From: Prolixibacteraceae bacterium | GTDB lineage: Bacteria; Bacteroidota; Bacteroidia; Bacteroidales; Prolixibacteraceae | Assembly (NCBI GenBank): GCA_019459485.1 | Contig: JAIBEZ010000044.1 | Location: forward strand, 1 to 64,000 | Length of the DNA stretch: 64,000 nt | Direction: 5' to 3' | Shown: in pieces, positions 1 through 64,000 of the stretch | Layout of the letters: each line of letters starts with the position of its first letter | Position numbering within the stretch: position 1 is the stretch's first letter | Made by a program: the position numbers and the translations under genes | Notes under the pieces: generated by a model | Database searches by the model: none | What the model was told of the DNA's origin: nothing | The model's input: the letters and a program-made list of their open reading frames with translations, nothing else

Positions 1-3000
1 GGCAGGCCGGTCACATTAACATCTGTAGCGCTTCCGCCAAAGGTGTAAACCGTATTTGTAATGGCCGATCCGGCACAAACTGTTGGATTTTGTGGTCCAC
101 TGGTCAGTGCTATCGTTGAAACAGCGTTCACAGTTACAGAAATGTTATAAGCATCGCTAACGCATCCTGTGGCACTTCTTCTTACAGTCAGTATTGCATT
201 ATAAGTAGCGGGAGCAGCTGCTGCCGGAATTGTCAGAGTAATTGATCCTGCCGAAAGGCCAGCATTGTTGACATCTGTAAAACCTTGAGCTTCGGCAGCA
301 GCATTGTAATCAATACTGTATTGGTTAGGTGGTCCGGTTGCCCCACTATAAGGAAGACTGGCAGAAGTTGTGCCTCGGCAAACTGCGGGATTGGCGCCAA
401 GTGTAATGGTTGGCAGGGCATTTACAGTAATTGGAACAGAAGTATAAACAGTATTTCCCGGTCCGCATGATCCACTATTCCCACCAAACCAGCAATCAAA
501 TTCTTTTACAACATCAAAAGTAAGATTATTAGCACCTGAAGCCGGGGCAGTAACTGTTAATGTATAAGTTTGTGTCGCTCCGGGAGCAAGCCCACCTGCA
601 TTAACACGTACATTATAATCAGCATCAGCATTCCATTTCACTCCGATATTCACATCGGGTCCAGCATCAGTCCAGGTAGCCGCCCCGATATTCTTAACAG
701 TCACCGTGACTGCTCTCGTTTCGCCAGCACACCAAGTTGCTGCGCCAATATTCATAGCAGAGAATTGTGCCAGATAATTAGCTGGAGTATATATAATAAT
801 TACCTGACCTCTTGCCCCATTACCACCGCTCATGCTTTGATTGGTTGAGGAACGTGCACCACCTCCGCCACCGCCCAAAGTAGTACCATTATTCCCATTC
901 CCATTACTTGTTCTAAAAGCACCGCCATTTCCACCATCAGGTGAACCGCCTTGTCCTATAGTTGTATTTCCCCCGTTCGTTCCATTTGCAGAGCTACCTG
1001 CACCACCTGCACCACCCGCACCATTTCCGTTAGAATTTCCTCCATTTCCCCCGTTCTGCGTTCCAGTTGCTCCACTACCGCCATCTCCATAATCATATCC
1101 AAAGAACCAACCTAAGCCCCGTTCCCCTCCTTCTCCTCCATTAGCAGTAACAGTGCCACCGGGTCCAGTAACAATAGAAGCTCTTCCATTATTACCATTA
1201 GCATTTGATCCTCCAGCCCCTCCAGCTCCAACCGTTACGTTATAAATTTGCAATTGACTTACTGTGAGATTTTGAGTTACATAGGCACCACCACCACCAC
1301 CACCACCAGCTCCATAGTAGGCACCACCACCTGCTCCGCCACCTCCCCAGCATTGAACAGTTATACTGGTAACGCCTGCTGGGACTGTAAATGTTCCTGA
1401 AGAAGTAAAAGTCAGACTTTCCATTATCCCCATCGCTGATTTCAACCTTACCTCCGGTTCAATTTCAGCTTCAACTTCAGTCGGTAGCGCAATGGCTTCC
1501 GCTTCAACGAGAGGTGCAGCCGCTTCGGCCTCCACAAAAATAAGGTGTTGGGCGGTGCCGGTGCTTCCAAAAATGTCGGTCACCTGGTAAGTGCGGGTAA
1601 TTGTGTAAGGGCAGGTGGTGCCGCTTTGGGTTTGTCCAACAAATTTAAAACTGGCCGCAACGAGGGTGCAATTGTACATCGCCTTGCCTCCGGCATCGGT
1701 AAACGCCTGCAAGTTGGAGTAGGGGGCAGGAACGGTTCCGTTGCAAATCACGGAAATGTTTTCAGGAGAAGTGAGTGGCAGTACCACCTTGCCGAACGTA
1801 CCCTTCACAGTGTTTGCCATCCGGCCTTCAGAAGTATTGACGACCCTGATAGCGCATTCGTTGAAAACAGTGATCCGGTCGAGCGGGATTTCGCTATAGA
1901 CGAAGAAAGTACTTAACGCAGGAGTGGCCGAAGTTCCCATCTGAAAAGTACCTCCGGCAATTGATTTGTATCTGCCGCTTTCAATGTAAACATCGTTGAA
2001 AGGAACCGTATTCGAATGGGGGTAAGTAAACGTGATCAGGGGATCGCCAACCAAGTTCAGATTGGCATCCTTCGAAATGTGAAAGGCAGCTTCGCCGGCA
2101 TCGGCATTTCCGATGGTTGCAATGTTCATTGTTCCGCCGGAAATGTTGCAGTTTCCACCACCGGTTTTAAACCTTCCTGCTATGTTGATAGTGCCTCCCG
2201 ATTGCGCAAAAGTACCGTCGTTGCTTGTTAACGATGAGTTTCCGGAGGCGGTTCCAATGTTGTAGGTTCCTGACGAAACAATGATTTTACCCTGGTTGGT
2301 CACAGTTCCGTTCTGGCCGGTGATGGTTGCATTGGCATTGCTTAACTCGAATCCGCCGCTTGCCGGAATGGTATAACTGCCAGCGCTGAATACCGGATTG
2401 CTGAATGGAATGGCACCCGATGCCAGCTTGAAAATTCCGGAGACAATGCTTAGAAATCCTATGGTGGTGGTGTTGCAAACTTTAAAATCGGCTCCGGGAT
2501 AAAAAAGCAGGGTTTTGCCCGGATTTTCCATTTCGAGGATTACGCCATTGGTTTCCTGTAAATTGGTTTTGACGGAACCTTCGCAGTTAAACATTGAGTT
2601 TCCGTTGGTAGTGCCAATAAACTTTATGCCAGCTCCTGAAGATTCAACGCAAAAATCAAGCATCCCGTTGTTAATCAGACTTACCCCAACCACCAAAAGG
2701 TTGTTTGTTACGGCTCCTGAAGCTGTTGGCGGGGCGCTCCGGAAGGTTCCTCCTGAATTGATTGTCACAATACCGCTGACTGTTACCGTTCTTTCGGCAA
2801 TGGCATCGAACTGCAAAATACCCGACCTGCCCTGTCCGACGGTGAGTGAGCCCAAAGCGGAAGTATGGGTGTCGATTGTAACCGTAGCGCCATTGGCAAT
2901 GATGACGTCGTCGCCTGCAACCGGAACACTGCCACCCACCCAGGTTGCCGCATTGCTCCAGTTTCCGCCGGTTGCGGTAGATGTAATGGCTACTGCCGGC

Positions 3001-4091
3001 GCCGAAACTGCGGAAGTCAGCTGAGCAAAATCGAACAAGCTGGTTGTTCCGCTGAATTTAGCGGGAATCGAATTGTGTTCATTCAAAATCAAGAGCCTGT
3101 CGTTGTGCAGCCTGCTTGCCGAAGCATCTTTTCCGGAGAAAGCAAAAAACAAGGTTAAAATGAAGAAAAGAGCAATATCCTTTGCTCCCGATAAAGATCG
3201 GGACAGGCTGTCTGCCTTTAGCTGACGGAAAGAAAATGAATCAGCAACCCGTCCGCGCAAAATAAGAAATATCGAATAAGAAATAAGAAACAAGGAAGTC
3301 AGGAAATGAGGCCGATGTGAAATTGGAGGTATTTCCTTATTTGGGCAGATTGCCGCGGCTTCGTGCCTCAGCCTCGCAATGACGGGTGCCTCAGCGCCCT
3401 TGGGTGCAAAATATTTATAGCAATTGAGCGAGGTAATTTGAACCCGTCCGCGCAAAATGATTATCAAGGCAATAATCTTCTTTCGGACGCCTGCCAGCCG
3501 CAGACAGCGAATAGAAAAATAGAAAATGAAAAAAATAAGAAATATCGAATAAGAAATAAGAAACAAGGAAGTCAGGAACGACGGGGCGATGGGGCGATGG
3601 GGCGAGAGGGCGGTGGGGCGAATCATGTCATCGAAGCGATATCCTTTGCTCCCGATAAAAAATCGGGACAGGCTGTCTGCCTTTAGGCGACGGATTGAAA
3701 ATGGAGCAGCAACCCGTCCGCGGAAATGCGTTAACAAGGCATTTCCAATATTTCGGACGGAATTGTAGTTACACAAGAGAAGCAACAGCAGGGCAATGAA
3801 TAAAAGCAGCAAAACATTGTTTAGAAAAAATAACACAACAGAAACAGTTGCCAGGGCAATATGTGCAGAAGTAATGCCGTTTTTAGAATTGTAAGTGAGC
3901 GGGGAAGTATTTTCAAAAGCACTACGGTCACTGAGTTCGGAGCAATGTTGGCTGAGACTGTCGAAGCCCGATTTAGACAATAGAAGCAGTGAATCATTTC
4001 TAACAGCAGTTTCGGTACTCCCGAAAACGGATGTTGAAACAATACAGAAAAGCAATACACTGAGTATTCTCCTGCTTATCAACTTCTTCAT
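1..4091 (-). CDS. Giant secreted surface protein, T9SS-type, 3' end beyond window
   Basis: One frame stays open from an ATG at 4091 to the left edge (over 1,360 codons); I checked it codon by codon from 4091 to 3171 and translated the rest. Residues 1-27 form a good signal peptide (MKKLISRRILSVLLF...). Residues ~80-320 are odd: hydrophobic stretches alternate with repeat-derived peptide containing GRVA and LKADSLSR, ending in a second signal-like segment near 302-325. Then come a NWSNAATWVGG-type beta-helix region, an EAEA-rich linker, a Gly-rich domain (~890-1085), a segment typical of extracellular Ig-like or NEW1-like folds (~1100-1190), and a PKD-like repeat (from ~1220). This layout is usual for large Bacteroidota type IX secretion cargo; the sorting domain would lie off the left edge. 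The real start could instead be a non-ATG codon near 3190, with the upstream part joined by repeat insertion. Confidence 0.8.
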   Translation of the reverse strand, partial: MKKLISRRILSVLLFCIVSTSVFGSTETAVRNDSLLLLSKSGFDSLSQHCSELSDRSAFENTSPLTYNSKNGITSAHIALATVSVVLFFLNNVLLLLFIALLLLLLCNYNSVRNIGNALLTHFRGRVAAPFSIRRLKADSLSRFFIGSKGYRFDDMIRPTALSPHRPIAPSFLTSLFLISYSIFLIFFIFYFSIRCLRLAGVRKKIIALIIILRGRVQITSLNCYKYFAPKGAEAPVIARLRHEAAAICPNKEIPPISHRPHFLTSLFLISYSIFLILRGRVADSFSFRQLKADSLSRSLSGAKDIALFFILTLFFAFSGKDASASRLHNDRLLILNEHNSIPAKFSGTTSLFDFAQLTSAVSAPAVAITSTATGGNWSNAATWVGGSVPVAGDDVIIANGATVTIDTHTSALGSLTVGQGRSGILQFDAIAERTVTVSGIVTINSGGTFRSAPPTASGAVTNNLLVVGVSLINNGMLDFCVESSGAGIKFIGTTNGNSMFNCEGSVKTNLQETNGVILEMENPGKTLLFYPGADFKVCNTTTIGFLSIVSGIFKLASGAIPFSNPVFSAGSYTIPASGGFELSNANATITGQNGTVTNQGKIIVSSGTYNIGTASGNSSLTSNDGTFAQSGGTINIAGRFKTGGGNCNISGGTMNIATIGNADAGEAAFHISKDANLNLVGDPLITFTYPHSNTVPFNDVYIESGRYKSIAGGTFQMGTSATPALSTFFVYSEIPLDRITVFNECAIRVVNTSEGRMANTVKGTFGKVVLPLTSPENISVICNGTVPAPYSNLQAFTDAGGKAMYNCTLVAASFKFVGQTQSGTTCPYTITRTYQVTDIFGSTGTAQHLIFVEAEAAAPLVEAEAIALPTEVEAEIEPEVRLKSAMGIMESLTFTSSGTFTVPAGVTSITVQCWGGGGAGGGAYYGAGGGGGGGAYVTQNLTVSQLQIYNVTVGAGGAGGSNANGNNGRASIVTGPGGTVTANGGEGGERGLGWFFGYDYGDGGSGATGTQNGGNGGNSNGNGAGGAGGAGSSANGTNGGNTTIGQGGSPDGGNGGAFRTSNGNGNNGTTLGGGGGGARSSTNQSMSGGNGARGQVIIIYTPANYLAQFSAMNIGAATWCAGETRAVTVTVKNIGAATWTDAGPDVNIGVKWNADADYNVRVNAGGLAPGATQTYTLTVTAPASGANNLTFDVVKEFDCWFGGNSGSCGPGNTVYTSVPITVNALPTITLGANPAVCRGTTSASLPYSGATGPPNQYSIDYNAAAEAQGFTDVNNAGLSAGSITLTIPAAAAPATYNAILTVRRSATGCVSDAYNISVTVNAVSTIALTSGPQNPTVCAGSAITNTVYTFGGSATDVNVTGL
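3172..3262. repeat. Composite palindromic repeat, copy 1 (inside the giant surface gene)
   Basis: Holds ATATCCTTTGC, a CCCGAT/ATCGGG hairpin, CTGTCTGCCTTTAG, GACGGA, and the ACCCGTCCGCG start of the second module, then runs into the AT-rich TAAGAAATA repeat. It is read in frame on the minus strand by the giant surface gene. Confidence 0.75.
3262..3303. repeat. AT-rich AAGAAATA-type dispersed repeat, copy 1
   Basis: A segment of repeated AAGAAATA/ATCGAATAAG units ending in AAGGAAGTCAGGA. It recurs at 3535-3577 and, as an inverted pair, at 58762-58866. On the minus strand it encodes a hydrophobic FLISYSIFLI-type stretch within the surface gene. Confidence 0.7.
3441..3507. repeat. CGTCCGCG...CGGACG repeat module with CTGCCAGCCGCAG tail
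   Basis: Begins ACCCGTCCGCG and ends TTTCGGACG followed by CCTGCCAGCCGCAG. The ends CGTCCG and CGGACG are inverted repeats. The same module occurs at 4991-5060 and within the composite copies. Confidence 0.65.
3535..3577. repeat. AT-rich AAGAAATA-type dispersed repeat, copy 2
   Basis: Near-identical to 3262-3303, including the AAGGAAGTCAGG end, and also translated in frame on the minus strand. Confidence 0.7.
3581..3622. repeat. GGGGCGAT-type low-complexity repeat
   Basis: Runs of GGGGCGAT with a period of 8-9 bases. Similar G-rich runs occur at 4683-4727, and on the opposite strand at 53626-53690. Confidence 0.6.
3637..3763. repeat. Composite palindromic repeat, copy 2 (full length, inside the giant surface gene)
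   Basis: GATATCCTTTGC, CCCGAT/ATCGGG hairpin, CTGTCTGCCTTTAG, CGACGGA, ~25 nt spacer, ACCCGTCCGCG, ~30 nt, TTTCGGACG. It matches 3172-3262 closely and 9140-9246 in architecture, and is read in frame as LKADSLSR-type peptide. Confidence 0.75.
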
Positions 4092-4682
4092 CGCAAATCC
4101 AATTAAACTAAATCCTTGTCAACCGGAACTCGTCTCACGGACACACTTTTAGCTATTCGTGCAAAGCAATAGTATGCTGCCGAACCTTGTTTCAAATATG
4201 TGTTTTACCGTTTGAGATTCCCCCCGGTGGCCGGTTCTCCGGCACTTTCATTCCCCCCTTTTTGACTGAATCGATAATGTAGATTGTGCAAATCGCGTTA
4301 AAGTTATATAAAATGTTGAAGGTATTTTTTCTATTTGCATAAAAGATACATTAGTTAGTTTTAAGAGGAGCAATAAAATCAATGCTATAACCAAATATAG
4401 AAAAATATTCAATAGAAAATACTTTAATTTACAATTTTAAAATGCTCATTTTAAGCGATATAAAAGAATCAATTAGAAAATAGTTGGATTCTGACACATG
4501 AGAAACTGTCTATTTAGAATGATTGTAAATAAGATTTTATTTTGTATGCCTGAAAACAAGTACAACATAAGGCGGAATTGGTCGGTTTTACTGCAACTTT
4601 GGAGCATTCAGAACGAAGTGAAAAGGACCAATCTGATTCTAATTTGATTCTAATTTAATTGGAAAAAATAGAAAAAGAAAAA

Positions 4683-4727
4683 GGCGACAAGGCGACAAGG
4701 CGAGAGGGCGAGGGGGCGATGAGGAGA
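4683..4727. repeat. GGCGACAAGGCGA-type low-complexity repeat
   Basis: Tandem GGCGACAA/GGCGAGA units with a 9-base period, akin to 3581-3622. Confidence 0.6.
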
Positions 4728-4990
4728 GATAAAAAAATATCCAATGATGAATGACCAATATTCAATATCCAATAACGATGATCGGAGCATTTTGCTCCCT
4801 GGGGTGGGGCTTTTGAACAAATAGTATAAAAACCTATGCTGCCCTTTCAGGGCGCCATTTGCATTGTTGCTTTTTTACCCCAAGGCTTTGCCATTGAGCC
4901 AGGATATATTGGGCCTTCAGCCCGTTGAATTACACTGAATGGGCATTAACGATTATACAAAGCATACGCCCTGGGAAAAATGAAAGTTAA

Positions 4991-5060
4991 AACCCGTCCG
5001 CGGGAATGCGCCAAACAAAAGCATTTACTATCTTTCGGACGCCTGCCAGCCGCAGGCAGG
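4991..5060. repeat. CGTCCGCG...CGGACG repeat module, intergenic copy
   Basis: ACCCGTCCGCG, about 25 nt, TTTCGGACGCCTGCCAGCC and GCAGGCAG. Same layout as 3441-3507. It ends 28 bases before the DUF438 start codon, so it probably lies in the leader or promoter of that gene. Confidence 0.65.
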
Positions 5061-5087
5061 GAATTGAAAAAATTAAATTAAACTCAT

Positions 5088-6287
5088 ATGTCAGAATTTA
5101 CCAATCAAAAACAACAGCGGGTCGCCCGTCTGACAGCCCTTTTCGAAGCAGCTGTCCGCGGTGAGATTAATGCTGCAATGGTCAGCGAATACCAGGAGGT
5201 GATCGATCGCGCCACTCCTGCCGATGTGATTACAGTAGTCGATTGGCTGCTCCACCTGAAACTGCCAATGAACGACCTGAAAAAAGGTATCAACAAGGCG
5301 CTGAACCTTTTGAATAAAACGCTTCGCGAATTTCCATACACTGCCCCGGCGGCAGATAGCCTGGCCGGTTACCTGATCGAAAACAACGAACAGCTCGACC
5401 TGCGCCTGAAAGCAATCCGCCCATTGATGAAGGAAATCAACCGCAATCCTGAAAACGAAGCGCTCCGTAACGGGTTGAGGGAAAAATTTGCGGATTTGTC
5501 GAAAATGGACCTGCACTATCAGATCAAGGAAAATGTTTTGTTTCCGCTGATTGAAACCTATCTGCCCGATTACAATTGTTTGCAGGTAATGTGGTCGCTG
5601 CACGACGACATACGCGAAAACATCAAAACGATTGTTGGCTTGCTGGCCGAACCCGGTTTCGATCTGAAACAATTCAACCGGCTGGCGGGCGATGTGTTTT
5701 TCGATATGTATGCCATCAGGTTCCGCGAAGAACGGATACTCTTTCCGGTGGCACTCGATTTGATTCCTGAAAAAGAACTCAGCGTATTGCTGAACCAGTG
5801 CATCGAAATCGGCTTTCCGTTTATTCATCCTGAAATAAAACTGCACGAACCTTCGGCCGGCGAAATCACGCCTTCAGGAGAAATCGACCTAAAAACCGGT
5901 TTTTTATCTGCGGAACAAATTGTCCTCCTGTTTAATCATTTGCCGGTTGACATCACCTATGTTGATGAATTTGACAAGGTGAAATTTTTCTCTACTCCTG
6001 AAAAACGGATCTTCCGCCGCACCAATTCGATTATCGGTCGCGAAGTGAAAAACTGCCATCCACCCGAAAGTGTGCACGTGGTGGAACAAATTGTGGAAGC
6101 TTTCCGAAACGGCGAAAAGGACAAGGCCAGTTTCTGGATTCAGATGAAGGGCGAATTTATCCTGATTCAGTATTTTGCCGTTCGCGACGGGCAGGGAAAT
6201 TACCGGGGCGTGGTGGAGGTTTCGCAGGAAATTACCGAAATCCGCACCCTCGAAGGCGAACAACGGTTGCTGGACTGGGGAAAGTAG
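5088..6287 (+). CDS. DUF438 / hemerythrin / PAS protein
   Basis: A 399-aa soluble protein of the DUF438 family. Residues ~30-95 match DUF438. Residues ~95-245 form a hemerythrin-like helical bundle with candidate metal ligands H143 and E148 (HYQIKENVLFP), H172 (SLHDDIR) and E214/E215 (REERILFP). Residues ~265-395 are a PAS fold. Hemerythrin-like domains bind a di-iron site for oxygen, NO or redox sensing, and the PAS suggests a sensory role; no output domain is present, so it may act through a partner. It stands alone, followed after 20 bases by a hairpin-bearing repeat. The family is clear from the motifs; the physiological ligand is not. Confidence 0.85.
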   Translation: MSEFTNQKQQRVARLTALFEAAVRGEINAAMVSEYQEVIDRATPADVITVVDWLLHLKLPMNDLKKGINKALNLLNKTLREFPYTAPAADSLAGYLIENNEQLDLRLKAIRPLMKEINRNPENEALRNGLREKFADLSKMDLHYQIKENVLFPLIETYLPDYNCLQVMWSLHDDIRENIKTIVGLLAEPGFDLKQFNRLAGDVFFDMYAIRFREERILFPVALDLIPEKELSVLLNQCIEIGFPFIHPEIKLHEPSAGEITPSGEIDLKTGFLSAEQIVLLFNHLPVDITYVDEFDKVKFFSTPEKRIFRRTNSIIGREVKNCHPPESVHVVEQIVEAFRNGEKDKASFWIQMKGEFILIQYFAVRDGQGNYRGVVEVSQEITEIRTLEGEQRLLDWGK

Positions 6288-6304
6288 GGGATGGGTTATT
6301 GAAA

Positions 6305-6452
6305 TAAAGCTTTCCCAAAGATTTTTTCAGTTTAAAATAAACTTTGGGAAAGCTCTACAAATATCAACGGTGCTCTGCACCTGAAAAGTTGCGAATTGGG
6401 TGCCGCGATTTGTAATCGCATTTAAATAAAAAACGGAGATTGTTGTTGCCGG
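6305..6452. repeat. ~150 bp direct repeat carrying a terminator-like hairpin, copy 1
   Basis: Begins with an AGCTTTCCCAAAG / CTTTGGGAAAGCT hairpin (6308-6354), then GGTGCTCTGCACC and GGGTGCCGCGATTTG, and ends TTGCCGG. Nearly identical to 6985-7153 but lacks about 20 internal bases near its right end. It could terminate the upstream DUF438 gene. Confidence 0.85.
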
Positions 6453-6582
6453 AAAATTATTCAAAGCTTCATTTTTCGTTAAACTCCCCGGTTTACGGGA
6501 ACGAAATTAGCTTTACGATGCAAATAAAAAATTGGGATATATCAATTGCTTTCGTAATTTTGATTTTTCAATATCTATCAGG

Positions 6583-6807
6583 ATGAGCATTTTAAAACCG
6601 ATTAAAAAAATAAGCCCTAGAAAACTTAAAAACATCGCAAGTGAAGCCACTTCTGAGGGTTTTTCCAAAGCTCTAAAGTCAAACCTTTCTATTGTTTATG
6701 CTGAGGGAAATATTCTGGTTGAAAGACACCCGAGTGGAAAAAAAATAAGACTGGGCAGTTTGAAATGCGAAAAAAAACTGATAACCAATAAGTTCAAATT
6801 AAAATAA
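6583..6807 (+). CDS. Small antitoxin-like protein (hypothetical, 74 aa)
   Basis: Basic 74-aa protein beginning MSILKPIKKISPRKL. The frame opens further upstream at 6532, but the internal ATG after TCAGG at 6583 gives a more natural N-terminus. I do not recognise a named domain. Its stop lies one base before the ATG of a truncated P-loop kinase-like ORF, an arrangement typical of small antitoxin genes that precede zeta-type toxins. It sits between two copies of a direct repeat. Function inferred from context only. Confidence 0.5.
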   Translation: MSILKPIKKISPRKLKNIASEATSEGFSKALKSNLSIVYAEGNILVERHPSGKKIRLGSLKCEKKLITNKFKLK

Positions 6808-6808
6808 G

Positions 6809-6943
6809 ATGCTCCCGAAAAGGTTGCGGCTGTTTGCTGGTCCCAATGGTTCAGGAAAAACAACTATTCTCGAACGGATTCCCAAAGAATTAAATTTTAA
6901 AAAACCTTACTTTTTAATTGGTACCTTAGTAATCTGGCAATAA
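6809..6943 (+). pseudogene. Truncated zeta-toxin-like / P-loop kinase remnant (44 codons)
   Basis: ATG at 6809 starts an ORF containing LFAGPNGSGKTTILER, a Walker A motif in the N-terminal setting seen in Bacteroidota zeta-toxin-like AAA proteins. The frame stops at 6941-6943, long before the ~190 residues an intact enzyme would need. No continuation was found before the second copy of the flanking repeat at 6985. I read it as the 5' stub of a toxin gene whose remainder was lost. Confidence 0.65.
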
Positions 6944-6984
6944 CCACCAGACCCCAACCTTATCTACCTTATAGTTAGATGTGT

Positions 6985-7153
6985 TAAAGCTTTCCCAAAG
7001 TTTTTTTCAGTTTAAAATAAACTTTGGGAAAGCTCTACAAATATCAACGGTGCTCTGCACCTGAAATGCTTGCGAATTGGGTGCCGCGATTTGTAATCGC
7101 GCTTAAATAAAAAACGGAGATTGAAAATCTCCGCACCCAGTTGTCGCTGCCGG
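6985..7153. repeat. ~150 bp direct repeat carrying a terminator-like hairpin, copy 2
   Basis: Same order as 6305-6452: hairpin at 6988-7034, GGTGCTCTGCACC, GGGTGCCGCGATTTGTAATCG, then a GGAGATTGAAAATCTCC palindrome and CGCTGCCGG. It ends 7 bases before the lepA stop codon, so the hairpin may terminate lepA transcription from the minus strand. Confidence 0.85.
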
Positions 7154-7160
7154 TAATTCC

Positions 7161-8948
7161 TCAATCCAATTTCAGTACCGCTAAAAATGCATTTTGCGGA
7201 ACTTCCACATTTCCAACCTGTTTCATGCGTTTCTTGCCCTTTTTCTGTTTTTCGAGCAACTTGCGTTTACGGGTAATATCGCCTCCGTAACATTTGGCAG
7301 TCACGTCTTTCCGAACAGCTTTAACGGTTTCCCTCGAAATAATTTTAGCGCCAATGGCAGCCTGAATGGCAATATCGAACTGCTGGCGGGGAATCAGTTC
7401 TTTCAGCTTTTCGCACATGCGTTTTCCAAAACTGTAAGCATTGCTAACGTGGATCAAAGTCGATAAAGCATCCACCATTTCACCGTTCAGGAGAATATCC
7501 AGACGCACCAGTTTGGCAGGGCGGAAATCAAGAACATGGTAATCGAACGAAGCATATCCTTTCGAAATACTTTTCAGTTTATCGTAGAAGTCGAACACAA
7601 TTTCGCCCAGCGGAAGATCGAACATCAGTTCAACGCGGTCGGTGGTCAGGTATTCCTGTTTGATAAGTATTCCACGTTTTTCGAGGCACAAAGTCATAAT
7701 CGGCCCGATAAAATCGGAAGCAGTAATAATGTTTGCGCGGATAAACGGCTCGTCAATATCGTCGATGGTAGTAGTGGCAGGCAGTCCCGACGGATTGTAA
7801 ACGTTGATGGTTTCGCCTTTGGTGGTGTGCACATGGTACAACACGTTGGGAACGGTGGTAATCACGTTCATATCGTATTCGCGGTCGAGGCGCTCCTGAA
7901 CGATTTCCATGTGAAGCAGTCCGAGGAAACCGCAACGGAAACCAAAACCCAACGCAGCCGACGATTCGGGTTCGTAGGTGAGCGAAGCATCGTTCAATTG
8001 CAGTTTTTCCATGGCAGAACGAAGGTCTTCATAATCGTCTGAGTCGATGGGATAAACACCGGCAAAAACCATCGGCTTCACTTCCTCAAAACCTGCAATG
8101 GCTTTGTCGCAAGGGGCTTTCGAATGAGTAACCGTATCGCCCACTTTTACTTCGCGGGCGGTTTTTATTCCGCAGATAATGTATCCAACACTACCGGCTT
8201 TCAACTCCGGGCGTTCAAACATCCCGAGTTTTAGCGCGCCAACTTCGTCAACGACATATTCTTTTGAGGCATTTACGAATTTAACCTGATCGCCTTTTTT
8301 GATCACCCCGTTTTCTACTTTCAAATAGGCGATCACTCCACGGAACTGATTAAAAACAGAGTCGAAAATCAAAGCCTGAAGCGGGGCGTCTTCAACTCCT
8401 TTTGGTTCAGGAATGTCATTTACAATGCGTTCCAGAATTTCTTCAATACCCAATCCGGTTTTCCCGCTCGCACGAATAATATCTGTGCGTCGGCAGCCTA
8501 TCAGACCAATAATCTGGTCTTCGACGATTTCGGGCATTGCATTGTCGAGGTCCATTTTATTCAGGATCGGGATGATTTCCAGATCGTGTTCGATGGCCAG
8601 GTATAAATTTGAGATGGTTTGTGCCTGAATTCCCTGAGTTGAGTCGATGATGAGCAAAGCGCCTTCGCAAGCGGCGATGGAGCGTGAAACTTCGTACGAA
8701 AAGTCAACGTGTCCGGGAGTATCAATCAGGTTCAGGATATATTCCTGTCCGTTAAGGTTGTACTGCATCTGAATTGCGTGGCTCTTGATGGTAATTCCAC
8801 GTTCCTGTTCGAGGTCCATGCTATCGAGAACCTGTGCTTTCATGGCGCGCCCATCCACTGTTTTTGTGAATTCGAGCAACCTGTCGGCCAGTGTACTTTT
8901 TCCGTGATCGATGTGCGCAATAATGCAGAAATTACGTATGTGCTTCAT
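7161..8948 (-). CDS. lepA: Elongation factor 4 (LepA), translational GTPase
   Basis: 595 aa, the normal length. It carries G1 AHIDHGKST (residues 11-19), G3 DTPGH (76-80) and G4 NKMD (130-133), followed by domain II, the EF-G-like III/V domains and the LepA-specific C-terminal domain rich in Lys/Arg near the end ([14 protein letters not shown]). LepA binds the ribosome in the cytoplasm, where it affects elongation or subunit biogenesis. It is monocistronic, with a TATCTTTG promoter box about 55 bases upstream on the minus strand, and ends next to a dispersed repeat. Confidence 0.98.
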
Positions 8949-9000
8949 TCCTAAAATGTCTAAAAACCTTATTAATCAATTCTTCCAGTCGTATTTTGCG

Positions 9001-9008
9001 CAAAGATA
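9001..9008 (-). promoter_or_regulatory. lepA promoter -7 box
   Basis: Reads TATCTTTG on the minus strand, matching the Bacteroidota TAnnTTTG consensus; 52 bases upstream of the lepA ATG. Confidence 0.55.
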
Positions 9009-9139
9009 TTCAAATTTCGGGAATGGCAACAATGCTGAACACAGTGCCGCAAATGAAAGAGATATTTATAGCTAATATTTATTACAAGTATCGATTTACT
9101 AAAATACATGGTGTAGAATGCAGGGAAACAGCTTATTCG

Positions 9140-9246
9140 TGGCGATATCCTTTGCCGTCTGGCTTTAGCCGACGGACAAAAAGACGATAAAAAAACCGTC
9201 CGCGCGAAAGCCTTTTTCATAGCAAAATCCACTTTTCAGACGAAAC
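9140..9246. repeat. Composite palindromic repeat, copy 3 (intergenic)
   Basis: GCGATATCCTTTGC, a CCGTC/GACGG hairpin (GTCTGGCTTTAGCCGAC), spacer, ACCGTCCGCGCG, ~30 nt, TTTCAGACG. Same module order as 3637-3763 but with a different hairpin body. Confidence 0.7.
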
Positions 9247-9483
9247 AGAATTCGGCTTCAAAAAAGTAGTTATATAAGAGAAAGAACAAAACCAATATAG
9301 TCAAACCTTATTAAATCCGATCAGAAGACAATCAACCCGAAATAAGGTAATAAGGTTGTGGACTGTGAACATGGTTTTTCTACTGAGGTTGCCATTTAAA
9401 ATAAGGTTTTAAGAAAAGGCGATCAATGTTATTTGGGTGCGTAAACATTACAATATATTTCTACAAAACGTTATAGCGCCAAA

Positions 9484-9517
9484 AATCCCGACAAGTTTGC
9501 TGAAAACTGTCGGGATT
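9484..9517 (-). terminator. Intrinsic terminator of the ExbB-like gene
   Basis: AATCCCGACA and TGTCGGGATT form a 10-bp perfect stem with a 14-base loop; T-rich on the minus strand after the stem. Confidence 0.8.
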
Positions 9518-9543
9518 CATCTGTCTGTTAGCCATTTGCCTTT

Positions 9544-9921
9544 TCAGTTTTTCATTCTCCGGAGATTAATTTCTTTCAAAATACCCCATAAAAGTAATGA
9601 AAGTATAAAAAGGATCGTCCCATAAATCGGAGGGATCATACTCACTTTGAACCCTCCGGCGATTACTGAGGGATCAACGTCCCCTACCTTTTGAATAAAA
9701 TCCATGGCCAGGAAAAGACCGAGTCCTTGCCCTAAAATTCCGACTACCAGCGACAAGCTGCCAAAAAGAAGAATATAATTCAACTGGAGTAAGTCGAATT
9801 CCTTTTTTGAGAGCATCCTGAAAATTTTATATCCGGAAGCAAGCAGCATTAGTAAACCACAAATTGAAATGACAACCATGAATCCTGGGCCACCCTCATA
9901 AAAAAGCTGAAAGAGTTTCAT
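9544..9921 (-). CDS. MotA/TolQ/ExbB-like small membrane protein
   Basis: 125 aa with three predicted membrane helices (~residues 13-33, 47-72, 96-114). Its layout of a GPGFM N-terminus, a GQGLG helix and an SMIPPIYG segment entering the last helix resembles the MotA/TolQ/ExbB proton-channel family, but it is shorter than true ExbB (~200-270 aa) and no ExbD or TolR partner is adjacent. Proton conduction is therefore not established. It has its own TACGTTTG promoter box and a downstream terminator, so it is a single-gene unit. Confidence 0.65.
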   Translation of the reverse strand: MKLFQLFYEGGPGFMVVISICGLLMLLASGYKIFRMLSKKEFDLLQLNYILLFGSLSLVVGILGQGLGLFLAMDFIQKVGDVDPSVIAGGFKVSMIPPIYGTILFILSLLLWGILKEINLRRMKN

Positions 9922-9951
9922 ATTTTATAAATTTAGAGATTAATATTGAAA

Positions 9952-9959
9952 CAAACGTA
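9952..9959 (-). promoter_or_regulatory. Promoter -7 box of the ExbB-like gene
   Basis: TACGTTTG on the minus strand, 30 bases upstream of the ATG at 9921; fits TAnnTTTG. Confidence 0.5.
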
Positions 9960-10134
9960 CAGGTACATGCTATCATTCTGAAATTTTATCGACAGACAAC
10001 ATAACTGACCGGGCTTTCAGCAAAAAAGCGAAAAGTTTCAAAAATCAGTTGTATCCATAGCAAAAAAGGTAATCTACCGATCGCACTTTATTTCTCCGGA
10101 ACAATTGTGTACTTTCAACAATCTTTTTTTTCGG

Positions 10135-11235
10135 ATGGTGAAAACTTTATTCAACTACATCGACTTCAACAGAAAAACAGAACGGATAATCAGTCACGTG
10201 GTTTTCTGGATTGCTGCGTACTTTTTTTTCGTCGTTTTCTACGGAAGAACCAGCCGTGACTATCAAACGACCATCATTTTTGTTTCCTTCCTTTTCCCAA
10301 TTGCTATTGCTTCGACTTATCTCCTGATATATTACCTGATTCCAAAATTCCTGCTTCAGGAACGAAAGGCATTGTTTTTTTTGTTGTTGGTATATTTGAT
10401 CATCATTACCGGATGGCTTTCGGAATTGATCAGTCTGTTTATCTTTATAATAATTGCAGATTACAAGGTTGCCTCAACCGCCCCAATTACCTTTGACAGT
10501 CTTTCGCTTATAGTTGGGTTATATTTTGTCAATCTCATTGCAGTGGCTATCAAACAAGTTAAACGTGCTTTTTTAATGCAGCAAAAAAGCACCGACCTGG
10601 AACAGAAAAAACTTGAAACTGAGCTTAAACTGAAGGAAGCTGAACTTAATTTGCTAAAGGCACAGATTCATCCCCATTTTCTTTTCAACACGCTGAATAA
10701 CTTGTATGGATTGGCCCTGGAAAAATCGGAACTTGCCCCCGATCTTGTGTTACGGATTTCTGACTTGCTGGATTATATGCTCTATAAATGCAACCAGCCA
10801 AAAGTTGATCTGCAAAACGAGCTGAAACACCTGCAGAATTATATTGAAATTGAACAACTAAGATATGGAGAACGGCTACAGATCGGAATAAACTTTACGG
10901 GTGAAGCTGGCAATCTTCAAATTGCACCGATGCTTCTTCTCCCCTTTGTTGAAAATGCGTTCAAACACGGTGTGAGCAAACAAATCAGCCAACCGTATAT
11001 CCGGATGAATATTGGCATTCAGGATTTGCGGCTTCATCTTTTTCTGGAAAACAGCTACAATGGTGAAGTGCAAAAGGAAGAAGATTATTCAAAAGGGATC
11101 GGGCTGAAAAATGTCAAAAAAAGGCTTGAAATGCTTTATCCTGAAAAATACAGTTTGTCGGTTTCGAATGAAGAAACGATCTTTATAGTTGATTTATCGA
11201 TTCTGCTTGAACCAAATACAACAATTAAACAATGA
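10135..11235 (+). CDS. LytS-type sensor histidine kinase
   Basis: About 366 aa. Four membrane helices occupy the first ~150 residues, a coiled linker follows, then the His_kinase core with HPHFLFNTLN (phosphoacceptor H) and the ATP-binding N-box LPFVENAFKHG. The cytoplasmic kinase phosphorylates the response regulator encoded next. The frame extends upstream to a TTG at 10105, but the ATG at 10135 after TCGG gives the usual start. Its TGA overlaps the ATG of the regulator, indicating translational coupling. The input signal is unknown. Confidence 0.9.
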   Translation: MVKTLFNYIDFNRKTERIISHVVFWIAAYFFFVVFYGRTSRDYQTTIIFVSFLFPIAIASTYLLIYYLIPKFLLQERKALFFLLLVYLIIITGWLSELISLFIFIIIADYKVASTAPITFDSLSLIVGLYFVNLIAVAIKQVKRAFLMQQKSTDLEQKKLETELKLKEAELNLLKAQIHPHFLFNTLNNLYGLALEKSELAPDLVLRISDLLDYMLYKCNQPKVDLQNELKHLQNYIEIEQLRYGERLQIGINFTGEAGNLQIAPMLLLPFVENAFKHGVSKQISQPYIRMNIGIQDLRLHLFLENSYNGEVQKEEDYSKGIGLKNVKKRLEMLYPEKYSLSVSNEETIFIVDLSILLEPNTTIKQ

Positions 11236-11951
11236 CGAAATACCGATGCCTGATTGTTGACGACGAACCAATTGCGATTCGTGTAGTTAGAAACCATTTA
11301 CAGAATTTCTCAAATATCGGGGTGGTTGGCGAATGTACCAATGCCATTGATGCGATCAGGCTTTTAACCGACCAACCGGTCGATCTTATTTTTCTTGACA
11401 TTCAGATGCCCCAGCTTACAGGACTTGAACTGATCAGGAGTTTGCAGCATCCCCCGCTGATTATTTTTACAACTGCTTTTCGCGATTTTGCGGTTGATGC
11501 CTTCGAGCTGGGAGTCGTCGATTATTTGCTGAAACCTTTTTCACTGGCGCGTTTTGCAAAAGCCATCAGCAAGTTTTATCAACAGATAAGCGAAAACAAT
11601 ACTGTTTCATCTTCCGGCGAACTACCGGATCTTCATGAGTATATTTTCCTTAAAGCGGATAAGAAAATTTATAAGATTGATCCGGCAGACCTTACTTATA
11701 TCGAAAGCTTGGGCGATTATGTAATTGCCCATACCAGAACCGGTAAAATCACTACGAAGGAACGCATCAGCAGCATATATGAAAAATTGCCGCGCAATAA
11801 ATTTCTCAGAATCCACCGTAGTTACATCGTATCAATTCGATACATCGATGCTGTACTCTCAGGATGTGTTGAGATTGGGGCTCAGAAAATTCCCATTGGG
11901 AGGAATTACAAGGATCAGGTAGAAGTATTCCTTGCTCAACAGAGCAAATAA
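11232..11951 (+). CDS. LytTR-family response regulator
   Basis: 239 aa. The receiver domain (residues ~4-115) has the acidic pair DDE near the N-terminus, phosphoacceptor D in FLDIQMP and K in LLKPF. A LytTR DNA-binding domain occupies ~140-235 (FLKADKKIYKI, YIESLGDYV, HRSYIVS). It overlaps the kinase gene by 4 bases. LytTR regulators bind paired direct repeats in promoters; no target is evident here. The next gene lies 277 bases downstream across an inverted repeat. Confidence 0.93.
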   Translation: MTKYRCLIVDDEPIAIRVVRNHLQNFSNIGVVGECTNAIDAIRLLTDQPVDLIFLDIQMPQLTGLELIRSLQHPPLIIFTTAFRDFAVDAFELGVVDYLLKPFSLARFAKAISKFYQQISENNTVSSSGELPDLHEYIFLKADKKIYKIDPADLTYIESLGDYVIAHTRTGKITTKERISSIYEKLPRNKFLRIHRSYIVSIRYIDAVLSGCVEIGAQKIPIGRNYKDQVEVFLAQQSK

Positions 11952-12035
11952 ATGCCCTCGTTATCCGTTTCAGGTTGAATATGCCTACATTTACGGCTTC
12001 AAAAAAAAGTAAAATGAATAACCGATTGTTTACCT

Positions 12036-12193
12036 GGGATATCCTTTGCCGTCAGCTTGAGCTGACGGATAGAATGTTGAGTGATGCTAATGGCTTTAGC
12101 CACAGCTTTTAGGGCTAAAGCCCTGTTCCCTCATCTTCATTTTATCCGTCCCGATGGATCGGGACGGCAAAGGATATCGCCTCAACATTCAAC
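12036..12193. repeat. Inverted pair of palindromic repeats (large imperfect cruciform)
   Basis: Left arm GGATATCCTTTGCCGTCAG...CTGACGGA and right arm ATCCGTCCCGAT...GGGACGGCAAAGGATATC are in opposite orientations. They enclose a GGCTTTAGCC / GGGCTAAAGCC hairpin, and outer segments GAATGTTGAG and CTCAACATTC also pair. The whole 158-bp segment fills most of the gap between the LytTR regulator and the DUF6452 gene. Confidence 0.8.
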
Positions 12194-12228
12194 TGTTTCG
12201 GTAAAAAACAGATAAAAAAGTAAACCGA

Positions 12229-12687
12229 ATGAAGCGATTATTGTATCTTGTATTTATCCTGATGGTTTTTGCAGCTTGCAAGGAAGTATTTGAGGCGCCG
12301 CCTCAATCGCTGCTTCAGGCTTCATTCTATCATTCGGAAACCAAAAAGCCGGTTAGCCCCGTAATTACGGTGCTGGGAGTCGGACTCGACAGCCTTTGGG
12401 TGAATGAAACAAGTTTGACGGAAATCCTGTTGCCCATGACGATCAAAGACACGACCCAATTTATTATTTGGCTCGATTCGAAATCGGACGTCATCACTTT
12501 TGTACACGAAACAACCCGGAAGTATGATTCGATGGAAACCGGGTTCTATTATGAATATGCATTGCAGTCGGTCAGATTTACACAAAACAGGATTGATTCC
12601 GTCGAAATTATTGATAGCCTGGTAACCACAAAATGGAATGAAAATATTAAGCTTTACATTCATCCTCTTCCTGCTGGCGGCAATTAG
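12229..12687 (+). CDS. DUF6452-family lipoprotein
   Basis: 152 aa with a lipoprotein signal (lipobox VFAAC, Cys at ~residue 17), followed by one compact beta-rich domain. I place it in DUF6452, a Bacteroidota lipoprotein family of unknown function usually encoded beside DUF6048. It is presumably anchored in the outer membrane or periplasm. The 3' end overlaps the next gene by 50 bases, so the two are translated from one transcript. Family assignment is from memory of the family pair; no function is claimed. Confidence 0.75.
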   Translation: MKRLLYLVFILMVFAACKEVFEAPPQSLLQASFYHSETKKPVSPVITVLGVGLDSLWVNETSLTEILLPMTIKDTTQFIIWLDSKSDVITFVHETTRKYDSMETGFYYEYALQSVRFTQNRIDSVEIIDSLVTTKWNENIKLYIHPLPAGGN

Positions 12688-13360
12688 CTACGGGCAGGCA
12701 GAACCGGAGAAAAAATTAAAACCGAAACGGACTGACAATTACATCCACATGCGGGGAATCCGTGTGGGATTTGATGTAACGCGCCCGTTTATGGATTTGT
12801 GGACAAAGGGAAGCCGCTATGGCACAGAATTCTCAGCCGACATGGAATTGATGCCCAATTGGTTTGGGGTATTCGAAACCGGTTACGATGACATGAGCAT
12901 CAAAACCAGCCATGTTGATTACAAAAGCAACGGAAATTATTCGCGCATTGGGTTCGACTACAATTTCCTTCAGGCTGAAAACAAAGATGACAAAGATATT
13001 TTCTATGTTGGAATGAGGTACGCTTTTGCATTTTCGAGACAACAGGTCGATCAGTACATGATTGATTCCTATTGGGGAACAGAGACCGGGAGTTTCGGAA
13101 ATCAGAGCTATTTCGGGCACTGGGCCGAGGTGCTGATTGGGATTAAAGGAGAAGTATTCAACAATTTCTACATGGGCTGGTCCATTCGCGGAAAAGTAAA
13201 GCTCAATGTCAAAGATCTTGGGTTACCACCGGTTTACTTTATTCCCGGTTTCGGAAAGGCAGACAAAGGATTCAATCTCGATTTTACGTATTCGGTTTAT
13301 TACAATATTCCGTGGGATTTCCGCAAATGGAATGGTCCAACGACGGATATTAACAGGTAG
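12638..13360 (+). CDS. DUF6048-family outer-membrane beta-barrel protein
   Basis: 240 aa with a signal peptide (MKILSFTFILFLLAA, cleavage near ISYGQA) and alternating beta-strand character with a closing aromatic-rich segment, consistent with a small outer-membrane barrel. Matches DUF6048 in length and partner gene. The stop codon at 13358-13360 sits at the first copy of a GTAGAGACAAGGCATTG repeat. Unknown function; co-expression with the DUF6452 lipoprotein suggests a complex. Confidence 0.75.
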   Translation: MKILSFTFILFLLAAISYGQAEPEKKLKPKRTDNYIHMRGIRVGFDVTRPFMDLWTKGSRYGTEFSADMELMPNWFGVFETGYDDMSIKTSHVDYKSNGNYSRIGFDYNFLQAENKDDKDIFYVGMRYAFAFSRQQVDQYMIDSYWGTETGSFGNQSYFGHWAEVLIGIKGEVFNNFYMGWSIRGKVKLNVKDLGLPPVYFIPGFGKADKGFNLDFTYSVYYNIPWDFRKWNGPTTDINR

Positions 13361-13403
13361 AGACAAGGCATTGGGTAGAGACAAGGCATTGCCTTGTCTC
13401 TAC
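13357..13403. repeat. GTAGAGACAAGGCATTG direct/inverted repeat
   Basis: Two direct copies (13357-13373 and 13375-13391), the second closed by the inverted arm GCCTTGTCTCTAC. A dispersed-repeat-like palindrome just downstream of DUF6048. Confidence 0.7.
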
Positions 13404-13417
13404 CTAACAGATATAAC

Positions 13418-13446
13418 AAAAATGACCGGTAATTCCGGTCATTTTT
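13418..13446. terminator. Bidirectional intrinsic terminator
   Basis: AAAAATGACCGG / CCGGTCATTTTT stem with a 5-base loop between convergent genes (DUF6048 and the small secreted protein at 13475). T-runs on both strands. Confidence 0.85.
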
Positions 13447-13474
13447 GTTATTCTAAACTCATAAAGAGATACGT

Positions 13475-13660
13475 TTATTTTTTATCTCCGCAGCAAGCTT
13501 TTTTAGTTGCAGCAGGACATTCTTTTGATTTTGGACAATCTTTCTTTTCTTCTGTTTTCTGTTCTGTTTTTGCTTTTTTGTCTTTAGGTGCAGCAGTTAC
13601 AGTTGAGGCAGTTAAACCCATTGTGAATACAACTGCTAAAATCAATGCTAATTTTTTCAT
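13475..13660 (-). CDS. Small secreted Cys/Lys-rich protein (61 aa)
   Basis: 61 aa: a clear signal peptide (MKKLALILAVVFTMGLTA...), then a mature ~38-residue Lys-rich tail with four cysteines in CPKSKEC and KACCGDKK. I do not recognise a named family. A paralogue with the same signal sequence lies directly upstream at 13910-14080, and each has its own terminator. The Cys pairs could bind metal or form disulfides; that is speculation. Confidence 0.8.
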   Translation of the reverse strand: MKKLALILAVVFTMGLTASTVTAAPKDKKAKTEQKTEEKKDCPKSKECPAATKKACCGDKK

Positions 13661-13860
13661 GTTTTATTTATTTTATTGGTTAATTATAAATTCAGGTGCA
13701 ATTTATGCACTTTCAATTGATCTTCAACAGTCGTTAACAATTATTTAGAATTAAATTACATAAATCTATCAGGATTGTTATGCCCCGGCGGAGCAGAATA
13801 TTTATGGAATTGGGAAATAGATTCTGGAAACCACGAGTGGCTAAATGTTATAAACAAAAA

Positions 13861-13880
13861 TGACCAGCAGGGCTGGTCAA
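13861..13880 (-). terminator. Terminator of the 56-aa secreted protein gene
   Basis: TGACCAGC / GCTGGTCA 8-bp stem with a 3-base loop, flanked by AAAAA on the left (T-run on the minus strand). Confidence 0.75.
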
Positions 13881-13909
13881 ATTTGTTTATCTTAAACTTA
13901 CAAAGAGAA

Positions 13910-14080
13910 TTATTTCTTTTCAGCTGGTTTTTCAGCTTTTTTCTCTCCACTGCAATCCTTTTTTTCTTTGCTGCAGCATTCTTTCTTTTTTGCATCATCT
14001 TTAACTGTTGAAGCAGTTACTGCTGAAGTAGCCAATCCCATTGTGAAAGCTACTGCTAATACCATTGCTAATTTTTTCAT
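13910..14080 (-). CDS. Small secreted Cys/Lys-rich protein (56 aa), paralogue of 13475-13660
   Basis: Translates from ATG 14080 to TAA 13912-13910 as 56 aa: signal peptide MKKLAMVLAVAFTMGLA followed by a mature part with KECCSKEKKDCSGEKK. The signal sequence is almost the same as that of the neighbour, and both mature parts are Lys-rich with three or four Cys. An overlapping 80-codon frame on the same strand is only a shadow. Likely a recent tandem duplication that diverged in the mature part. Confidence 0.8.
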   Translation of the reverse strand: MKKLAMVLAVAFTMGLATSAVTASTVKDDAKKKECCSKEKKDCSGEKKAEKPAEKK

Positions 14081-14188
14081 GTTGACTAATTTTAATTGTT
14101 AATATTAAATTCTTCGGCAAGCTATGAAGATTTAAATTAACTGCAAAGCACGTTAACAATTATTTAGAATAATTCTAAATAAGGAATT

Positions 14189-15574
14189 TTAGCAATACAT
14201 ATCGTGTTTGCCTTTTTTTACCTTTTCGAGCAGATTTACAGCACGTTCGCGGGCAATTCCATCCATCGAATCAATGATGTCATCTATCAGGTCTTCCCCA
14301 ATCAGACGGGTTTCATACGAAGCGTAATCCATCAGGTATTCCATAAAAGTTGAAATGGCATTTGGTCCACAGTGATTCTTGATGTCGCCCGGTTTGGCGC
14401 GATCCATAAAATCCTGACCAGTTCTGCCCAACCGATAACAACCGGTGCAGAAAGATGGGATGTAACCCATTTCTGCCACATCGCGAATCACTTCATCGAG
14501 GTCGCGGTGGTCGCCCAAACAAAACTGGCTGCCGTCGTCCTCGTGCAGCGAATCGGTGTATCCGCCCGGATTGGTGCGGCTTCCGGCTGAAATTTGTGAT
14601 ACCCCAAGTGCAAACGTTTCGCGACGCATCTGGGCAGTTTCACGGGTTGACATGATGATTCCGGTGTAAGGAACAGCCAGCCTCAGAATGGCAACAATCT
14701 TGCGGAAATCGAGATCGGCCACCGCAAAAGGCGGATGGGAGGCAATGTCCGATCCGGTAGCAGGTTCAAGTCGCGGAACGCTGATGGTGTGCGGGCCAAC
14801 CCCAAATACACGTTCGAGTTCACGGATGTGCTGCATCAGGGCAAGCAGTTCGAAACGAAAATTGTACAAACCGAAAAGGACACCGATCCCGACGTCGTCA
14901 ATTCCGGCTTCCATCGCACGGTGCAAAGCGGTCACGCGGTAATCGTAATCTTTCTTTTTACCGCCGGTGTGCACATTGTGGTATGTTTCGTGGTGGTATG
15001 TTTCCTGAAAAAGCTGGAAGGTTCCAATTTTTGCATTGTGTAGCAGTTTAAATTCAGGAACATCAAGTGGGGCTATGTTAACATTTACACGTCGGATTTC
15101 GCCATTCCCAACTTTGGCCTGATAAACCGAAGCGATCGAGTCGATTACATATTGAAAGCCTTGCTTGGGATATGATTCGCCGGCAACCAGCAGAATCCGC
15201 TTGTGTCCTTGTTTTACAAGTATTTCAGCTTCGCGCCTGATTTCGTCCTGGGTGAGCGACCGGCGGACGATTTCCTTATTTTTTGCCCTGAAAGCGCAAT
15301 AGCTGCATTCGTTTGCGCAAAGATTGGAAATGTAGAGTGGGGCAAAAATGACAAGGCGTTTCCCGTAAATTTTTTCCTTGATGTGATTTGCTTCCTCAAA
15401 AAGTTCGAATAGTTGCATCGGATCGCTGATGTTTGAAAGCACCGCCACGTCTTCCAAATCAAGCCCCTTCATTTCTTTGGCTTTGTCGAGCACATAACGA
15501 ACTTTCGCAGGGTCCGGCTTTTTATGTTGTTCTAAAATCCGGGCAATTTCGGCTTCGTCTATAAATGATTTCAT
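14189..15574 (-). CDS. hydG: [FeFe]-hydrogenase maturase HydG
   Basis: 461 aa radical SAM enzyme that cleaves tyrosine to supply the CO and CN ligands of the hydrogenase H-cluster precursor. The SAM-cluster motif is CANECSYC (C86, C90, C93). The auxiliary-cluster motif is CX2CX22C exactly (C376, C379, C402), which separates HydG from ThiH. The N-terminal ThiH/NocL-like region and TIM barrel are complete. HydE, HydF and the hydrogenase are not in this window, so the gene is unlinked here. A TACCTTTG box lies ~140 bases upstream. It implies H2 metabolism and anaerobic fermentation in the host. Confidence 0.95.
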   Translation of the reverse strand: MKSFIDEAEIARILEQHKKPDPAKVRYVLDKAKEMKGLDLEDVAVLSNISDPMQLFELFEEANHIKEKIYGKRLVIFAPLYISNLCANECSYCAFRAKNKEIVRRSLTQDEIRREAEILVKQGHKRILLVAGESYPKQGFQYVIDSIASVYQAKVGNGEIRRVNVNIAPLDVPEFKLLHNAKIGTFQLFQETYHHETYHNVHTGGKKKDYDYRVTALHRAMEAGIDDVGIGVLFGLYNFRFELLALMQHIRELERVFGVGPHTISVPRLEPATGSDIASHPPFAVADLDFRKIVAILRLAVPYTGIIMSTRETAQMRRETFALGVSQISAGSRTNPGGYTDSLHEDDGSQFCLGDHRDLDEVIRDVAEMGYIPSFCTGCYRLGRTGQDFMDRAKPGDIKNHCGPNAISTFMEYLMDYASYETRLIGEDLIDDIIDSMDGIARERAVNLLEKVKKGKHDMYC

Positions 15575-15589
15575 GTTTTTATTATTTGT

Positions 15590-15692
15590 TTTTTAATTGC
15601 CACATAGCCTGTCCCGATGTATCGGGAGAACTCGCCATGGATAATAATGTGTCTGTGTGAAAGTATCTCTTATGGCTCGTTTCATCGTAAAG
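15590..15692. repeat. GAACTCGCCA...TGGCTCGTTTC dispersed repeat, copy 1
   Basis: Shares TTTTAATTGCCA, a GTCCCGAT/ATCGGGA hairpin, GAACTCGCCA and TGGCTCGTTTCAT with 56122-56198. The hairpin and GAACTCGCCA occur in swapped order, which suggests a rearranged or modular element. Confidence 0.6.
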
Positions 15693-15711
15693 GAGTTGAA
15701 AATGTATAGAT

Positions 15712-15719
15712 CAAAGGTA
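15712..15719 (-). promoter_or_regulatory. Candidate hydG promoter -7 box
   Basis: TACCTTTG on the minus strand, about 140 bases upstream of the hydG ATG; the repeat at 15590-15692 would then lie in the 5' leader. Confidence 0.4.
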
Positions 15720-15830
15720 CGATACGAACATCAAAAATGAATGATATTAATGCGTCTTTATAAGGAAAAGCAAGGTATTTTCAGAGTAGTAAGGGAATAT
15801 TTAAAAATTGGCAATCTTTAGATTAAAGCT

Positions 15831-16067
15831 CTATTCATCAATTCTGTTTCTGTTTTTCTGTCGATTGGAGATCAGGTTTTCTGTAAAATCCTTCATGATT
15901 GAGATATCCATATTTTTCCATACTCCCGCAAATGATAGAATTCTTTCCTTTTTACCTGCAACCCGCTCAAGCTTTGAAACAAAATCGTCTAATTCCTTCA
16001 GTCGGCTTGAAGGAATTTTTTGGATTCTTTTTAATATCTGGCTTCGTATTTGGATATCTGTATTCAT
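15831..16067 (-). CDS. Small antitoxin-like protein (78 aa), orphan
   Basis: 78-aa helical protein: an N-terminal ILKRIQKIPSSRLKELDDFVSKLE segment, then a C-terminal WKNMD...FTENL region ending RIDE. This layout is that of small antitoxins (DUF2281-like) that precede PIN-domain toxins. An ATG overlaps the final codons but opens only a 6-codon frame (MNRALI), so no intact toxin follows. A TATTTTTG promoter box lies 24 bases upstream. I regard it as an orphan or relic antitoxin with moderate certainty. Confidence 0.55.
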   Translation of the reverse strand: MNTDIQIRSQILKRIQKIPSSRLKELDDFVSKLERVAGKKERILSFAGVWKNMDISIMKDFTENLISNRQKNRNRIDE

Positions 16068-16090
16068 CTCAATGGCTGTTATATTTGTTT

Positions 16091-16098
16091 CAAAAATA
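16091..16098 (-). promoter_or_regulatory. Promoter -7 box of the orphan antitoxin-like gene
   Basis: TATTTTTG on the minus strand, 24 bases upstream of ATG 16067. Confidence 0.45.
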
Positions 16099-16163
16099 CC
16101 AAATATTTATTTAAATTATTGTGATATACTTGCAACTAAAATTTACCTCTTGAATTAATCCTT

Positions 16164-16781
16164 ATGCACGAAATCCTGATCCGACAAATATCCATTGCCA
16201 GCGTTTCGCTTCTTAATCTGGCCATAACCATTTGGTATTGCTGGCTAACCTACAAACAAAAAATTAAACCGGCACTGGCGATGTGGATATTTTTCACCAT
16301 TGCGGTCGCTATCAGTCTTACAACTTATATGGAATCAGATAATTTCAGTTTATTCGACAATATTCTGAATACAACCGATCTGGCATTGACCGCCATTGTT
16401 TCCATCGCCATTTACATTTTCGGCGACCATACAACGCGCTTCAGCCGGTTCGACAAAGCTTGTCTCATTGCAGTATTGTTGATCGTGGGTTTCTGGTTCA
16501 TCACCAAAAATCATTTTGTAACCCATGCTTTAACACAGGGAATTCTGGTAATTGCCTATTTCCCGGTACTCAGCCGTTTGTGGAAAACCAAAAAAAACGG
16601 TGAATCGTTCCTGATTTGGACAGGCATGTTGCTGGCTCCGCTGCTGTCGTTGATATCGAGCAAAGGAACGCTGGCGACCATTTATTCTGTAAGGGCTATC
16701 GTATGCATCTCGGTGTTGATGTTGCTCATGTTACGGGTTGAATACATCGACAAAAAACAATTTGTGAGAGACCAAAATTAA
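16164..16781 (+). CDS. Polytopic membrane protein, unknown function
   Basis: 205 aa with about six predicted membrane helices separated by short loops; small charged C-terminus (VEYIDKKQFVRDQN). I do not recognise the family. It starts 97 bases from the divergent antitoxin-like gene and ends 26 bases before the XRE-cupin gene, whose promoter lies across this gene's stop codon, so the two may be separately controlled. Confidence 0.7.
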   Translation: MHEILIRQISIASVSLLNLAITIWYCWLTYKQKIKPALAMWIFFTIAVAISLTTYMESDNFSLFDNILNTTDLALTAIVSIAIYIFGDHTTRFSRFDKACLIAVLLIVGFWFITKNHFVTHALTQGILVIAYFPVLSRLWKTKKNGESFLIWTGMLLAPLLSLISSKGTLATIYSVRAIVCISVLMLLMLRVEYIDKKQFVRDQN

Positions 16782-16791
16782 CCTAAATTTG
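16761..16791 (+). promoter_or_regulatory. Strong Bacteroidota promoter for the XRE-cupin/ligase operon
   Basis: TTTG at 16761-16764, a 19-base spacer, then TAAATTTG at 16784-16791. This is a full match to the TTTG-N19-TAnnTTTG promoter. The -33 box lies inside the end of the preceding coding sequence. Confidence 0.75.
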
Positions 16792-16807
16792 TGCAACACT
16801 CTCTAAA

Positions 16808-17395
16808 ATGACCTTTGATATGACAGCTCAAAAAACCGTTGGTGAAAAAATCAAACAAATTCGCGAAATAAAAAAAGTCAGCCTTGAAGAGTTGGCCGAA
16901 CGGAGCGGAATGGAAATCGCAATGGTGCAGATGATAGAACAGGAAAGGAATATTCCGTCGTTGGCTCCCCTGATTAAAATTGCCCGTGCGTTGGGTGTCC
17001 GCCTTGGTACATTTCTCGACGACAGTAATTCATACGGACCGGTGGTGGTGCGTTCAGGCGAATACCACAAAGGGGTGCGGTTTACCTCGCAAGCAAGCGA
17101 ATCACGTGAACATCTGAATTTCTTCTCACTGGCATTCGACAAAGCCGGAAGAAACATGGAACCATTTATTATTGACATTGAGCCTAGTCTTCAATCAGAC
17201 TATATGCTATCGTCGCACGAGGGTGAAGAATTTATTTATGTGCTTGAAGGTTCGGTTGAAATCAACTACGGAAAAGAAATTTATAAACTGGACAAAGGCG
17301 ACAGCATTTATCTGGATTCAATTGTGCTGCACAATGTACATGCCGGAAACAACCAGTCCGCCAGAATTCTGGCCGTCGTTTACGCTCCATTTTAA
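16808..17395 (+). CDS. XRE-family regulator with C-terminal cupin domain
   Basis: 195 aa. An HTH_XRE domain covers residues ~14-70 (GEKIKQIREIKKVSLEELAERSG) and a cupin beta-barrel ~115-190 (EGEEFIYVLEGSVEI, DSIYLDSIVLHNVHAG). Such proteins bind DNA through the HTH and a small ligand or metal through the cupin. An alternative ATG lies four codons downstream at 16820. It is followed after 25 bases by an acyl-CoA ligase, a frequent pairing that suggests control of that gene. Confidence 0.88.
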   Translation: MTFDMTAQKTVGEKIKQIREIKKVSLEELAERSGMEIAMVQMIEQERNIPSLAPLIKIARALGVRLGTFLDDSNSYGPVVVRSGEYHKGVRFTSQASESREHLNFFSLAFDKAGRNMEPFIIDIEPSLQSDYMLSSHEGEEFIYVLEGSVEINYGKEIYKLDKGDSIYLDSIVLHNVHAGNNQSARILAVVYAPF

Positions 17396-17420
17396 GTTTC
17401 ATTCCTGAAAACCTGATTTC

Positions 17421-19073
17421 ATGCAACTACTTGATTATACGCTGGGCGAATTACTTGAAAAATATGCCATTGAAGCTCCCGACAGGGAATTCATCGTTTA
17501 TACTGACCGGAATTTACGTTTTACTTATTCACAGTTTAACGAAAGGGTTGACCAGCTTGCCAAAGGATTGCTTTACATTGGGGTAGGGCCTGACGATAAA
17601 GTGGGAATCTGGGCAAACAATGTACCCGACTGGCTCACCTTTATGTTTGCCACAGCCAAGATCGGCGCAATACTGGTCACCATCAATACCAGCTATAAAT
17701 CTACCGAGTTGGAGTACCTGCTCAAGGATGCCGACATTCACACCCTTTGTCTTGTGGACGGATTCCGCGACAGCGATTATGTGAACATGATTTTCGACCT
17801 TGTTCCTGAATTAAAAAACAGTCAGCGTGGCAACCTGAAAAGTGAAAAATTACCCGAACTTAAAAATGTAATTTTCATCGGGCCTCAAAAGCACCGAGGA
17901 ATGTACAACACTGCGGAACTCATGCTGCTCGGGAGCCATATCGACGATTTCGAGCTGGAGCAGATCAAAGAAAACATTACCTGCCATGACGTTGTGGGTA
18001 TGCAATATACTTCAGGAACGACCGGCTTCCCCAAAGGTGTGATGCTGACTCACCACAACATTTTAAACAACGGATTTGCCGCTGGCGAATGTATGAAATT
18101 CACCCACAAGGAACGATTATTGGTTTGTGTGCCACTCTTCCATTGTTTCGGCTGCGTACTGGCACTTTGTGCGGTTATTACCCATGGTGCGACAATGGTA
18201 ATGGTTGAAAATTTCGATCCGCTGATGGTATTGGCTTCCGTAGAAAAGGAAAAATGTACCGCTTTGCATGGAGTACCAACCATGTTTATTGCTGAATTGA
18301 ACCACCCGATGTTCAGCATGTTCGATCTGAGTTCGCTGCGTACCGGAATCATGGCTGGCTCACTCTGCCCCATCGAAACCATGAACCAGGTGATGCAAAA
18401 AATGAATATGAAGGACGTTATCATCGTGTATGGATTAACCGAAACTTCGCCCGGAATGACTGCCACCAGAACCCATAATTCTCCTGAAGTTCGGGCAACC
18501 ACGGTAGGTTTTGAATTCCCCAATGTGGAAGTTAAAATAGTAAATCCTGAAACGGGAGTGGAGTGTCCGGTGGGAGAGCAGGGCGAAATCTGCTGCCGTG
18601 GTTACAACCTGATGAAAGGCTATTACAAAAATCCGGAGGCAACGGCCAAAGTAATCGACAAAGATGGCTGGCTGCATTCGGGCGATATTGCAGTAAAGAC
18701 AACCGATGGATTCTACCGCATCACCGGTCGCATAAAAGACATGATTATCCGTGGCGGAGAAAATATCTATCCGCGGGAAATAGAGAACTTTATATACAAC
18801 ATGCCTGAAGTGGAAGCCGTTGAAGTAGTGGGCGTTCCGAGCAAAAAATACGGCGAACAGGTCGGCGCGTTTATCAAACTTAAGACAGGTCAGGAATTGA
18901 CAGAAGAAGCCGTTCAGGAATTCTGCCGGGGTAAAATTGCGCGGTATAAAATTCCGCAGTATATTTTCTTTGTTGATGAATTTCCGATGACCGCCAGCGG
19001 GAAAATACAGAAATACAAACTTCGGGAATTAAGCCTCGAATTGCTTGCAAACAAGGGGATTGAGGTGATTTAG
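17421..19073 (+). CDS. AMP-forming acyl-CoA synthetase (FadD-like)
   Basis: 550-aa ANL-superfamily enzyme that activates a carboxylic acid to acyl-AMP and then acyl-CoA. Motifs: P-loop [11 protein letters not shown] (~194-204), VYGLTETSP (~336), [29 protein letters not shown] hinge and the catalytic C-terminal lysine in TASGKIQK. The length and sequence fit medium/long-chain fatty acid or related ligases; the substrate cannot be told from sequence alone. Probably in an operon with the upstream XRE-cupin regulator. Confidence 0.9.
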
Positions 19074-19171
19074 CGCTTCCGGAATTCCTGATTCCATTCG
19101 GTCTTTTCATTCAGAATAACAGATAAAGTATTGAACTCAAAATTTTCTAAACAATCTAAAACAGCAACAAT

Positions 19172-20257
19172 ATGGAACCCGAAATGAGTTTGAAAAACAC
19201 CAAAAATGAAATCCTCTCAGCATACGAGGATGCTTTGAAAAAACTTCAGGCTCAAAAAACTTCAGAGCCTAAACAGGTGCAGGAAGAAAAACGGCAACAG
19301 GAAGTCATCAAAAAGGCTTCGGACAATACCAACGAAGGAATTGTAACGGGCATTACCACACTCAAATTAAATGTTGCCAAAGAACTGGATAAGCTGAGCG
19401 AGCAATTGAGCTCAGAATATAAAAAACTGGAAGACATCCAGATGGCCATGCGGCTTGAAAAACAAAATCTGGAAGAATTGTACCAGGTTACCGCAAATGC
19501 TGATTCGCTGGCAGCCATGCTTCAGGCTCAAAAAGAGCGGAAAGTGCAATTTGAAATTGAAATGACAGAAAAGCGCACTGCATTCGAAGAAAAAATGAAA
19601 GCAGACAAGCTAAATTCTGAAGAAAAAATCAGGAATGAAAATGATGCATTCGAGACTTCGCTGAAAGCCCAAAAAGAAATATGGAAAATTGAACAGTTAA
19701 AATGGACAGATCAACAAAAGGAACTGAAAGAAAAAACCGAAAAAGAACGGAAACGCGAAGAGGAGGAATATGCTTATGCGCTTAAACTAACAAGAAAAAA
19801 GGACAACGACCTTTACGAAGAAAAAAAAGCCAGTCAGGAAAAAGAATTGGCCGAAAAGAAAAAAATATTTGACCTGGAAATTGCCCAACGCGAAGCCCAG
19901 GTCGTTGCTGCCGAAAATGAGCTTAAAGAATTGAGAACAAAAAATGCAGCTTTCCCTGCTGAAATTGAGAAGGCTGTTGCTACGGCTGTCAAATTGGCTA
20001 CTGAAAAGCTTCAATCCGAATTCAGGTTCGAAAAAGAACTTAACGCAAAACAGACTGAAGGCGAGCTTAAACTCAAAGAACAGACCATCGAAACACTGAA
20101 AAGCAAAATTAAAGACATGGAAGCTTTGGTGAACGAAGCTTCGAAAAAAGCTACGACCGCTGAAATCAGCGTAAAAGATATCGCCATGAAAGCGATTGAA
20201 AGTTCAGGAAAAATGCAACTTATAAGCAACCCGAGGGAGAGTTCGGGCAAAGAATAA
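19172..20257 (+). CDS. Coiled-coil protein, unknown function
   Basis: 361 aa, nearly all alpha-helical and dominated by Lys/Glu/Ala heptads from residue ~60 to ~335; no signal peptide or membrane segment, so cytoplasmic. No catalytic motif is visible. MEPEM and an internal Met (residue 5) are both possible starts. It has its own bidirectional terminator downstream. Could be structural or scaffolding; no function assigned. Confidence 0.7.
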   Translation: MEPEMSLKNTKNEILSAYEDALKKLQAQKTSEPKQVQEEKRQQEVIKKASDNTNEGIVTGITTLKLNVAKELDKLSEQLSSEYKKLEDIQMAMRLEKQNLEELYQVTANADSLAAMLQAQKERKVQFEIEMTEKRTAFEEKMKADKLNSEEKIRNENDAFETSLKAQKEIWKIEQLKWTDQQKELKEKTEKERKREEEEYAYALKLTRKKDNDLYEEKKASQEKELAEKKKIFDLEIAQREAQVVAAENELKELRTKNAAFPAEIEKAVATAVKLATEKLQSEFRFEKELNAKQTEGELKLKEQTIETLKSKIKDMEALVNEASKKATTAEISVKDIAMKAIESSGKMQLISNPRESSGKE

Positions 20258-20325
20258 AGAAAAACCAAACTTACCGGCTTTAAAGGATGAATTTCGAAAA
20301 GCAGGTTTGGTGGAATAAAATTCAT

Positions 20326-20361
20326 AAAAAAAGTCCGAAGCGTCATGCTCCGGACTTTTTT
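20326..20361. terminator. Bidirectional terminator between convergent genes
   Basis: AAAAAAAGTCCG and CGGACTTTTTT arms enclose a short loop; lies between the coiled-coil gene (+) and the Gfo/Idh/MocA gene (-). Confidence 0.8.
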
Positions 20362-20379
20362 ATGGTTTAACAACCCAAA

Positions 20380-21822
20380 TTACATTTTATAATACTGCTC
20401 CCAGCCTTTGCGTGGCGGAGCTCCAACCAACATCTGATTTGCCAGCTTATTGTTGGTAATCTGTTTGGTTTCGCGGTCGAAAACAATTTTGGTATTCAGT
20501 TGCTGGGCCAAAACGCCCAGGTTGAAAACCTGACTCAAAGGACCTGCGATTTCAAACGGTGAACGGGTTTTCTCTTCGCCTTTTACTGCGTTCAGGAAGT
20601 TCGCATAATGGTTCGAAGGACTCACGGGAACTTCAGGTAATTTCGATTCCATTTCTTTGGCCTTTTCAGCAGGAATGATAGATAGGGTGGAACCATGTGA
20701 TCCGCCTTTGAAAATCAGGTCTTTGCTGTAAATTTCCTTGCCGGGATTCAATTTGGCAGGTTGTATTTTACCAACGCTTGTTGGCGGAATATTCGGATCA
20801 AGTTCAGAAGTACCAAATCCTTCGGGAACCTGCGGAATATTGTTTACACCATCGTGCCACATAATTTCAAGCGGCGGCATGTTGCCACGTTTCGGAAATT
20901 TAAACGACAGCGTTGACGACATCGGGAAAAAGAATGGATTGTGACCTTCGAGTTTCACCGGATCAACTTCGTAAGGCAATCCCAGATTCAGGAATTCATG
21001 GGCAGTATCGATAATGTGAGCGCCCCAGTCGCCCAATGCGCCCATGCCGAAATCGTACCAGCAGCGCCATTGTCCGTTGATAAAGTCTTTGTTGTAGTCG
21101 TGCTCTTTAACGGCCATCAGCCAGGTATCCCAGTCCAGTGTTTCCGGAATTGGTTCTGCATTTGGAAATTTGGTCATTTTTGTATCCCATCCGTGCCAGC
21201 GACGGGCCGAATTCATATGGGCGGTAATCGCAGTCACATCTTTAATAATTCCGGCTTCGGTCCATGCTTTAAACTGAAAGTAATTACCTTCCGAATGGCC
21301 CTGATTTCCCATTTGGGTAACCACCTTGTATTTTTGGGCGCCTTTAATCATCAGTTCAACTTCGTTGAAAGTGCGACCCATTGGTTTTTCAACATAAACA
21401 GGTTTGCCCAAACTCATGGCCAGCATGGTAATCGGGAAGTGTGAATGATCGGGAACGCCTACCAAAACGGCATCAATCTGACTGGCCATTTTATCAAACA
21501 TTTTCCTGAAATCCTGAAAGCGTGGCACATCAGGAAATTTCTCGAGTGCTTTCAATGTATGCGGCGCGCCCATGTCGGTATCGCAAAGGGCTACGATGTT
21601 ACACAATCCGGTATTGTACATTGAATTAATATCCGATCCACCCTGATTACCGATGCCGATGCAGGCAAGGTTTACACGTTCATTTGCAGCGGCTAACCCG
21701 GCAGTTGGGGCAGTAACGCCCGACATGGCTTTGGTTAGAATGGTAGGAAATACCATCATGGATGATAAGGCAGCAGCCTGTTTCAGAAACAACCTGCGTG
21801 AAGCTTCATTGTGTTTTGTCAT
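20380..21822 (-). CDS. Gfo/Idh/MocA-family oxidoreductase, Tat-exported
   Basis: 480 aa. A Tat-type leader (SRRLFLKQAAAL, residues 8-19) directs export of the folded, cofactor-loaded enzyme. The Rossmann dinucleotide-binding domain shows GIGNQGG and the family motif VEKPMGRT, followed by a long C-terminal alpha/beta domain with Trp-rich segments. Exported members often act on sugars or glycosides in polysaccharide breakdown. It lies downstream of the GH51 gene with a 212-bp gap, so it may be a separate unit of the same sugar locus. The substrate is unknown. Confidence 0.85.
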   Translation of the reverse strand: MTKHNEASRRLFLKQAAALSSMMVFPTILTKAMSGVTAPTAGLAAANERVNLACIGIGNQGGSDINSMYNTGLCNIVALCDTDMGAPHTLKALEKFPDVPRFQDFRKMFDKMASQIDAVLVGVPDHSHFPITMLAMSLGKPVYVEKPMGRTFNEVELMIKGAQKYKVVTQMGNQGHSEGNYFQFKAWTEAGIIKDVTAITAHMNSARRWHGWDTKMTKFPNAEPIPETLDWDTWLMAVKEHDYNKDFINGQWRCWYDFGMGALGDWGAHIIDTAHEFLNLGLPYEVDPVKLEGHNPFFFPMSSTLSFKFPKRGNMPPLEIMWHDGVNNIPQVPEGFGTSELDPNIPPTSVGKIQPAKLNPGKEIYSKDLIFKGGSHGSTLSIIPAEKAKEMESKLPEVPVSPSNHYANFLNAVKGEEKTRSPFEIAGPLSQVFNLGVLAQQLNTKIVFDRETKQITNNKLANQMLVGAPPRKGWEQYYKM

Positions 21823-22034
21823 GAATAAATTTTATTAGTTGGTTTTCGAATTGTATGGCAATTGCTGGTAAAAGTAAAAAAAAACAGTTGAAAGCAATTG
21901 AAAACAATTGTTTAAGTCGTCGCAATTTATAAGTTGCAAATTGTAACTTACAAATTGTAACTTAATTTTGAGGTAAAAAGGTCATGGGTACAAAACAATT
22001 TGAGAATCAATTTCCTGTATTCATTTATATATGC
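21823..22034. promoter_or_regulatory. Upstream region of the oxidoreductase with short repeats
   Basis: AT-rich leader holding a CAATTG-rich stretch (21880-21912) and two copies of CAAATTGTAACTTA near 21934-21964. These are plausible operator sites, but no factor is identifiable. Confidence 0.3.
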
Positions 22035-23999
22035 CTATTTCTTCAGCGGAATCCTTGTAACAGTCAACGAATTAGCATCCAGATTAAAAACCATTTTCTT
22101 TCCTGAAATTTTCAGCTTTCGTTCAACCGGAGCGACCGTTTCAGGTTTTCCGACTCGGTTGTAAGCAGTCAAATCTTCATTTGTCAATACCTGAAGATTG
22201 ATTTCACTGGCCGATATTTTACGCCCTTCCAAAGACAGATTCAGGCTTGCAGGTTTCCTGGCGACATTCACCAATTTTACAACAAGCTCCGAAGTTTTTG
22301 AGTCGATGGTTGCGCTTGCATACAAACTATCCTGACCTGTCAAAGCTTTCCCGTCAACCAAAGCCGAAACGACATCGGTTCCTGCATTGGTCGAAAACAT
22401 CTTCTGCACGTAATAATTGGGAGTTGCCACCACGTTTTCGTTATCAAACCAAATCAAATCGGGGCGCCACTGCCATGCATTCACATTTCCGAAAAGCGGC
22501 GCGTATGATGCAAGATGCACCACATCTGCATTGCGTTCCAGTCCGGTCATAAATGCAGCTTCGGCAAGTGCGCTTTTCCATGTATTGCGCGACTCGGCAT
22601 CTTTCCCCTCCTTATCGTGGGCAGCGTATTCACCTGCAAATACTTTCGGCCCTTTGCGGTCGTACGAATCGTAACGTGCAGCATTTTGCAAAAACCAATC
22701 CGGACTGCGGTAATAATGTTCGTCCACCAGTTTTACATCCAGATTGCGCATCTCTGTCCACAGGTAATCAAAATCCTTTCCGTCAGGCGAAGGACCTGAT
22801 CCTCCCACAAAAATGATTTCAGGATGTTTTTCGTGCAAAACTTTCAGGAATATTTTTAACCGATCGACATATTGAGTTCCCCATTGTTCGTTTCCAACGC
22901 CTACCATTTTCATATTGAATGGTGCCGGATGTCCCATATCGGCACGAAGTTTCCCCCATTTGGTGGTGGTTGCTCCGTTAGCAAATTCTATCAAGTCAAG
23001 TACATCCTGAATATATGGATCGAGTGCATCCAGCGGAACCAATTCGCAGGAGTTAAACTGACAGGCCATTCCGCAGTTCAGAATTGGCAGCGGCTCGGCA
23101 CCGATGTCTTCCGAAAGCAAAAAGTATTCGTAAAATCCAAGTCCGTACGACTGAAAATAATCGGGGGCATTCCGGTGTGCAAATTCGGTATTCCAGCGAT
23201 TGACAATCATCTGGCGATCTTCAACATTGCCTACAGTTTTCTTCCACTGGTAGCGGGTTTCGAGCTCATGTCCTTCAACAATACAACCGCCAGGAAATCG
23301 CAGAAAGCCGGGTTTCAAGTCGGCCAGTTTTTGTACCATATCGGCACGCAATCCATTCTTGCGCTTATTCCAGGTATTTTCAGGAAACAGCGAAACCATG
23401 TCGATTTCGAGCACGCCTTTTCCTGAAAGTGTTACCCGCAGGCTGGCTTTTGCATCGCTGGCCGAACAGGTAAGTTTCTCCTCGTATTTTTTCAATTCTC
23501 CCGAAAAGTTTTTCACCTCTGTTTTGCCGATCACCACACCTGTTGAATCAAGTAGTTCAACTTTAAGGGTTGAAACGCCTTCGCTTTGGCGTGCAAATAC
23601 CGAAAACAGGTAATTCTCACCAGCCTTTACACCCATTCCGCGGAAACCTTCGTTAACCAAACCAAGTTCTTTTCCCTGAAGTGATTCAAGCCTCAGAAAG
23701 CGTGGATTATTTTCATTTTGACTATTGATGATCTGGAACTGACCGACGTATTCTTCGCCAAATTTCTTCCATCCCATTAGCGGTTTATAGAATTCGAACG
23801 ATCGGTTTTTTACCAGTTCGGCATAAATACCACCATCGGCGGCAAAATTAATGTCTTCGAAAAACAGTCCCCACATGTTTGGCTGAATCGGGGCAATTGA
23901 TGTTTTGGCATTTACAACCAATGTTTTTGATTGTGCTTTTACTCCGGTTACTCCGGCAAAAATCAGGCACATCAGGAAAAAGGAGAGTTTTAGTTTCAT
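22035..23999 (-). CDS. GH51 alpha-L-arabinofuranosidase, secreted
   Basis: About 654 aa. Signal peptide MKLKLSFFLMCLIFAGVTG...; a carbohydrate-binding-like beta domain (~100-210); then the GH51 TIM barrel with acid/base Glu in GVGNEQWG (~residue 370) and nucleophile Glu in AGEYAAHD (~457); C-terminal beta domain. It hydrolyses terminal alpha-L-arabinofuranosyl residues from arabinan, arabinoxylan or arabinogalactan. The frame extends upstream to an ATG at 24056, but that would include the DNA of a TATATTTG promoter box, and the ATG at 23999 gives a proper signal peptide. Confidence 0.92.
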   Translation of the reverse strand: MKLKLSFFLMCLIFAGVTGVKAQSKTLVVNAKTSIAPIQPNMWGLFFEDINFAADGGIYAELVKNRSFEFYKPLMGWKKFGEEYVGQFQIINSQNENNPRFLRLESLQGKELGLVNEGFRGMGVKAGENYLFSVFARQSEGVSTLKVELLDSTGVVIGKTEVKNFSGELKKYEEKLTCSASDAKASLRVTLSGKGVLEIDMVSLFPENTWNKRKNGLRADMVQKLADLKPGFLRFPGGCIVEGHELETRYQWKKTVGNVEDRQMIVNRWNTEFAHRNAPDYFQSYGLGFYEYFLLSEDIGAEPLPILNCGMACQFNSCELVPLDALDPYIQDVLDLIEFANGATTTKWGKLRADMGHPAPFNMKMVGVGNEQWGTQYVDRLKIFLKVLHEKHPEIIFVGGSGPSPDGKDFDYLWTEMRNLDVKLVDEHYYRSPDWFLQNAARYDSYDRKGPKVFAGEYAAHDKEGKDAESRNTWKSALAEAAFMTGLERNADVVHLASYAPLFGNVNAWQWRPDLIWFDNENVVATPNYYVQKMFSTNAGTDVVSALVDGKALTGQDSLYASATIDSKTSELVVKLVNVARKPASLNLSLEGRKISASEINLQVLTNEDLTAYNRVGKPETVAPVERKLKISGKKMVFNLDANSLTVTRIPLKK

Positions 24000-24032
24000 A
24001 TCTAGTCGGCTAATTCGGTTAATATTGAAATA

Positions 24033-24040
24033 CAAATATA
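24033..24040 (-). promoter_or_regulatory. GH51 promoter -7 box
   Basis: TATATTTG on the minus strand, 33 bases upstream of ATG 23999. A CAAA (TTTG on the minus strand) at 24064-24067 may be the -33 box, though the 23-base spacing is long. Supports independent GH51 transcription and the shorter start. Confidence 0.5.
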
Positions 24041-24087
24041 ATGGTATAATATACACTTAAAAACAAATTGTGATCATCCCGAAAAAA

Positions 24088-24115
24088 AAGCGGCTTCCCC
24101 TCTGGAAAGCCGCTT
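24088..24115 (-). terminator. Terminator after the SusD gene
   Basis: AAGCGGCTT / AAGCCGCTT 9-bp stem, 10-base loop, followed on the minus strand by a T-run; separates susCD from GH51. Confidence 0.8.
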
Positions 24116-24140
24116 GGATTATTCGCAATAAACCGCTGGA

Positions 24141-25673
24141 TTAATATCCAGGATTTTGGGTTAAGTTAGGATTGGCATCCATTGCTCTACGCGGGATTGG
24201 AAAAATGAGACATTTTGAAGGTGTAACACTTTTCCAATCTGGAATTGCGTTAAGGAAAGTTCCAAAACGAATCATATCCTGACGCGAACTAATTTCCCAT
24301 GCAAGTTCGTATCTTCTTTCCTTGTAAACATCGTCAAGAGTCACTGTAGTTTTAAGTTTCGAAGGATCATCAAAAGCCCTTTTCCTGATAACGTTTACCA
24401 AACGGGTTGCTTCTGCAATATCACCACCTGCGCGAACCAATGCCTCTGCTTTCATCAGGTAAACATCAGCAAGCCTGAAGATCGCCATATCATTTTCGGC
24501 ATCACCATTCTGTCCACTTTCAAATTCCCATTTCCAGCAGCGTGCGCCGTCTTCCTGTTCGGTTTGGCCCCAACCATCGGCGTCGAAACCATATTTCATG
24601 GTAACATCAACAGTATGAATAAGTGGACGGCCATGTGCAGTTACATAAGTTAGTCCCGTAGCCGGATCTTTCATTTCACCTGTGAGGAACGACCATCCAA
24701 CGCGTTTGTCGTCAGGATCATAAGCTTTTACGAAGTCTGGCATGGCACAAATTCCATTCCAGGTTCCAATTTTCAGACCCAACGAAGGTGCAGCCAGGTA
24801 GTGTAGCGTGCGTTGTGCAAGATGATTGCCACCATCACTGGTACTGAATACGATCGGGAATATAATTTCCTGAGAGTTTTGGTTTTTAACGATAAAACTC
24901 TGTTTGAAGCTTGGCTCAATAAGATAAGGAAGTTTGATTACTTCATTGGCGGCGTCAACACATTCCTGCCATTTAGCGCCTCCGGCAGGATTCCAGACCA
25001 TTGCATTCAGATACATTTTTGCCAGCATGGTATAAACTACTCCTTTGGTGATTTTTCCATAGCTTGAAGCAGAAACATCAGCTCTAACAATATCTTTAAT
25101 TGCATTCAGTTCGGCAAGAACAAACGTGTAAACTTCTGTTCTTGAACTGGTTTTTGGTAATTCTTTATCGTTAAAGTCAGTCACAACGGGTACGTTTCCG
25201 TAATAATCGAGCAACATGTAATACCAAAATGCACGGACTCCCCTGATTTCTGCAATAATCTGCTCTTTATTTTCAATTGCCGGATTTTCGTTGATCATTG
25301 CATAAATCTTGTTGCATTGTGTAATAGCAGAAACTGCGGAATTGTATGAGTCAACAACCAGGCTGGTAGAAGGTGTCCAGGTGTGAAAGCGCAATTCCTT
25401 GAATTGTCCACCATCCCACCAGTCACCACCTTTACGGGTTGGAGTGATTGCCATATCAGAAGAACATTCGCTGAGCAGGAAATAATTGCCTGGGAAGACA
25501 TTTTTTAAAGTTCTGTATATTGGAGCGATCAATGAGTTGACCTCTTTTGTGTTTTTTCCAAATTGGTCAACCGGGAGCTTGTCGAAAACCTCTTCATCGA
25601 GGTTTGTGCAACCCGGAAACCCAAGCGTTGCTATGGCGACAGCTATGAAAATGAATATTTTAATTTTTTTCAT
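24141..25673 (-). CDS. SusD/RagB-family outer-membrane lipoprotein
   Basis: 510 aa. Lipobox GFPGC (Cys near residue 22) anchors it to the outer-membrane surface. A TPR-like helical N-terminal half and the SusD C-terminal region (RLADVYLMKAEALVRAGG, VIRKRAF, YKERRYELAWE) are intact. SusD proteins bind the glycan and lid the SusC channel. The gene starts 20 bases after the SusC stop codon, so they are co-transcribed. With the GH51 downstream, an arabinose-containing glycan is the likely substrate. Confidence 0.95.
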   Translation of the reverse strand: MKKIKIFIFIAVAIATLGFPGCTNLDEEVFDKLPVDQFGKNTKEVNSLIAPIYRTLKNVFPGNYFLLSECSSDMAITPTRKGGDWWDGGQFKELRFHTWTPSTSLVVDSYNSAVSAITQCNKIYAMINENPAIENKEQIIAEIRGVRAFWYYMLLDYYGNVPVVTDFNDKELPKTSSRTEVYTFVLAELNAIKDIVRADVSASSYGKITKGVVYTMLAKMYLNAMVWNPAGGAKWQECVDAANEVIKLPYLIEPSFKQSFIVKNQNSQEIIFPIVFSTSDGGNHLAQRTLHYLAAPSLGLKIGTWNGICAMPDFVKAYDPDDKRVGWSFLTGEMKDPATGLTYVTAHGRPLIHTVDVTMKYGFDADGWGQTEQEDGARCWKWEFESGQNGDAENDMAIFRLADVYLMKAEALVRAGGDIAEATRLVNVIRKRAFDDPSKLKTTVTLDDVYKERRYELAWEISSRQDMIRFGTFLNAIPDWKSVTPSKCLIFPIPRRAMDANPNLTQNPGY

Positions 25674-25693
25674 GTTGTATTAATTTTAAGATG

Positions 25694-28600
25694 TTAGAAA
25701 CTTAGGTTTATGCCTACTGAGAAAGTTCTCGATTTTGGATAATACTCGCGACCTTCTACGCCCGGATCGAGACCCGACATTTCGATTTCCGGATCTAAAC
25801 CTGTGTATTTTGTAATTACAAACAAGTTTTGTCCGGTAACATAAACCCTCAATTTGTGAATGCCATATTTGCCTTTGGTATCAAAATTATAGGCAACACT
25901 GGCATTGTCCAATCTCAGGAACGAACCATCTTCGATGTAGTAACTATTGTATCTCGGACTTTCCTTCAACCCGATTGTAAGTGCTTCTTTCAGCACATTT
26001 GCTCCTGGTAACCACTGGGTTGTTGCATAAGACATTTTCGAGAAGTTCAATACATCATTTCCGTAAACCCCACGCAGAAAGAAATTCAATTCCCAGCTTT
26101 TATATGAAATCACGTTGGCAAGTCCATAAGTAAAGTCTGGCTGTGCAGACCCGATATAGGTACGGTCTTCGTCGGTCAGGCCGGCTTTCCCGTCAATCAT
26201 ATCGTCCATAATGTATTTTCCTTCACTGTCAATGCCGGTACAAAGCCATCCGTAGAAAGTACCAAGTTCTTTGCCTTCTTCAACAATGTGAGTCGTGTTA
26301 TTTGAACCACCGCGGATCCATGCATCGCCGGTTTTGATTGAACTTGTTGTGAACTGATCGTTTGACAAGCTGGTAATTTCGTTTTTATTATGGGCAATAT
26401 TAAAGGAAGTGTTCCATCTGAAATCGTCTTTCCGGACAATGTCGGCACTTACCATAAACTCAATCCCTTTATTATTCATCGAGCCTACGTTGGCCATCAT
26501 TGTACCTTTTAAATATGGTGGTTGTGGTACGGAATAAGTGTAGAGCAAATCGTCGGTATCCTTGTTGTAATAATCTACGCTACCATTGATCCGTCCGTTT
26601 AAGAAACTATAGTCGAATCCAACATTAAACATTGAAGTTTGTTCCCAGCGAAGATCAGGATTTTCGTTCTGGTTGAATTCGTATGCACTGTACCATTTTC
26701 CGTTGTCGTAATACTGACCGGCTTTTCCATACAGCGGAAGTGACAAATATGGATCGAGTCCATCCTGGTTACCCGAAATACCATAACCAACCCTGAATTT
26801 CAGATCGTCAAGTGCATCTAAATTCTGAAGAAAAGATTCTTCTTTCATGTGCCATGCTACAGAAACAGACGGGAATGTACCCCACTGATGGTTTTTACCA
26901 AATTTTGAAGAACCGTCACGCCTGATAGAAGCGGTCAATACATATTTTTCGAGCAATGTGTAATTTACCCTTCCGAAAAAAGAAATAAGCTTGCTCATAT
27001 TTTTGCCTGACCAAACATCGCCTGAACGAAGGTTTTCACCGGCGCTTAAATTATTTGCTCCAAACAGGTCGGTTACAAACTGGCGGTTTTGAGCGCCCAT
27101 ATTCTGGTAATAATTATCTTCATAAGAATAACCAGCAAGGAAATTCATGTTGTGATTTTCAATTGCTTTCTTGTAATTAAGGGTTGTTTCGAGCAATTTC
27201 TTGTCTGATGTCCACGAATTTCGCTGTGCATAACCAATATCGTTGCGGCCACGTTCGGTTTGCGAATCGTAATATTGGCTGTAGTCATTGGTTTCACGCT
27301 GTTTCAATACATTCAGGCTGGCTTTTAAACCTTCAAAAATGTCGAGATCGGCTTTAATATTTCCGAAATATAGACTGTTTTTGTTTTCCTGCTTGTTGTA
27401 TTCAATGTTGCGAACCGGATTTCCCTGATCGTATTCCTGATTGTCGTACCATGTACCATCATCGTTTTTTACCGGATAAACAGGAATCATGTTGTAAGCC
27501 AATACAAAATTGCGTGTATCAGTTGGACTGTAATTCCGTTGTGTCATCACACCGGTAAATGTCAAATCCAATTTGTCGTTCAGCGCTTTCTGGTTAAAGC
27601 TCATGCGGGCGTTGTAGCGTTCCATAACATTGTCTTTAACTACACCTTCCTGGTTCAAATATGAAATTGAAGCCCTGTAATTGCTTGATTTTGTACTACC
27701 TGACAATGACAGACTATGATTTTGGGTAATCCCGGTACGCATAATTTCGTCAAACCAATCGGTGTCTCCACCCTTGTCCAGACCAGCAGTATTGATACTG
27801 TTTTTTGTAGCATAATCACGCCATTCCTGCGCATTTAAAAGTTCAGGAACATTGGTTACGTTATCAACCGCAACATAACCGTCATATTCAGTGACTGCTT
27901 GATCTTTCCTGCCTTTTTTTGTAGTGATAAGGATTACACCGCTGGCCGACCGCGATCCGTAAATTGCAGCTGCAGAAGCATCTTTCAGTACGCTTATTGA
28001 TTCGATGTCTTGGGGAGCCACGGAGTTGAGACTCATTCCGGGAACACCATCAACTACGATGAAGGGCTGGCTGCTGGCATTTAACGATGAAGTTCCGCGC
28101 AGACGAATAGTCTGATCTCTGGTTACATCGCCGCTACCACTTGTAATGGTCAAACCGGCAACTTTACCTTTTAGTAAATCAACGCCAGTGCGGGTTACTC
28201 CTTTGTTGAAATTCTTTTCGGAGATATTGGTTACCGAACCCGAAATTTCGCGTTTGGTTTGTGTACCGTAACCAATGGCAACAACTTCTTCCAGTCCAAT
28301 GGCATCTTCGCGCATTGTAACATTCATAGTTGGCTGGCCGGTGTAATCAATTTCTATGGTGCTCATCCCAACAAACGAGAACACAATTACAGCATTTGCT
28401 TTGCTCACGTTCAAGGTAAAATTACCGTCGAAGTCGGTAATAGTGCCATTGCTGGTGCCTTTTTCGATAACAGTTGCACCGGGAAGTGTACCGCCATCAG
28501 CTGTTTTCACGACGCCTTTTAGCACACGCTCGTTCTGAGCCGTCATTTCGTTCAAAGCCAGGTTTTTCAGCTTTGTGATAACAATTTGCCGTTCTTTTAT

Positions 28601-28930
28601 TTCATAACCGTTGTTGGTCACTTTCAGGATCTGGTCCAGAACTTTTTCAACGGTGGCATCTGCAACTTTCAGCGAAACTTCACGGGTAACATCTATCATA
28701 TCGTCGGAATAAACGATGATGAACTCACTGTTACGCTCAATTTCCTGAAATACATCTTTTACAGTTGCATTCGACAACTGAAAAGAAAATTTTGTTGACT
28801 GCGAATACGAGTTGCCAATTACCGATAAGGAACTGACAAGCAACATGATAAAAGATAGCCTCATAATAAGGTACAGTTTTTTGAACTTCCCAATCTCATG
28901 GAAAGTTCGTACATAGAACTTTTTTTTCAT
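25694..28930 (-). CDS. SusC/RagA-family TonB-dependent transporter with STN domain
   Basis: 1078 aa. Signal sequence (~residues 20-44), an N-terminal secretin/TonB (STN) domain (~50-115), a carboxypeptidase-regulatory-like domain (~138-210, GVVKTADGGTLPGATV), the TonB box region (EEVVAIGYGTQ), plug (~225-330) and a 22-strand barrel ending FSVGINLSF. The STN domain marks a transporter that signals to a FecR/ECF sigma pair, which is exactly what lies upstream. It imports oligosaccharides with the adjacent SusD. Confidence 0.96.
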   Translation of the reverse strand: MKKKFYVRTFHEIGKFKKLYLIMRLSFIMLLVSSLSVIGNSYSQSTKFSFQLSNATVKDVFQEIERNSEFIIVYSDDMIDVTREVSLKVADATVEKVLDQILKVTNNGYEIKERQIVITKLKNLALNEMTAQNERVLKGVVKTADGGTLPGATVIEKGTSNGTITDFDGNFTLNVSKANAVIVFSFVGMSTIEIDYTGQPTMNVTMREDAIGLEEVVAIGYGTQTKREISGSVTNISEKNFNKGVTRTGVDLLKGKVAGLTITSGSGDVTRDQTIRLRGTSSLNASSQPFIVVDGVPGMSLNSVAPQDIESISVLKDASAAAIYGSRSASGVILITTKKGRKDQAVTEYDGYVAVDNVTNVPELLNAQEWRDYATKNSINTAGLDKGGDTDWFDEIMRTGITQNHSLSLSGSTKSSNYRASISYLNQEGVVKDNVMERYNARMSFNQKALNDKLDLTFTGVMTQRNYSPTDTRNFVLAYNMIPVYPVKNDDGTWYDNQEYDQGNPVRNIEYNKQENKNSLYFGNIKADLDIFEGLKASLNVLKQRETNDYSQYYDSQTERGRNDIGYAQRNSWTSDKKLLETTLNYKKAIENHNMNFLAGYSYEDNYYQNMGAQNRQFVTDLFGANNLSAGENLRSGDVWSGKNMSKLISFFGRVNYTLLEKYVLTASIRRDGSSKFGKNHQWGTFPSVSVAWHMKEESFLQNLDALDDLKFRVGYGISGNQDGLDPYLSLPLYGKAGQYYDNGKWYSAYEFNQNENPDLRWEQTSMFNVGFDYSFLNGRINGSVDYYNKDTDDLLYTYSVPQPPYLKGTMMANVGSMNNKGIEFMVSADIVRKDDFRWNTSFNIAHNKNEITSLSNDQFTTSSIKTGDAWIRGGSNNTTHIVEEGKELGTFYGWLCTGIDSEGKYIMDDMIDGKAGLTDEDRTYIGSAQPDFTYGLANVISYKSWELNFFLRGVYGNDVLNFSKMSYATTQWLPGANVLKEALTIGLKESPRYNSYYIEDGSFLRLDNASVAYNFDTKGKYGIHKLRVYVTGQNLFVITKYTGLDPEIEMSGLDPGVEGREYYPKSRTFSVGINLSF

Positions 28931-29039
28931 ACTTTTGAAATGTTTGGTTTAACACACTTAATCAAATACACTTTTTATTGTGATCCGGGGAATGCAGCCA
29001 CATTTTCCGGGTCTTTTTATTTTTGTTCTTTATTGTCGT

Positions 29040-30239
29040 TTATTTACCAATAATCACAAAATCGCCGTTGCTCTTTTTCTGCCAATCAATCGGCACCGTC
29101 AGTTTTATCACATTCAGCACTTCTTCCGGCTCATCTTTTAAATCGAGCTTGCCCGAAAGTTTATACAAACCAATCATCGGATCAGCCAACCGTATTTTTA
29201 CATCGTAATATCGTTCCACTTGCTTTATTGCTCTTATTAAATCTGCTTTCTCAAACTCAAGCATTCCTTCTTTCCACGAAATATATTTGCTTACATCAAC
29301 CATCTGACTCTTGGATTCTCCGGTCGATCTGTTGAATTCAATCTTCTGGTTCGGAACCATATCAACCGAATATTCCTTGTCAAGAATTCCTTTTCCTGAA
29401 TATTTCAGCGTTACTTTTCCTTCTTCCAGCACTGTTTGGATCATTTTATCTTCAGGATAAGCCGAAATATCAAACCTGGTTCCCAAAACCTGAATCTGAA
29501 TATCCGAGGCACGAACAATAAATGGTTTCTCCGGATTTTTAGCCACATCAAAATAGGCTTCTCCGATAAGCATCACCTGCCGGGTTTTATTAATGAATAC
29601 TGAAGGGTAAATTAGCTGGCTTCCGGCATTTAGCCACACTTTTGTGCCATCTGAAAGCATGATCATCGACTTTTTGCCATACGGGATGATCACTTTATTG
29701 ATTTGCTCTTTTTGGTTTCCTGAATGTTGATTGATTGTGTCGTTGTTGACGATCAGCTGCTGACCGTTTCTACTGTACGAAATTTCTGAAATCTGCTTTT
29801 CAAGCGATACCTCCGAGCCGTCGGACAAAATGATCCGGGCCTCGTTGCTGCCTGTTTGCGTGGTTTCAGCCAATTCAAAATGAATAGGTTTTTCTGTATG
29901 CTGGATAAAATAATAGCTGATGCCGCCCGATAGAAATACCAAAAGGAATATTGCGGCGTACTTTATAAACTTGAGTAAAACAGTGCGTTTCGAAACTTTT
30001 GCTTCCCGTTGAATACGGTTCCAAACTTCGTAGGTCTCGTTCAATCCAAGTTTTTCTTCTCTTGAATGAAATAAGTTGAAAACAAGCGTAGCCTCTCTGA
30101 TCTCAGCTTTTTTATATGGATGCTCTTTCAGAAACCCATTCCAAAAATCGTTCTCCTTCTGAGTTGGATTGTTCAACCAAGTCAGAAAGCTTTCGTCGTT
30201 CAAAAAATCAACCGCCGTATAATCCCTGTACTTCTCCAT
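29040..30239 (-). CDS. FecR-family anti-sigma factor
   Basis: 399 aa. N-terminal cytoplasmic ~80 residues, one membrane helix (~85-108, FIKYAAIFLLVFLSGG), FecR domain (~180-280) and a C-terminal DUF4974-type domain that contacts the STN domain of the transporter. It holds the ECF sigma factor until the transporter binds its glycan. Lies between the sigma gene and susC in the same orientation. Confidence 0.93.
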   Translation of the reverse strand: MEKYRDYTAVDFLNDESFLTWLNNPTQKENDFWNGFLKEHPYKKAEIREATLVFNLFHSREEKLGLNETYEVWNRIQREAKVSKRTVLLKFIKYAAIFLLVFLSGGISYYFIQHTEKPIHFELAETTQTGSNEARIILSDGSEVSLEKQISEISYSRNGQQLIVNNDTINQHSGNQKEQINKVIIPYGKKSMIMLSDGTKVWLNAGSQLIYPSVFINKTRQVMLIGEAYFDVAKNPEKPFIVRASDIQIQVLGTRFDISAYPEDKMIQTVLEEGKVTLKYSGKGILDKEYSVDMVPNQKIEFNRSTGESKSQMVDVSKYISWKEGMLEFEKADLIRAIKQVERYYDVKIRLADPMIGLYKLSGKLDLKDEPEEVLNVIKLTVPIDWQKKSNGDFVIIGK

Positions 30240-30329
30240 GATTTGTAATTTCTACACGGAAAAGACACGGACTTTATTTTTGTTGATGCGATTTTTTAAC
30301 TTTTTTTAATGTTCAAAAACAGGTTTCCT

Positions 30330-30935
30330 TTATTGATGAAGGATACAGAACAAAACATGATTGATTTTTTTGTTGGGAACCTGAATGATTTCGCGAAGTT
30401 TTTCGATTGCGCGGTGAATTAGTGCACGTGAAGATTGATAATTCAGGTTGAGCAAAAAAGATATTTCTTCGTATTCGAGGCCGCGGTTGAACCGGAGGTA
30501 AATGGCTTCTTTCTGTCGTTCGGTCAGTGATTGCATAGCTTCCGAGAGCAGATGCTTTTTTTCTTCATCCAAATCGTACAACTGATCATCCATGTTTTCA
30601 GACCATCTCAGGTCAAATGGAAAATCCTGTTCGGTAATTAAACTGGATTGACTATTGACATTTTTAAGTTCCCTGATGATTTTCCGCTTCAGCGATTTCA
30701 GTAAATAAAGCCTGATATTGTCGGTTTCGCCCAAATTGCTTCTGGTTCGTATTAGCGAACAAAATACTTCCTGAATACAATCTTTTACCATGTGCTTGTC
30801 AACTGCGAACCTACATCCGTAATCGAACAATGCATTGGAGTGCTGCAAATAAATGAGACTCAGAACCTGATTGTCGCCTTTCAGGAATCTGGACCAGATT
30901 AAACGTTCGTCTTCTTTATTTTCAACAGAATACAT
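30330..30935 (-). CDS. ECF RNA polymerase sigma factor
   Basis: 201 aa with sigma-70 region 2 (FDYGCRFAVDKHMVKDCIQEVF) and region 4 (LTERQKEAIYLRFNRGLEYEEIS). It forms the usual Bacteroidota sigma/FecR/SusC transmembrane signalling set with the two genes downstream. A TAAATTTG box lies 24 bases upstream of its ATG. The region 2 helix is normal; no truncation seen. Confidence 0.94.
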   Translation of the reverse strand: MYSVENKEDERLIWSRFLKGDNQVLSLIYLQHSNALFDYGCRFAVDKHMVKDCIQEVFCSLIRTRSNLGETDNIRLYLLKSLKRKIIRELKNVNSQSSLITEQDFPFDLRWSENMDDQLYDLDEEKKHLLSEAMQSLTERQKEAIYLRFNRGLEYEEISFLLNLNYQSSRALIHRAIEKLREIIQVPNKKINHVLFCILHQ

Positions 30936-30958
30936 TTTTAAACAGGTTTAGTGGATGC

Positions 30959-30966
30959 CAAATTTA
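30959..30966 (-). promoter_or_regulatory. Sigma-factor gene promoter -7 box
   Basis: TAAATTTG on the minus strand, 24 bases upstream of ATG 30935. Confidence 0.5.
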
Positions 30967-31083
30967 GAAATAATTAATCGGATTTAGATGCGTTGTCGAT
31001 CATATTGGTTCAAAACAAGTTCCGCAATTGAATGTTGTAAAGGTGTCAAAACTACGCTTATACACAAAATGCGAACATAAAAA

Positions 31084-31108
31084 AAGCCGGGATGGCTAAT
31101 CCCGGCTT
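31084..31108 (-). terminator. Terminator of the Met/Pro secreted protein gene
   Basis: AAGCCGGGAT / ATCCCGGCTT 10-bp stem with a 5-base loop, followed by a T-run on the minus strand. Confidence 0.8.
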
Positions 31109-31185
31109 CATCTGTTTGCTGTTTAATTGTACTCATGTTTCAAGTGGTAATTCTAACTTGAACAACCAAATAACGGCTCAAAACA

Positions 31186-31857
31186 TTATTTATTCTCCTC
31201 AGCCACAACTTCAACCTTAATTTCTTTTTCCTTTTTATCATTCAATTCGATTTTCTTCTCTGTAATCCTCATTTTCCGGTTGTTGTCGTCAAATTCCCTG
31301 ATTGATTCAGGCGCTTCCGGAGCCATGGGTTCATCATCGACTTCAAAATCAAAAGTCAAATTTTCAGGTTCTTGCGATTTTTCCCGAATGATTTCGATCT
31401 TTTCGCGGTTGCCGCTTAAATTCTTTTTCTTGAAAGATATGATATTCGGATCATTCAAATCTATGACCCGACCTGAATTTCCCCCTCTCATCATTTTAAT
31501 ATGGGGCATCGGAGGCATTGGAGGCATCGGCGGAAAATGTTTCATGTTTTCTTCATCTGTGAAGATCATTTCTTTCCCATCTCTTCGATCAACTTTCACA
31601 TCAATGTTGTGCATTTTATCGAATCCCGACGGGCTGAATTTTTTGATGTGTTTTGCTGGTCCGATCGTATCGCCGTTCCAGATAAAAACATCGTTACCGG
31701 TTAGAACAGTATCGAGTTCCATCTTTTTGCCATTTTCAATTTTCGTCATTTTAATGTGCCGGGTTTCTTTTGTTTCCTTCGTGTTTTGAGCGATCACCGG
31801 CGATGAAAGTAAAAATGTTGCCAATCCCATTCCCAATAATGCAAATGTGTTTTTCAT
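31186..31857 (-). CDS. Secreted Met/Pro- and charge-rich protein, unknown
   Basis: 223 aa with a signal peptide (ends SSPVIAQ). The mature part has a PPMPPMPPMPHIKMM segment (~110-125) and a strongly charged Glu/Lys/Asp C-terminal half. No family recognised. It is transcribed divergently from a sensor kinase whose periplasmic part has a similar IPPVPP segment, and both promoters are clear. A target or input protein of that two-component system is plausible. Rich in Met, His and acidic residues, so metal binding is possible but unproven. Confidence 0.7.
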   Translation of the reverse strand: MKNTFALLGMGLATFLLSSPVIAQNTKETKETRHIKMTKIENGKKMELDTVLTGNDVFIWNGDTIGPAKHIKKFSPSGFDKMHNIDVKVDRRDGKEMIFTDEENMKHFPPMPPMPPMPHIKMMRGGNSGRVIDLNDPNIISFKKKNLSGNREKIEIIREKSQEPENLTFDFEVDDEPMAPEAPESIREFDDNNRKMRITEKKIELNDKKEKEIKVEVVAEENK

Positions 31858-31890
31858 GGTTGTATAATTTTAGTGAAATAATTTCTGAAA

Positions 31891-31898
31891 CAAAGATA
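31891..31898 (-). promoter_or_regulatory. Promoter -7 box of the Met/Pro secreted protein
   Basis: TATCTTTG on the minus strand, 33 bases upstream of ATG 31857. Confidence 0.55.
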
Positions 31899-31985
31899 CG
31901 TTTGCTTCTGTCAAACAATCAGTTAATGGCAGGTTAAAATCCGTTAACAAAAAGTTAAAGTCCAGAGAACGCTGTATTTAATGAT

Positions 31986-31993
31986 TATCTTTG
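31986..31993 (+). promoter_or_regulatory. Promoter -7 box of the sensor kinase gene
   Basis: TATCTTTG ends only 4 bases before the ATG at 31998, so the transcript probably begins at or within a few bases of the start codon (leaderless). Confidence 0.55.
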
Positions 31994-31997
31994 GGCT

Positions 31998-33641
31998 ATG
32001 AACAAAAAAATTATCACCGGATTGATCGCACTGATGGGTATTTCGATTGTCGGAATCATCATTATACAATTGGTTTGGATGAACAATGCCATCCGTGTCA
32101 AAAATGAACTGTTCGACCGCGGCGTGAACGAAGCCCTGACCACTACCACCAACCGGCTCGAAACCATGCAGGACTTCCGGATGATCAATCATTTTGCTTT
32201 TGGCGATTCTATGCATTTCCGCGGAATTGCACCAATTCCTCCTGTTCCTCCAAATGTTTTAAACAGAGCGCCAGGGCGGATGGTAGCTCCGAAAAGACCT
32301 TCGGCAAAACAGATTGAAATGATTGTAAAAGCCGGCAAAAACAGAAATGGATTTCAGTACCAGATTTCAAAGAAGGGTGATAGTTTAAATTCAGAAGTAG
32401 AAAAAGTCGTTGTTATCAATTCTGACAGTATCATCCAAAATCTGGGTTCAGTTTATGCGCATGGAATTAATAAGTTCGATTCTTTGGTTGGGCAATTCCA
32501 AACCTGGACCGATTCGGCAGGGAAACTGAACCAGCGAATGGAATTCAAAACCCGTCAAATGAAAAGGCTTGCCGATAGAGCTGTTCATGAAATTTCGACC
32601 TGGGAGGAAGATGTTCCGATAGAACGGGTGAAAGAGGTATTAAAAAAGGAACTCGAAAACCGGAACATTCCGATTCCATTCGAACTGGGCATTATCAAAG
32701 ATTCAATCTTTACCGGCAAATCAGTGACTGCCGATACTTTGCTCCTGAGCAGCAGCAATTACAAGGTCAATCTTTACCCCAACGGCATTTTTCAGAAAAA
32801 TATACTTCTTTCGGTTTATTTTCCTGAAAAAGAATCATTTATATACAAAACGCTGAATTGGTTGTTGCTCATGTCGCTTTTTTTTTCTGTCATTGTTTTG
32901 GTCACTTTTGGAGTCAGTATTTATTTTATCCTGAAGCAAAAGAAAATATCGGAGATGAAATCGGATTTTATTAACAACATGACCCACGAATTTAAAACGC
33001 CCATCGCGACAATTTCAGTGGCCGCCGATTCTATTACAAATCAAAAGATTATTGACAATCCGGAGCGCATCAGGTTTTATACTGAAATGATTAAAAAGGA
33101 AAATGCACGGATGAACCAACAGGTTGAAGACATTCTGACAATTGCCCGGCTCGAAAAGAAAGATTTCGAATTTAATTGGAAAGCCATTAATTTACACGAA
33201 GTAATTGAAGACGCCATCGAAAGTATTGTGCTTCAGGTAGAAAAAAAAGGCGGTTCTGTTACCAGTGAACTGACGGCTGTAAATCCAATGGCAACAAGTG
33301 ATTCAAGCCACTTTGCAAACCTCATTTACAACCTGCTCGACAATGCAAATAAATATTCATCGGTTGCTCCTGAAATAAAAATATCGACCAGTAACACTGT
33401 AAAAGGAGTGCTGATCGTAGTGGAAGACAAAGGAATTGGCATGACAAAAGCGGTACAAAGTCGCATCTTCGAACGTTTTTACCGGCAAACCAGCGGAAAT
33501 ATCCACAATGTGAAAGGTTTCGGATTGGGATTGAGCTACGTGAAAGCCGTCGTCGAAGCCAATCGCGGAAGCATTGGCGTACACAGTGAACCCGGAAAAG
33601 GAAGCAGATTTGAAGTTTTTATCCCTTTTATTCGCGAATAA
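31998..33641 (+). CDS. Sensor histidine kinase
   Basis: 547 aa. An N-terminal membrane helix (~8-28), a ~260-residue periplasmic domain with a Pro-rich IPPVPPNV part, a second helix (~290-315), then HisKA with phosphoacceptor H in MTHEFKTP and HATPase_c motifs NLIYNLLDNANKYS, DKGIGM and GFGLGLSY. It signals to the OmpR-type regulator encoded 1 base downstream. The periplasmic domain is not one I can name. Possible leaderless start (see promoter). Confidence 0.92.
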   Translation: MNKKIITGLIALMGISIVGIIIIQLVWMNNAIRVKNELFDRGVNEALTTTTNRLETMQDFRMINHFAFGDSMHFRGIAPIPPVPPNVLNRAPGRMVAPKRPSAKQIEMIVKAGKNRNGFQYQISKKGDSLNSEVEKVVVINSDSIIQNLGSVYAHGINKFDSLVGQFQTWTDSAGKLNQRMEFKTRQMKRLADRAVHEISTWEEDVPIERVKEVLKKELENRNIPIPFELGIIKDSIFTGKSVTADTLLLSSSNYKVNLYPNGIFQKNILLSVYFPEKESFIYKTLNWLLLMSLFFSVIVLVTFGVSIYFILKQKKISEMKSDFINNMTHEFKTPIATISVAADSITNQKIIDNPERIRFYTEMIKKENARMNQQVEDILTIARLEKKDFEFNWKAINLHEVIEDAIESIVLQVEKKGGSVTSELTAVNPMATSDSSHFANLIYNLLDNANKYSSVAPEIKISTSNTVKGVLIVVEDKGIGMTKAVQSRIFERFYRQTSGNIHNVKGFGLGLSYVKAVVEANRGSIGVHSEPGKGSRFEVFIPFIRE

Positions 33642-33642
33642 A

Positions 33643-34338
33643 ATGACAACAAAACCACGAATATTTTTAGTTGAAGACGATCTCAGTTTCGGTGCTGTAT
33701 TAAAATCATACCTCGAAATAAGTGATTTTGAAGTGGACTGGGTGGACGATGGACTTCACGCAGTTTCGACATTCACAAAAGCCAGTTTTGATATCTGCAT
33801 CCTGGATGTAATGTTGCCCAATGTTGACGGATTTACGATTGGCACCGAAATCAGGAAAATAAATTCCGGCATACCAATTCTGTTTCTTACAGCCAAAAAC
33901 CTTCGCGATGATGTATTAAAAGGTTACCGGATTGGCGCCGACGACTACATCACAAAGCCATTCGACACCGAAGTCTTGATTTTTAAACTCAAAGCCATCC
34001 TGAAAAGGCAGTCAGGCGTTCAAACCAAAGAGTCTGACTTTTACCAAATTGGCAGTTACCTGTTCGATTTTAAACTGCGTACCGTTGAACGCGAAGGTTC
34101 GAAACAAAAACTATCGCCGAAAGAATCCGAATTGCTTAAAATGCTGTGCGACAACCAAAACGAACTATTGCCCCGCGAAACGGCACTCAAAAAAATATGG
34201 GGCGACGACGGATATTTTACCGCCCGAAGCATGGATGTCTATCTCACAAAAATCAGGAAGCTCTTTTCCGAAGATCCTTCGATTGAAATCCGCAACATTC
34301 ACGGAAGCGGTTTTATGCTTGAAATAAAAAAATCTTAA
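33643..34338 (+). CDS. OmpR-family response regulator
   Basis: 231 aa from the ATG at 33643 (MTTKPRIFLVEDD), one base after the kinase stop; a longer frame from 33574 overlaps the kinase and lacks support. The receiver has EDD, phosphoacceptor D in CILDVMLP and K in ITKPF; the C-terminal winged-helix (~135-228) includes LSPKESELLKMLC and VYLTKIRKL. Cytoplasmic DNA-binding regulator paired with the upstream kinase; the divergent secreted protein is a candidate target. Confidence 0.94.
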   Translation: MTTKPRIFLVEDDLSFGAVLKSYLEISDFEVDWVDDGLHAVSTFTKASFDICILDVMLPNVDGFTIGTEIRKINSGIPILFLTAKNLRDDVLKGYRIGADDYITKPFDTEVLIFKLKAILKRQSGVQTKESDFYQIGSYLFDFKLRTVEREGSKQKLSPKESELLKMLCDNQNELLPRETALKKIWGDDGYFTARSMDVYLTKIRKLFSEDPSIEIRNIHGSGFMLEIKKS

Positions 34339-34365
34339 TCACATCAAGCTGTTGTTCAGTTTTTA

Positions 34366-34373
34366 TACCTTTG
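34366..34373 (+). promoter_or_regulatory. nadB operon promoter -7 box
   Basis: TACCTTTG, 25 bases upstream of the nadB ATG; fits TAnnTTTG. No good -33 match is visible. Confidence 0.5.
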
Positions 34374-34398
34374 CGCCCTCGAAAGAAAAATTCTTCAG

Positions 34399-35988
34399 AT
34401 GGCACACGTTAATTCCATTGAGATTAAAGAGTTTGACACCATTATCGTTGGAAGCGGTTTGGCTGGGCTGACTGCGGCTTTTCATGCTTCAAAAAAGGGG
34501 AGTGTTGCCATCATTACAAAATCGCAGCTCGACATCAGCAATTCGTATTATGCACAAGGCGGCATTGCTGTTGTGATGGATGAAAATGATTCCTTCGAAT
34601 CCCATATTCAGGATACGCTGGTTGCCGGTCGTGGGCTTTGCGACCTTGATGCTGTGAAAATACTGGTTACCGAAGGACAGGATTGCGTTCTGGAACTGAT
34701 TCGTCTCGGAATGCAGTTTGACACGGAAAACGGACACTTTGTTCAGGGACTGGAAGGTGGACACAGCTTTCGCAGGATTCTACATGCAGGTGGCGATGCA
34801 ACCGGAAAGGGTCTGACAATGTTCATGCTGAAAAAAGTTCAGGAACAAAAAAACATACAGGCATTTGAATATACCACGGTGGTCGAACTTCTGGTTAGCA
34901 ATCAGATTTGCGCAGGAGTTCAGGCATTCGATTTTGTGAGCAGTAAAAACATTGTTTTCAAATCAAAATCAACAATCATTGCAACCGGCGGATTATCAAG
35001 AATTTACGACCGTTCGACCAACCCGCACACTGCTACCGGCGACGGAATTGCCCTTGCCTACCATGCAGGAGCCAAACTTTCTGACATCGAATTTATTCAA
35101 TTCCATCCAACAGCATTGAGTATTCCCGGCGAGGAAGCATTTCTGATCAGCGAAGCAGTTCGCGGCGAAGGCGCCTGGCTGCTGAACCCAAAGGGAGAAC
35201 GGTTCATGCAACACATCCATCCGCTTGCCGAACTTGCCCCTCGCGATGTAGTGGCTTATGCCATTTACAATGAACTGCAGTTGCATCAAGCCGATTTTCT
35301 CTACCTCAGTTTAAAACACCTCAATCCTGAAATAATAAAGAAACGCTTTTCGAATATCCATCAAACCTTATTAAAATACAATATCGACTTTACCCGCGAT
35401 CTGTTACCCATCTCACCGGCAGCACATTATATGGTCGGCGGTATCCAGACCGATTTGCACGGCGAAACCAACATCGAAGGGCTATTTGCCTGTGGCGAAG
35501 TGGCATCAACGGGTGTAATGGGAGCCAACCGGCTTGCAAGCAACTCCTTGCTGGAGTGTTTGGTATTCGGAAAACGCGCAGCCGAAAAAGCCATGCAAAG
35601 GGAAAATAAAACAACAGATTTACCTGAATTAAACAGCATTCATGTTGATCAGGAAAATGAAAATATTTTTCTTGAAACAAAAAACCAAATTGCCACATTG
35701 ATGAGTAAAAAAGCCGGGATTGTGAGGTCGGCGGCAAAACTAACCGAGGCAATTGAAGAACTTAATGAAATAAGAATTCAATTACCTCAAAAAATTAATG
35801 AATACAATCTTTTAAAAATCAAACACATTACTGATATTTGCACCCTCATTTGCAAAGCGGCATTAATCAGAGAGGAAAGCCGTGGCGGACATATTCGGGA
35901 AGACTTCAAACTGGAAGATCCGAAGTTTTGTGTCCACCTGGTTCAGCAAATAAGTCAAACATATACATTTCAGGAAATTCGCAAGTAA
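34399..35988 (+). CDS. nadB: L-aspartate oxidase
   Basis: 529-aa FAD enzyme that oxidises L-aspartate to iminoaspartate, the first step of de novo NAD synthesis. FAD-binding GSGLAGLTAAF (~17-27), the HSFRRILHAGGDATGKG substrate region (~127-143), the RLASNSLLECLVFGKRAA signature, and the C-terminal helical domain are present. Slightly long for the family but complete. It is followed 4 bases later by nadC. nadA is not adjacent. Confidence 0.96.
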   Translation: MAHVNSIEIKEFDTIIVGSGLAGLTAAFHASKKGSVAIITKSQLDISNSYYAQGGIAVVMDENDSFESHIQDTLVAGRGLCDLDAVKILVTEGQDCVLELIRLGMQFDTENGHFVQGLEGGHSFRRILHAGGDATGKGLTMFMLKKVQEQKNIQAFEYTTVVELLVSNQICAGVQAFDFVSSKNIVFKSKSTIIATGGLSRIYDRSTNPHTATGDGIALAYHAGAKLSDIEFIQFHPTALSIPGEEAFLISEAVRGEGAWLLNPKGERFMQHIHPLAELAPRDVVAYAIYNELQLHQADFLYLSLKHLNPEIIKKRFSNIHQTLLKYNIDFTRDLLPISPAAHYMVGGIQTDLHGETNIEGLFACGEVASTGVMGANRLASNSLLECLVFGKRAAEKAMQRENKTTDLPELNSIHVDQENENIFLETKNQIATLMSKKAGIVRSAAKLTEAIEELNEIRIQLPQKINEYNLLKIKHITDICTLICKAALIREESRGGHIREDFKLEDPKFCVHLVQQISQTYTFQEIRK

Positions 35989-35992
35989 TATC

Positions 35993-36835
35993 ATGAACAA
36001 AAACGTAAGAAAAGCAGCACATATACTTATCGACCTGGCACTAATGGACGACGTTGGTGATGGTGATATCACAACCGATAACATTGTTCCCTCGGAAACA
36101 AGGCGTAAAGCTAAAATGGTTGCAAAGGAAAATGGCGTAGTTGCCGGACTTCCAATAGCAGAAATGGTTTTTAGAAAACTCGATCATGATCTGATTTGGA
36201 AAGAGTTGGTAGAAGAAGGGGCAAAAGTTAAAACCGGCGATGTGCTGGTTGAGTTTGAAGGATCGTACCGTGCACTGCTGACCGGTGAGCGGACCGCACT
36301 TAACTTTTTACAGCGTTTATCAGGAATTGCAACCATGTCGGCCAAATACGCCGATGCAGTTAAAGATTTTCAAACAGTGATATTGGATACCCGCAAAACC
36401 CTGCCTGGATTTAATAAGCTTGATAAATATGCGGTAAAAAAAGGCGGTGCTAGCAACCACCGCCATGGGCTTCACGACATGGCAATGATTAAGGACAACC
36501 ACATTGAAGTGGCCGGAGGAATTGCCGCTGCTGTAAAAGCAGTTCGCAGCGGTGTTGAACACGGAATTAAAATCGAAGTTGAAACCACCACGCTTGCCCA
36601 GGTTCAGGAGGCTATTGATGCAAAGGTTGATATTATCATGCTCGACAACATGGACAATGAAACCATGCGTAAAGCTGTTGAACTGATTGCAGGCCGCGCA
36701 AAAATTGAAGCATCAGGAAACATGACGTTCGAACGTTTGCACGATGTAGCGGCAACTGGTGTTGATTATATTTCAATCGGTGCGCTCACCCATTCGGTCA
36801 GTGCATTGGATATCAGTCAACGAATAGAAGATTAG
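35993..36835 (+). CDS. nadC: Quinolinate phosphoribosyltransferase
   Basis: 280 aa. Converts quinolinate and PRPP to nicotinate mononucleotide. Hallmarks: GDGDITTD near the N-terminus, LTGERTALNFLQRLSGIAT, DTRKTLPG, RHGLHDMAMIKDNHI and the C-terminal EASGNM / DYISIGALTHS segments. Sits directly after nadB and 3 bases before coaX, in one operon. Confidence 0.97.
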   Translation: MNKNVRKAAHILIDLALMDDVGDGDITTDNIVPSETRRKAKMVAKENGVVAGLPIAEMVFRKLDHDLIWKELVEEGAKVKTGDVLVEFEGSYRALLTGERTALNFLQRLSGIATMSAKYADAVKDFQTVILDTRKTLPGFNKLDKYAVKKGGASNHRHGLHDMAMIKDNHIEVAGGIAAAVKAVRSGVEHGIKIEVETTTLAQVQEAIDAKVDIIMLDNMDNETMRKAVELIAGRAKIEASGNMTFERLHDVAATGVDYISIGALTHSVSALDISQRIED

Positions 36836-36838
36836 GCA

Positions 36839-37576
36839 TTGATAAATCTCGTCATAGATATAGGGAATAGCCGGACAAAGATCGCTTTGTTCAACCAGCA
36901 CGATTTGATGTTCAATGTACCGATTGATCAATTAACAGTCAGTCATGTTCTAAGCCTGAAAGCGGATTATCCACAATTAAATAAGGCAATACTCTCTTCG
37001 GTGAAACCATACGACAAAGAATTACAACGTTTTCTGTCCGAAGAATTTGATCAATTTGTTGAACTTGACCATCAAACGGAACTGCCGATCGATAATTTAT
37101 ACGAAACGCCCGAGACGCTTGGTAATGATAGGATTGCAGCGGCAGTTGGCGCCAACGAACTCTTTCCGGATCAGAATTTACTGATTATTGATGCAGGTAC
37201 GGCCGTTACCTACGATCTGGTTTCAGAAAAAAATCAGTTTATTGGCGGAAATATTTCACCGGGACTTGAAATGCGTTTCAAAGCGTTGAACCATTTTACA
37301 GGCAAGCTGCCACTGGTTAATTATAGTGATGATTTTGAACCCGTTGGAAGAAACACAATTGATGCGATCCGTGCGGGAGTTCAGAACGGAATTCTTTTTG
37401 AGATTGCACAAACGATCGATTTATTTAACAGAAATTATCAAAATTTACATATCATTATGACCGGGGGTGATTCTTATTTTTTTGATAAAAAATTAAATTA
37501 TTCCATATTTGTACACTTTAATTTAACCCTCATAGGTTTAAACAGGATTCTGGAACACAATGCGAAAAAGAAATAA
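36839..37576 (+). CDS. coaX: Type III pantothenate kinase
   Basis: 245 aa. Phosphorylates pantothenate in the first step of CoA synthesis. ASKHA-fold motifs: DIGNSRTKIALF (phosphate loop) and LIIDAGTAVTYDLV, GNISPGLEMR and TGGDSYFF. The start is a TTG at 36839, 3 bases after the nadC stop; no ATG lies nearby in frame. The 3' end overlaps the next gene by 17 bases. Confidence 0.95.
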   Translation: MINLVIDIGNSRTKIALFNQHDLMFNVPIDQLTVSHVLSLKADYPQLNKAILSSVKPYDKELQRFLSEEFDQFVELDHQTELPIDNLYETPETLGNDRIAAAVGANELFPDQNLLIIDAGTAVTYDLVSEKNQFIGGNISPGLEMRFKALNHFTGKLPLVNYSDDFEPVGRNTIDAIRAGVQNGILFEIAQTIDLFNRNYQNLHIIMTGGDSYFFDKKLNYSIFVHFNLTLIGLNRILEHNAKKK

Positions 37577-38843
37577 TGCACTATCAGTCGTGATGGTTTT
37601 GATTATCTGCGGATTATCTGGCTTTGCGCAAAACAACAACACATCTTCTCCCTTTTCGAGATATGGATTAGGTGATTTACATCATTACGGCTATGGTCGC
37701 ACCGCAGCTATGGGAGGCGCTTCTTTGGGAAGCCGGCATGCTGTGCAGATTAATTCGGCAAATCCCGCTTCTTATACAGCCAACGACAGCTTGTCTTTTA
37801 TTTTCGAATTTGGACTGGATGGTACGCTGTCTAATTACAAAAGCAATTTTGGAAATACAAAAACCGACGACATCAACTTCCGCTACTTTTCATTGAGTTG
37901 GCCAGTTACAAAATGGTTAGGCGGGGCAATGGGTATTCAACCTTTTTCCGATATGGGTTACGAAGTTGGTTTTATAGATAGTCTTAACAATGTTGGAAAT
38001 ACTTATAACAGTTATTTTGGTGAAGGATCCTCCTCCAAGGCATTCTTCGGAGTAGCAGTCAGTCCTTTTAAAGGTCTTTCACTCGGGGCAAATCTGAATT
38101 ATATTTTTGGCCGTATCAACAAAATTACCAAACTTGAATTTGCTGATCCGACAGTTTTTTCTCTTTCAAAAACAGAAAGCACCCGACTCCGTGATTTCAC
38201 ACTTTCTTATGGGCTGCAATACGATTACAAATTAAAACAAAACCAATATCTCACGTTGGGGATCACATTTGAAAACAAATCCGACTTCACGGTTCTTTAT
38301 CAATCTCTTACGTATAAAGAAATAGTAATCGGCACAACTAAATTTCAGGATAAGCTAGATACCACCTACCAAGTAGAAGCTAAGAATATAATCGGGATGC
38401 CTTCAACATTTGGTATTGGGGTATCGTATAACAACATTAACAAACTCGAAATAAATGCTGATTATTACTATGCAGCCTGGAGCAAAGCTACCTTTCTGGG
38501 CGTTTCAGATCAGTTAATAACTGACAGGAATAGATTTTCGGCTGGATTTGAGTACATTCCTGAAGCTTTTTCAATCAGAAGTTACTTGAAAAGAGTGAAA
38601 TACAGAGCCGGAGTTCATTACGAAAATTCATACCTGAAATTGAACAATCATCAGATAAGTGAGTTTGGCATAAGTTTTGGAGTTGGACTACCGTTCCCGA
38701 AATCAAAATCGACTGCAAATTTCGCATTTGAACTTGGAAAAAAGGGAACTACTGATTACGACCTTGCAAAAAACAATTACGCAAAATTTAGTATATATTT
38801 AAATTTTTACGACTATTGGTTCGTCAAGCGTAAATTTGATTAG
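37560..38843 (+). CDS. Outer-membrane beta-barrel protein (OmpP1/FadL-like)
   Basis: 427 aa. Signal peptide (ends SGFAQ), then an N-terminal SPFSRYGLGDL segment and GRTAAMGGASLG followed by long amphipathic beta-strand repeats to the C-terminus (FYDYWFVKRKFD). The layout resembles FadL/PorV-like barrels of the phylum; the transported molecule is unknown. Translationally coupled to coaX by a 17-base overlap, and followed 30 bases later by a TPR protein. Confidence 0.75.
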   Translation: MRKRNNALSVVMVLIICGLSGFAQNNNTSSPFSRYGLGDLHHYGYGRTAAMGGASLGSRHAVQINSANPASYTANDSLSFIFEFGLDGTLSNYKSNFGNTKTDDINFRYFSLSWPVTKWLGGAMGIQPFSDMGYEVGFIDSLNNVGNTYNSYFGEGSSSKAFFGVAVSPFKGLSLGANLNYIFGRINKITKLEFADPTVFSLSKTESTRLRDFTLSYGLQYDYKLKQNQYLTLGITFENKSDFTVLYQSLTYKEIVIGTTKFQDKLDTTYQVEAKNIIGMPSTFGIGVSYNNINKLEINADYYYAAWSKATFLGVSDQLITDRNRFSAGFEYIPEAFSIRSYLKRVKYRAGVHYENSYLKLNNHQISEFGISFGVGLPFPKSKSTANFAFELGKKGTTDYDLAKNNYAKFSIYLNFYDYWFVKRKFD

Positions 38844-38873
38844 AAAAAGTAAAACCTTATAAAAATTACTATA

Positions 38874-40499
38874 ATGAAAACGTTCAAATCAAAATCAATT
38901 TTCCTCACACTGGCTGTTGCTGCATTGATTTCATATTCTGCAGTTGCACAACGCGTTGTTAAGGGAACTGTTTACAGAGAAGGCAAAGTAGCTGCAGGTG
39001 TAACCGTTGAAGCACACAAATCCAGTGAGGTATTTAGAACCAGTTTCGATGGCTTGTATGAAATCACAGTTCCGGATAAATCGAAATACCTGAAATTCAC
39101 TTTTATTGACGATTCCAGAAAAGTTGACATCGAAAACAACACCAAAGATGTTATTGATTTCAGTTTCGATGGCGTAATTCCCGATGCCGCAGAAGTTAGC
39201 GAGTCTGGTGCGATTCTTAAAACTTCCGCAGAATTGATTGCTGCCAAAGACAAGGATTTTATGAGTTATTACACACTCGAGAAACAGTTTTACGATCAAA
39301 AGGATTACAAATCTGCGCTTGGTATGTGGAGAAAACTTTACAGAACTTATCCTTTATCAACTATCAATGTTTATTTACACGGTATCACAATCTATCAAAG
39401 CCTGATAGAAGGAACAACTGACCATAATTTGAAACACAAATATGTTGATACCCTCATGCAGGTTTACGATCGTCGGATTAAATATTTCGATCAGAAAGGT
39501 TACATATTAGGTCGTCAGGGAACTGATTATTTAAAATACAATCTTGACAATGAAAATATAACCGATGATGTAAGAAAACCAATACTAAAGAAAGGGTATA
39601 ATTATCTTGAAGAATCAGTTAAACTTCAGGGACTTGAATCAGAAGCACCGGTTCTTATCCTGTTGATGCAGTCAACCCGCGGGTTATTTGGTCTTGGCGA
39701 ATTGGGAAAGGAAAAAGTGATCGAAAATTATGACCTTGCGTCAAAGATCATCAGTGGCGCTCTTGCAAAAGATCCGACAAACAACAATTTCATCATAGCA
39801 CGCGACAATGTAGAACAGGTTTTCCAATCGAGTGGAGCTGCAGATTGTGAAGCATTGATCAGTATTTACACTCCTAAATTTGATCAGGTTGCCACCAATA
39901 TCGACGATCTGAAAAAAATGATCAGGTTGCTTGACCGTCAGAACTGTGATGCGAGCCCATTGTATGCAAAAGCTGCTGATAAACTTTATCATCTTGAACC
40001 GTCTGCTGAAGCTGCCTATAACATGGCCCGTATGTATATAAAAGCTGATCAGCACAATAAAGCCCAGGATTATTATAAATTAGCAATCGATGCTGAAAAA
40101 GATCCGTTGAACCTTTCAAAATACTATTACGAACTGGCAACTTTGAATTTCACAAGTAGCCCGCAAACGGCAAAGACTTATTTGAAGAAATCCATCGAAA
40201 ACAATTCTTCTTTCGGAAAACCATACCTTTTGTTGGGCGATTTATACGCACACAATAGCAAAACAGTAGGTGAAAATGATTTTGAACGCTCAATGGTATT
40301 TCTTGTTGCCGTTGATTATTACGCCAAAGCAAAAAGAGCAGACTCGTCAGTTGAGGCTGAAGCAAACGAAAAGATTTCTCTGTATTCACAATATTTTCCT
40401 GCAAAAGAGGATATTTTCTTCAACGGCTTAACTGTTGGTCAATCTTATTCAGTTGGCGGTTGGATTGGCGAAAGCACAACTATCCGCGAGAAAAGATAG
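38874..40499 (+). CDS. Periplasmic TPR protein with N-terminal beta-sandwich
   Basis: 541 aa. Signal peptide (ends YSAVAQ), then a carboxypeptidase-regulatory-like sandwich (~25-85, GTVYREGKVAAGVTVE), and tetratricopeptide-like helical repeats (~125-500, AAYNMARMYIKADQHNKAQDYY). Ends in an unrecognised GLTVGQSYSVGGWIGES segment. Conserved-looking envelope protein, probably scaffolding a complex with the upstream barrel. Terminated by the hairpin at 40526-40564. Confidence 0.75.
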   Translation: MKTFKSKSIFLTLAVAALISYSAVAQRVVKGTVYREGKVAAGVTVEAHKSSEVFRTSFDGLYEITVPDKSKYLKFTFIDDSRKVDIENNTKDVIDFSFDGVIPDAAEVSESGAILKTSAELIAAKDKDFMSYYTLEKQFYDQKDYKSALGMWRKLYRTYPLSTINVYLHGITIYQSLIEGTTDHNLKHKYVDTLMQVYDRRIKYFDQKGYILGRQGTDYLKYNLDNENITDDVRKPILKKGYNYLEESVKLQGLESEAPVLILLMQSTRGLFGLGELGKEKVIENYDLASKIISGALAKDPTNNNFIIARDNVEQVFQSSGAADCEALISIYTPKFDQVATNIDDLKKMIRLLDRQNCDASPLYAKAADKLYHLEPSAEAAYNMARMYIKADQHNKAQDYYKLAIDAEKDPLNLSKYYYELATLNFTSSPQTAKTYLKKSIENNSSFGKPYLLLGDLYAHNSKTVGENDFERSMVFLVAVDYYAKAKRADSSVEAEANEKISLYSQYFPAKEDIFFNGLTVGQSYSVGGWIGESTTIREKR

Positions 40500-40525
40500 C
40501 AGCATGATTGTTGCCTGACATATTG

Positions 40526-40564
40526 AAAGCATTGCATTTCCTTTTCAGCGAAATGCAATGCTTT
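40526..40564 (+). terminator. Terminator of the nadB-nadC-coaX-envelope operon
   Basis: AAAGCATTGCATTT / AAATGCAATGCTTT 14-bp perfect stem, 11-base loop, TTCTTTT tail. Confidence 0.88.
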
Positions 40565-40587
40565 TCTTTTATTACCTTTTTTATTCA

Positions 40588-40595
40588 TAGCTTTG
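40588..40595 (+). promoter_or_regulatory. lptC promoter -7 box
   Basis: TAGCTTTG. Transcription would start near 40600, so the upstream frame opening at 40593 cannot be the real start of lptC. Confidence 0.5.
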
Positions 40596-40721
40596 CCACA
40601 TCAATCAGAAGCAAAAAACACTTTCAAATTAATTAATTCTGATTTTCTTTTTTCAACAATGAGCTTCAGAAAAGTTTTTAAAAGCCTTTATTTGTCAGGC
40701 AGTTATAATCCCTATAAAAGG

Positions 40722-41267
40722 ATGAAAATTGCTTACATGGTCATTGCAATCAGCGGGTTGCTATTTTCCTGTGCAAACGATATTGAAAAGGTTAAAATTT
40801 ATTCGGTTACTGAAGTAGTGCCAAGTCTTACAGCCGAAGGTTATGAAATGCTTTACTCCGATTCAACTGTTATAAGGTTTAAGCTTCAAACTCCGGTTCT
40901 CCTCCGGCACGATAATGAAAAGGAACCCTATACCGAATTTCCGTCAGGCGTAAATATTATTAAATATGATGCCAACATGAACGTAATTTCAAGTATTAGT
41001 GCACTTTATGCCAAGAATTTTGATTCGGATGATCGGTGGGAAGTAAAGAACAATGTAGTGGCAGTCAATCTGAAAGGTGACACCTTGAAAACAGAATACC
41101 TTGTTTGGGACCAGAAAAAGGGCAAGATTTTCTCCGACCAATTTGTTAAAATCATTCAGAAAGACCAGATTTATACCGGAGTTGGATTTGAATCCGATCA
41201 GGATTTTTCTTCCTATAAGATCAAGAACCTGAAAGGCCAGATGTACGTTGATGTTGATGAAAAATAA
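40722..41267 (+). CDS. lptC: LPS export protein LptC
   Basis: About 181 aa from ATG 40722. It begins with a hydrophobic helix and a lipobox-like LLFSC, then the LptC beta-jellyroll (~35-180: GYEMLYSDSTVIRFKL, ALYAKNFDSDDRWEVKNNVV, DQIYTGVGFESDQDF). LptC joins the inner-membrane LptBFG transporter to the periplasmic bridge carrying lipopolysaccharide. Other in-frame ATGs at 40659 and upstream exist; the 40722 start follows AAAAGG and lies downstream of the -7 box. Ends 8 bases before the CorC-type gene. Confidence 0.88.
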   Translation: MKIAYMVIAISGLLFSCANDIEKVKIYSVTEVVPSLTAEGYEMLYSDSTVIRFKLQTPVLLRHDNEKEPYTEFPSGVNIIKYDANMNVISSISALYAKNFDSDDRWEVKNNVVAVNLKGDTLKTEYLVWDQKKGKIFSDQFVKIIQKDQIYTGVGFESDQDFSSYKIKNLKGQMYVDVDEK

Positions 41268-41275
41268 AACTTCCT

Positions 41276-42547
41276 ATGGATCTGCTTTTTATTATAATTG
41301 TTACCATCTTTTTCTCAGCCTTTTTCTCCGGAATGGAAATTGCCTTTATCTCAGCCAACAAACTCAGGCTCGAACTGGATAAGAATCAAAACTTCGTATA
41401 TTCGAAACTTATTACAATTTACACGCAAAATCCGGCACAGTTTATTGCCACAATGCTCATCGGGAATAACATTGCACTGGTTATTTATGGTATCGCTTTT
41501 GCCCGGATGCTTGAACCTTCACTGAACGAGTACCTTCCAAACTCGCTGGTTCTCCTGGTGCAAACCCTTATTTCAACCATCATCATTCTGGCAACAGCAG
41601 AGTATTTGCCCAAAATGTTTTTCAGGATCAATCCAAACGGTCTGTTAAAATTCTTTACAATTCCGATCTCATTTTTTTATTTTCTGTTTTATCCGGTTAC
41701 CAAGCTCACCATGGGTATTTCAAAAATAGTTTTGAAAGTATTTCTAAATGAAGAGATTAAAAATGTGAACGAAAAGATTGTTTTTAGCCGGATCGATCTT
41801 GACCATTTTGTAAACGAGCCGGAAAACAACAACAATGTATCGCAACACAAGGAAGAAATTGACAATGAAGTAAAACTCTTTCGCAATGCCCTCGATTTCT
41901 CGAAAGTAAAACTTCGGGAGATAATGGTGCCACGAACAGAAATGGTAGCCATGGACATCAGCTCAACAGTGGAAGAATTGCACCAGAAATTTATTGAAAC
42001 AGGCTATTCCCGCATTATATTTTATGACGATAACATCGACAATATTGTTGGTTACATTCACCATTCTGTCATTTTCACCAATCCCGATTCTATCAAATCC
42101 AATTTACGCAAAGTATTGATTGTTCCTGAAACCATGCCAGCAAGTAAACTTTTGGGCAAATTTATTCAGCACCGACTCAGCATTGGAATTGTTGTCGATG
42201 AATTTGGCGGAACTTCAGGAATGGTGACAAGCGAAGATATACTGGAAGAAATATTTGGGGAAATTGAAGATGAACATGATACCGTTTATCTGATTGAAAA
42301 GCAAATTGCGCCTGACGAGTTTATATTTTCGGGTCGTGTTGAACTTGATGAAATAAATGAAAAGTTCAATCTCGATTTTCCTGAAAATGAAAACTTCGAG
42401 ACACTGGCTGGCTTTATCCTGTTCAATTACCAAAGTATTCCGAAAATAAACAGCGTGATAAACATCGGTCAGTACCGCTTCAAAATATTAAAAGTGAGCA
42501 ATACCAAAATCGAGCTGGTACACCTTAATATATTGGACAATAACTAA
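41276..42547 (+). CDS. CNNM/CorC-family (hemolysin-C-like) membrane protein
   Basis: 423 aa. The DUF21 (CNNM) membrane domain with four helices (~1-130), a CBS pair (~205-330, REIMVPRTEMVAMD and IGIVVDEFGGTSGMVTSED) and the C-terminal CorC_HlyC domain (~340-420) are all present. Family members are implicated in Mg2+/Co2+ efflux or homeostasis; the ion is not known here. Same operon as lptC. Confidence 0.9.
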   Translation: MDLLFIIIVTIFFSAFFSGMEIAFISANKLRLELDKNQNFVYSKLITIYTQNPAQFIATMLIGNNIALVIYGIAFARMLEPSLNEYLPNSLVLLVQTLISTIIILATAEYLPKMFFRINPNGLLKFFTIPISFFYFLFYPVTKLTMGISKIVLKVFLNEEIKNVNEKIVFSRIDLDHFVNEPENNNNVSQHKEEIDNEVKLFRNALDFSKVKLREIMVPRTEMVAMDISSTVEELHQKFIETGYSRIIFYDDNIDNIVGYIHHSVIFTNPDSIKSNLRKVLIVPETMPASKLLGKFIQHRLSIGIVVDEFGGTSGMVTSEDILEEIFGEIEDEHDTVYLIEKQIAPDEFIFSGRVELDEINEKFNLDFPENENFETLAGFILFNYQSIPKINSVINIGQYRFKILKVSNTKIELVHLNILDNN

Positions 42548-42642
42548 AATAAAAATTGAATTCGGAGGTTTAATATTGAAAATTATTATCTTCGTACCTC
42601 GAAAAATCAAACAAATAATTATTATAAAATAACTAAAAGTCA

Positions 42643-44757
42643 ATGGCCACATTACAGAACATAAGGAATCGGGGAAGTTTAATGGTAGCGATCGTGATCG
42701 GTCTTGCCTTAGGTGCATTTATTCTGGGCGATATGCTGAGTTCAGGCAGTAACCTGATGAAACCCAGTCAAATGAAAATTGCTGAAATTGATGGCGAATC
42801 GGTTCAATATCCGGAATTTCAGAAGAAAGTTGAAGAGCTTGGCGAGATTTACAGGATGAATACCCAGCAATCCCAAATAGATGAAGCCACCTGGGAACAA
42901 ATCCGGGAACAAGTGTGGCAGGGGATGCTTCAGGAAAATATTTTGGGAAAAGCTTCTGAAAACTTGGGCCTCAATGTTGGTTCCGAAGAATTATTCGACA
43001 TGGTTCAGGGAAACAATCCCCACCAAATCATTCAGCAACTTTTCAGGAATCAGCAAACAGGTGAAGTTGATAAATCAAGCATGCTTCAGTTTTTAAAAAC
43101 GCTTGATGATGCTGATCCACAGCGAAAATCATATTGGTTGTATATCGAAAACCAAATAATGCAGGATAAACTTCGTTCAAAATACAATAATCTGGTTTCA
43201 AAAGGTTTGTATGTCACTTCGGAGGAAGCTAAGAAAAGTCTGGAAGGAAGGAACAAAAATGCTAATTTCCAGTTTATCGCCTTAAATTATTCATCTGTTT
43301 CTGATAGTACAGTTAAAGTTACTGACAGCGAACTGAAAGAATACTACAACGAACACAAGGACGAATACAAACAGGAAAAGACCCGCAAAATAGAATACAT
43401 CACTTTCGATGTTCTTCCATCGGCTGCTGACAATGCCGCGACCCAAAAATGGATTACCGACAGCAAAGCGGAATTTGCCACCGTTCAGGACAACGAACAA
43501 TATATCAATGTAAATTCAGAAACACGTTTTGATCCGTCATTTTTCAAAAAGGAAGAATTGGCCCCTGAATTGGCTGAATGGGCTTTCGCCGCTCAGCAAG
43601 GAGATATTTACGGACCGTATTTCGAAAACAACACATACAAACTTGTAAAAGTTGATCAGTTTAAGCTTTTGCCTGACTCTGTTGAGGCAAGCCATATTCT
43701 GATTAACCCGCAAACTGTTGGCGGTGTACAACAGGCACAAGCATTGGTTGACAGTCTTAAAAAACTGATTGAAAACGGTGCAAGTTTTAGCGAGATGGCC
43801 ATGAAATATTCGGGAGACCCTGGTTCTGCTTCAAAAGGCGGCGATCTTGGCTGGTTTAAACGCAAACAAATGGTTCCTGAATTTGAGGAAGCTGCTTTCA
43901 ATGGTGAAGTCAATAAACTTTACGTTGCCGGAACTCAATTTGGATTGCACCTGATTAAACCGACGAAAAAAGGCAAAGAAATTAATCACGTTCGAATTGC
44001 AACACTTTCAAGAAATGTAGAACCAAGTACCGAAACATATCAGAAAATATATGGCGAAACCAGCAAATTTGCCAGTGAAAATCCAAATACTGAAAGCTTC
44101 AATAAAGCTGTTCTGGAACAAAAATTAAACAAGAAAATTGCCACACTTAAAGAAAATGACCGCGAAGTTGTAGGCCTTGAGTCATCGAGACAATTGGTTC
44201 GCGCTGCTTTCACGGCTGATAAAGGTGAGATTCTCGTGAACAATGAAGGTTCTTCGATTTTTGAGTTTGGAAACAAATTCGTTATTAGCATGTTGACAGA
44301 AGCAACAGAAGAAGGAGTTTCAACTTTTGAAGAAGCCAAAATCCTTGTTGACCTTGCCGTTCGGAAAGAGAAAAAAGCACAGTTGCTTGCAGCTAAAATG
44401 AAAGAGGCAGCTTCAGGAGAGACCAGTCTCGAAAATGTCGCTTCAAAACTATCAACCATGGTGAATGAAGCTACCAACTTAAATTTCGACACGTACTCTA
44501 TTCCAGTTGCCGGATTCGAACCAGCAATTGTTGGAACTGTATCCAGTCTTCCTGAAAACAAAATTTCAGAACCTATACAGGGTATTAATGGTGTTTATCT
44601 GGCAAAGGTAACTGCAGTTGTAACTACTCCCGGCAGCGACATGAAAGAAGAAAAAGCCAGACTTGCACAAGCATTGAGCTACAGGGCAGGCTCTCAGGTT
44701 TTCGAAAGCCTTAAAAAGCTGGTTGATATAGAAGACAAGCGATCAAAATTCTATTAG
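42643..44757 (+). CDS. PpiD-like periplasmic peptidyl-prolyl isomerase/chaperone
   Basis: 704 aa. One N-terminal membrane anchor (~15-33), a SurA_N-like helical region (~45-210), and a parvulin-type PPIase domain (~340-440: EASHILINP, ASKGGDLGWFKRKQMVPEF, FGLHLIKP). A second, divergent rotamase-like part follows (~440-700). Anchored in the inner membrane and facing the periplasm, it would help outer-membrane proteins fold. Terminated by the hairpin at 44772-44802. Confidence 0.9.
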   Translation: MATLQNIRNRGSLMVAIVIGLALGAFILGDMLSSGSNLMKPSQMKIAEIDGESVQYPEFQKKVEELGEIYRMNTQQSQIDEATWEQIREQVWQGMLQENILGKASENLGLNVGSEELFDMVQGNNPHQIIQQLFRNQQTGEVDKSSMLQFLKTLDDADPQRKSYWLYIENQIMQDKLRSKYNNLVSKGLYVTSEEAKKSLEGRNKNANFQFIALNYSSVSDSTVKVTDSELKEYYNEHKDEYKQEKTRKIEYITFDVLPSAADNAATQKWITDSKAEFATVQDNEQYINVNSETRFDPSFFKKEELAPELAEWAFAAQQGDIYGPYFENNTYKLVKVDQFKLLPDSVEASHILINPQTVGGVQQAQALVDSLKKLIENGASFSEMAMKYSGDPGSASKGGDLGWFKRKQMVPEFEEAAFNGEVNKLYVAGTQFGLHLIKPTKKGKEINHVRIATLSRNVEPSTETYQKIYGETSKFASENPNTESFNKAVLEQKLNKKIATLKENDREVVGLESSRQLVRAAFTADKGEILVNNEGSSIFEFGNKFVISMLTEATEEGVSTFEEAKILVDLAVRKEKKAQLLAAKMKEAASGETSLENVASKLSTMVNEATNLNFDTYSIPVAGFEPAIVGTVSSLPENKISEPIQGINGVYLAKVTAVVTTPGSDMKEEKARLAQALSYRAGSQVFESLKKLVDIEDKRSKFY

Positions 44758-44771
44758 TATAAACTATAAGG

Positions 44772-44802
44772 AAAAAAGCGGGCGATCAACCCGCTTTTTT
44801 TT
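44772..44802 (+). terminator. Terminator after the PpiD-like gene
   Basis: AAAAAAGCGGG / CCCGCTTTTTTTT stem with a T-run. Confidence 0.85.
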
Positions 44803-44820
44803 ATTGCAAAATTGCCTAAA

Positions 44821-45222
44821 ATGGAACACCGAATAAAAAAACTGGAGCAAATACTTTTAAACGACCGGTTTGCCAACCACAATGACATTCATCTTGTTTC
44901 AATTGGAATTGGTGAAGCTGTAGCTGAAATGACTGTTTCTGAAAAGCATTTGAATGGAGTAAATATTATACAGGGTGGAGCTTTGTTTTCCCTGGCTGAT
45001 TTTGCTTTTGCAGCCGCTTCCAACTCACACGGACGTGTTGCAGTGGCAATCAATGCAAGCATTTCGTTTTTCAAAGGTGTTTCTTCCGGAATGCTCACTG
45101 CTTTTGCCAAAGAATTGAATTCCGGCAAAACATTATCGCATTATTCGGTTGATATTTTAGACAACGAAGGCAGTAAAATAGCTCATTTCACAGGTACTGC
45201 TTTTCGAAAAGGCGAATATTGA
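44821..45222 (+). CDS. PaaI-family hotdog thioesterase
   Basis: About 133 aa from ATG 44821; an in-frame TTG at 44812 is less likely. The single hotdog fold shows NGVNIIQGGALFSLADFAFAAA, the PaaI-family catalytic/substrate motif (acidic residue in LADFA), followed by the central beta-sheet. It hydrolyses acyl- or aryl-CoA thioesters in the cytoplasm. It precedes the IMP dehydrogenase gene by 70 bases, which holds its own promoter. Confidence 0.85.
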   Translation: MEHRIKKLEQILLNDRFANHNDIHLVSIGIGEAVAEMTVSEKHLNGVNIIQGGALFSLADFAFAAASNSHGRVAVAINASISFFKGVSSGMLTAFAKELNSGKTLSHYSVDILDNEGSKIAHFTGTAFRKGEY

Positions 45223-45232
45223 ACAAATCCTG

Positions 45233-45265
45233 ATTGAACAAGCGAATATATTTTAATTAAATTTG
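45233..45265 (+). promoter_or_regulatory. Promoter of the IMP dehydrogenase gene
   Basis: ATTG at 45233-45236, a 21-base spacer, then TAAATTTG at 45258-45265. Near-consensus Bacteroidota promoter 27 bases upstream of the ATG. Confidence 0.6.
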
Positions 45266-45292
45266 CCCAATTTTTCATTTAAATAAAACGAT

Positions 45293-46789
45293 ATGGCCCG
45301 ATATTTCAACCATGTTTCCAGAACATTTAATGAATACCTTTTAATTCCGGGGTTAACAACCAAAGAATGTCATCCCGACAATGTTTCGCTAAGAACACCG
45401 CTTGTAAAGTACCACAAAGGATCAACTCCTGAATTGGAGCTGAATGTTCCGTTTGTTTCAGCCATCATGCAATCTGTATCCGATCATAAAATGGCCATTG
45501 CATTGGCCAAAAATGGTGGATTGTCATTTATTTTCGGATCGCAGCCCATCGAACCGCAAGTTGAAATGGTCAGGAAAGTGAAAAAATTCAAAGCCGGATT
45601 TGTTGTCAGCGATGCCAACCTGAAACCCGACAACACGCTTGCCGACGTGATAGCATTGAAAGCCAGAACAGGTCACTCAACCATCGGAATAACTAACACA
45701 GGAACTTCGAACGGAAAGCTTCTTGGCATTGTTACCAGCCGCGATTACCGCGAAACCAAAGACAACCTTGGAACAAGTATCAGCGAGTTTATGACACCGT
45801 TTTCGAAATTGGTAACCGGGCAGTTGGGCATTTCGCTCACAGAAGCCAACGACATCATCTGGGATCACAAACTCAACACGCTTCCAATTATCGACAAAGA
45901 TCAAAATCTGCAATACTTTGTTTTCAGGAAAGATTACGACGAACACAAAGAAAACCCTAACGAGTTGCTCGATCCGAATAAAAAATTACTGGTTGGAGCA
46001 GGCATCAATACCCGAGATTACAAAGAAAGAGTTCCGCAATTGGTTGAAGCTGGCGCCGATATTTTATGCATCGACTCTTCCGACGGATTTTCAGAATGGC
46101 AAAAAGAAACCATCGAATTCATAAAAACGAAATACAACGGAAAAGTTAAAGTTGGTGCGGGTAATGTGGTCGATAAAGAGGGTTTTTTGTATTTGGTTGA
46201 AGCAGGCGCCGATTTCGTGAAAGTTGGTATTGGCGGTGGCTCAATTTGTATTACCCGCGAGCAAAAAGGAATTGGCCGTGGACAAGCTACCTCGCTGATT
46301 GAAGTGGCAGAAGCACGCGACGAATACTTCCAGAAAACCGGTGTATATGTTCCGATTTGTTCTGACGGCGGCATTGTGCAGGATTACCACATGGTGCTGG
46401 CTTTGGCCATGGGCGCCGACTTTATAATGATGGGACGCTACTTTGCACGTTTCGATGAAAGCCCTACCAAGAAGCTTAAAATTGGCAACAGTTACGTAAA
46501 AGAATACTGGGGCGAAGGTTCAAACCGTGCGCGCAACTGGCAACGCTACGACATGGGCGGCAACGAAAGCCTTAAATTCGAGGAAGGTGTTGACAGCTAT
46601 GTTCCTTACGCCGGAAAACTGAAAGACAACCTGGACATCACTGTTGGAAAGATCATTTCGACCATGGTGAGCTGCGGTGCACTCAGCTTACCGGATCTTG
46701 AAAAGAACGCAAAAATCACGCTCGTTTCCTCTACCAGCATCATCGAGGGTGGGGCACACGATGTGATTCTGAAGGATACAAATATTTAG
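45293..46789 (+). CDS. guaB: IMP dehydrogenase, Tritrichomonas foetus-like type
   Basis: 498 aa. Oxidises IMP to XMP with NAD in guanine nucleotide synthesis. The catalytic loop reads [15 protein letters not shown] with the active Cys at residue 319, and the flap reads ARNWQRYD with R418 and Y419. These are the very residue numbers of the T. foetus enzyme as I remember it, and K310, R322 and E431 are also shared. A CBS pair sits at ~100-220. From memory the sequence tracks the T. foetus IMPDH along its whole length, unlike the usual GIGPGSICTTR bacterial form. Transcribed from its own promoter. Confidence 0.93.
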
Positions 46790-46806
46790 AACTTATATTG
46801 CTACTA

Positions 46807-46844
46807 AAAAGAGAAAGCGGGCCCAACAGCCCGCTTTCTCTTTT
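46807..46844. terminator. Bidirectional terminator between guaB and yqeY
   Basis: AAAAGAGAAAGCGGG / CCCGCTTTCTCTTTT 15-bp perfect stem, 8-base loop, serving convergent genes. Confidence 0.88.
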
Positions 46845-46884
46845 AAATATAAAACCTGAGACTTCAGGTTCTGGAATCGTATTT

Positions 46885-47334
46885 TTAGCTTAACAGCTCT
46901 TTCACTTTTTCTGAAATGTCTTTTCCATCAGCCAGACCAGCCAGCTTTTTGGAAGCGATTCCCATTACTTTTCCCATTTCTTTGATGCTGGTAGCGCCCA
47001 CTTCAGAAATGATAGCCTGAATGGCGCTGGTTAATTCAGCATCCGACATTTTTACCGGAAGGTAGGTTTCAAAAACTTTTACCTGAAACATTTCCTGATC
47101 ATACAAATCGTCGCGACCCTGCTCTTTGTAAATGTTGGCAGAATCAGTTCCCTGTTTGGCCAGTTTCTGGATAATCTTCAGCACTTCCTGATCGGTCAGC
47201 TCACCAGTTGCACCAGCCGCTGATTTTGCTTCGATCATTACTTTTTTAATTCCGCGCAAAGCCTCGAGTTTTTCCTTTTCACGGGCTTTCATGGCGGCTA
47301 AAATGTCACTGCTTATCTGATCAAATAGATTCAT
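46885..47334 (-). CDS. GatB/YqeY-domain protein
   Basis: 149 aa, one GatB_Yqey domain (EKLEALRGIKKVMIEAK, KQGTDSANIYKEQGRDDL, GKVMGIASKKLAGLADG). These free-standing proteins resemble the tail of GatB and may bind tRNA; the role is unsettled. Follows ftsZ1 by 12 bases and ends the division cluster. Confidence 0.9.
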   Translation of the reverse strand: MNLFDQISSDILAAMKAREKEKLEALRGIKKVMIEAKSAAGATGELTDQEVLKIIQKLAKQGTDSANIYKEQGRDDLYDQEMFQVKVFETYLPVKMSDAELTSAIQAIISEVGATSIKEMGKVMGIASKKLAGLADGKDISEKVKELLS

Positions 47335-47346
47335 ATTCGTATTTTA

Positions 47347-48765
47347 TTAGTCAACGTTGTCGTGAAGGTATGAATTATTGTCACGTAAAATTACATCATT
47401 ATTTTCATCGGGAGAAATAGAGAATCGGGAGAATTTTTCTTCAACTTTTTTTTTAAACCCTGAAAACCGAAGATTCTTTCGACGGTATGCAGGAATATTT
47501 TCCAGTTCATCTACCGCCTCTTCAGTTGTTTGGGTGTAATCAACCGGCTCGTTTACCTGATTGAAGGTTTCCTTTTTGGGATTATTTCCGTAAAGTTCTT
47601 CAAATTCGTCAAAAACGCTGGTGTTTATTTCGAATTCGAATGTTTTTTGCTTCACATTCTTCGAACCATACAATTCGTTTTCAACCGAAGTTTTTATTTC
47701 TGACCTGGCTGAAGAATTGTTCCCCGGAACTTCATCACTCAGTGTATGGTAGGTTTTTTCCTGATTTTGGTTCATTGCCATTTCCGGAATACTGCTTGTA
47801 CTGAAACCGGTAGCAATAATTGTTACCGAAATTTTATCGCCCAATTCTTCGTCAACTCCATTTCCCCAGATTAAATCGGCAGAATTGCCGGCTTTTTCCT
47901 GAATAAAATCGGTGATTTCGCCAATTTCGTCCATGGTAATTTCTTCTGATCCTGAAGTAATGTTCAGCAAAATATTGCGTGCACCCAAAATGTCGTTGTT
48001 GTTCAGCAACGGCGAATTCAAAGCTTCTTCAACGGCAATCAGTGCGCGGTTTACTCCTGAAGCAACACCGGTTCCCATGAGAGCGACACCACTGTTGCGC
48101 ATCACCGTTTCAACATCGGCAAAGTCAACGTTGATGTAACCGGGAACGGTAATAATTTCAGCAATTCCTTTTGCAGCAGTAGCCAGAATATTATCGGCTT
48201 TTGCAAAGGCATCCGAGATTTTAAAATCGCCGTACATTTCACGGATTCGTTCGTTGTTGATCACCAATAGTGAATCTACATGCGTTTCCATGGCTGCAAT
48301 CCCGTCAATGGCTTGCTTAATGCGGCGGCGACCTTCGTTACGGAAAGGAATGGTCACAATTCCAACTGTCAGGATGCCCAATTCTTTGGCTGCCTGCGCA
48401 ATTACCGGAGCGCCACCTGTACCTGTTCCACCACCCATTCCGGCAGTAATGAAAACCATTTTCGTATTGCTGCCCAGTATTTTTTTTACATCTTCAATAT
48501 TTTCTATGGCAGCATCGCGTCCGGTTTCAGGTTTATTTCCGGCGCCGCGCCCTTCGGTGAGCGACGACCCCAGTTGAACCTTGAACGGAACCGGGCTGTT
48601 TACCAATGCTTGTGAATCGGTATTGCAAACCATAAAATCCACATCACGAATCCCCTGATGGTACATGTGATTTACAGCATTTCCACCACCACCGCCTACA
48701 CCAATTACCTTTATGATTGAACCTGAGTCCGAGGCAATATCAAAATTCATTATTTCATTTGACAT
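47347..48765 (-). CDS. ftsZ: Cell division GTPase FtsZ, canonical copy
   Basis: 472 aa. Tubulin-like GTPase with GVGGGGGNAVNHM (T1), MGGGTGTGGAP (T4 signature) and NVDFADVETVM (T7 loop, catalytic Asp). The C-terminal tail has the partner-binding peptide ELENIPAYRRKN and the phylum-typical ending NNSYLHDNVD. It forms the Z-ring and should bind FtsA through this peptide. Placed 33 bases downstream of a second ftsZ. This copy has every feature of the housekeeping protein. Confidence 0.96.
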   Translation of the reverse strand: MSNEIMNFDIASDSGSIIKVIGVGGGGGNAVNHMYHQGIRDVDFMVCNTDSQALVNSPVPFKVQLGSSLTEGRGAGNKPETGRDAAIENIEDVKKILGSNTKMVFITAGMGGGTGTGGAPVIAQAAKELGILTVGIVTIPFRNEGRRRIKQAIDGIAAMETHVDSLLVINNERIREMYGDFKISDAFAKADNILATAAKGIAEIITVPGYINVDFADVETVMRNSGVALMGTGVASGVNRALIAVEEALNSPLLNNNDILGARNILLNITSGSEEITMDEIGEITDFIQEKAGNSADLIWGNGVDEELGDKISVTIIATGFSTSSIPEMAMNQNQEKTYHTLSDEVPGNNSSARSEIKTSVENELYGSKNVKQKTFEFEINTSVFDEFEELYGNNPKKETFNQVNEPVDYTQTTEEAVDELENIPAYRRKNLRFSGFKKKVEEKFSRFSISPDENNDVILRDNNSYLHDNVD

Positions 48766-48798
48766 GATCCTATATTTTTCTTGTTAATATTCTGATAT

Positions 48799-50067
48799 TT
48801 ATTGCATTTCATCTGATTCCTTGTCTTCAAAGAATTTCGAAAACTGACGTGAAAACCAGCTGTTTGTGTCTTCTGGATTTGACTCGCCAACCAGTTCATT
48901 TTTTCGTCGCGTTTTTCGTTTTCCGGGCTTTTCTTCCCGAAGCGGAAAGTTTTTAACTTCTTTCGAAACCTCCCTTTTAGAAGATGTCGTTTCAACCACT
49001 TCGAGTGATTTTTCATCCTCAAGGTTGATTTCAAATCCATTGTCTTCCATTACCAATTCTACCACATCGGATGGGCGCTGGAAAATCCGGTTCGGATTCA
49101 CATCGAAGCCTGTTGCAATAATTGTGACACTTATCTGGTCGCCAAGTCGCAAGTCAATGCCATTTCCCCAGATAATTGTTGCATCCTGACCTGCAGCTTC
49201 CTGCAAATAATCAATGATTTCGCCAATTTCGCCCATCGTGATTTCCTGTGTTCCGGAGATCATATTGAGCAATATATCTTTGGTTCCTTTAATGCTGCTG
49301 CTGTCGAGCAAAGGCGATTCGAGCGCCTGCTGAACAGACTTCATCGCGCGACCTTCACCGGTTGCAAAGCCGGTTCCCATTATAAATACTTCGCTGCCGG
49401 CCATCACCGTGCAAACATCTGCAAAGTCAATGTTGATATTTCCGTGAAGGGTAATTATTTCGGCAACTCCCTTAACAGCTGTTGTGATGATGTTGTCGGC
49501 CTTTTTAAATGCCACCGATGCCGGAAGGTTTCCGTATATTTTATGAAGTTTTTCATTGCTGATTACCAGCATACTATCCACATGATCTTTCAGCTTTTCG
49601 ATTCCTGCACGTGCCTGATCGTACCTCCGTTTTCCTTCTGCCGGAGAGGGTAGGGTAACGACTGCAATGGTCAGAATTCCCAAATCGCGCGCAAGTTGTG
49701 CAATTACGGGGGCAGCCCCGGTTCCGGTTCCACCTCCCATTCCGGCGGTGATAAACACCATTTTGGTTGTACCTTCCAGGACATTCCGGATATCGTCCAG
49801 ATTTTCGATTGCAGCCTGTTCGCCCTGCTCCGGTAAATTTCCGGCACCACGACCTTCAGTAAGGGTTACCCCGAGCTGAATCCGGATGGGCACCGGATTG
49901 TTTTGCATCGCCTGCGCATCGGTGTTGCAAATAATAAAGTCAACACCTACAATGCCTTCATCAAACATGTGTTTAACGGCATTACACCCACCTCCCCCCA
50001 CACCAATAACTTTGATGATGGAAGAATTTGCTTGCTCTATTCCGAAATTAAGAATCTCGTCGATCAT
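48799..50067 (-). CDS. Second FtsZ paralogue lacking the C-terminal peptide
   Basis: 422 aa. The GTPase core is complete: GVGGGGCNAVKHMF, MGGGTGTGAAP and NIDFADVCTVM. The variable tail carries a Lys/Arg-rich segment (PGKRKTRRKNEL) and ends SWFSRQFSKFFEDKESDEMQ, without the IPAYRR peptide or the NSYLHDNVD end of the other copy. Residues TDAQAMQNNPVP versus TDSQALVNSPVP and many core differences show an old divergence rather than a fresh duplication. It lies directly after ftsA. Likely an active polymer former with altered partner binding; a role distinct from classical division is possible. Confidence 0.9.
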   Translation of the reverse strand: MIDEILNFGIEQANSSIIKVIGVGGGGCNAVKHMFDEGIVGVDFIICNTDAQAMQNNPVPIRIQLGVTLTEGRGAGNLPEQGEQAAIENLDDIRNVLEGTTKMVFITAGMGGGTGTGAAPVIAQLARDLGILTIAVVTLPSPAEGKRRYDQARAGIEKLKDHVDSMLVISNEKLHKIYGNLPASVAFKKADNIITTAVKGVAEIITLHGNINIDFADVCTVMAGSEVFIMGTGFATGEGRAMKSVQQALESPLLDSSSIKGTKDILLNMISGTQEITMGEIGEIIDYLQEAAGQDATIIWGNGIDLRLGDQISVTIIATGFDVNPNRIFQRPSDVVELVMEDNGFEINLEDEKSLEVVETTSSKREVSKEVKNFPLREEKPGKRKTRRKNELVGESNPEDTNSWFSRQFSKFFEDKESDEMQ

Positions 50068-50092
50068 AAGGCAGACATGATTTTATTTATAG

Positions 50093-51382
50093 CTAAGACA
50101 TTTCAGTATCATCAGGGTTTTCTTCAAAAAATCCGAGAACACCCTGAAATATTTTATTTTGCATTACTTTAATTATCCCGGGTTCATTTGATTTCACTTT
50201 TGGGACCTTTACTTTTTTCCGTTTTCCAACCGGGCCTTCTTCTTCCGCAGCCATTTTCAGTAAACCAAGAACGGTTGAGAACCGGGGATCGTCCACCTCT
50301 TTACGTGCTACAAAATAGTTCAGGTTGGGTCTGCCTTTTCTGACATCAAAACCGGTGCGGAACTTGATCAACTGACCCAAATTAGGCAAAAGCGATGTTC
50401 CTCCGGTAATTACAATTCCGGCGCCCAATTTATCTGCATATCCTGATTTTCTGATCTGGAATGCAAATCCATCTACAATTTCTTCCATTCGGGCCTGAAT
50501 AATATTGGCAAGACTTTTAAACGAAATCTGACGTGGTTCCCAACCCTGGATCGGGATGGTAACTACTTTGTCTTCAGGTGCAAAATCAGCGATGGCCTGT
50601 CCAAACTGAACTTTCAGCGATTCGGCCTGACGGACGGTGATGGAACAACCTTCTTTAATATCGTGTGTAAGTACATTGCCGCCAAACGGAACCATGGAAG
50701 TATAGCAAAGCACTCCATCGCAGAAAATGGAAATTTTCGTGGTGCCTCCGCCAATATCAACCAGGGCAACACCTGCTTCCTTTTCATCTTCGGTCAGAAC
50801 CACCGCCGAAGAGGCAATCGGATCAAGAATGGATTTCTGTACATTGATTGAGCCCTGCCTGAAACAGGTGGCAATGTTTCTGGTATAATATTCAGGAGCA
50901 ATGTGCAATTTAAAAGTTCCTTCGATTTTCTCGCCGATGGCTCCAACCGGATTGACAATTCCTGTCTCGTTGTCAACGGTATAAAATTCGGAATTGATGT
51001 GGTAAACTGTCATTCCATCGGGCAGTTCAATTTTGCGGGCCTGCTCTGCCATTTGATTGACGTCGGCTTCGGTCACATAACGATCGCGCCCGATATTTCC
51101 CTGTATGCTGGTGGTCAGCGTGGTCAGGTGTTGTCCGGATATATTGACAAAAACGTTTTCAATCACCTGGCCGCATTCTTTTTCGGCGTGATTTACAGCA
51201 TCGTTCACGGCAGCAAATGCCTCCTCAACATTCAGCACCACGCCACGTTTGATGCCACGTGATGGACTGTGACCCAATCCAACAATCTGTATTTTATTGT
51301 CCTCAACCTTTTTTCCGGCGAGCGCTACCACTTTCGTGGAACCGATGTCAACTGCTGCAAATATTTTTTCGTTCTTGTCCAT
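50093..51382 (-). CDS. ftsA: Cell division protein FtsA
   Basis: 429 aa actin-fold protein with the phosphate motifs DIGSTKVVALAG and DIGGGTTKISIF, the SHS2 region (~85-165) and a basic stretch (KRKKVKVPKVK) before a C-terminal amphipathic helix that tethers FtsZ to the membrane. Two ftsZ genes follow it in the same orientation. Confidence 0.95.
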   Translation of the reverse strand: MDKNEKIFAAVDIGSTKVVALAGKKVEDNKIQIVGLGHSPSRGIKRGVVLNVEEAFAAVNDAVNHAEKECGQVIENVFVNISGQHLTTLTTSIQGNIGRDRYVTEADVNQMAEQARKIELPDGMTVYHINSEFYTVDNETGIVNPVGAIGEKIEGTFKLHIAPEYYTRNIATCFRQGSINVQKSILDPIASSAVVLTEDEKEAGVALVDIGGGTTKISIFCDGVLCYTSMVPFGGNVLTHDIKEGCSITVRQAESLKVQFGQAIADFAPEDKVVTIPIQGWEPRQISFKSLANIIQARMEEIVDGFAFQIRKSGYADKLGAGIVITGGTSLLPNLGQLIKFRTGFDVRKGRPNLNYFVARKEVDDPRFSTVLGLLKMAAEEEGPVGKRKKVKVPKVKSNEPGIIKVMQNKIFQGVLGFFEENPDDTEMS

Positions 51383-51385
51383 AAT

Positions 51386-52141
51386 CTATTTTTTTGTGCA
51401 AACAACCTGGTTCTGATATTTCACACTGATGGCTTTATACTTGTTCCAACCAAAATTTTTAAACCCTTGTTGGTAAACTGCTTTTAAATTCCTGAATTTC
51501 AACTCAAAATCATCTGGCCTGCCAAATTCGATGAGGTAATCGCCAACCTGTGGCAACAACAATAATTCTCCATTTGGCTGAATTAAAACCTGTTCGATCT
51601 GCGCCTTCCAAAAATCATCTTTGTTCACAAAATCGGTCATTTTCAGTAAATTACTTTTTATCGTGTCGTCAGGAAATATTCCGCTGGCAATCACGACTCG
51701 TTCAATGTATTTCGATGAAACCGGAATCTTTACTCCCTCACGATCGAGATAATAATCTTCGCCGGCATCTTTTATCCTGAGAATCGGCGTGCGTTCATCA
51801 ACATGGATAATAAGTTTTCCGTTGAATGACCATCCTTTTGCTTCAACTTTCCGGTAAATCTCCACATTGGTCAGGGTCGCAAATGTGGTTAGTTTTGTTT
51901 CGAGCGCCTCAATGTCAATGGCCGAAAGCCGGTGTCCGATAATTGGTTCACCCGATTTTTCGATCAATTCGGTTATCTCAGCTTCATCCAGAAATCGTGG
52001 TGAATTGGGATTGATAAAGACCACAATTGACTGGCACCTCACCGCTTCCATTTGGGTGTAGGTGAAATAAACTGTGAATCCGACAAACCCCGCCAGACAA
52101 AGCCAACCTAATATGACCGCTATCTTTTTAACTATCTCCAT
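51386..52141 (-). CDS. ftsQ: Cell division protein FtsQ
   Basis: 251 aa. One N-terminal membrane helix (~6-28) then POTRA-like and FtsQ domains (RFLDEAEITELIEKSG, LTNVEIYRK). Periplasmic linker of the divisome. Its ATG overlaps the murC stop by 14 bases, and it ends 3 bases before ftsA. Confidence 0.9.
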   Translation of the reverse strand: MEIVKKIAVILGWLCLAGFVGFTVYFTYTQMEAVRCQSIVVFINPNSPRFLDEAEITELIEKSGEPIIGHRLSAIDIEALETKLTTFATLTNVEIYRKVEAKGWSFNGKLIIHVDERTPILRIKDAGEDYYLDREGVKIPVSSKYIERVVIASGIFPDDTIKSNLLKMTDFVNKDDFWKAQIEQVLIQPNGELLLLPQVGDYLIEFGRPDDFELKFRNLKAVYQQGFKNFGWNKYKAISVKYQNQVVCTKK

Positions 52142-53513
52142 ACTTCAACAGTTGCTTTTTTACAGTTTCAACCAGTGTGTCAATATCACCGGCGCCCATC
52201 ATCAAAATAATTCCCGGTTTAAACAATCCGGAAATAACGGGCAACTCTTCTTTTGTACAAATTATTTTTTTACGATTCTTTATCTGTTTAAAAATCAATT
52301 CAGAACTCACCCCTTCAATCGGAAGTTCGCGCGCCGGATAGATATCCAGCAACACAACTTCATCGAGCAAATCCAGACTTTTTGCGAATCCGGTTGCAAA
52401 ATCTTTTGTGCGGCTGAAAAGGTGTGGTTGAAATATACCTGTCAATTTTTTACCCTTGTAAATATCTCTGACCGACTGAATGGTTGCCCTCAGTTCTGCC
52501 GGATGATGCGCATAGTCGTCGATCAGCACAAAAATTCCGTTGTTCAGCTGTACATCGAACCGCCTTTTCACTCCTGAATAGGTTGCAAGCGCTTTACGTA
52601 TTTCTTCCGGAGAAACACCTGCCAGAATTGCGAGGGCTGAAGCTGCCACCGCATTTTCAACATTCAGCAAACCAGGGTAATTTAACACCAGTTTTTTAAT
52701 CCTGAAGTCAGGAGTTTTGAGATCGAACTGGTAAAACCCCGATTTTAACATTACATTTTCGACACAAAAATCGGCATCTTCTGTAATCGAATAAGTGAAT
52801 ATCCGAATGTCCGGAAGATCAGCACCAACCGAAAGTCCTTTTTTCAGGACCAGCGCCCCACCTTCTTTAATCTGGGCTGCAAACAATTGAAAGCTTTCGA
52901 TGACTTTTTCGTGCGAACCGTAAATATCGAGGTGGTCGGCGTCCATTGAAGTAATAACTGCCAGTTCTGGCTTGAGTTGCAAAAATGAACGGTCGAATTC
53001 ATCGGCTTCGGCAACAATCCATGGACTGCCAGTGTTGTCGAGCAATAAATTGCTCTTGTAATTTTTTGAAATTCCGCCCATAAATGCAGCGCACCCAACA
53101 GACGAGGACTTCAAAATATGGGCAGTCATGGTTGAAACCGAAGTTTTTCCATGTGTTCCGGCAACGGCGATGGTTCGCTGACTATTGCAAATGATTCCCA
53201 GCACTTCCGAACGTTTGTGAATTGGAAAGCCACGATCAATCAATACGTTTAATTCCTGATGGCTGGTGGGAACTGCCGGAGTGTAAACGATTAGTGAGTT
53301 GTCAACATTCAGATTAGAAGGCAATTGGTCCGGATCGTCGTGATAATGCACTGCAATTCCTTCGCTTTCAAGTTGAAGTGTTAGTTCGGTGGAAGTACGG
53401 TCGTAACCGGAAACAGCAATGCCCTGACTCGCAAAATAACGTGCCAGAGCGCTCATCCCGATTCCCCCGATTCCCAGAAAATACACTTGTTTTATGTCGG
53501 TTAATTTATGCAT
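52128..53513 (-). CDS. murC: UDP-N-acetylmuramate--L-alanine ligase
   Basis: 461 aa. GIGGIGMSALARYF (UDP-binding), VAGTHGKTSVSTM (ATP loop) and the Mur ligase C-terminal domain with a VLLDIYPARE segment. Adds the first amino acid of the peptidoglycan stem. In most relatives it follows murG directly; here an AlbA_2 gene and a G-rich repeat intervene. Confidence 0.96.
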   Translation of the reverse strand: MHKLTDIKQVYFLGIGGIGMSALARYFASQGIAVSGYDRTSTELTLQLESEGIAVHYHDDPDQLPSNLNVDNSLIVYTPAVPTSHQELNVLIDRGFPIHKRSEVLGIICNSQRTIAVAGTHGKTSVSTMTAHILKSSSVGCAAFMGGISKNYKSNLLLDNTGSPWIVAEADEFDRSFLQLKPELAVITSMDADHLDIYGSHEKVIESFQLFAAQIKEGGALVLKKGLSVGADLPDIRIFTYSITEDADFCVENVMLKSGFYQFDLKTPDFRIKKLVLNYPGLLNVENAVAASALAILAGVSPEEIRKALATYSGVKRRFDVQLNNGIFVLIDDYAHHPAELRATIQSVRDIYKGKKLTGIFQPHLFSRTKDFATGFAKSLDLLDEVVLLDIYPARELPIEGVSSELIFKQIKNRKKIICTKEELPVISGLFKPGIILMMGAGDIDTLVETVKKQLLKYGDS

Positions 53514-53625
53514 TTTATGTTTTGCCCTGTTATTGAATATTTTTCTTTAAATTGTGTGAAGTTACTGGTCGCTTCATTTATCCGCCAAAACGAATTTAGT
53601 AAAATGTTCCTTTTTCGCTCCTTCT

Positions 53626-53690
53626 TTATTGCCCCATCACTGTCATTATTGCCCCGTTATTGCCCTTTTTGCCCCATTATTGCCCCATTA
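53626..53690. repeat. TGGGGCAATAA tandem-like repeat
   Basis: On the minus strand, about six TGGGGCAATAA/GGGGCAA units, imperfect. The AlbA_2 gene's last residues (MGQ) and stop codon lie inside it. Confidence 0.7.
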
Positions 53691-55002
53691 ACTGATAAGA
53701 GACCCCTGACCCTAGAGTTCCTGATTTTTTTATTATTTTAAAATCCTCAGATAATTGTTTTAACTCATTGGTTGCGGTCCTTTTAGAAACTTCGTTTAAA
53801 GACTGATAGTCTCCATTTGTAATTTTTCCTTTTTCTTTTAAAAACAGAACCGATTTAATTTGTCTGTTATTAAGTCCAAGTTTTATCAATTGTTCTTCCG
53901 TTAAGTTATCTTTGAAAAGGGTAATGATGAAACCTCCATCCCGCTCTTTCATCTCCGGTTCTGGAAGGTCTGCAAGTTTGCAAGTTTCCAAAATTTTAAT
54001 GGTTCCTCTTCCCCAGGCATCAATATAGCCGCCCTTAAAACTAACATCAGCAATTATTGGATTTCGTGGTCGTGATGAATGTGAAATTTTTAAAGTTTCC
54101 AATGTCAAACCATCAGGTAGCAGGCCTTCATTCCAAATATTAATTTTATCATCATAAACCCTGATTTGTATCGGCGCACCCATATAATTTCTATGGACTA
54201 AAGCATTTAACAACATTTCCCGCATAGCTGGAACGGGATATTCTCCTCTTTCAATGCGGTTCATACCTTCGAATTCGATTGACCGGGTAAGAAACTTATG
54301 GTTGAGTTGAGCTAAAACTGATTGAAGCAAAACTATCAAATTACCTTCTTCTGTTTCCTGAAATTTTAAATCGGCATCATCCTTCCCAAAACGACCTATT
54401 TTTACAAATGTATTTGGGTAAAATTTTGCAGGTTCTTTACCAAACAGAACAATCGCAGCACGCTTCAACTCACCTTTTTCCGTAAGTCTAAGTTTTTCAA
54501 ACAATTCAGGAATAGACAACCCTGCATTTTCTGGCAAACGACCTGCATTTTCAGATGCTTTCAGAAAAGTGGCCACAGTTCTTTCGTCAATATCGTCAAA
54601 ACTTGCTCTTGGCTCAACAACATCATCCCATGTTTTTCCCGATTTTTTCAATAAAAATTCATTCAATGAAGCACCGGTTAATTCTTGTTTAGTACTTCCA
54701 CTTCTATAATAATACCTCCCTCTCAAAGAGATTGGAACAGAATATGAAGCTGTTACAATCTCAATATAATGTTTATCTGATTCTTCTTTTAAATTAACTT
54801 CGGCTGTTATACCCATTGAGTTTTTAATCTTATTGGGTAATTCATCCATCAACTTTTTATAATCGCCAACATTTACAACATTCCCATTATCGTCCTTGCC
54901 AATAAATATGACTCCACCCTGAGCATTTGCAAATCCGCATACCCATTTTAAGTAGTCATCATGCCAACTTTGTTTGTATTCTATGTTTTGTTGTTCTGGC
55001 AT
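53677..55002 (-). CDS. AlbA_2 (schlafen-type) / HATPase_c_4 regulator
   Basis: 441 aa. N-terminal AlbA_2 domain (IEYKQSWHDDYLKWVCGFANAQGG, VIFIGKDDNG), a GHKL-like ATP-binding region (MREMLLNALVHRNYMGAPIQIRV, DKINIWNEG), and a C-terminal winged helix (NRQIKSVLFLKEKGKI). Such proteins are putative transcription regulators or defence-linked ATPases; the target is unknown. It occupies the murG-murC gap in the same orientation, 5 bases after the murG stop, so it would be co-transcribed with the cluster. The C-terminus ends in a G-rich repeat. Confidence 0.85.
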   Translation of the reverse strand: MPEQQNIEYKQSWHDDYLKWVCGFANAQGGVIFIGKDDNGNVVNVGDYKKLMDELPNKIKNSMGITAEVNLKEESDKHYIEIVTASYSVPISLRGRYYYRSGSTKQELTGASLNEFLLKKSGKTWDDVVEPRASFDDIDERTVATFLKASENAGRLPENAGLSIPELFEKLRLTEKGELKRAAIVLFGKEPAKFYPNTFVKIGRFGKDDADLKFQETEEGNLIVLLQSVLAQLNHKFLTRSIEFEGMNRIERGEYPVPAMREMLLNALVHRNYMGAPIQIRVYDDKINIWNEGLLPDGLTLETLKISHSSRPRNPIIADVSFKGGYIDAWGRGTIKILETCKLADLPEPEMKERDGGFIITLFKDNLTEEQLIKLGLNNRQIKSVLFLKEKGKITNGDYQSLNEVSKRTATNELKQLSEDFKIIKKSGTLGSGVSYQLMGQ

Positions 55003-55007
55003 AAATT

Positions 55008-56111
55008 TTATCTTTCAACCACCTCCATTATCACATTTACAATATCTTTTGCAGCATTGGGTCGCCCCAGTTTTTGTATGTTTTCGGAGAGGCTTTTTAA
55101 CCTCTCTTTATCGTTCAGCAAGCTAAACGTTTCTTTCAACAACTGATCCTTCGAATCGGCATCTTTTATTAACAAAGCAGCCTGATTTTCAACAAGTGCC
55201 ATCGCATTTTTTGTTTGATGGTCTTCGGCCACATTGGGTGAAGGAACCAGGATGCAGGGTTTTGCCAATAAACATAGTTCGGAAATGGTTCCGGCACCGG
55301 CACGTGAAATAACCACATCGGCCACCGCATAAGCCAAATCCATACGCGATACAAATTCCATAGGAAACAGATTGTCAGGACAATTGCAGCCCAAACGTTC
55401 AAGCATTTCCCTGTAATAAAAACTTCCGGTTTGCCAGATTACCTGCACCTCCGTTTGACGAATCATCTGAAGATTCGCCATCACACTTTCGTTGATAGTG
55501 CGCGCACCAAGACTTCCGCCAATAATCAGAACTACCGGCTCTCCATCGTACAGCTTGAAATATTCGTACGCTTCATTTTTGTTAACGATGGTTTCGAGCA
55601 GGTTTTTACGGACAGGATTTCCGGTCAAAACAATTTTATTCTTTGGAAAATACCTTTCCATATTTGGATAAGCCACGCATATTTTATTCACTTTCGACGA
55701 CAGTAATTTGTTGGTCATACCGGCATACGAATTCTGTTCCTGAAGTACAGCGGGTACTCCGCTTCGCACAGCAGCCTTCAATAATGGTCCGCTTGCAAAT
55801 CCGCCCACCCCAATTACGACATCAGGTTTAAATCCGGCAATTACTTTTCGGGCAATGCGCATGCTTTTATATAATTTCAGGAAAAAATCGAACATTTTAA
55901 GCGAAGGCTTGCGCGGAAAGCCCACTACGGGTAAACCGATAATTCGGTAGCCCGCAGCAGGAACACGTTCCATTTCCATTTTTCCCAGAGCGCCCACAAA
56001 AAGAATTTCCGTTTCGGGATAACGCTCTTTCAGTTCGTTGGCAATCGAAATGGCTGGGAAAATATGTCCTCCGGTTCCTCCTCCGCTTACAATTACTTTT
56101 AATTTTTTCAT
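55008..56111 (-). CDS. murG: UDP-GlcNAc:lipid I N-acetylglucosaminyltransferase
   Basis: 367 aa GT28 enzyme. GGTGGHIFPAISIANEL (N-terminal Gly-rich loop), GVGGFASGP, LIIGGSLGARTIN and VSRAGAGTISEL-type donor-binding motif (VISRAGAGTISE). Converts lipid I to lipid II at the cytoplasmic membrane face. Starts 89 bases after the ftsW stop, across a dispersed repeat. Confidence 0.95.
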   Translation of the reverse strand: MKKLKVIVSGGGTGGHIFPAISIANELKERYPETEILFVGALGKMEMERVPAAGYRIIGLPVVGFPRKPSLKMFDFFLKLYKSMRIARKVIAGFKPDVVIGVGGFASGPLLKAAVRSGVPAVLQEQNSYAGMTNKLLSSKVNKICVAYPNMERYFPKNKIVLTGNPVRKNLLETIVNKNEAYEYFKLYDGEPVVLIIGGSLGARTINESVMANLQMIRQTEVQVIWQTGSFYYREMLERLGCNCPDNLFPMEFVSRMDLAYAVADVVISRAGAGTISELCLLAKPCILVPSPNVAEDHQTKNAMALVENQAALLIKDADSKDQLLKETFSLLNDKERLKSLSENIQKLGRPNAAKDIVNVIMEVVER

Positions 56112-56121
56112 CTGTTCATAA

Positions 56122-56198
56122 TTTGCTTTTTAATTGCCAGATGGAACTCGCCAATAATCATTTTCCTGTGTCCCGATTTATCGGGATGGCTCGTTTCA
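56122..56198. repeat. GAACTCGCCA...TGGCTCGTTTC dispersed repeat, copy 2
   Basis: TTTTTAATTGCCAGATGGAACTCGCCA, TAATCAT, GTCCCGATTTATCGGGATGGCTCGTTTC; partner copy at 15590-15692. Fills the ftsW-murG gap. Confidence 0.65.
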
Positions 56199-56200
56199 TA

Positions 56201-57406
56201 TTACAAAGCCTGATCTTCGTTTGGTACATCAACTACCACCAACTGTTGGGTTGGCGCTTTATTTTTCTGATTTTGCGAGCTGACCGCCAGAATGATCCCG
56301 AAGGATGCAGCCGTAAACAACATCGACGATCCGCCCATACTAACCCAGGGCAATGGTTGTCCGGTTACGGGAGCTGCCCCCACCGAAACAGCCATATTGA
56401 TAAAAGCCTGAAATACCATCAGAACGATCAACCCGGCTACCATAAAAGCCGGAAAGGTTCGATCGCAGCGCCGGACAATACTGACCCCCCGGAACAATAA
56501 AATCAGGTATAACAATGCAAGAAATACACCTCCAACAAAACCGTATTCCTCTATAAAAATGGCATATATAAAATCGTTGTAACCAGCTTCCATGTAATTA
56601 CTTACTTCGCTGTTTCCTGGTCCTTTCCCAAACATTCCACCCTCAAAAACTGCCAGTTTTGCGTAGTCGGCCTGTGTCGTGCCAACTGCCTCATTTGCAT
56701 CGCCTCTGGTGAAATCTACAATACGTTCCTTAAAAGTGTGTACGCGGCCAAAACTGGCTGGCATAAAGTCAGCAGTAAAAAACAGCAAAACCGCCATTAA
56801 AATACCTGCACCGGCGACCATTGAAATTAATTTAATCTGCACACGTGCTATCAGCATCAAAACCATGATGCTTAAAAAGATGATTGCTGCCGTTGAAATA
56901 TTGCTCAGGAAAATAAGAAAGCACACTGTTCCGGAAACACCAATTACCCACCAAAACGCTGTTCTAAGTTCTTCTTCTGATTTCTGCGATTTCGACAACA
57001 TGCGTGAGGCAAACATGATCAGCGATATTTTTGCCAGTTCTGAAGGTTGGAAACTTAATATTCCCAGATCGAGCGAGCGGGAAGTTTCTTTGCTGGGATT
57101 GCCGGTCATTTTATACTGAACAAAGGCCAGAATCAGTGCGAAAATGGTAATTCCGATCAGTACCGGCGATATCTTAAAATAGACGACCACCGGAATAATA
57201 TTGACAAGGAAGAGCATTATCCCAAAACCTGTCAGGATAAATACGATTTGCCGGACGAGATAATAAACTGTATTTCCATCGGCTTCGCGGTAGGCCAGTT
57301 TGCCAGTGGCGCTGTACACAATTACCAGTGAAACAAGCGATAAGAAAATCAGCACTACCCATAGTGTCCGGTCGCCCTTGAATATTTTACCCAGTACACC
57401 TGCCAT
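56201..57406 (-). CDS. ftsW: Lipid II polymerase FtsW
   Basis: 401-aa SEDS protein with about ten membrane helices. Conserved KISPVLIGI, GLIVLMVFQAFINMAVSVGAAPVTGQPLPWVSMGG-type C-terminal region (here VTGQPLPWVSMGGSS). Polymerises glycan strands with the FtsI transpeptidase encoded upstream. One base after murD. Confidence 0.94.
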   Translation of the reverse strand: MAGVLGKIFKGDRTLWVVLIFLSLVSLVIVYSATGKLAYREADGNTVYYLVRQIVFILTGFGIMLFLVNIIPVVVYFKISPVLIGITIFALILAFVQYKMTGNPSKETSRSLDLGILSFQPSELAKISLIMFASRMLSKSQKSEEELRTAFWWVIGVSGTVCFLIFLSNISTAAIIFLSIMVLMLIARVQIKLISMVAGAGILMAVLLFFTADFMPASFGRVHTFKERIVDFTRGDANEAVGTTQADYAKLAVFEGGMFGKGPGNSEVSNYMEAGYNDFIYAIFIEEYGFVGGVFLALLYLILLFRGVSIVRRCDRTFPAFMVAGLIVLMVFQAFINMAVSVGAAPVTGQPLPWVSMGGSSMLFTAASFGIILAVSSQNQKNKAPTQQLVVVDVPNEDQAL

Positions 57407-57407
57407 T

Positions 57408-58745
57408 TTACAATTCTTTTACTGCATTTTTAAACTGATATCCACGATCTTCGTAATTCTCGAACAAATCGAAACTTGCACAGGCCGGCGACAGCAGCAC
57501 TGTATCACCATTTCGGGCCAGATAATAAGCAGAACGAACGGCATCAGGCATCGATTGTGTTTCAACCACGTCGATTCCAATGTGTTTGAAAGCCTCGATG
57601 ATTTTTGAATTGTCTTTCCCAAGGCAAACGATGGCCTTTACTTTTTTCTTCACCAATTCTGTCAGTTGGGTATAGTCATTTCCTTTATCAATCCCGCCGA
57701 CAATCCAAACCGTTGGCTGGCTCATACTTTCGAGTGCATACCAGGTCGAGTTGATGTTGGTTGCCTTTGAATCGTTGATAAATTCAATACCATGAACTTT
57801 CAGGAACCGTTCGAGCCGGTGTTCAACGCCTTTAAAATCAGCCATGCTCTCGCGAACCATTTCATTCCTGATATTAACAGCCATTCCTGAAATACCCGCA
57901 GCCATTGAGTTGTAGGTATTGTGATTTCCCTGTAATGCAATATCTAAAATCGACATAGTAAAAATATTTTGTTTCCAGTTTATAATCAAGTTGTTATCAA
58001 TCACTCCGGCACCTTCGGCAGGAGGCGCTCCCAAACCAAAAGGCACACATTTGGCGGCAATTTTTCTTTTCTCCATTTCAATCTTCAGCACCGGATCGTC
58101 GCTGCACCAGATGAAAACATCATCGGCAGTTTGGTTCTGAGTAATTCGAAACTTCGAATCGACATAGTTTTGCATGTTATAATTGTACCGATCCAGATGA
58201 TCGGGTGTGATGTTCAGCAAAACTGCGATGTCAGCTTTAAAATCAATCATCCCGTCGAGCTGAAAGCTGCTGAGTTCGATTACATAGTAATCGAATTCCT
58301 TTTCGGCCACCTGCCAGGCGAAACTCTGCCCGACATTTCCGGCAAGTCCGACATTGTACCCTGCTTTCTCCAGCATGTGGTAGGTCAGCAATGTGGTGGT
58401 CGTTTTTCCGTTGCTTCCGGTAATGCATATTTTTTTTGCTGAAGTGTATTTTCCGGCAAACTCAATTTCAGAAATAACCGGTACCCCTTTTTCCTTCAGT
58501 TTCACAATCAATGGCGCCTTATCCGGAATTCCCGGGCTTTTGATCACCACATCAGCATTCAGTATTTTTTCTTCGGAATGACGGCCTTCTTCAAAATCGA
58601 ACTGACGGTCAGTCAACTCTTTTCTGTATTTCTCCTTGATGGTTCCGAGGTCAGAAATAAACACGTCAAAGCCCTGCTTGCGTGCAAGAATGGCTGCACC
58701 AACTCCGCTCTCTGCGGCTCCCAATATGACTAAACGCTTGTTCAT
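57408..58745 (-). CDS. murD: UDP-MurNAc-L-Ala--D-Glu ligase
   Basis: 445 aa. LGAAESGVGAAILARKQG (UDP-binding), CITGSNGKTTTTLL (ATP loop), LNITPDHLDRYN and HRLERFLKVHGIEFINDSKATN. Adds D-glutamate. Separated from mraY by a 320-base repeat-rich gap. Confidence 0.95.
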   Translation of the reverse strand: MNKRLVILGAAESGVGAAILARKQGFDVFISDLGTIKEKYRKELTDRQFDFEEGRHSEEKILNADVVIKSPGIPDKAPLIVKLKEKGVPVISEIEFAGKYTSAKKICITGSNGKTTTTLLTYHMLEKAGYNVGLAGNVGQSFAWQVAEKEFDYYVIELSSFQLDGMIDFKADIAVLLNITPDHLDRYNYNMQNYVDSKFRITQNQTADDVFIWCSDDPVLKIEMEKRKIAAKCVPFGLGAPPAEGAGVIDNNLIINWKQNIFTMSILDIALQGNHNTYNSMAAGISGMAVNIRNEMVRESMADFKGVEHRLERFLKVHGIEFINDSKATNINSTWYALESMSQPTVWIVGGIDKGNDYTQLTELVKKKVKAIVCLGKDNSKIIEAFKHIGIDVVETQSMPDAVRSAYYLARNGDTVLLSPACASFDLFENYEDRGYQFKNAVKEL

Positions 58746-59065
58746 TCTGTCTTTAATTATTATAATATCGAATAAGGAATCAGAAATAAGAAATCAGGAA
58801 TGGCTACTCTGATGATTCCTACTACTTTGATGTTTCTTATTTCTTATTCGATGTTTCTTATTTTCTCCTTTATTAACATCTTCTCAATTTCGTCCGAACT
58901 GAGATTTGTACTTTTTTCAGCCTCTACTCGCGGACGATTTTCGTCTCCACTCTTTTCCCCCGGGTTAAAACCCGGGGCTACAAATATTTCGCTCCTAATG
59001 AGCTGCAAACAACCTCAAGCCGACACCAGCTTTCCCCCTTTTGGGAATAGGAAGGGGGCTTTTCT
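58746..59065. other. Repeat-filled gap between mraY and murD
   Basis: No gene. An inverted pair of the AAGAAATA repeat (58762-58866) is followed by CCCGGGTTAAAACCCGGG palindrome at 58959-58976 with a GGCTACAAATATTTCGCTCC tail, and a CCCCCTTTTGGGAATAGGAAGGGGG hairpin near 59034-59060. The last may act on mraY-murD read-through. Confidence 0.65.
58762..58866. repeat. Inverted pair of AAGAAATA-type repeats
   Basis: Left arm AATATCGAATAAGGAATCAGAAATAAGAAATC, right arm TTTCTTATTTCTTATTCGATG. Same family as 3262-3303 and 3535-3577. Confidence 0.65.
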
Positions 59066-60316
59066 TTAACGCATTTTCAATGTTACCATGGTCAATACTG
59101 CCAGGATGATTCCGACAATCCAGAACCGTGTCACGATTTTTGCTTCCGGAATTCCCTGTTTTTGAAAGTGATGATGGATGGGACTCATTAGAAAAACCCT
59201 GCGCCCTTCACCGTATTTTCTTTTGGTATATTTGAAATAAGCAACCTGAATAACCACCGATAAATTTTCAACCACAAAGATTCCGCATAAAATCGGGATG
59301 AGGAATTCTTTGCGGATGATCACTGCAAAAACAGCTAAAATGCCGCCAAGCGCAAGGCTTCCGGTGTCGCCCATAAAAACCTGGGCAGGATATGAATTGT
59401 ACCAAAGAAAACCGACAGTACCGCCAATAAATGCAGCGATAAAAATTGTCAGCTCTCCCAGGTTGGGTATGTACATGATGTTCAGGTATTCGGCATAAAT
59501 GACGTTACCGCTTACATAGGCCAGAATCCCGAAAGTGGCACCGCTGATAGCAGAGGTACCCGTCGCCAGCCCATCAATTCCATCGGTAAGGTTGGCCGCA
59601 TTCGAAACGGCTGTGATAATCAGAATAATGGCCAGTGCGTAAATTAACCATCTCCAAACGGTGGTGCGGTCGCCTAAAAAACCTACGAGAATGCCGTAAT
59701 CAAATTCGTGATTTTTGACAAATGGAATGGTGGTTTTTGTTGATTTCACTTCGTTGGTTACATACTGCAACCTTCCCCTGCCGGTAATGCTGTCGGTCAC
59801 CATTTCTTTAACAAACATTCCGTTGGCATCAACCACCCGTTCGCGAACCACCACTTCATCCGAAAAGTACAAAGTTGTTGCAACAATAAAGCCCAGCGAA
59901 ACCTGACCCAGAATCTTGAATTTACCCGCCAGTCCTTTTTTATCTTTCAGGAATACTTTGATATAATCGTCAAGGAAACCAATCAGGCCAAGCCATATGG
60001 TAGTGATGAGCATCAGGATAATGTAAATATTGTCGAGACGGGCAAACAAAAGGGTTGGGATAACGATTGAAGCGAGGATGATGATCCCGCCCATGGTCGG
60101 TGTTCCTTTCTTTTGCATCTGACCTTCGAGGCCCAGATCGCGAACATCTTCACCAATTTGTTTTTTCCGCAAAAAGTTGATCAGCTTTTTACCGAATCCG
60201 ACAGTAATTAGCAGCGAAATAATAATTGCTGCACCCGACCGGAACGAGATGTACTGAAACATTCCCAAACCCGGAATGTCCCAATCCTTTAATAGCTGAT
60301 ACAAATGATAAAACAT
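59066..60316 (-). CDS. mraY: Phospho-MurNAc-pentapeptide transferase
   Basis: 416 aa with ten membrane helices. Catalytic loops [27 protein letters not shown] and [11 protein letters not shown]. Transfers phospho-MurNAc-pentapeptide to undecaprenyl phosphate, making lipid I. Contains the ~45-residue periplasmic insert after helix 4-5 common in the phylum. 11 bases after murE. Confidence 0.95.
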
Positions 60317-60327
60317 GTTTCTGAATT

Positions 60328-61785
60328 TTAGTTGTTCCCAAATATTTCGTTGATCACTTCCTTGTCGTCGAAATGATATTTGACCCCTTTAATTTCCTGA
60401 TAATCTTCGTGCCCTTTTCCTGCCACCAAAATAATATCGCCCGGTTTAGCCAGCATACAAGCCGTTTTAATTGCCTCTTTCCGGTTCACAATCGACAGAA
60501 CTTTCGACCGCTGATGCGCTTCGATACCCGCTTCCATATCAGCCAAAATCTGCTCGGGCTCTTCAGAACGAGGATTGTCGGAAGTCAGAATGACTTTGTC
60601 GCTTTGCTTCACCGCTTCCTGCGCCATTTCCGGACGTTTTGTTTTATCGCGGTCGCCACCAGCACCAAGCACAGTGATTACCTGTTCGTTTCCTGTCCGG
60701 ATATCGGTTATTCCTGACAATACATTCTGAATGGCATCGGGTGTGTGCGCGTAATCGACCACAGCATATTTTCCATCGGGGGAACGGATGATTTCGAACC
60801 GGCCTGAAACCGGACGCAACTCACTTAAAATCCGAAGAATATCGTCACGGCTAACTCCAAGAAGCACTGAAGCGCCCATTACTGCCATCAGGTTACTTGC
60901 ATTGAACACACCGGTAAAATGGGTCCAGACTTCCTGTTCGTTGATATTTAGCAACATGCCGTCGAAATGTTTTTCAATCACTTTGCAGTGAAAATTGGCC
61001 AGCGACCTCAACGAATAAGTTTGTTTAATTGCAGGCGTATTCTGGAGCATCACCATGCCATTTTTGTCGTCGGCATTGGTCAGGGCAAAAGCACCTTCAG
61101 GAAGTAAATCGAAAAATTTCTTTTTTGCTTTCAGGTATTCAGCAAATGTTTTGTGATAATCGAGGTGATCGTGGCTGAGATTGGTGAAAACACCGCCATC
61201 GAATTGTATTCCGCTGATCCGGTCCTGATCGATGGCATGGGAACTGACTTCCATAAAGCAATATTCGCAACCGGCTTCAACCATTCGGGCCATCAGTTCC
61301 TGAATTTGCAAAGCATCAGGAGTTGTATGTGTTGCGTGGAATTCATCCTTGCCCACGTAATATTTAATTGTCGAAATCAATCCGACTTTGTATCCAAGCA
61401 GTGTAAATGTATTGTACAGAAGTGTTGCAATAGTGGTCTTGCCATTTGTTCCGGTAACTCCCACAACTTTTAGGTTGGCCGACGGATTGTCGTAAAAAGC
61501 AGCAGCTATTTTTCCGAAAGTTTTCTGCGAATCCTCAATTCTGGCCAGCACAATTTCGTAAGGAAAGTTTTCAGGCACTTCTTCGCAAACCACAGCAACA
61601 GCGCCCATTTCAATGGCTTTAGCAATAAATTGATGTCCATCGGCATGAACGCCTTTTACTGCGACAAACAAATCGCCCGCTTCCACTTTACGTGAGTCAA
61701 ATTGAATGTTGCTGATGGAAACAGACAGATCCCCTCTTGTTTCAAGCAACTCAATACCGTTCAGTATGTCATTTAAAATCTTCAT
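60328..61785 (-). CDS. murE: UDP-MurNAc-tripeptide synthetase, meso-DAP type
   Basis: 485 aa. [16 protein letters not shown] (ATP loop), [14 protein letters not shown] (carbamate-Lys region neighbourhood), and [10 protein letters not shown] with the DNPR motif that marks meso-diaminopimelate as substrate rather than lysine. Sits 14 bases after the ftsI stop in the cluster. Confidence 0.96.
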
Positions 61786-61799
61786 TGTTGCTTTCTGGT

Positions 61800-64000
61800 T
61801 TATTCAGTTTTTTTTGCATTCGCTTTTTTTGCATCCAACGCTTTTTGTGCAGCAACCTTTGCCTTCCATTTGTCAATTGCTTCCTGACTTGGTTTTGGCT
61901 TTTCAGTCTTTCCCGCAGCAGCATTTTTTTTCTCCAGTTCTTTTTGTGCAGCAACCTTTGCCTTCCACTTTGCAATAGCCTCGGGGCTTGGCTTTGGTTT
62001 TTCTGTCTTTCCTGATGCTGCATTTTTCTTCTCCAGTTCTTTCTGCGCAGCAACTTTTGCTTTCCACTTATCAATAGCTTCCTGGCTTGGTTTTGGCTTT
62101 TCCGCCGGAGTTTTAATGGCTTTTGGCTTCGCTTCTTCAGGCTTGACTGCATCAGTTGTGTTTTCCGCCTGCCCCAAGGCCATTGGCGCTGACTGAATGG
62201 AATCATTGGCCATGATACTGTCTCTTTTCATAATTTCGAGCTTATCGAAACCCAATTCAAGAGAAATTGTTTCGCCATTGGCGATAGGTATTCCCGGTTT
62301 TAATGATTGGCGAAATACACGACCGAACCCGTTTATTTTAGTAGTCAGGCCTTCCTTTTCAAGAAGATAAACTGCGTCGCTTGCGCCCATTCCAACCACA
62401 TCAGGAACAGTACCCGGAGCATCAGATACTCCTTGCACAAAAACAGTCATGGTATCGTTGGCAACTGCAACATACTCAGCAGTCATATTTTGAGACTGGT
62501 TTTTCAATCCCAGCTCCTGAGTGAAAAGCAGGACATCGTCTTTCAACCCGGGTTTTACAACCGGCACTTCATTGTAAGGTGGAATTGAATCGGCAACGGG
62601 TTCCAGATACGAAGCATACACTTTATCGGCAATTCCCCTGAAAACAGGACCAGCCACCGAACCTCCGTAAAATTTTCCTTTCGGACCCACAATTACCACG
62701 ATACAGGTATATTCAGGTTTGTCAGCCGGAAAATAACCAACAAAAGAAGCCTGGTATTTTTTAACTCCGCCAGATTTATATCCTCTGTTTTCGTCGGCAA
62801 TTACTGCTGTGCCGGTTTTTCCGGCGATGGTATAATAGGGGTTTTTCAATATTCTGCCCGTTCCATGGGTGCAAACACCTTTAAGCAAATCCTGGGCTTT
62901 CGTCAAAGTTGTCTTTGAGCAAATTGAAGGATTGATTATTTCAGTATTAAACTTACGGACAGGTATTCCATTCTCCCTGATTTCTTCGATAAATTTTGGT
63001 TTTACCATGACCCCGTTGTTTGCCACAGCATTGTAAAATGTGAGGGTTTGAATGGGCGTAATCTTTATTTCGTAACCATGTGAAATCCATGCCAGAGATG
63101 GACCCCACCAGCTGGCATCGGTCGGGTATTTAATTTCCGGATTTGCTTCGCCCAGAAATCCGAGCCCGAGTGGTTTATTTAATCCAAAACTGTAAATCCG
63201 GTCGATGAAATCTTTTTCCCGGCCTTCATAAAATTTGGTGATAATTTTAGCTGTACCGATGTTTGATGACAGTTCGAAAATGCGCTTCATGCTAAGCATA
63301 CCATGACCACCTTTGTCGTAATCACTGTCGAACATCTTTTGTCGCTTGTATTCCCATACTCCACGTCCGGTATCAAACATATCCATTGTATCCACATATC
63401 CTTCTTCCATGGCCACCATCATCGACATCAGTTTAAAGGTAGATCCGGGTTCGCTGCAACCGGCATGGCCAAAAGCAAAATTGTATGTTTCGCCGTAGGT
63501 TCCGTCTTTCTTGCGACCCATATTGGCTATAGCTTTTATGTTCCCGGTTTTAACTTCCATTACAATGGCAGTACCCCATTCGGCCTGGCTGATTTCCATT
63601 TGTTTCCCCAATGAAGATTGGGCGTAATCCTGAAGGTTAACATTGATAGTGGTGATCACATCTTTCCCTTCCTTTGGCGCTATCAGCGGAGTATTTATCC
63701 AGCTTCCGGAGTAATTTCTTTTCAGCGCCATCCCATTCTGACCGGCCAGGTAATTTTCCGATAATCCTTCAACACCAGTATAGCCAACGTAACCGTGCAT
63801 TCCGCCAAAAACACCCTTGTTTAAAACACCAATGGTACGACTGGCCAAATCTCCGTGAGGCAATATGCGTTTGTTCTCGGTAACAACCACCAACCCAGAA
63901 CCGAAATAGCTGCGGGACATATATTTAAGCTGTCTGAATTCCTGAAATTTATTGAGATCGAGTTGTTGCGGATTGACCAGAAACCAACGATTTCCTTTGT
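61800..64000 (-). CDS. ftsI: Division transpeptidase FtsI/PBP3 with PASTA domain and repeat tail (5' part beyond window)
   Basis: The frame is open to the right edge (codons upstream of the Met at 63920 read QLKY, NKFQEF), so the N-terminus is outside the window. The transpeptidase domain has GSTFKLMSM (SxxK, active Ser), SSN and AGKTGTAV (KTG). A PASTA domain follows (VPDVVGMGASDAVYLLEKEG). The last ~105 residues are three 33-aa repeats starting EKPKPSxEAI and rich in Lys/Ala. It cross-links septal peptidoglycan with FtsW. The charged tail is unusual for FtsI. Confidence 0.93.
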   Translation of the reverse strand, partial: KGNRWFLVNPQQLDLNKFQEFRQLKYMSRSYFGSGLVVVTENKRILPHGDLASRTIGVLNKGVFGGMHGYVGYTGVEGLSENYLAGQNGMALKRNYSGSWINTPLIAPKEGKDVITTINVNLQDYAQSSLGKQMEISQAEWGTAIVMEVKTGNIKAIANMGRKKDGTYGETYNFAFGHAGCSEPGSTFKLMSMMVAMEEGYVDTMDMFDTGRGVWEYKRQKMFDSDYDKGGHGMLSMKRIFELSSNIGTAKIITKFYEGREKDFIDRIYSFGLNKPLGLGFLGEANPEIKYPTDASWWGPSLAWISHGYEIKITPIQTLTFYNAVANNGVMVKPKFIEEIRENGIPVRKFNTEIINPSICSKTTLTKAQDLLKGVCTHGTGRILKNPYYTIAGKTGTAVIADENRGYKSGGVKKYQASFVGYFPADKPEYTCIVVIVGPKGKFYGGSVAGPVFRGIADKVYASYLEPVADSIPPYNEVPVVKPGLKDDVLLFTQELGLKNQSQNMTAEYVAVANDTMTVFVQGVSDAPGTVPDVVGMGASDAVYLLEKEGLTTKINGFGRVFRQSLKPGIPIANGETISLELGFDKLEIMKRDSIMANDSIQSAPMALGQAENTTDAVKPEEAKPKAIKTPAEKPKPSQEAIDKWKAKVAAQKELEKKNAASGKTEKPKPSPEAIAKWKAKVAAQKELEKKNAAAGKTEKPKPSQEAIDKWKAKVAAQKALDAKKANAKKTE
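61806..62110 (-). repeat. Three tandem ~99-bp coding repeats in ftsI
   Basis: 33-residue unit EKPKPSQEAIDKWKAKVAAQ... three times, the last diverged (KALDAKKANAKKTE). It keeps the reading frame and sits just before the stop. Confidence 0.85.

Follow-up and report, generated by a model that had tools for sequence, protein, structure and literature searches.

Small repeats that enter genes and are translated there are already known. Rickettsia palindromic elements (RPEs) are short and dispersed and lie in frame within protein-coding genes (PMC10969869; PMC2635572), and the small mobile sequences of enterobacteria termed RU are described as intergenic units that are read as peptide inside some genes (PMC2759123). 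A precedent of another kind is the extended signal peptide region (ESPR) of type V secreted proteins, in which a conserved extension at the N terminus stands ahead of a canonical signal part (PMC8151025; PMC2805444). Why certain sites within genes tolerate such repeats can seldom be tested.

We analyzed a window of 64,000 nucleotides of Prolixibacteraceae DNA, in which a minus-strand frame opened by the ATG at 4091 runs to the window edge without a stop in 1,363 codons (Table 1). The original prediction of a stop-free frame running from this ATG across several repeats is thus confirmed for all of the gene that is visible. The genome (G000) is a 5.5-Mb draft in 114 contigs, and since window position 1 is base 1 of contig C56, the giant gene is truncated by the contig end. 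The gene start is common to 16 genomes of one genus, which makes a rule of repeat tolerance readable: the tolerated stretch precedes a second cleavable-looking signal, shows little amino-acid preference, and holds no stop in 14 copies.

Our best explanation, to which we assign a probability of roughly 70%, is a secretion signal in two parts, joined by a linker that has to remain open but would be discarded and would for that reason tolerate repeats. The giant secreted protein would begin at the ATG at 4091, and a long two-part signal would form its front. A first hydrophobic segment (H1) would be followed by a linker, basic in most species, and then by a second such segment (H2) carrying the cleavage site. 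Everything ahead of that site would be discarded, and the linker's main coding duty would be to keep the way to H2 free of stops for the ribosome; as H2 lacks a conserved start codon, the linker would have to be translated. Dispersed, mostly intergenic repeats may then have entered the linker in G000, G007, and G009 and been kept where the frame stayed open, and a different repeat may likewise have entered it in G006. An insertion in the linker would be cheap provided that the frame stays open, whereas an insertion into the body or a frameshift would be lost. What the sequences show directly is the open frame and its persistence between species, which repeats these are, and a weak preference as to amino acids; expression, cleavage, disposal, and export, like the reason for the tolerance, are what we infer.

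Layout of the gene and its relatives

Table 1. Features of the gene start, its repeats, and its surroundings (positions in the window; G000 is the genome of the window).
Feature	Position	Strand	Basis or remark
Giant secreted-protein ORF, 1,363 codons visible	3..4091	-	Open-frame check; Pfam G8 and Gly_rich_2
First hydrophobic segment H1, residues 1-24	4020..4091	-	Hydrophobic in 16/16 homologues
Variable, repeat-bearing linker, about residues 96-303	3183..3806	-	Other sequence, of different size, in G007 and G009
Second hydrophobic segment H2, signal-peptidase-like site GKDASA/S (by eye)	3117..3182	-	Hydrophobic in 14/14
G8 domain	2736..2945	-	Pfam
Glycine-rich domain Gly_rich_2	789..1406	-	Pfam
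Composite repeat copy 1, peptide RGRVAAPFSIRRLKADSLSR	3630..3762	-	At least 25 own-genome matches including both ORF copies (40 of 75 candidates scored)
Composite repeat copy 2	3171..3261	-	KDIA, where the second signal starts, comes from its end
AT-rich repeat copy 1, FLTSLFLISYSIFLI	3509..3578	-	Repeat comparison
AT-rich repeat copy 2	3259..3305	-	100% identical to copy 1
G-rich 8-nt tandem (GGCGATGG-type), peptide TALSPHRPIAP	3569..3629	-	Also intergenic, about 4681-4727
Third RGRV-type repeat unit	3441..3509	-	Repeat comparison
CATTGCGAGG-type composite element, NCYKYFAPKGAEAPVIARLRHEAAAICPNK	3320..3425	-	Same frame in G009 insert
ORF repeat units again, in upstream intergenic gap	4991..5082	.	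Repeat comparison and own-genome search
Conserved leader, GGATTTGC directly ahead of ATG, TTTGCACAATCTACA at 5' end	4092..4292	-	89% (G007) and 87% (G009) identity
Candidate leader stem P1/P2	4212..4273	-	By eye in G000
Candidate RNA hairpin within ORF; 3' arm encodes R-N-D motif	3993..4043	-	Helix chosen by scan

To place the gene among its relatives, proteins of 60 related genomes and of G000 itself were searched. Close orthologues, in G007 and G009 of the same genus, are 82% identical over the body, and their contigs are letter-for-letter the MAG records "Bacteroidota bacterium" C8_concoct.bin.46 and C3_concoct.bin.16. Scanning named genomes gave five loci, two of them from these contigs, and L042 to L044 were checked for the leader motif alone. 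A sequence model of the conserved leader supplied 15 of the 16 homologues (G000, G004, G006, G007, G008, G009, G010, G011, G012, G015, G017, G019, G020, G021, and G022). The sixteenth, G016, was missed by this model and came from its protein match, and protein matches lacking the leader, such as L005 and L011, were left out of the 16.

Two hydrophobic segments are present in 14 of the 16 homologues and one in G016 and G022. The 14 share an order of H1, a linker of widely differing length, a second cleavable-looking signal, and a secreted body, with nine values for the distance from ATG to H2 of 303, 247, 210, 149, 136, 132, 102, 92, and 48 codons. In all homologues except G015, H1 is more hydrophobic than either of the other two sense frames. 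The net charge of the linker is positive in 11 of the 14 and zero in 3, which fits a linker that would remain in the cytoplasm; three TM-like 19-mers in the G000 linker speak against so simple a picture.

Eleven of the 14 two-segment homologues are free of G000-type repeat peptides, one of them, G006, carrying another repeat. Relatives that lack these repeats thus have two signals in the same layout, which makes a recent fusion of frames, offered in the original prediction as one way in which a second signal-like segment could follow the first, unlikely. The companion idea that an assembly or sequencing error joined two frames could draw on the fragmented state of the draft and on the gene reaching a contig end, yet 15 other genomes are open from the corresponding start, 13 of them through to the second segment, and the single-contig genome G011 is among those with an open frame. 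We regard such an error as scarcely credible.

Beyond H2, the body contains G8 and Gly_rich_2 in G000, G8, PKD, and HYR domains in G009, and G8 in G010. A curated type IX C-terminal sorting domain gave no NCBIfam match at an E value of 0.01 in the ORFs of G009 (3,537 aa) and G019 (2,084 aa), and on the strength of these two ORFs the protein is not filed as a type IX substrate. The ORFs of G009, G011, G017, and G022 have in common a C-terminal tail, PRP(N/E)(I/V)(I/V)KM(P/N), right before the stop.

Repeats in the linker and upkeep of the frame

The stretch from 3171 to 3762 is made up largely of repeats. The two composite repeats, two AT-rich repeats, and G-rich run described from the letters alone are all present and belong to dispersed families, the composite query having at least 59 matches in its own genome with the query itself counted, a lower bound that comes from scoring 40 of 137 first-look candidates. 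The two composite copies share a 69-nt core that is 88% identical, and the AT-rich pair (3259-3305 and 3532-3578) agrees at every one of 47 nt. The unit AACCCGTCCGCG occurs at 3246, 3441, and 3711 within the ORF and in an intergenic copy at 4991, and the CATTGCGAGG-type element has one further, partial match in the genome. The description of these repeats as palindromic is borne out only in part: they have short arms, CCCGAT/ATCGGG for example, but inverted repeats of 12 nt or longer were not reported inside the linker elements. The region upstream in G007 also holds several copies of the 8-nt GGCGATGG-type tandem.

Elsewhere in the genome of G000 the linker's repeat families are mostly intergenic. 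We examined 68 hit rows, comprising the 59 composite rows and 9 further ones, some overlapping, and 2 of these are the target itself. Sixty-one of the other 66 fall outside any ATG ORF of at least 150 codons, the class of ORF for which overlap was scored, so that shorter genes may also overlap. The remaining five lie in four ORFs, on C43, C19 (twice), C27, and C33, all of them without a Pfam match that passes a cut-off. The longest, the 289-codon ORF on C43, has its likely start at Met35 or Met43, downstream of the repeat, and looks like a 5'-extended call.

Comparison with the closest relatives shows how the linker has changed. G007 aligns to residues 1 to 132 and 295 to 630 of G000 with 51 codons between these blocks; homologues sharing the same 300 residues as ordinary coding sequence, which the original prediction named as a refuting case, are therefore excluded for G007, where about 51 residues stand in place of about 162. 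G009 contains a different insert, in which CATTGCGAGG-type, AT-rich, and RGRV-type elements are read in the same frame as in G000. As both relatives share the ends of the region and carry other, differently sized inserts, the proposal that repeats expanded the N-terminal region is supported, and by these alignments repeats have lengthened the linker in G000, G007, and G009. Repeats from the insert in G009 are dispersed as well, with at least 46 matches in G009 (query counted), 20 in G007, 18 in G016, and 7 in G022 at an E value of 1e-4, each figure a minimum from 40 candidates scored per genome. In the linker of G006 a different repeat lies in frame, encoding the peptide RHCEVRSNL (ITEARHCEVRSNLSNITHHCEVQ), and a 126-nt query covering it matches 18 further sites in the G006 genome.

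Evidence that this region is translated comes from the frame itself. Between the ATG and H2, the 14 two-segment homologues contain no in-frame stop in 1,965 codons, compared to 94 and 84 stops in the other sense frames. The leader model matches all 14, including 6 outside its building set (G004, G006, G008, G012, G015, and G021), and since it is blind to frames, broken copies would not have been hidden. An in-frame ATG within 25 codons ahead of H2 occurs in 1 of the 14, G006, and G000 has none. Given the absence of stops and the rarity of an ATG near H2, translation most likely runs from 4091 across the repeats, as judged from sequence comparison.

A start at or just before H2, with a long untranslated leader upstream whose open frame is accidental, would explain several observations. 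The codon-position pattern upstream of H2 is flat; between G010 and G020, upstream dS is about 0.40 compared to 1.36 to 2.55 in seven genes, as in a conserved nucleic acid; and a TTG four codons before H2 is common to G010, G019, and G020. Such TTG or GTG codons near H2 are, however, shared only within close groups and not across them (10 homologues), H1 hydrophobicity is specific to this frame in 15 of the 16, and neither the stop-free codons nor the want of a nearby ATG in 13 of the 14 would be expected. Translation beginning near 3190, which the original prediction named as its refutation, is accordingly disfavored, and we consider a start at H2 quite improbable.

How far could the open insert of G000 be due to chance? 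Stops account for 807 of 15,352 codons in 12 clusters of intergenic repeats from the same genome, and at this rate the naive one-frame chance of 203 stop-free codons is 1.7e-5. The longest stop-free run in the 72 frames of these clusters is 145 codons, with just 6 of the 12 clusters able to hold 203. An element-aware estimate, the product of the open sense-frame fractions of seven elements, is milder at ~1.5% because the repeats are themselves stop-poor. For the same reason the G000 insert by itself is suggestive, and it is the comparison between species that carries the case.

Substitutions bear on what is being selected. The 222 substitutions ahead of H2 in five pairs are distributed 60/83/79 over the codon positions, and when the same substitutions are placed at random, the product probability of no stop is 1.9e-4, in a tree-free treatment that takes the five pairs as independent though the homologues share ancestry. 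This value is driven mainly by G020/G021 (0.013), the other four pairs ranging from 0.26 to 0.51. A third-position excess is present in all 42 gene comparisons, which come from six species pairs with genes partly the same, and also in the secreted body. The dN/dS ratio is 0.14 to 0.17 in the body where measurable and mostly 0.3 to 1.2 ahead of H2. For codons 1 to 95 of G000 and G007 the positions count 13/19/21, a mild third-position lead, and dN/dS is 0.66, so that some amino-acid selection is possible there.

Two other accounts of the substitution pattern were considered. An overlapping or antisense gene behind the flat codon pattern was rejected, as all five other frames contain stops in 10 two-segment homologues. 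Low N-terminal dS as sole proof of nucleotide constraint was withdrawn because low-dS blocks occur elsewhere in this mosaic gene too, and G010/G020 alone still stands out. Taken as a whole, the comparisons favor translation through the region, with selection probably acting on openness and on the hydrophobic start and little on the residues of the linker. A bolder version, in which the 5' end is a translated spacer nearly free of amino-acid selection that follows a conserved leader RNA extending over the ORF's first 100 nt, and in which only openness and the reaching of the second signal are selected, is conceivable but doubtful.

Leader, RNA structure, and exchange of bodies

The leader measures 188 to 198 nt from its 5' motif TTGCANCAATCTACA to the GGATTTGC box before the ATG in the nine homologues measured, and that TTTGCACAATCTACA is a promoter is a guess. 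By the sequence model it has a single copy in G000, and a multi-gene regulon was rejected on this ground. It recurs in 14 other genomes of the genus with one copy each, save for a weak second match in G004. At an E value of 0.01 or better, 17 of the 41 genomes searched have a match, and 16 of these, G000 included, belong to the genus; the matches in G005 and G024 and the second one in G004 are weak and do not lie ahead of this gene. These results point to a leader specific to this locus that may have RNA structure.

Evidence for structure is mixed. Rfam gave nothing at gathering thresholds across the window, and at a relaxed E value the leader had no Rfam match in G000, L006, L008, L010, and L038. 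In the candidate stem P1/P2, 84% of cells pair in 10 other homologues with weak covariation, as high a value being reached in 30 of 500 shuffles for two-sided cells, 159 for two-sided pairs, and 107 for the score. The candidate hairpin within the ORF has 88% of cells paired and eight two-sided cells, a number matched by 2 of 500 shuffles; on four other measures, 16, 17, 33, and 217 of 500 shuffles were as high. Fold z-scores are negative in all 16 homologues (-0.5 to -4.7). With RNAalifold on four sequences, 11 windows had column-shuffle z values from -0.6 to -6.2 under a shuffle that does not keep dinucleotides, and the two that cover the ORF start were at -4.5 and -6.2.

These values raise the alternative that the beginning of the ORF acts mainly as RNA, with two hairpins continuing the leader into coding sequence and the H1 peptide arising as their by-product. 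The two-sided changes in the ORF helix, the uniformly negative fold scores, and the two low RNAalifold values would all be in keeping with it. Yet the helix was picked by a scan, and the least favorable of its five measures is equaled by nearly half of the shuffles; RNAalifold, which found pairs on subsets, gave no consensus pairs on the 16-row alignment or the 9-row leader alignment; in most of six sequences the leader folds no better than its shuffled versions (z of +1.3 to -2.2), the leader stems covary weakly, and the z values depend on the shuffle just described. We consider this alternative unlikely. Within the translated linker of G007, a repeat at codons 150 to 165 (L017 6470-6514; L038 2167-2211) resembles a known RNA, as taken up below.

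The two-part signal that we favor leaves room for different histories. One bears on the origin of the double signal and does not conflict with our best explanation: a resident 5' module of promoter, leader, start, H1, and linker would have been fused to exchangeable bodies that brought H2 as their own signal. Between G010 and G019, dS is 0.07 to 0.09 before H2 and 1.2 to 1.4 from H2 on, with 13 genes at 0.09 to 0.46, and between G011 and G017 it is 0.12 to 0.14 over codons 1 to 120 and above 1 over codons 121 to 601, with 12 genes at 0.16 to 0.67. The body just after H2 is G8 in G000, G009, and G010 and Gly_rich_2 in G021, G004, G012, and G015. Such dS jumps near H2, together with the differing body types, suggest body exchange behind a fixed 5' module. 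Against a fusion origin, residues 1 to 630 have no second copy in the genome of G000, the four other matches being repeats; G000/G007 and G007/G009 show no divergence jump at H2; and the gene is mosaic further along too, so that the boundary at H2 is not unique. We hold this origin tentatively, at somewhat less than even odds.

The mosaic is most visible in the 3,200-codon gene of G011 (L120) and G017 (L121), where dS alternates between about 0.13 to 0.6 and values above 1 in sharp blocks that look like a recombination mosaic. A body with 53% identity to the G8-type body of G000 lies in G021 on C174 (L005) and not on the leader contig C229, where the leader locus (L115) has a glycine-rich body instead.

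Comparison with described systems

Rickettsia palindromic elements, invoked in the original prediction as a precedent, are a fair one (PMC10969869). Like them, the linker repeats are short, dispersed, and multicopy, and they would be read in frame within a gene, to judge from a frame kept open across species. The host belongs to another phylum, and the comparison is one of description. RPEs are reported in unrelated metabolic genes, whereas the linker repeats are mostly intergenic and enter what is probably a discarded presequence. The RPE habit of occupying many unrelated genes does not appear in G000, where 5 of the 66 other hit rows fall in the four Pfam-free ORFs of at least 150 codons described above. 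The RU sequences were likewise compared by description and not by sequence, and differ in that frame upkeep is shown here through comparison of species.

A further point of contact is Acido-Lenti-1 RNA (RF01687), to which the G007 linker repeat scores 36.3 bits, just below the gathering score of 37; the G000 insert gave no match to it. For Bacteroidota, no comparable case appeared among the papers listed in the literature searched, which lacks most subscription papers, and a search with the letters of the repeats brought up nothing relevant by title among the papers listed.

The resemblance to the ESPR lies in an N-terminal extension before a canonical signal part, seen here as two segments in 14 of the 16 homologues with H2 and its cleavage site placed by eye. 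The linker differs in spanning 5 to 260 residues, where its ESPR counterpart is short and fixed, and in its Bacteroidota host. The ESPR family PF13018 gave no match at E values up to 5 in seven N termini, nor did any other Pfam family rise above its cut-off.

If the bolder version is true, the translated spacer would be a permitted landing zone for dispersed repeats inside a gene, and the frame-keeping of junk DNA would be directly visible across species. The two-part signal with its repeats resembles both RPEs and the ESPR and departs from each in a defining trait, and it points to an ESPR-like long signal in Bacteroidota.
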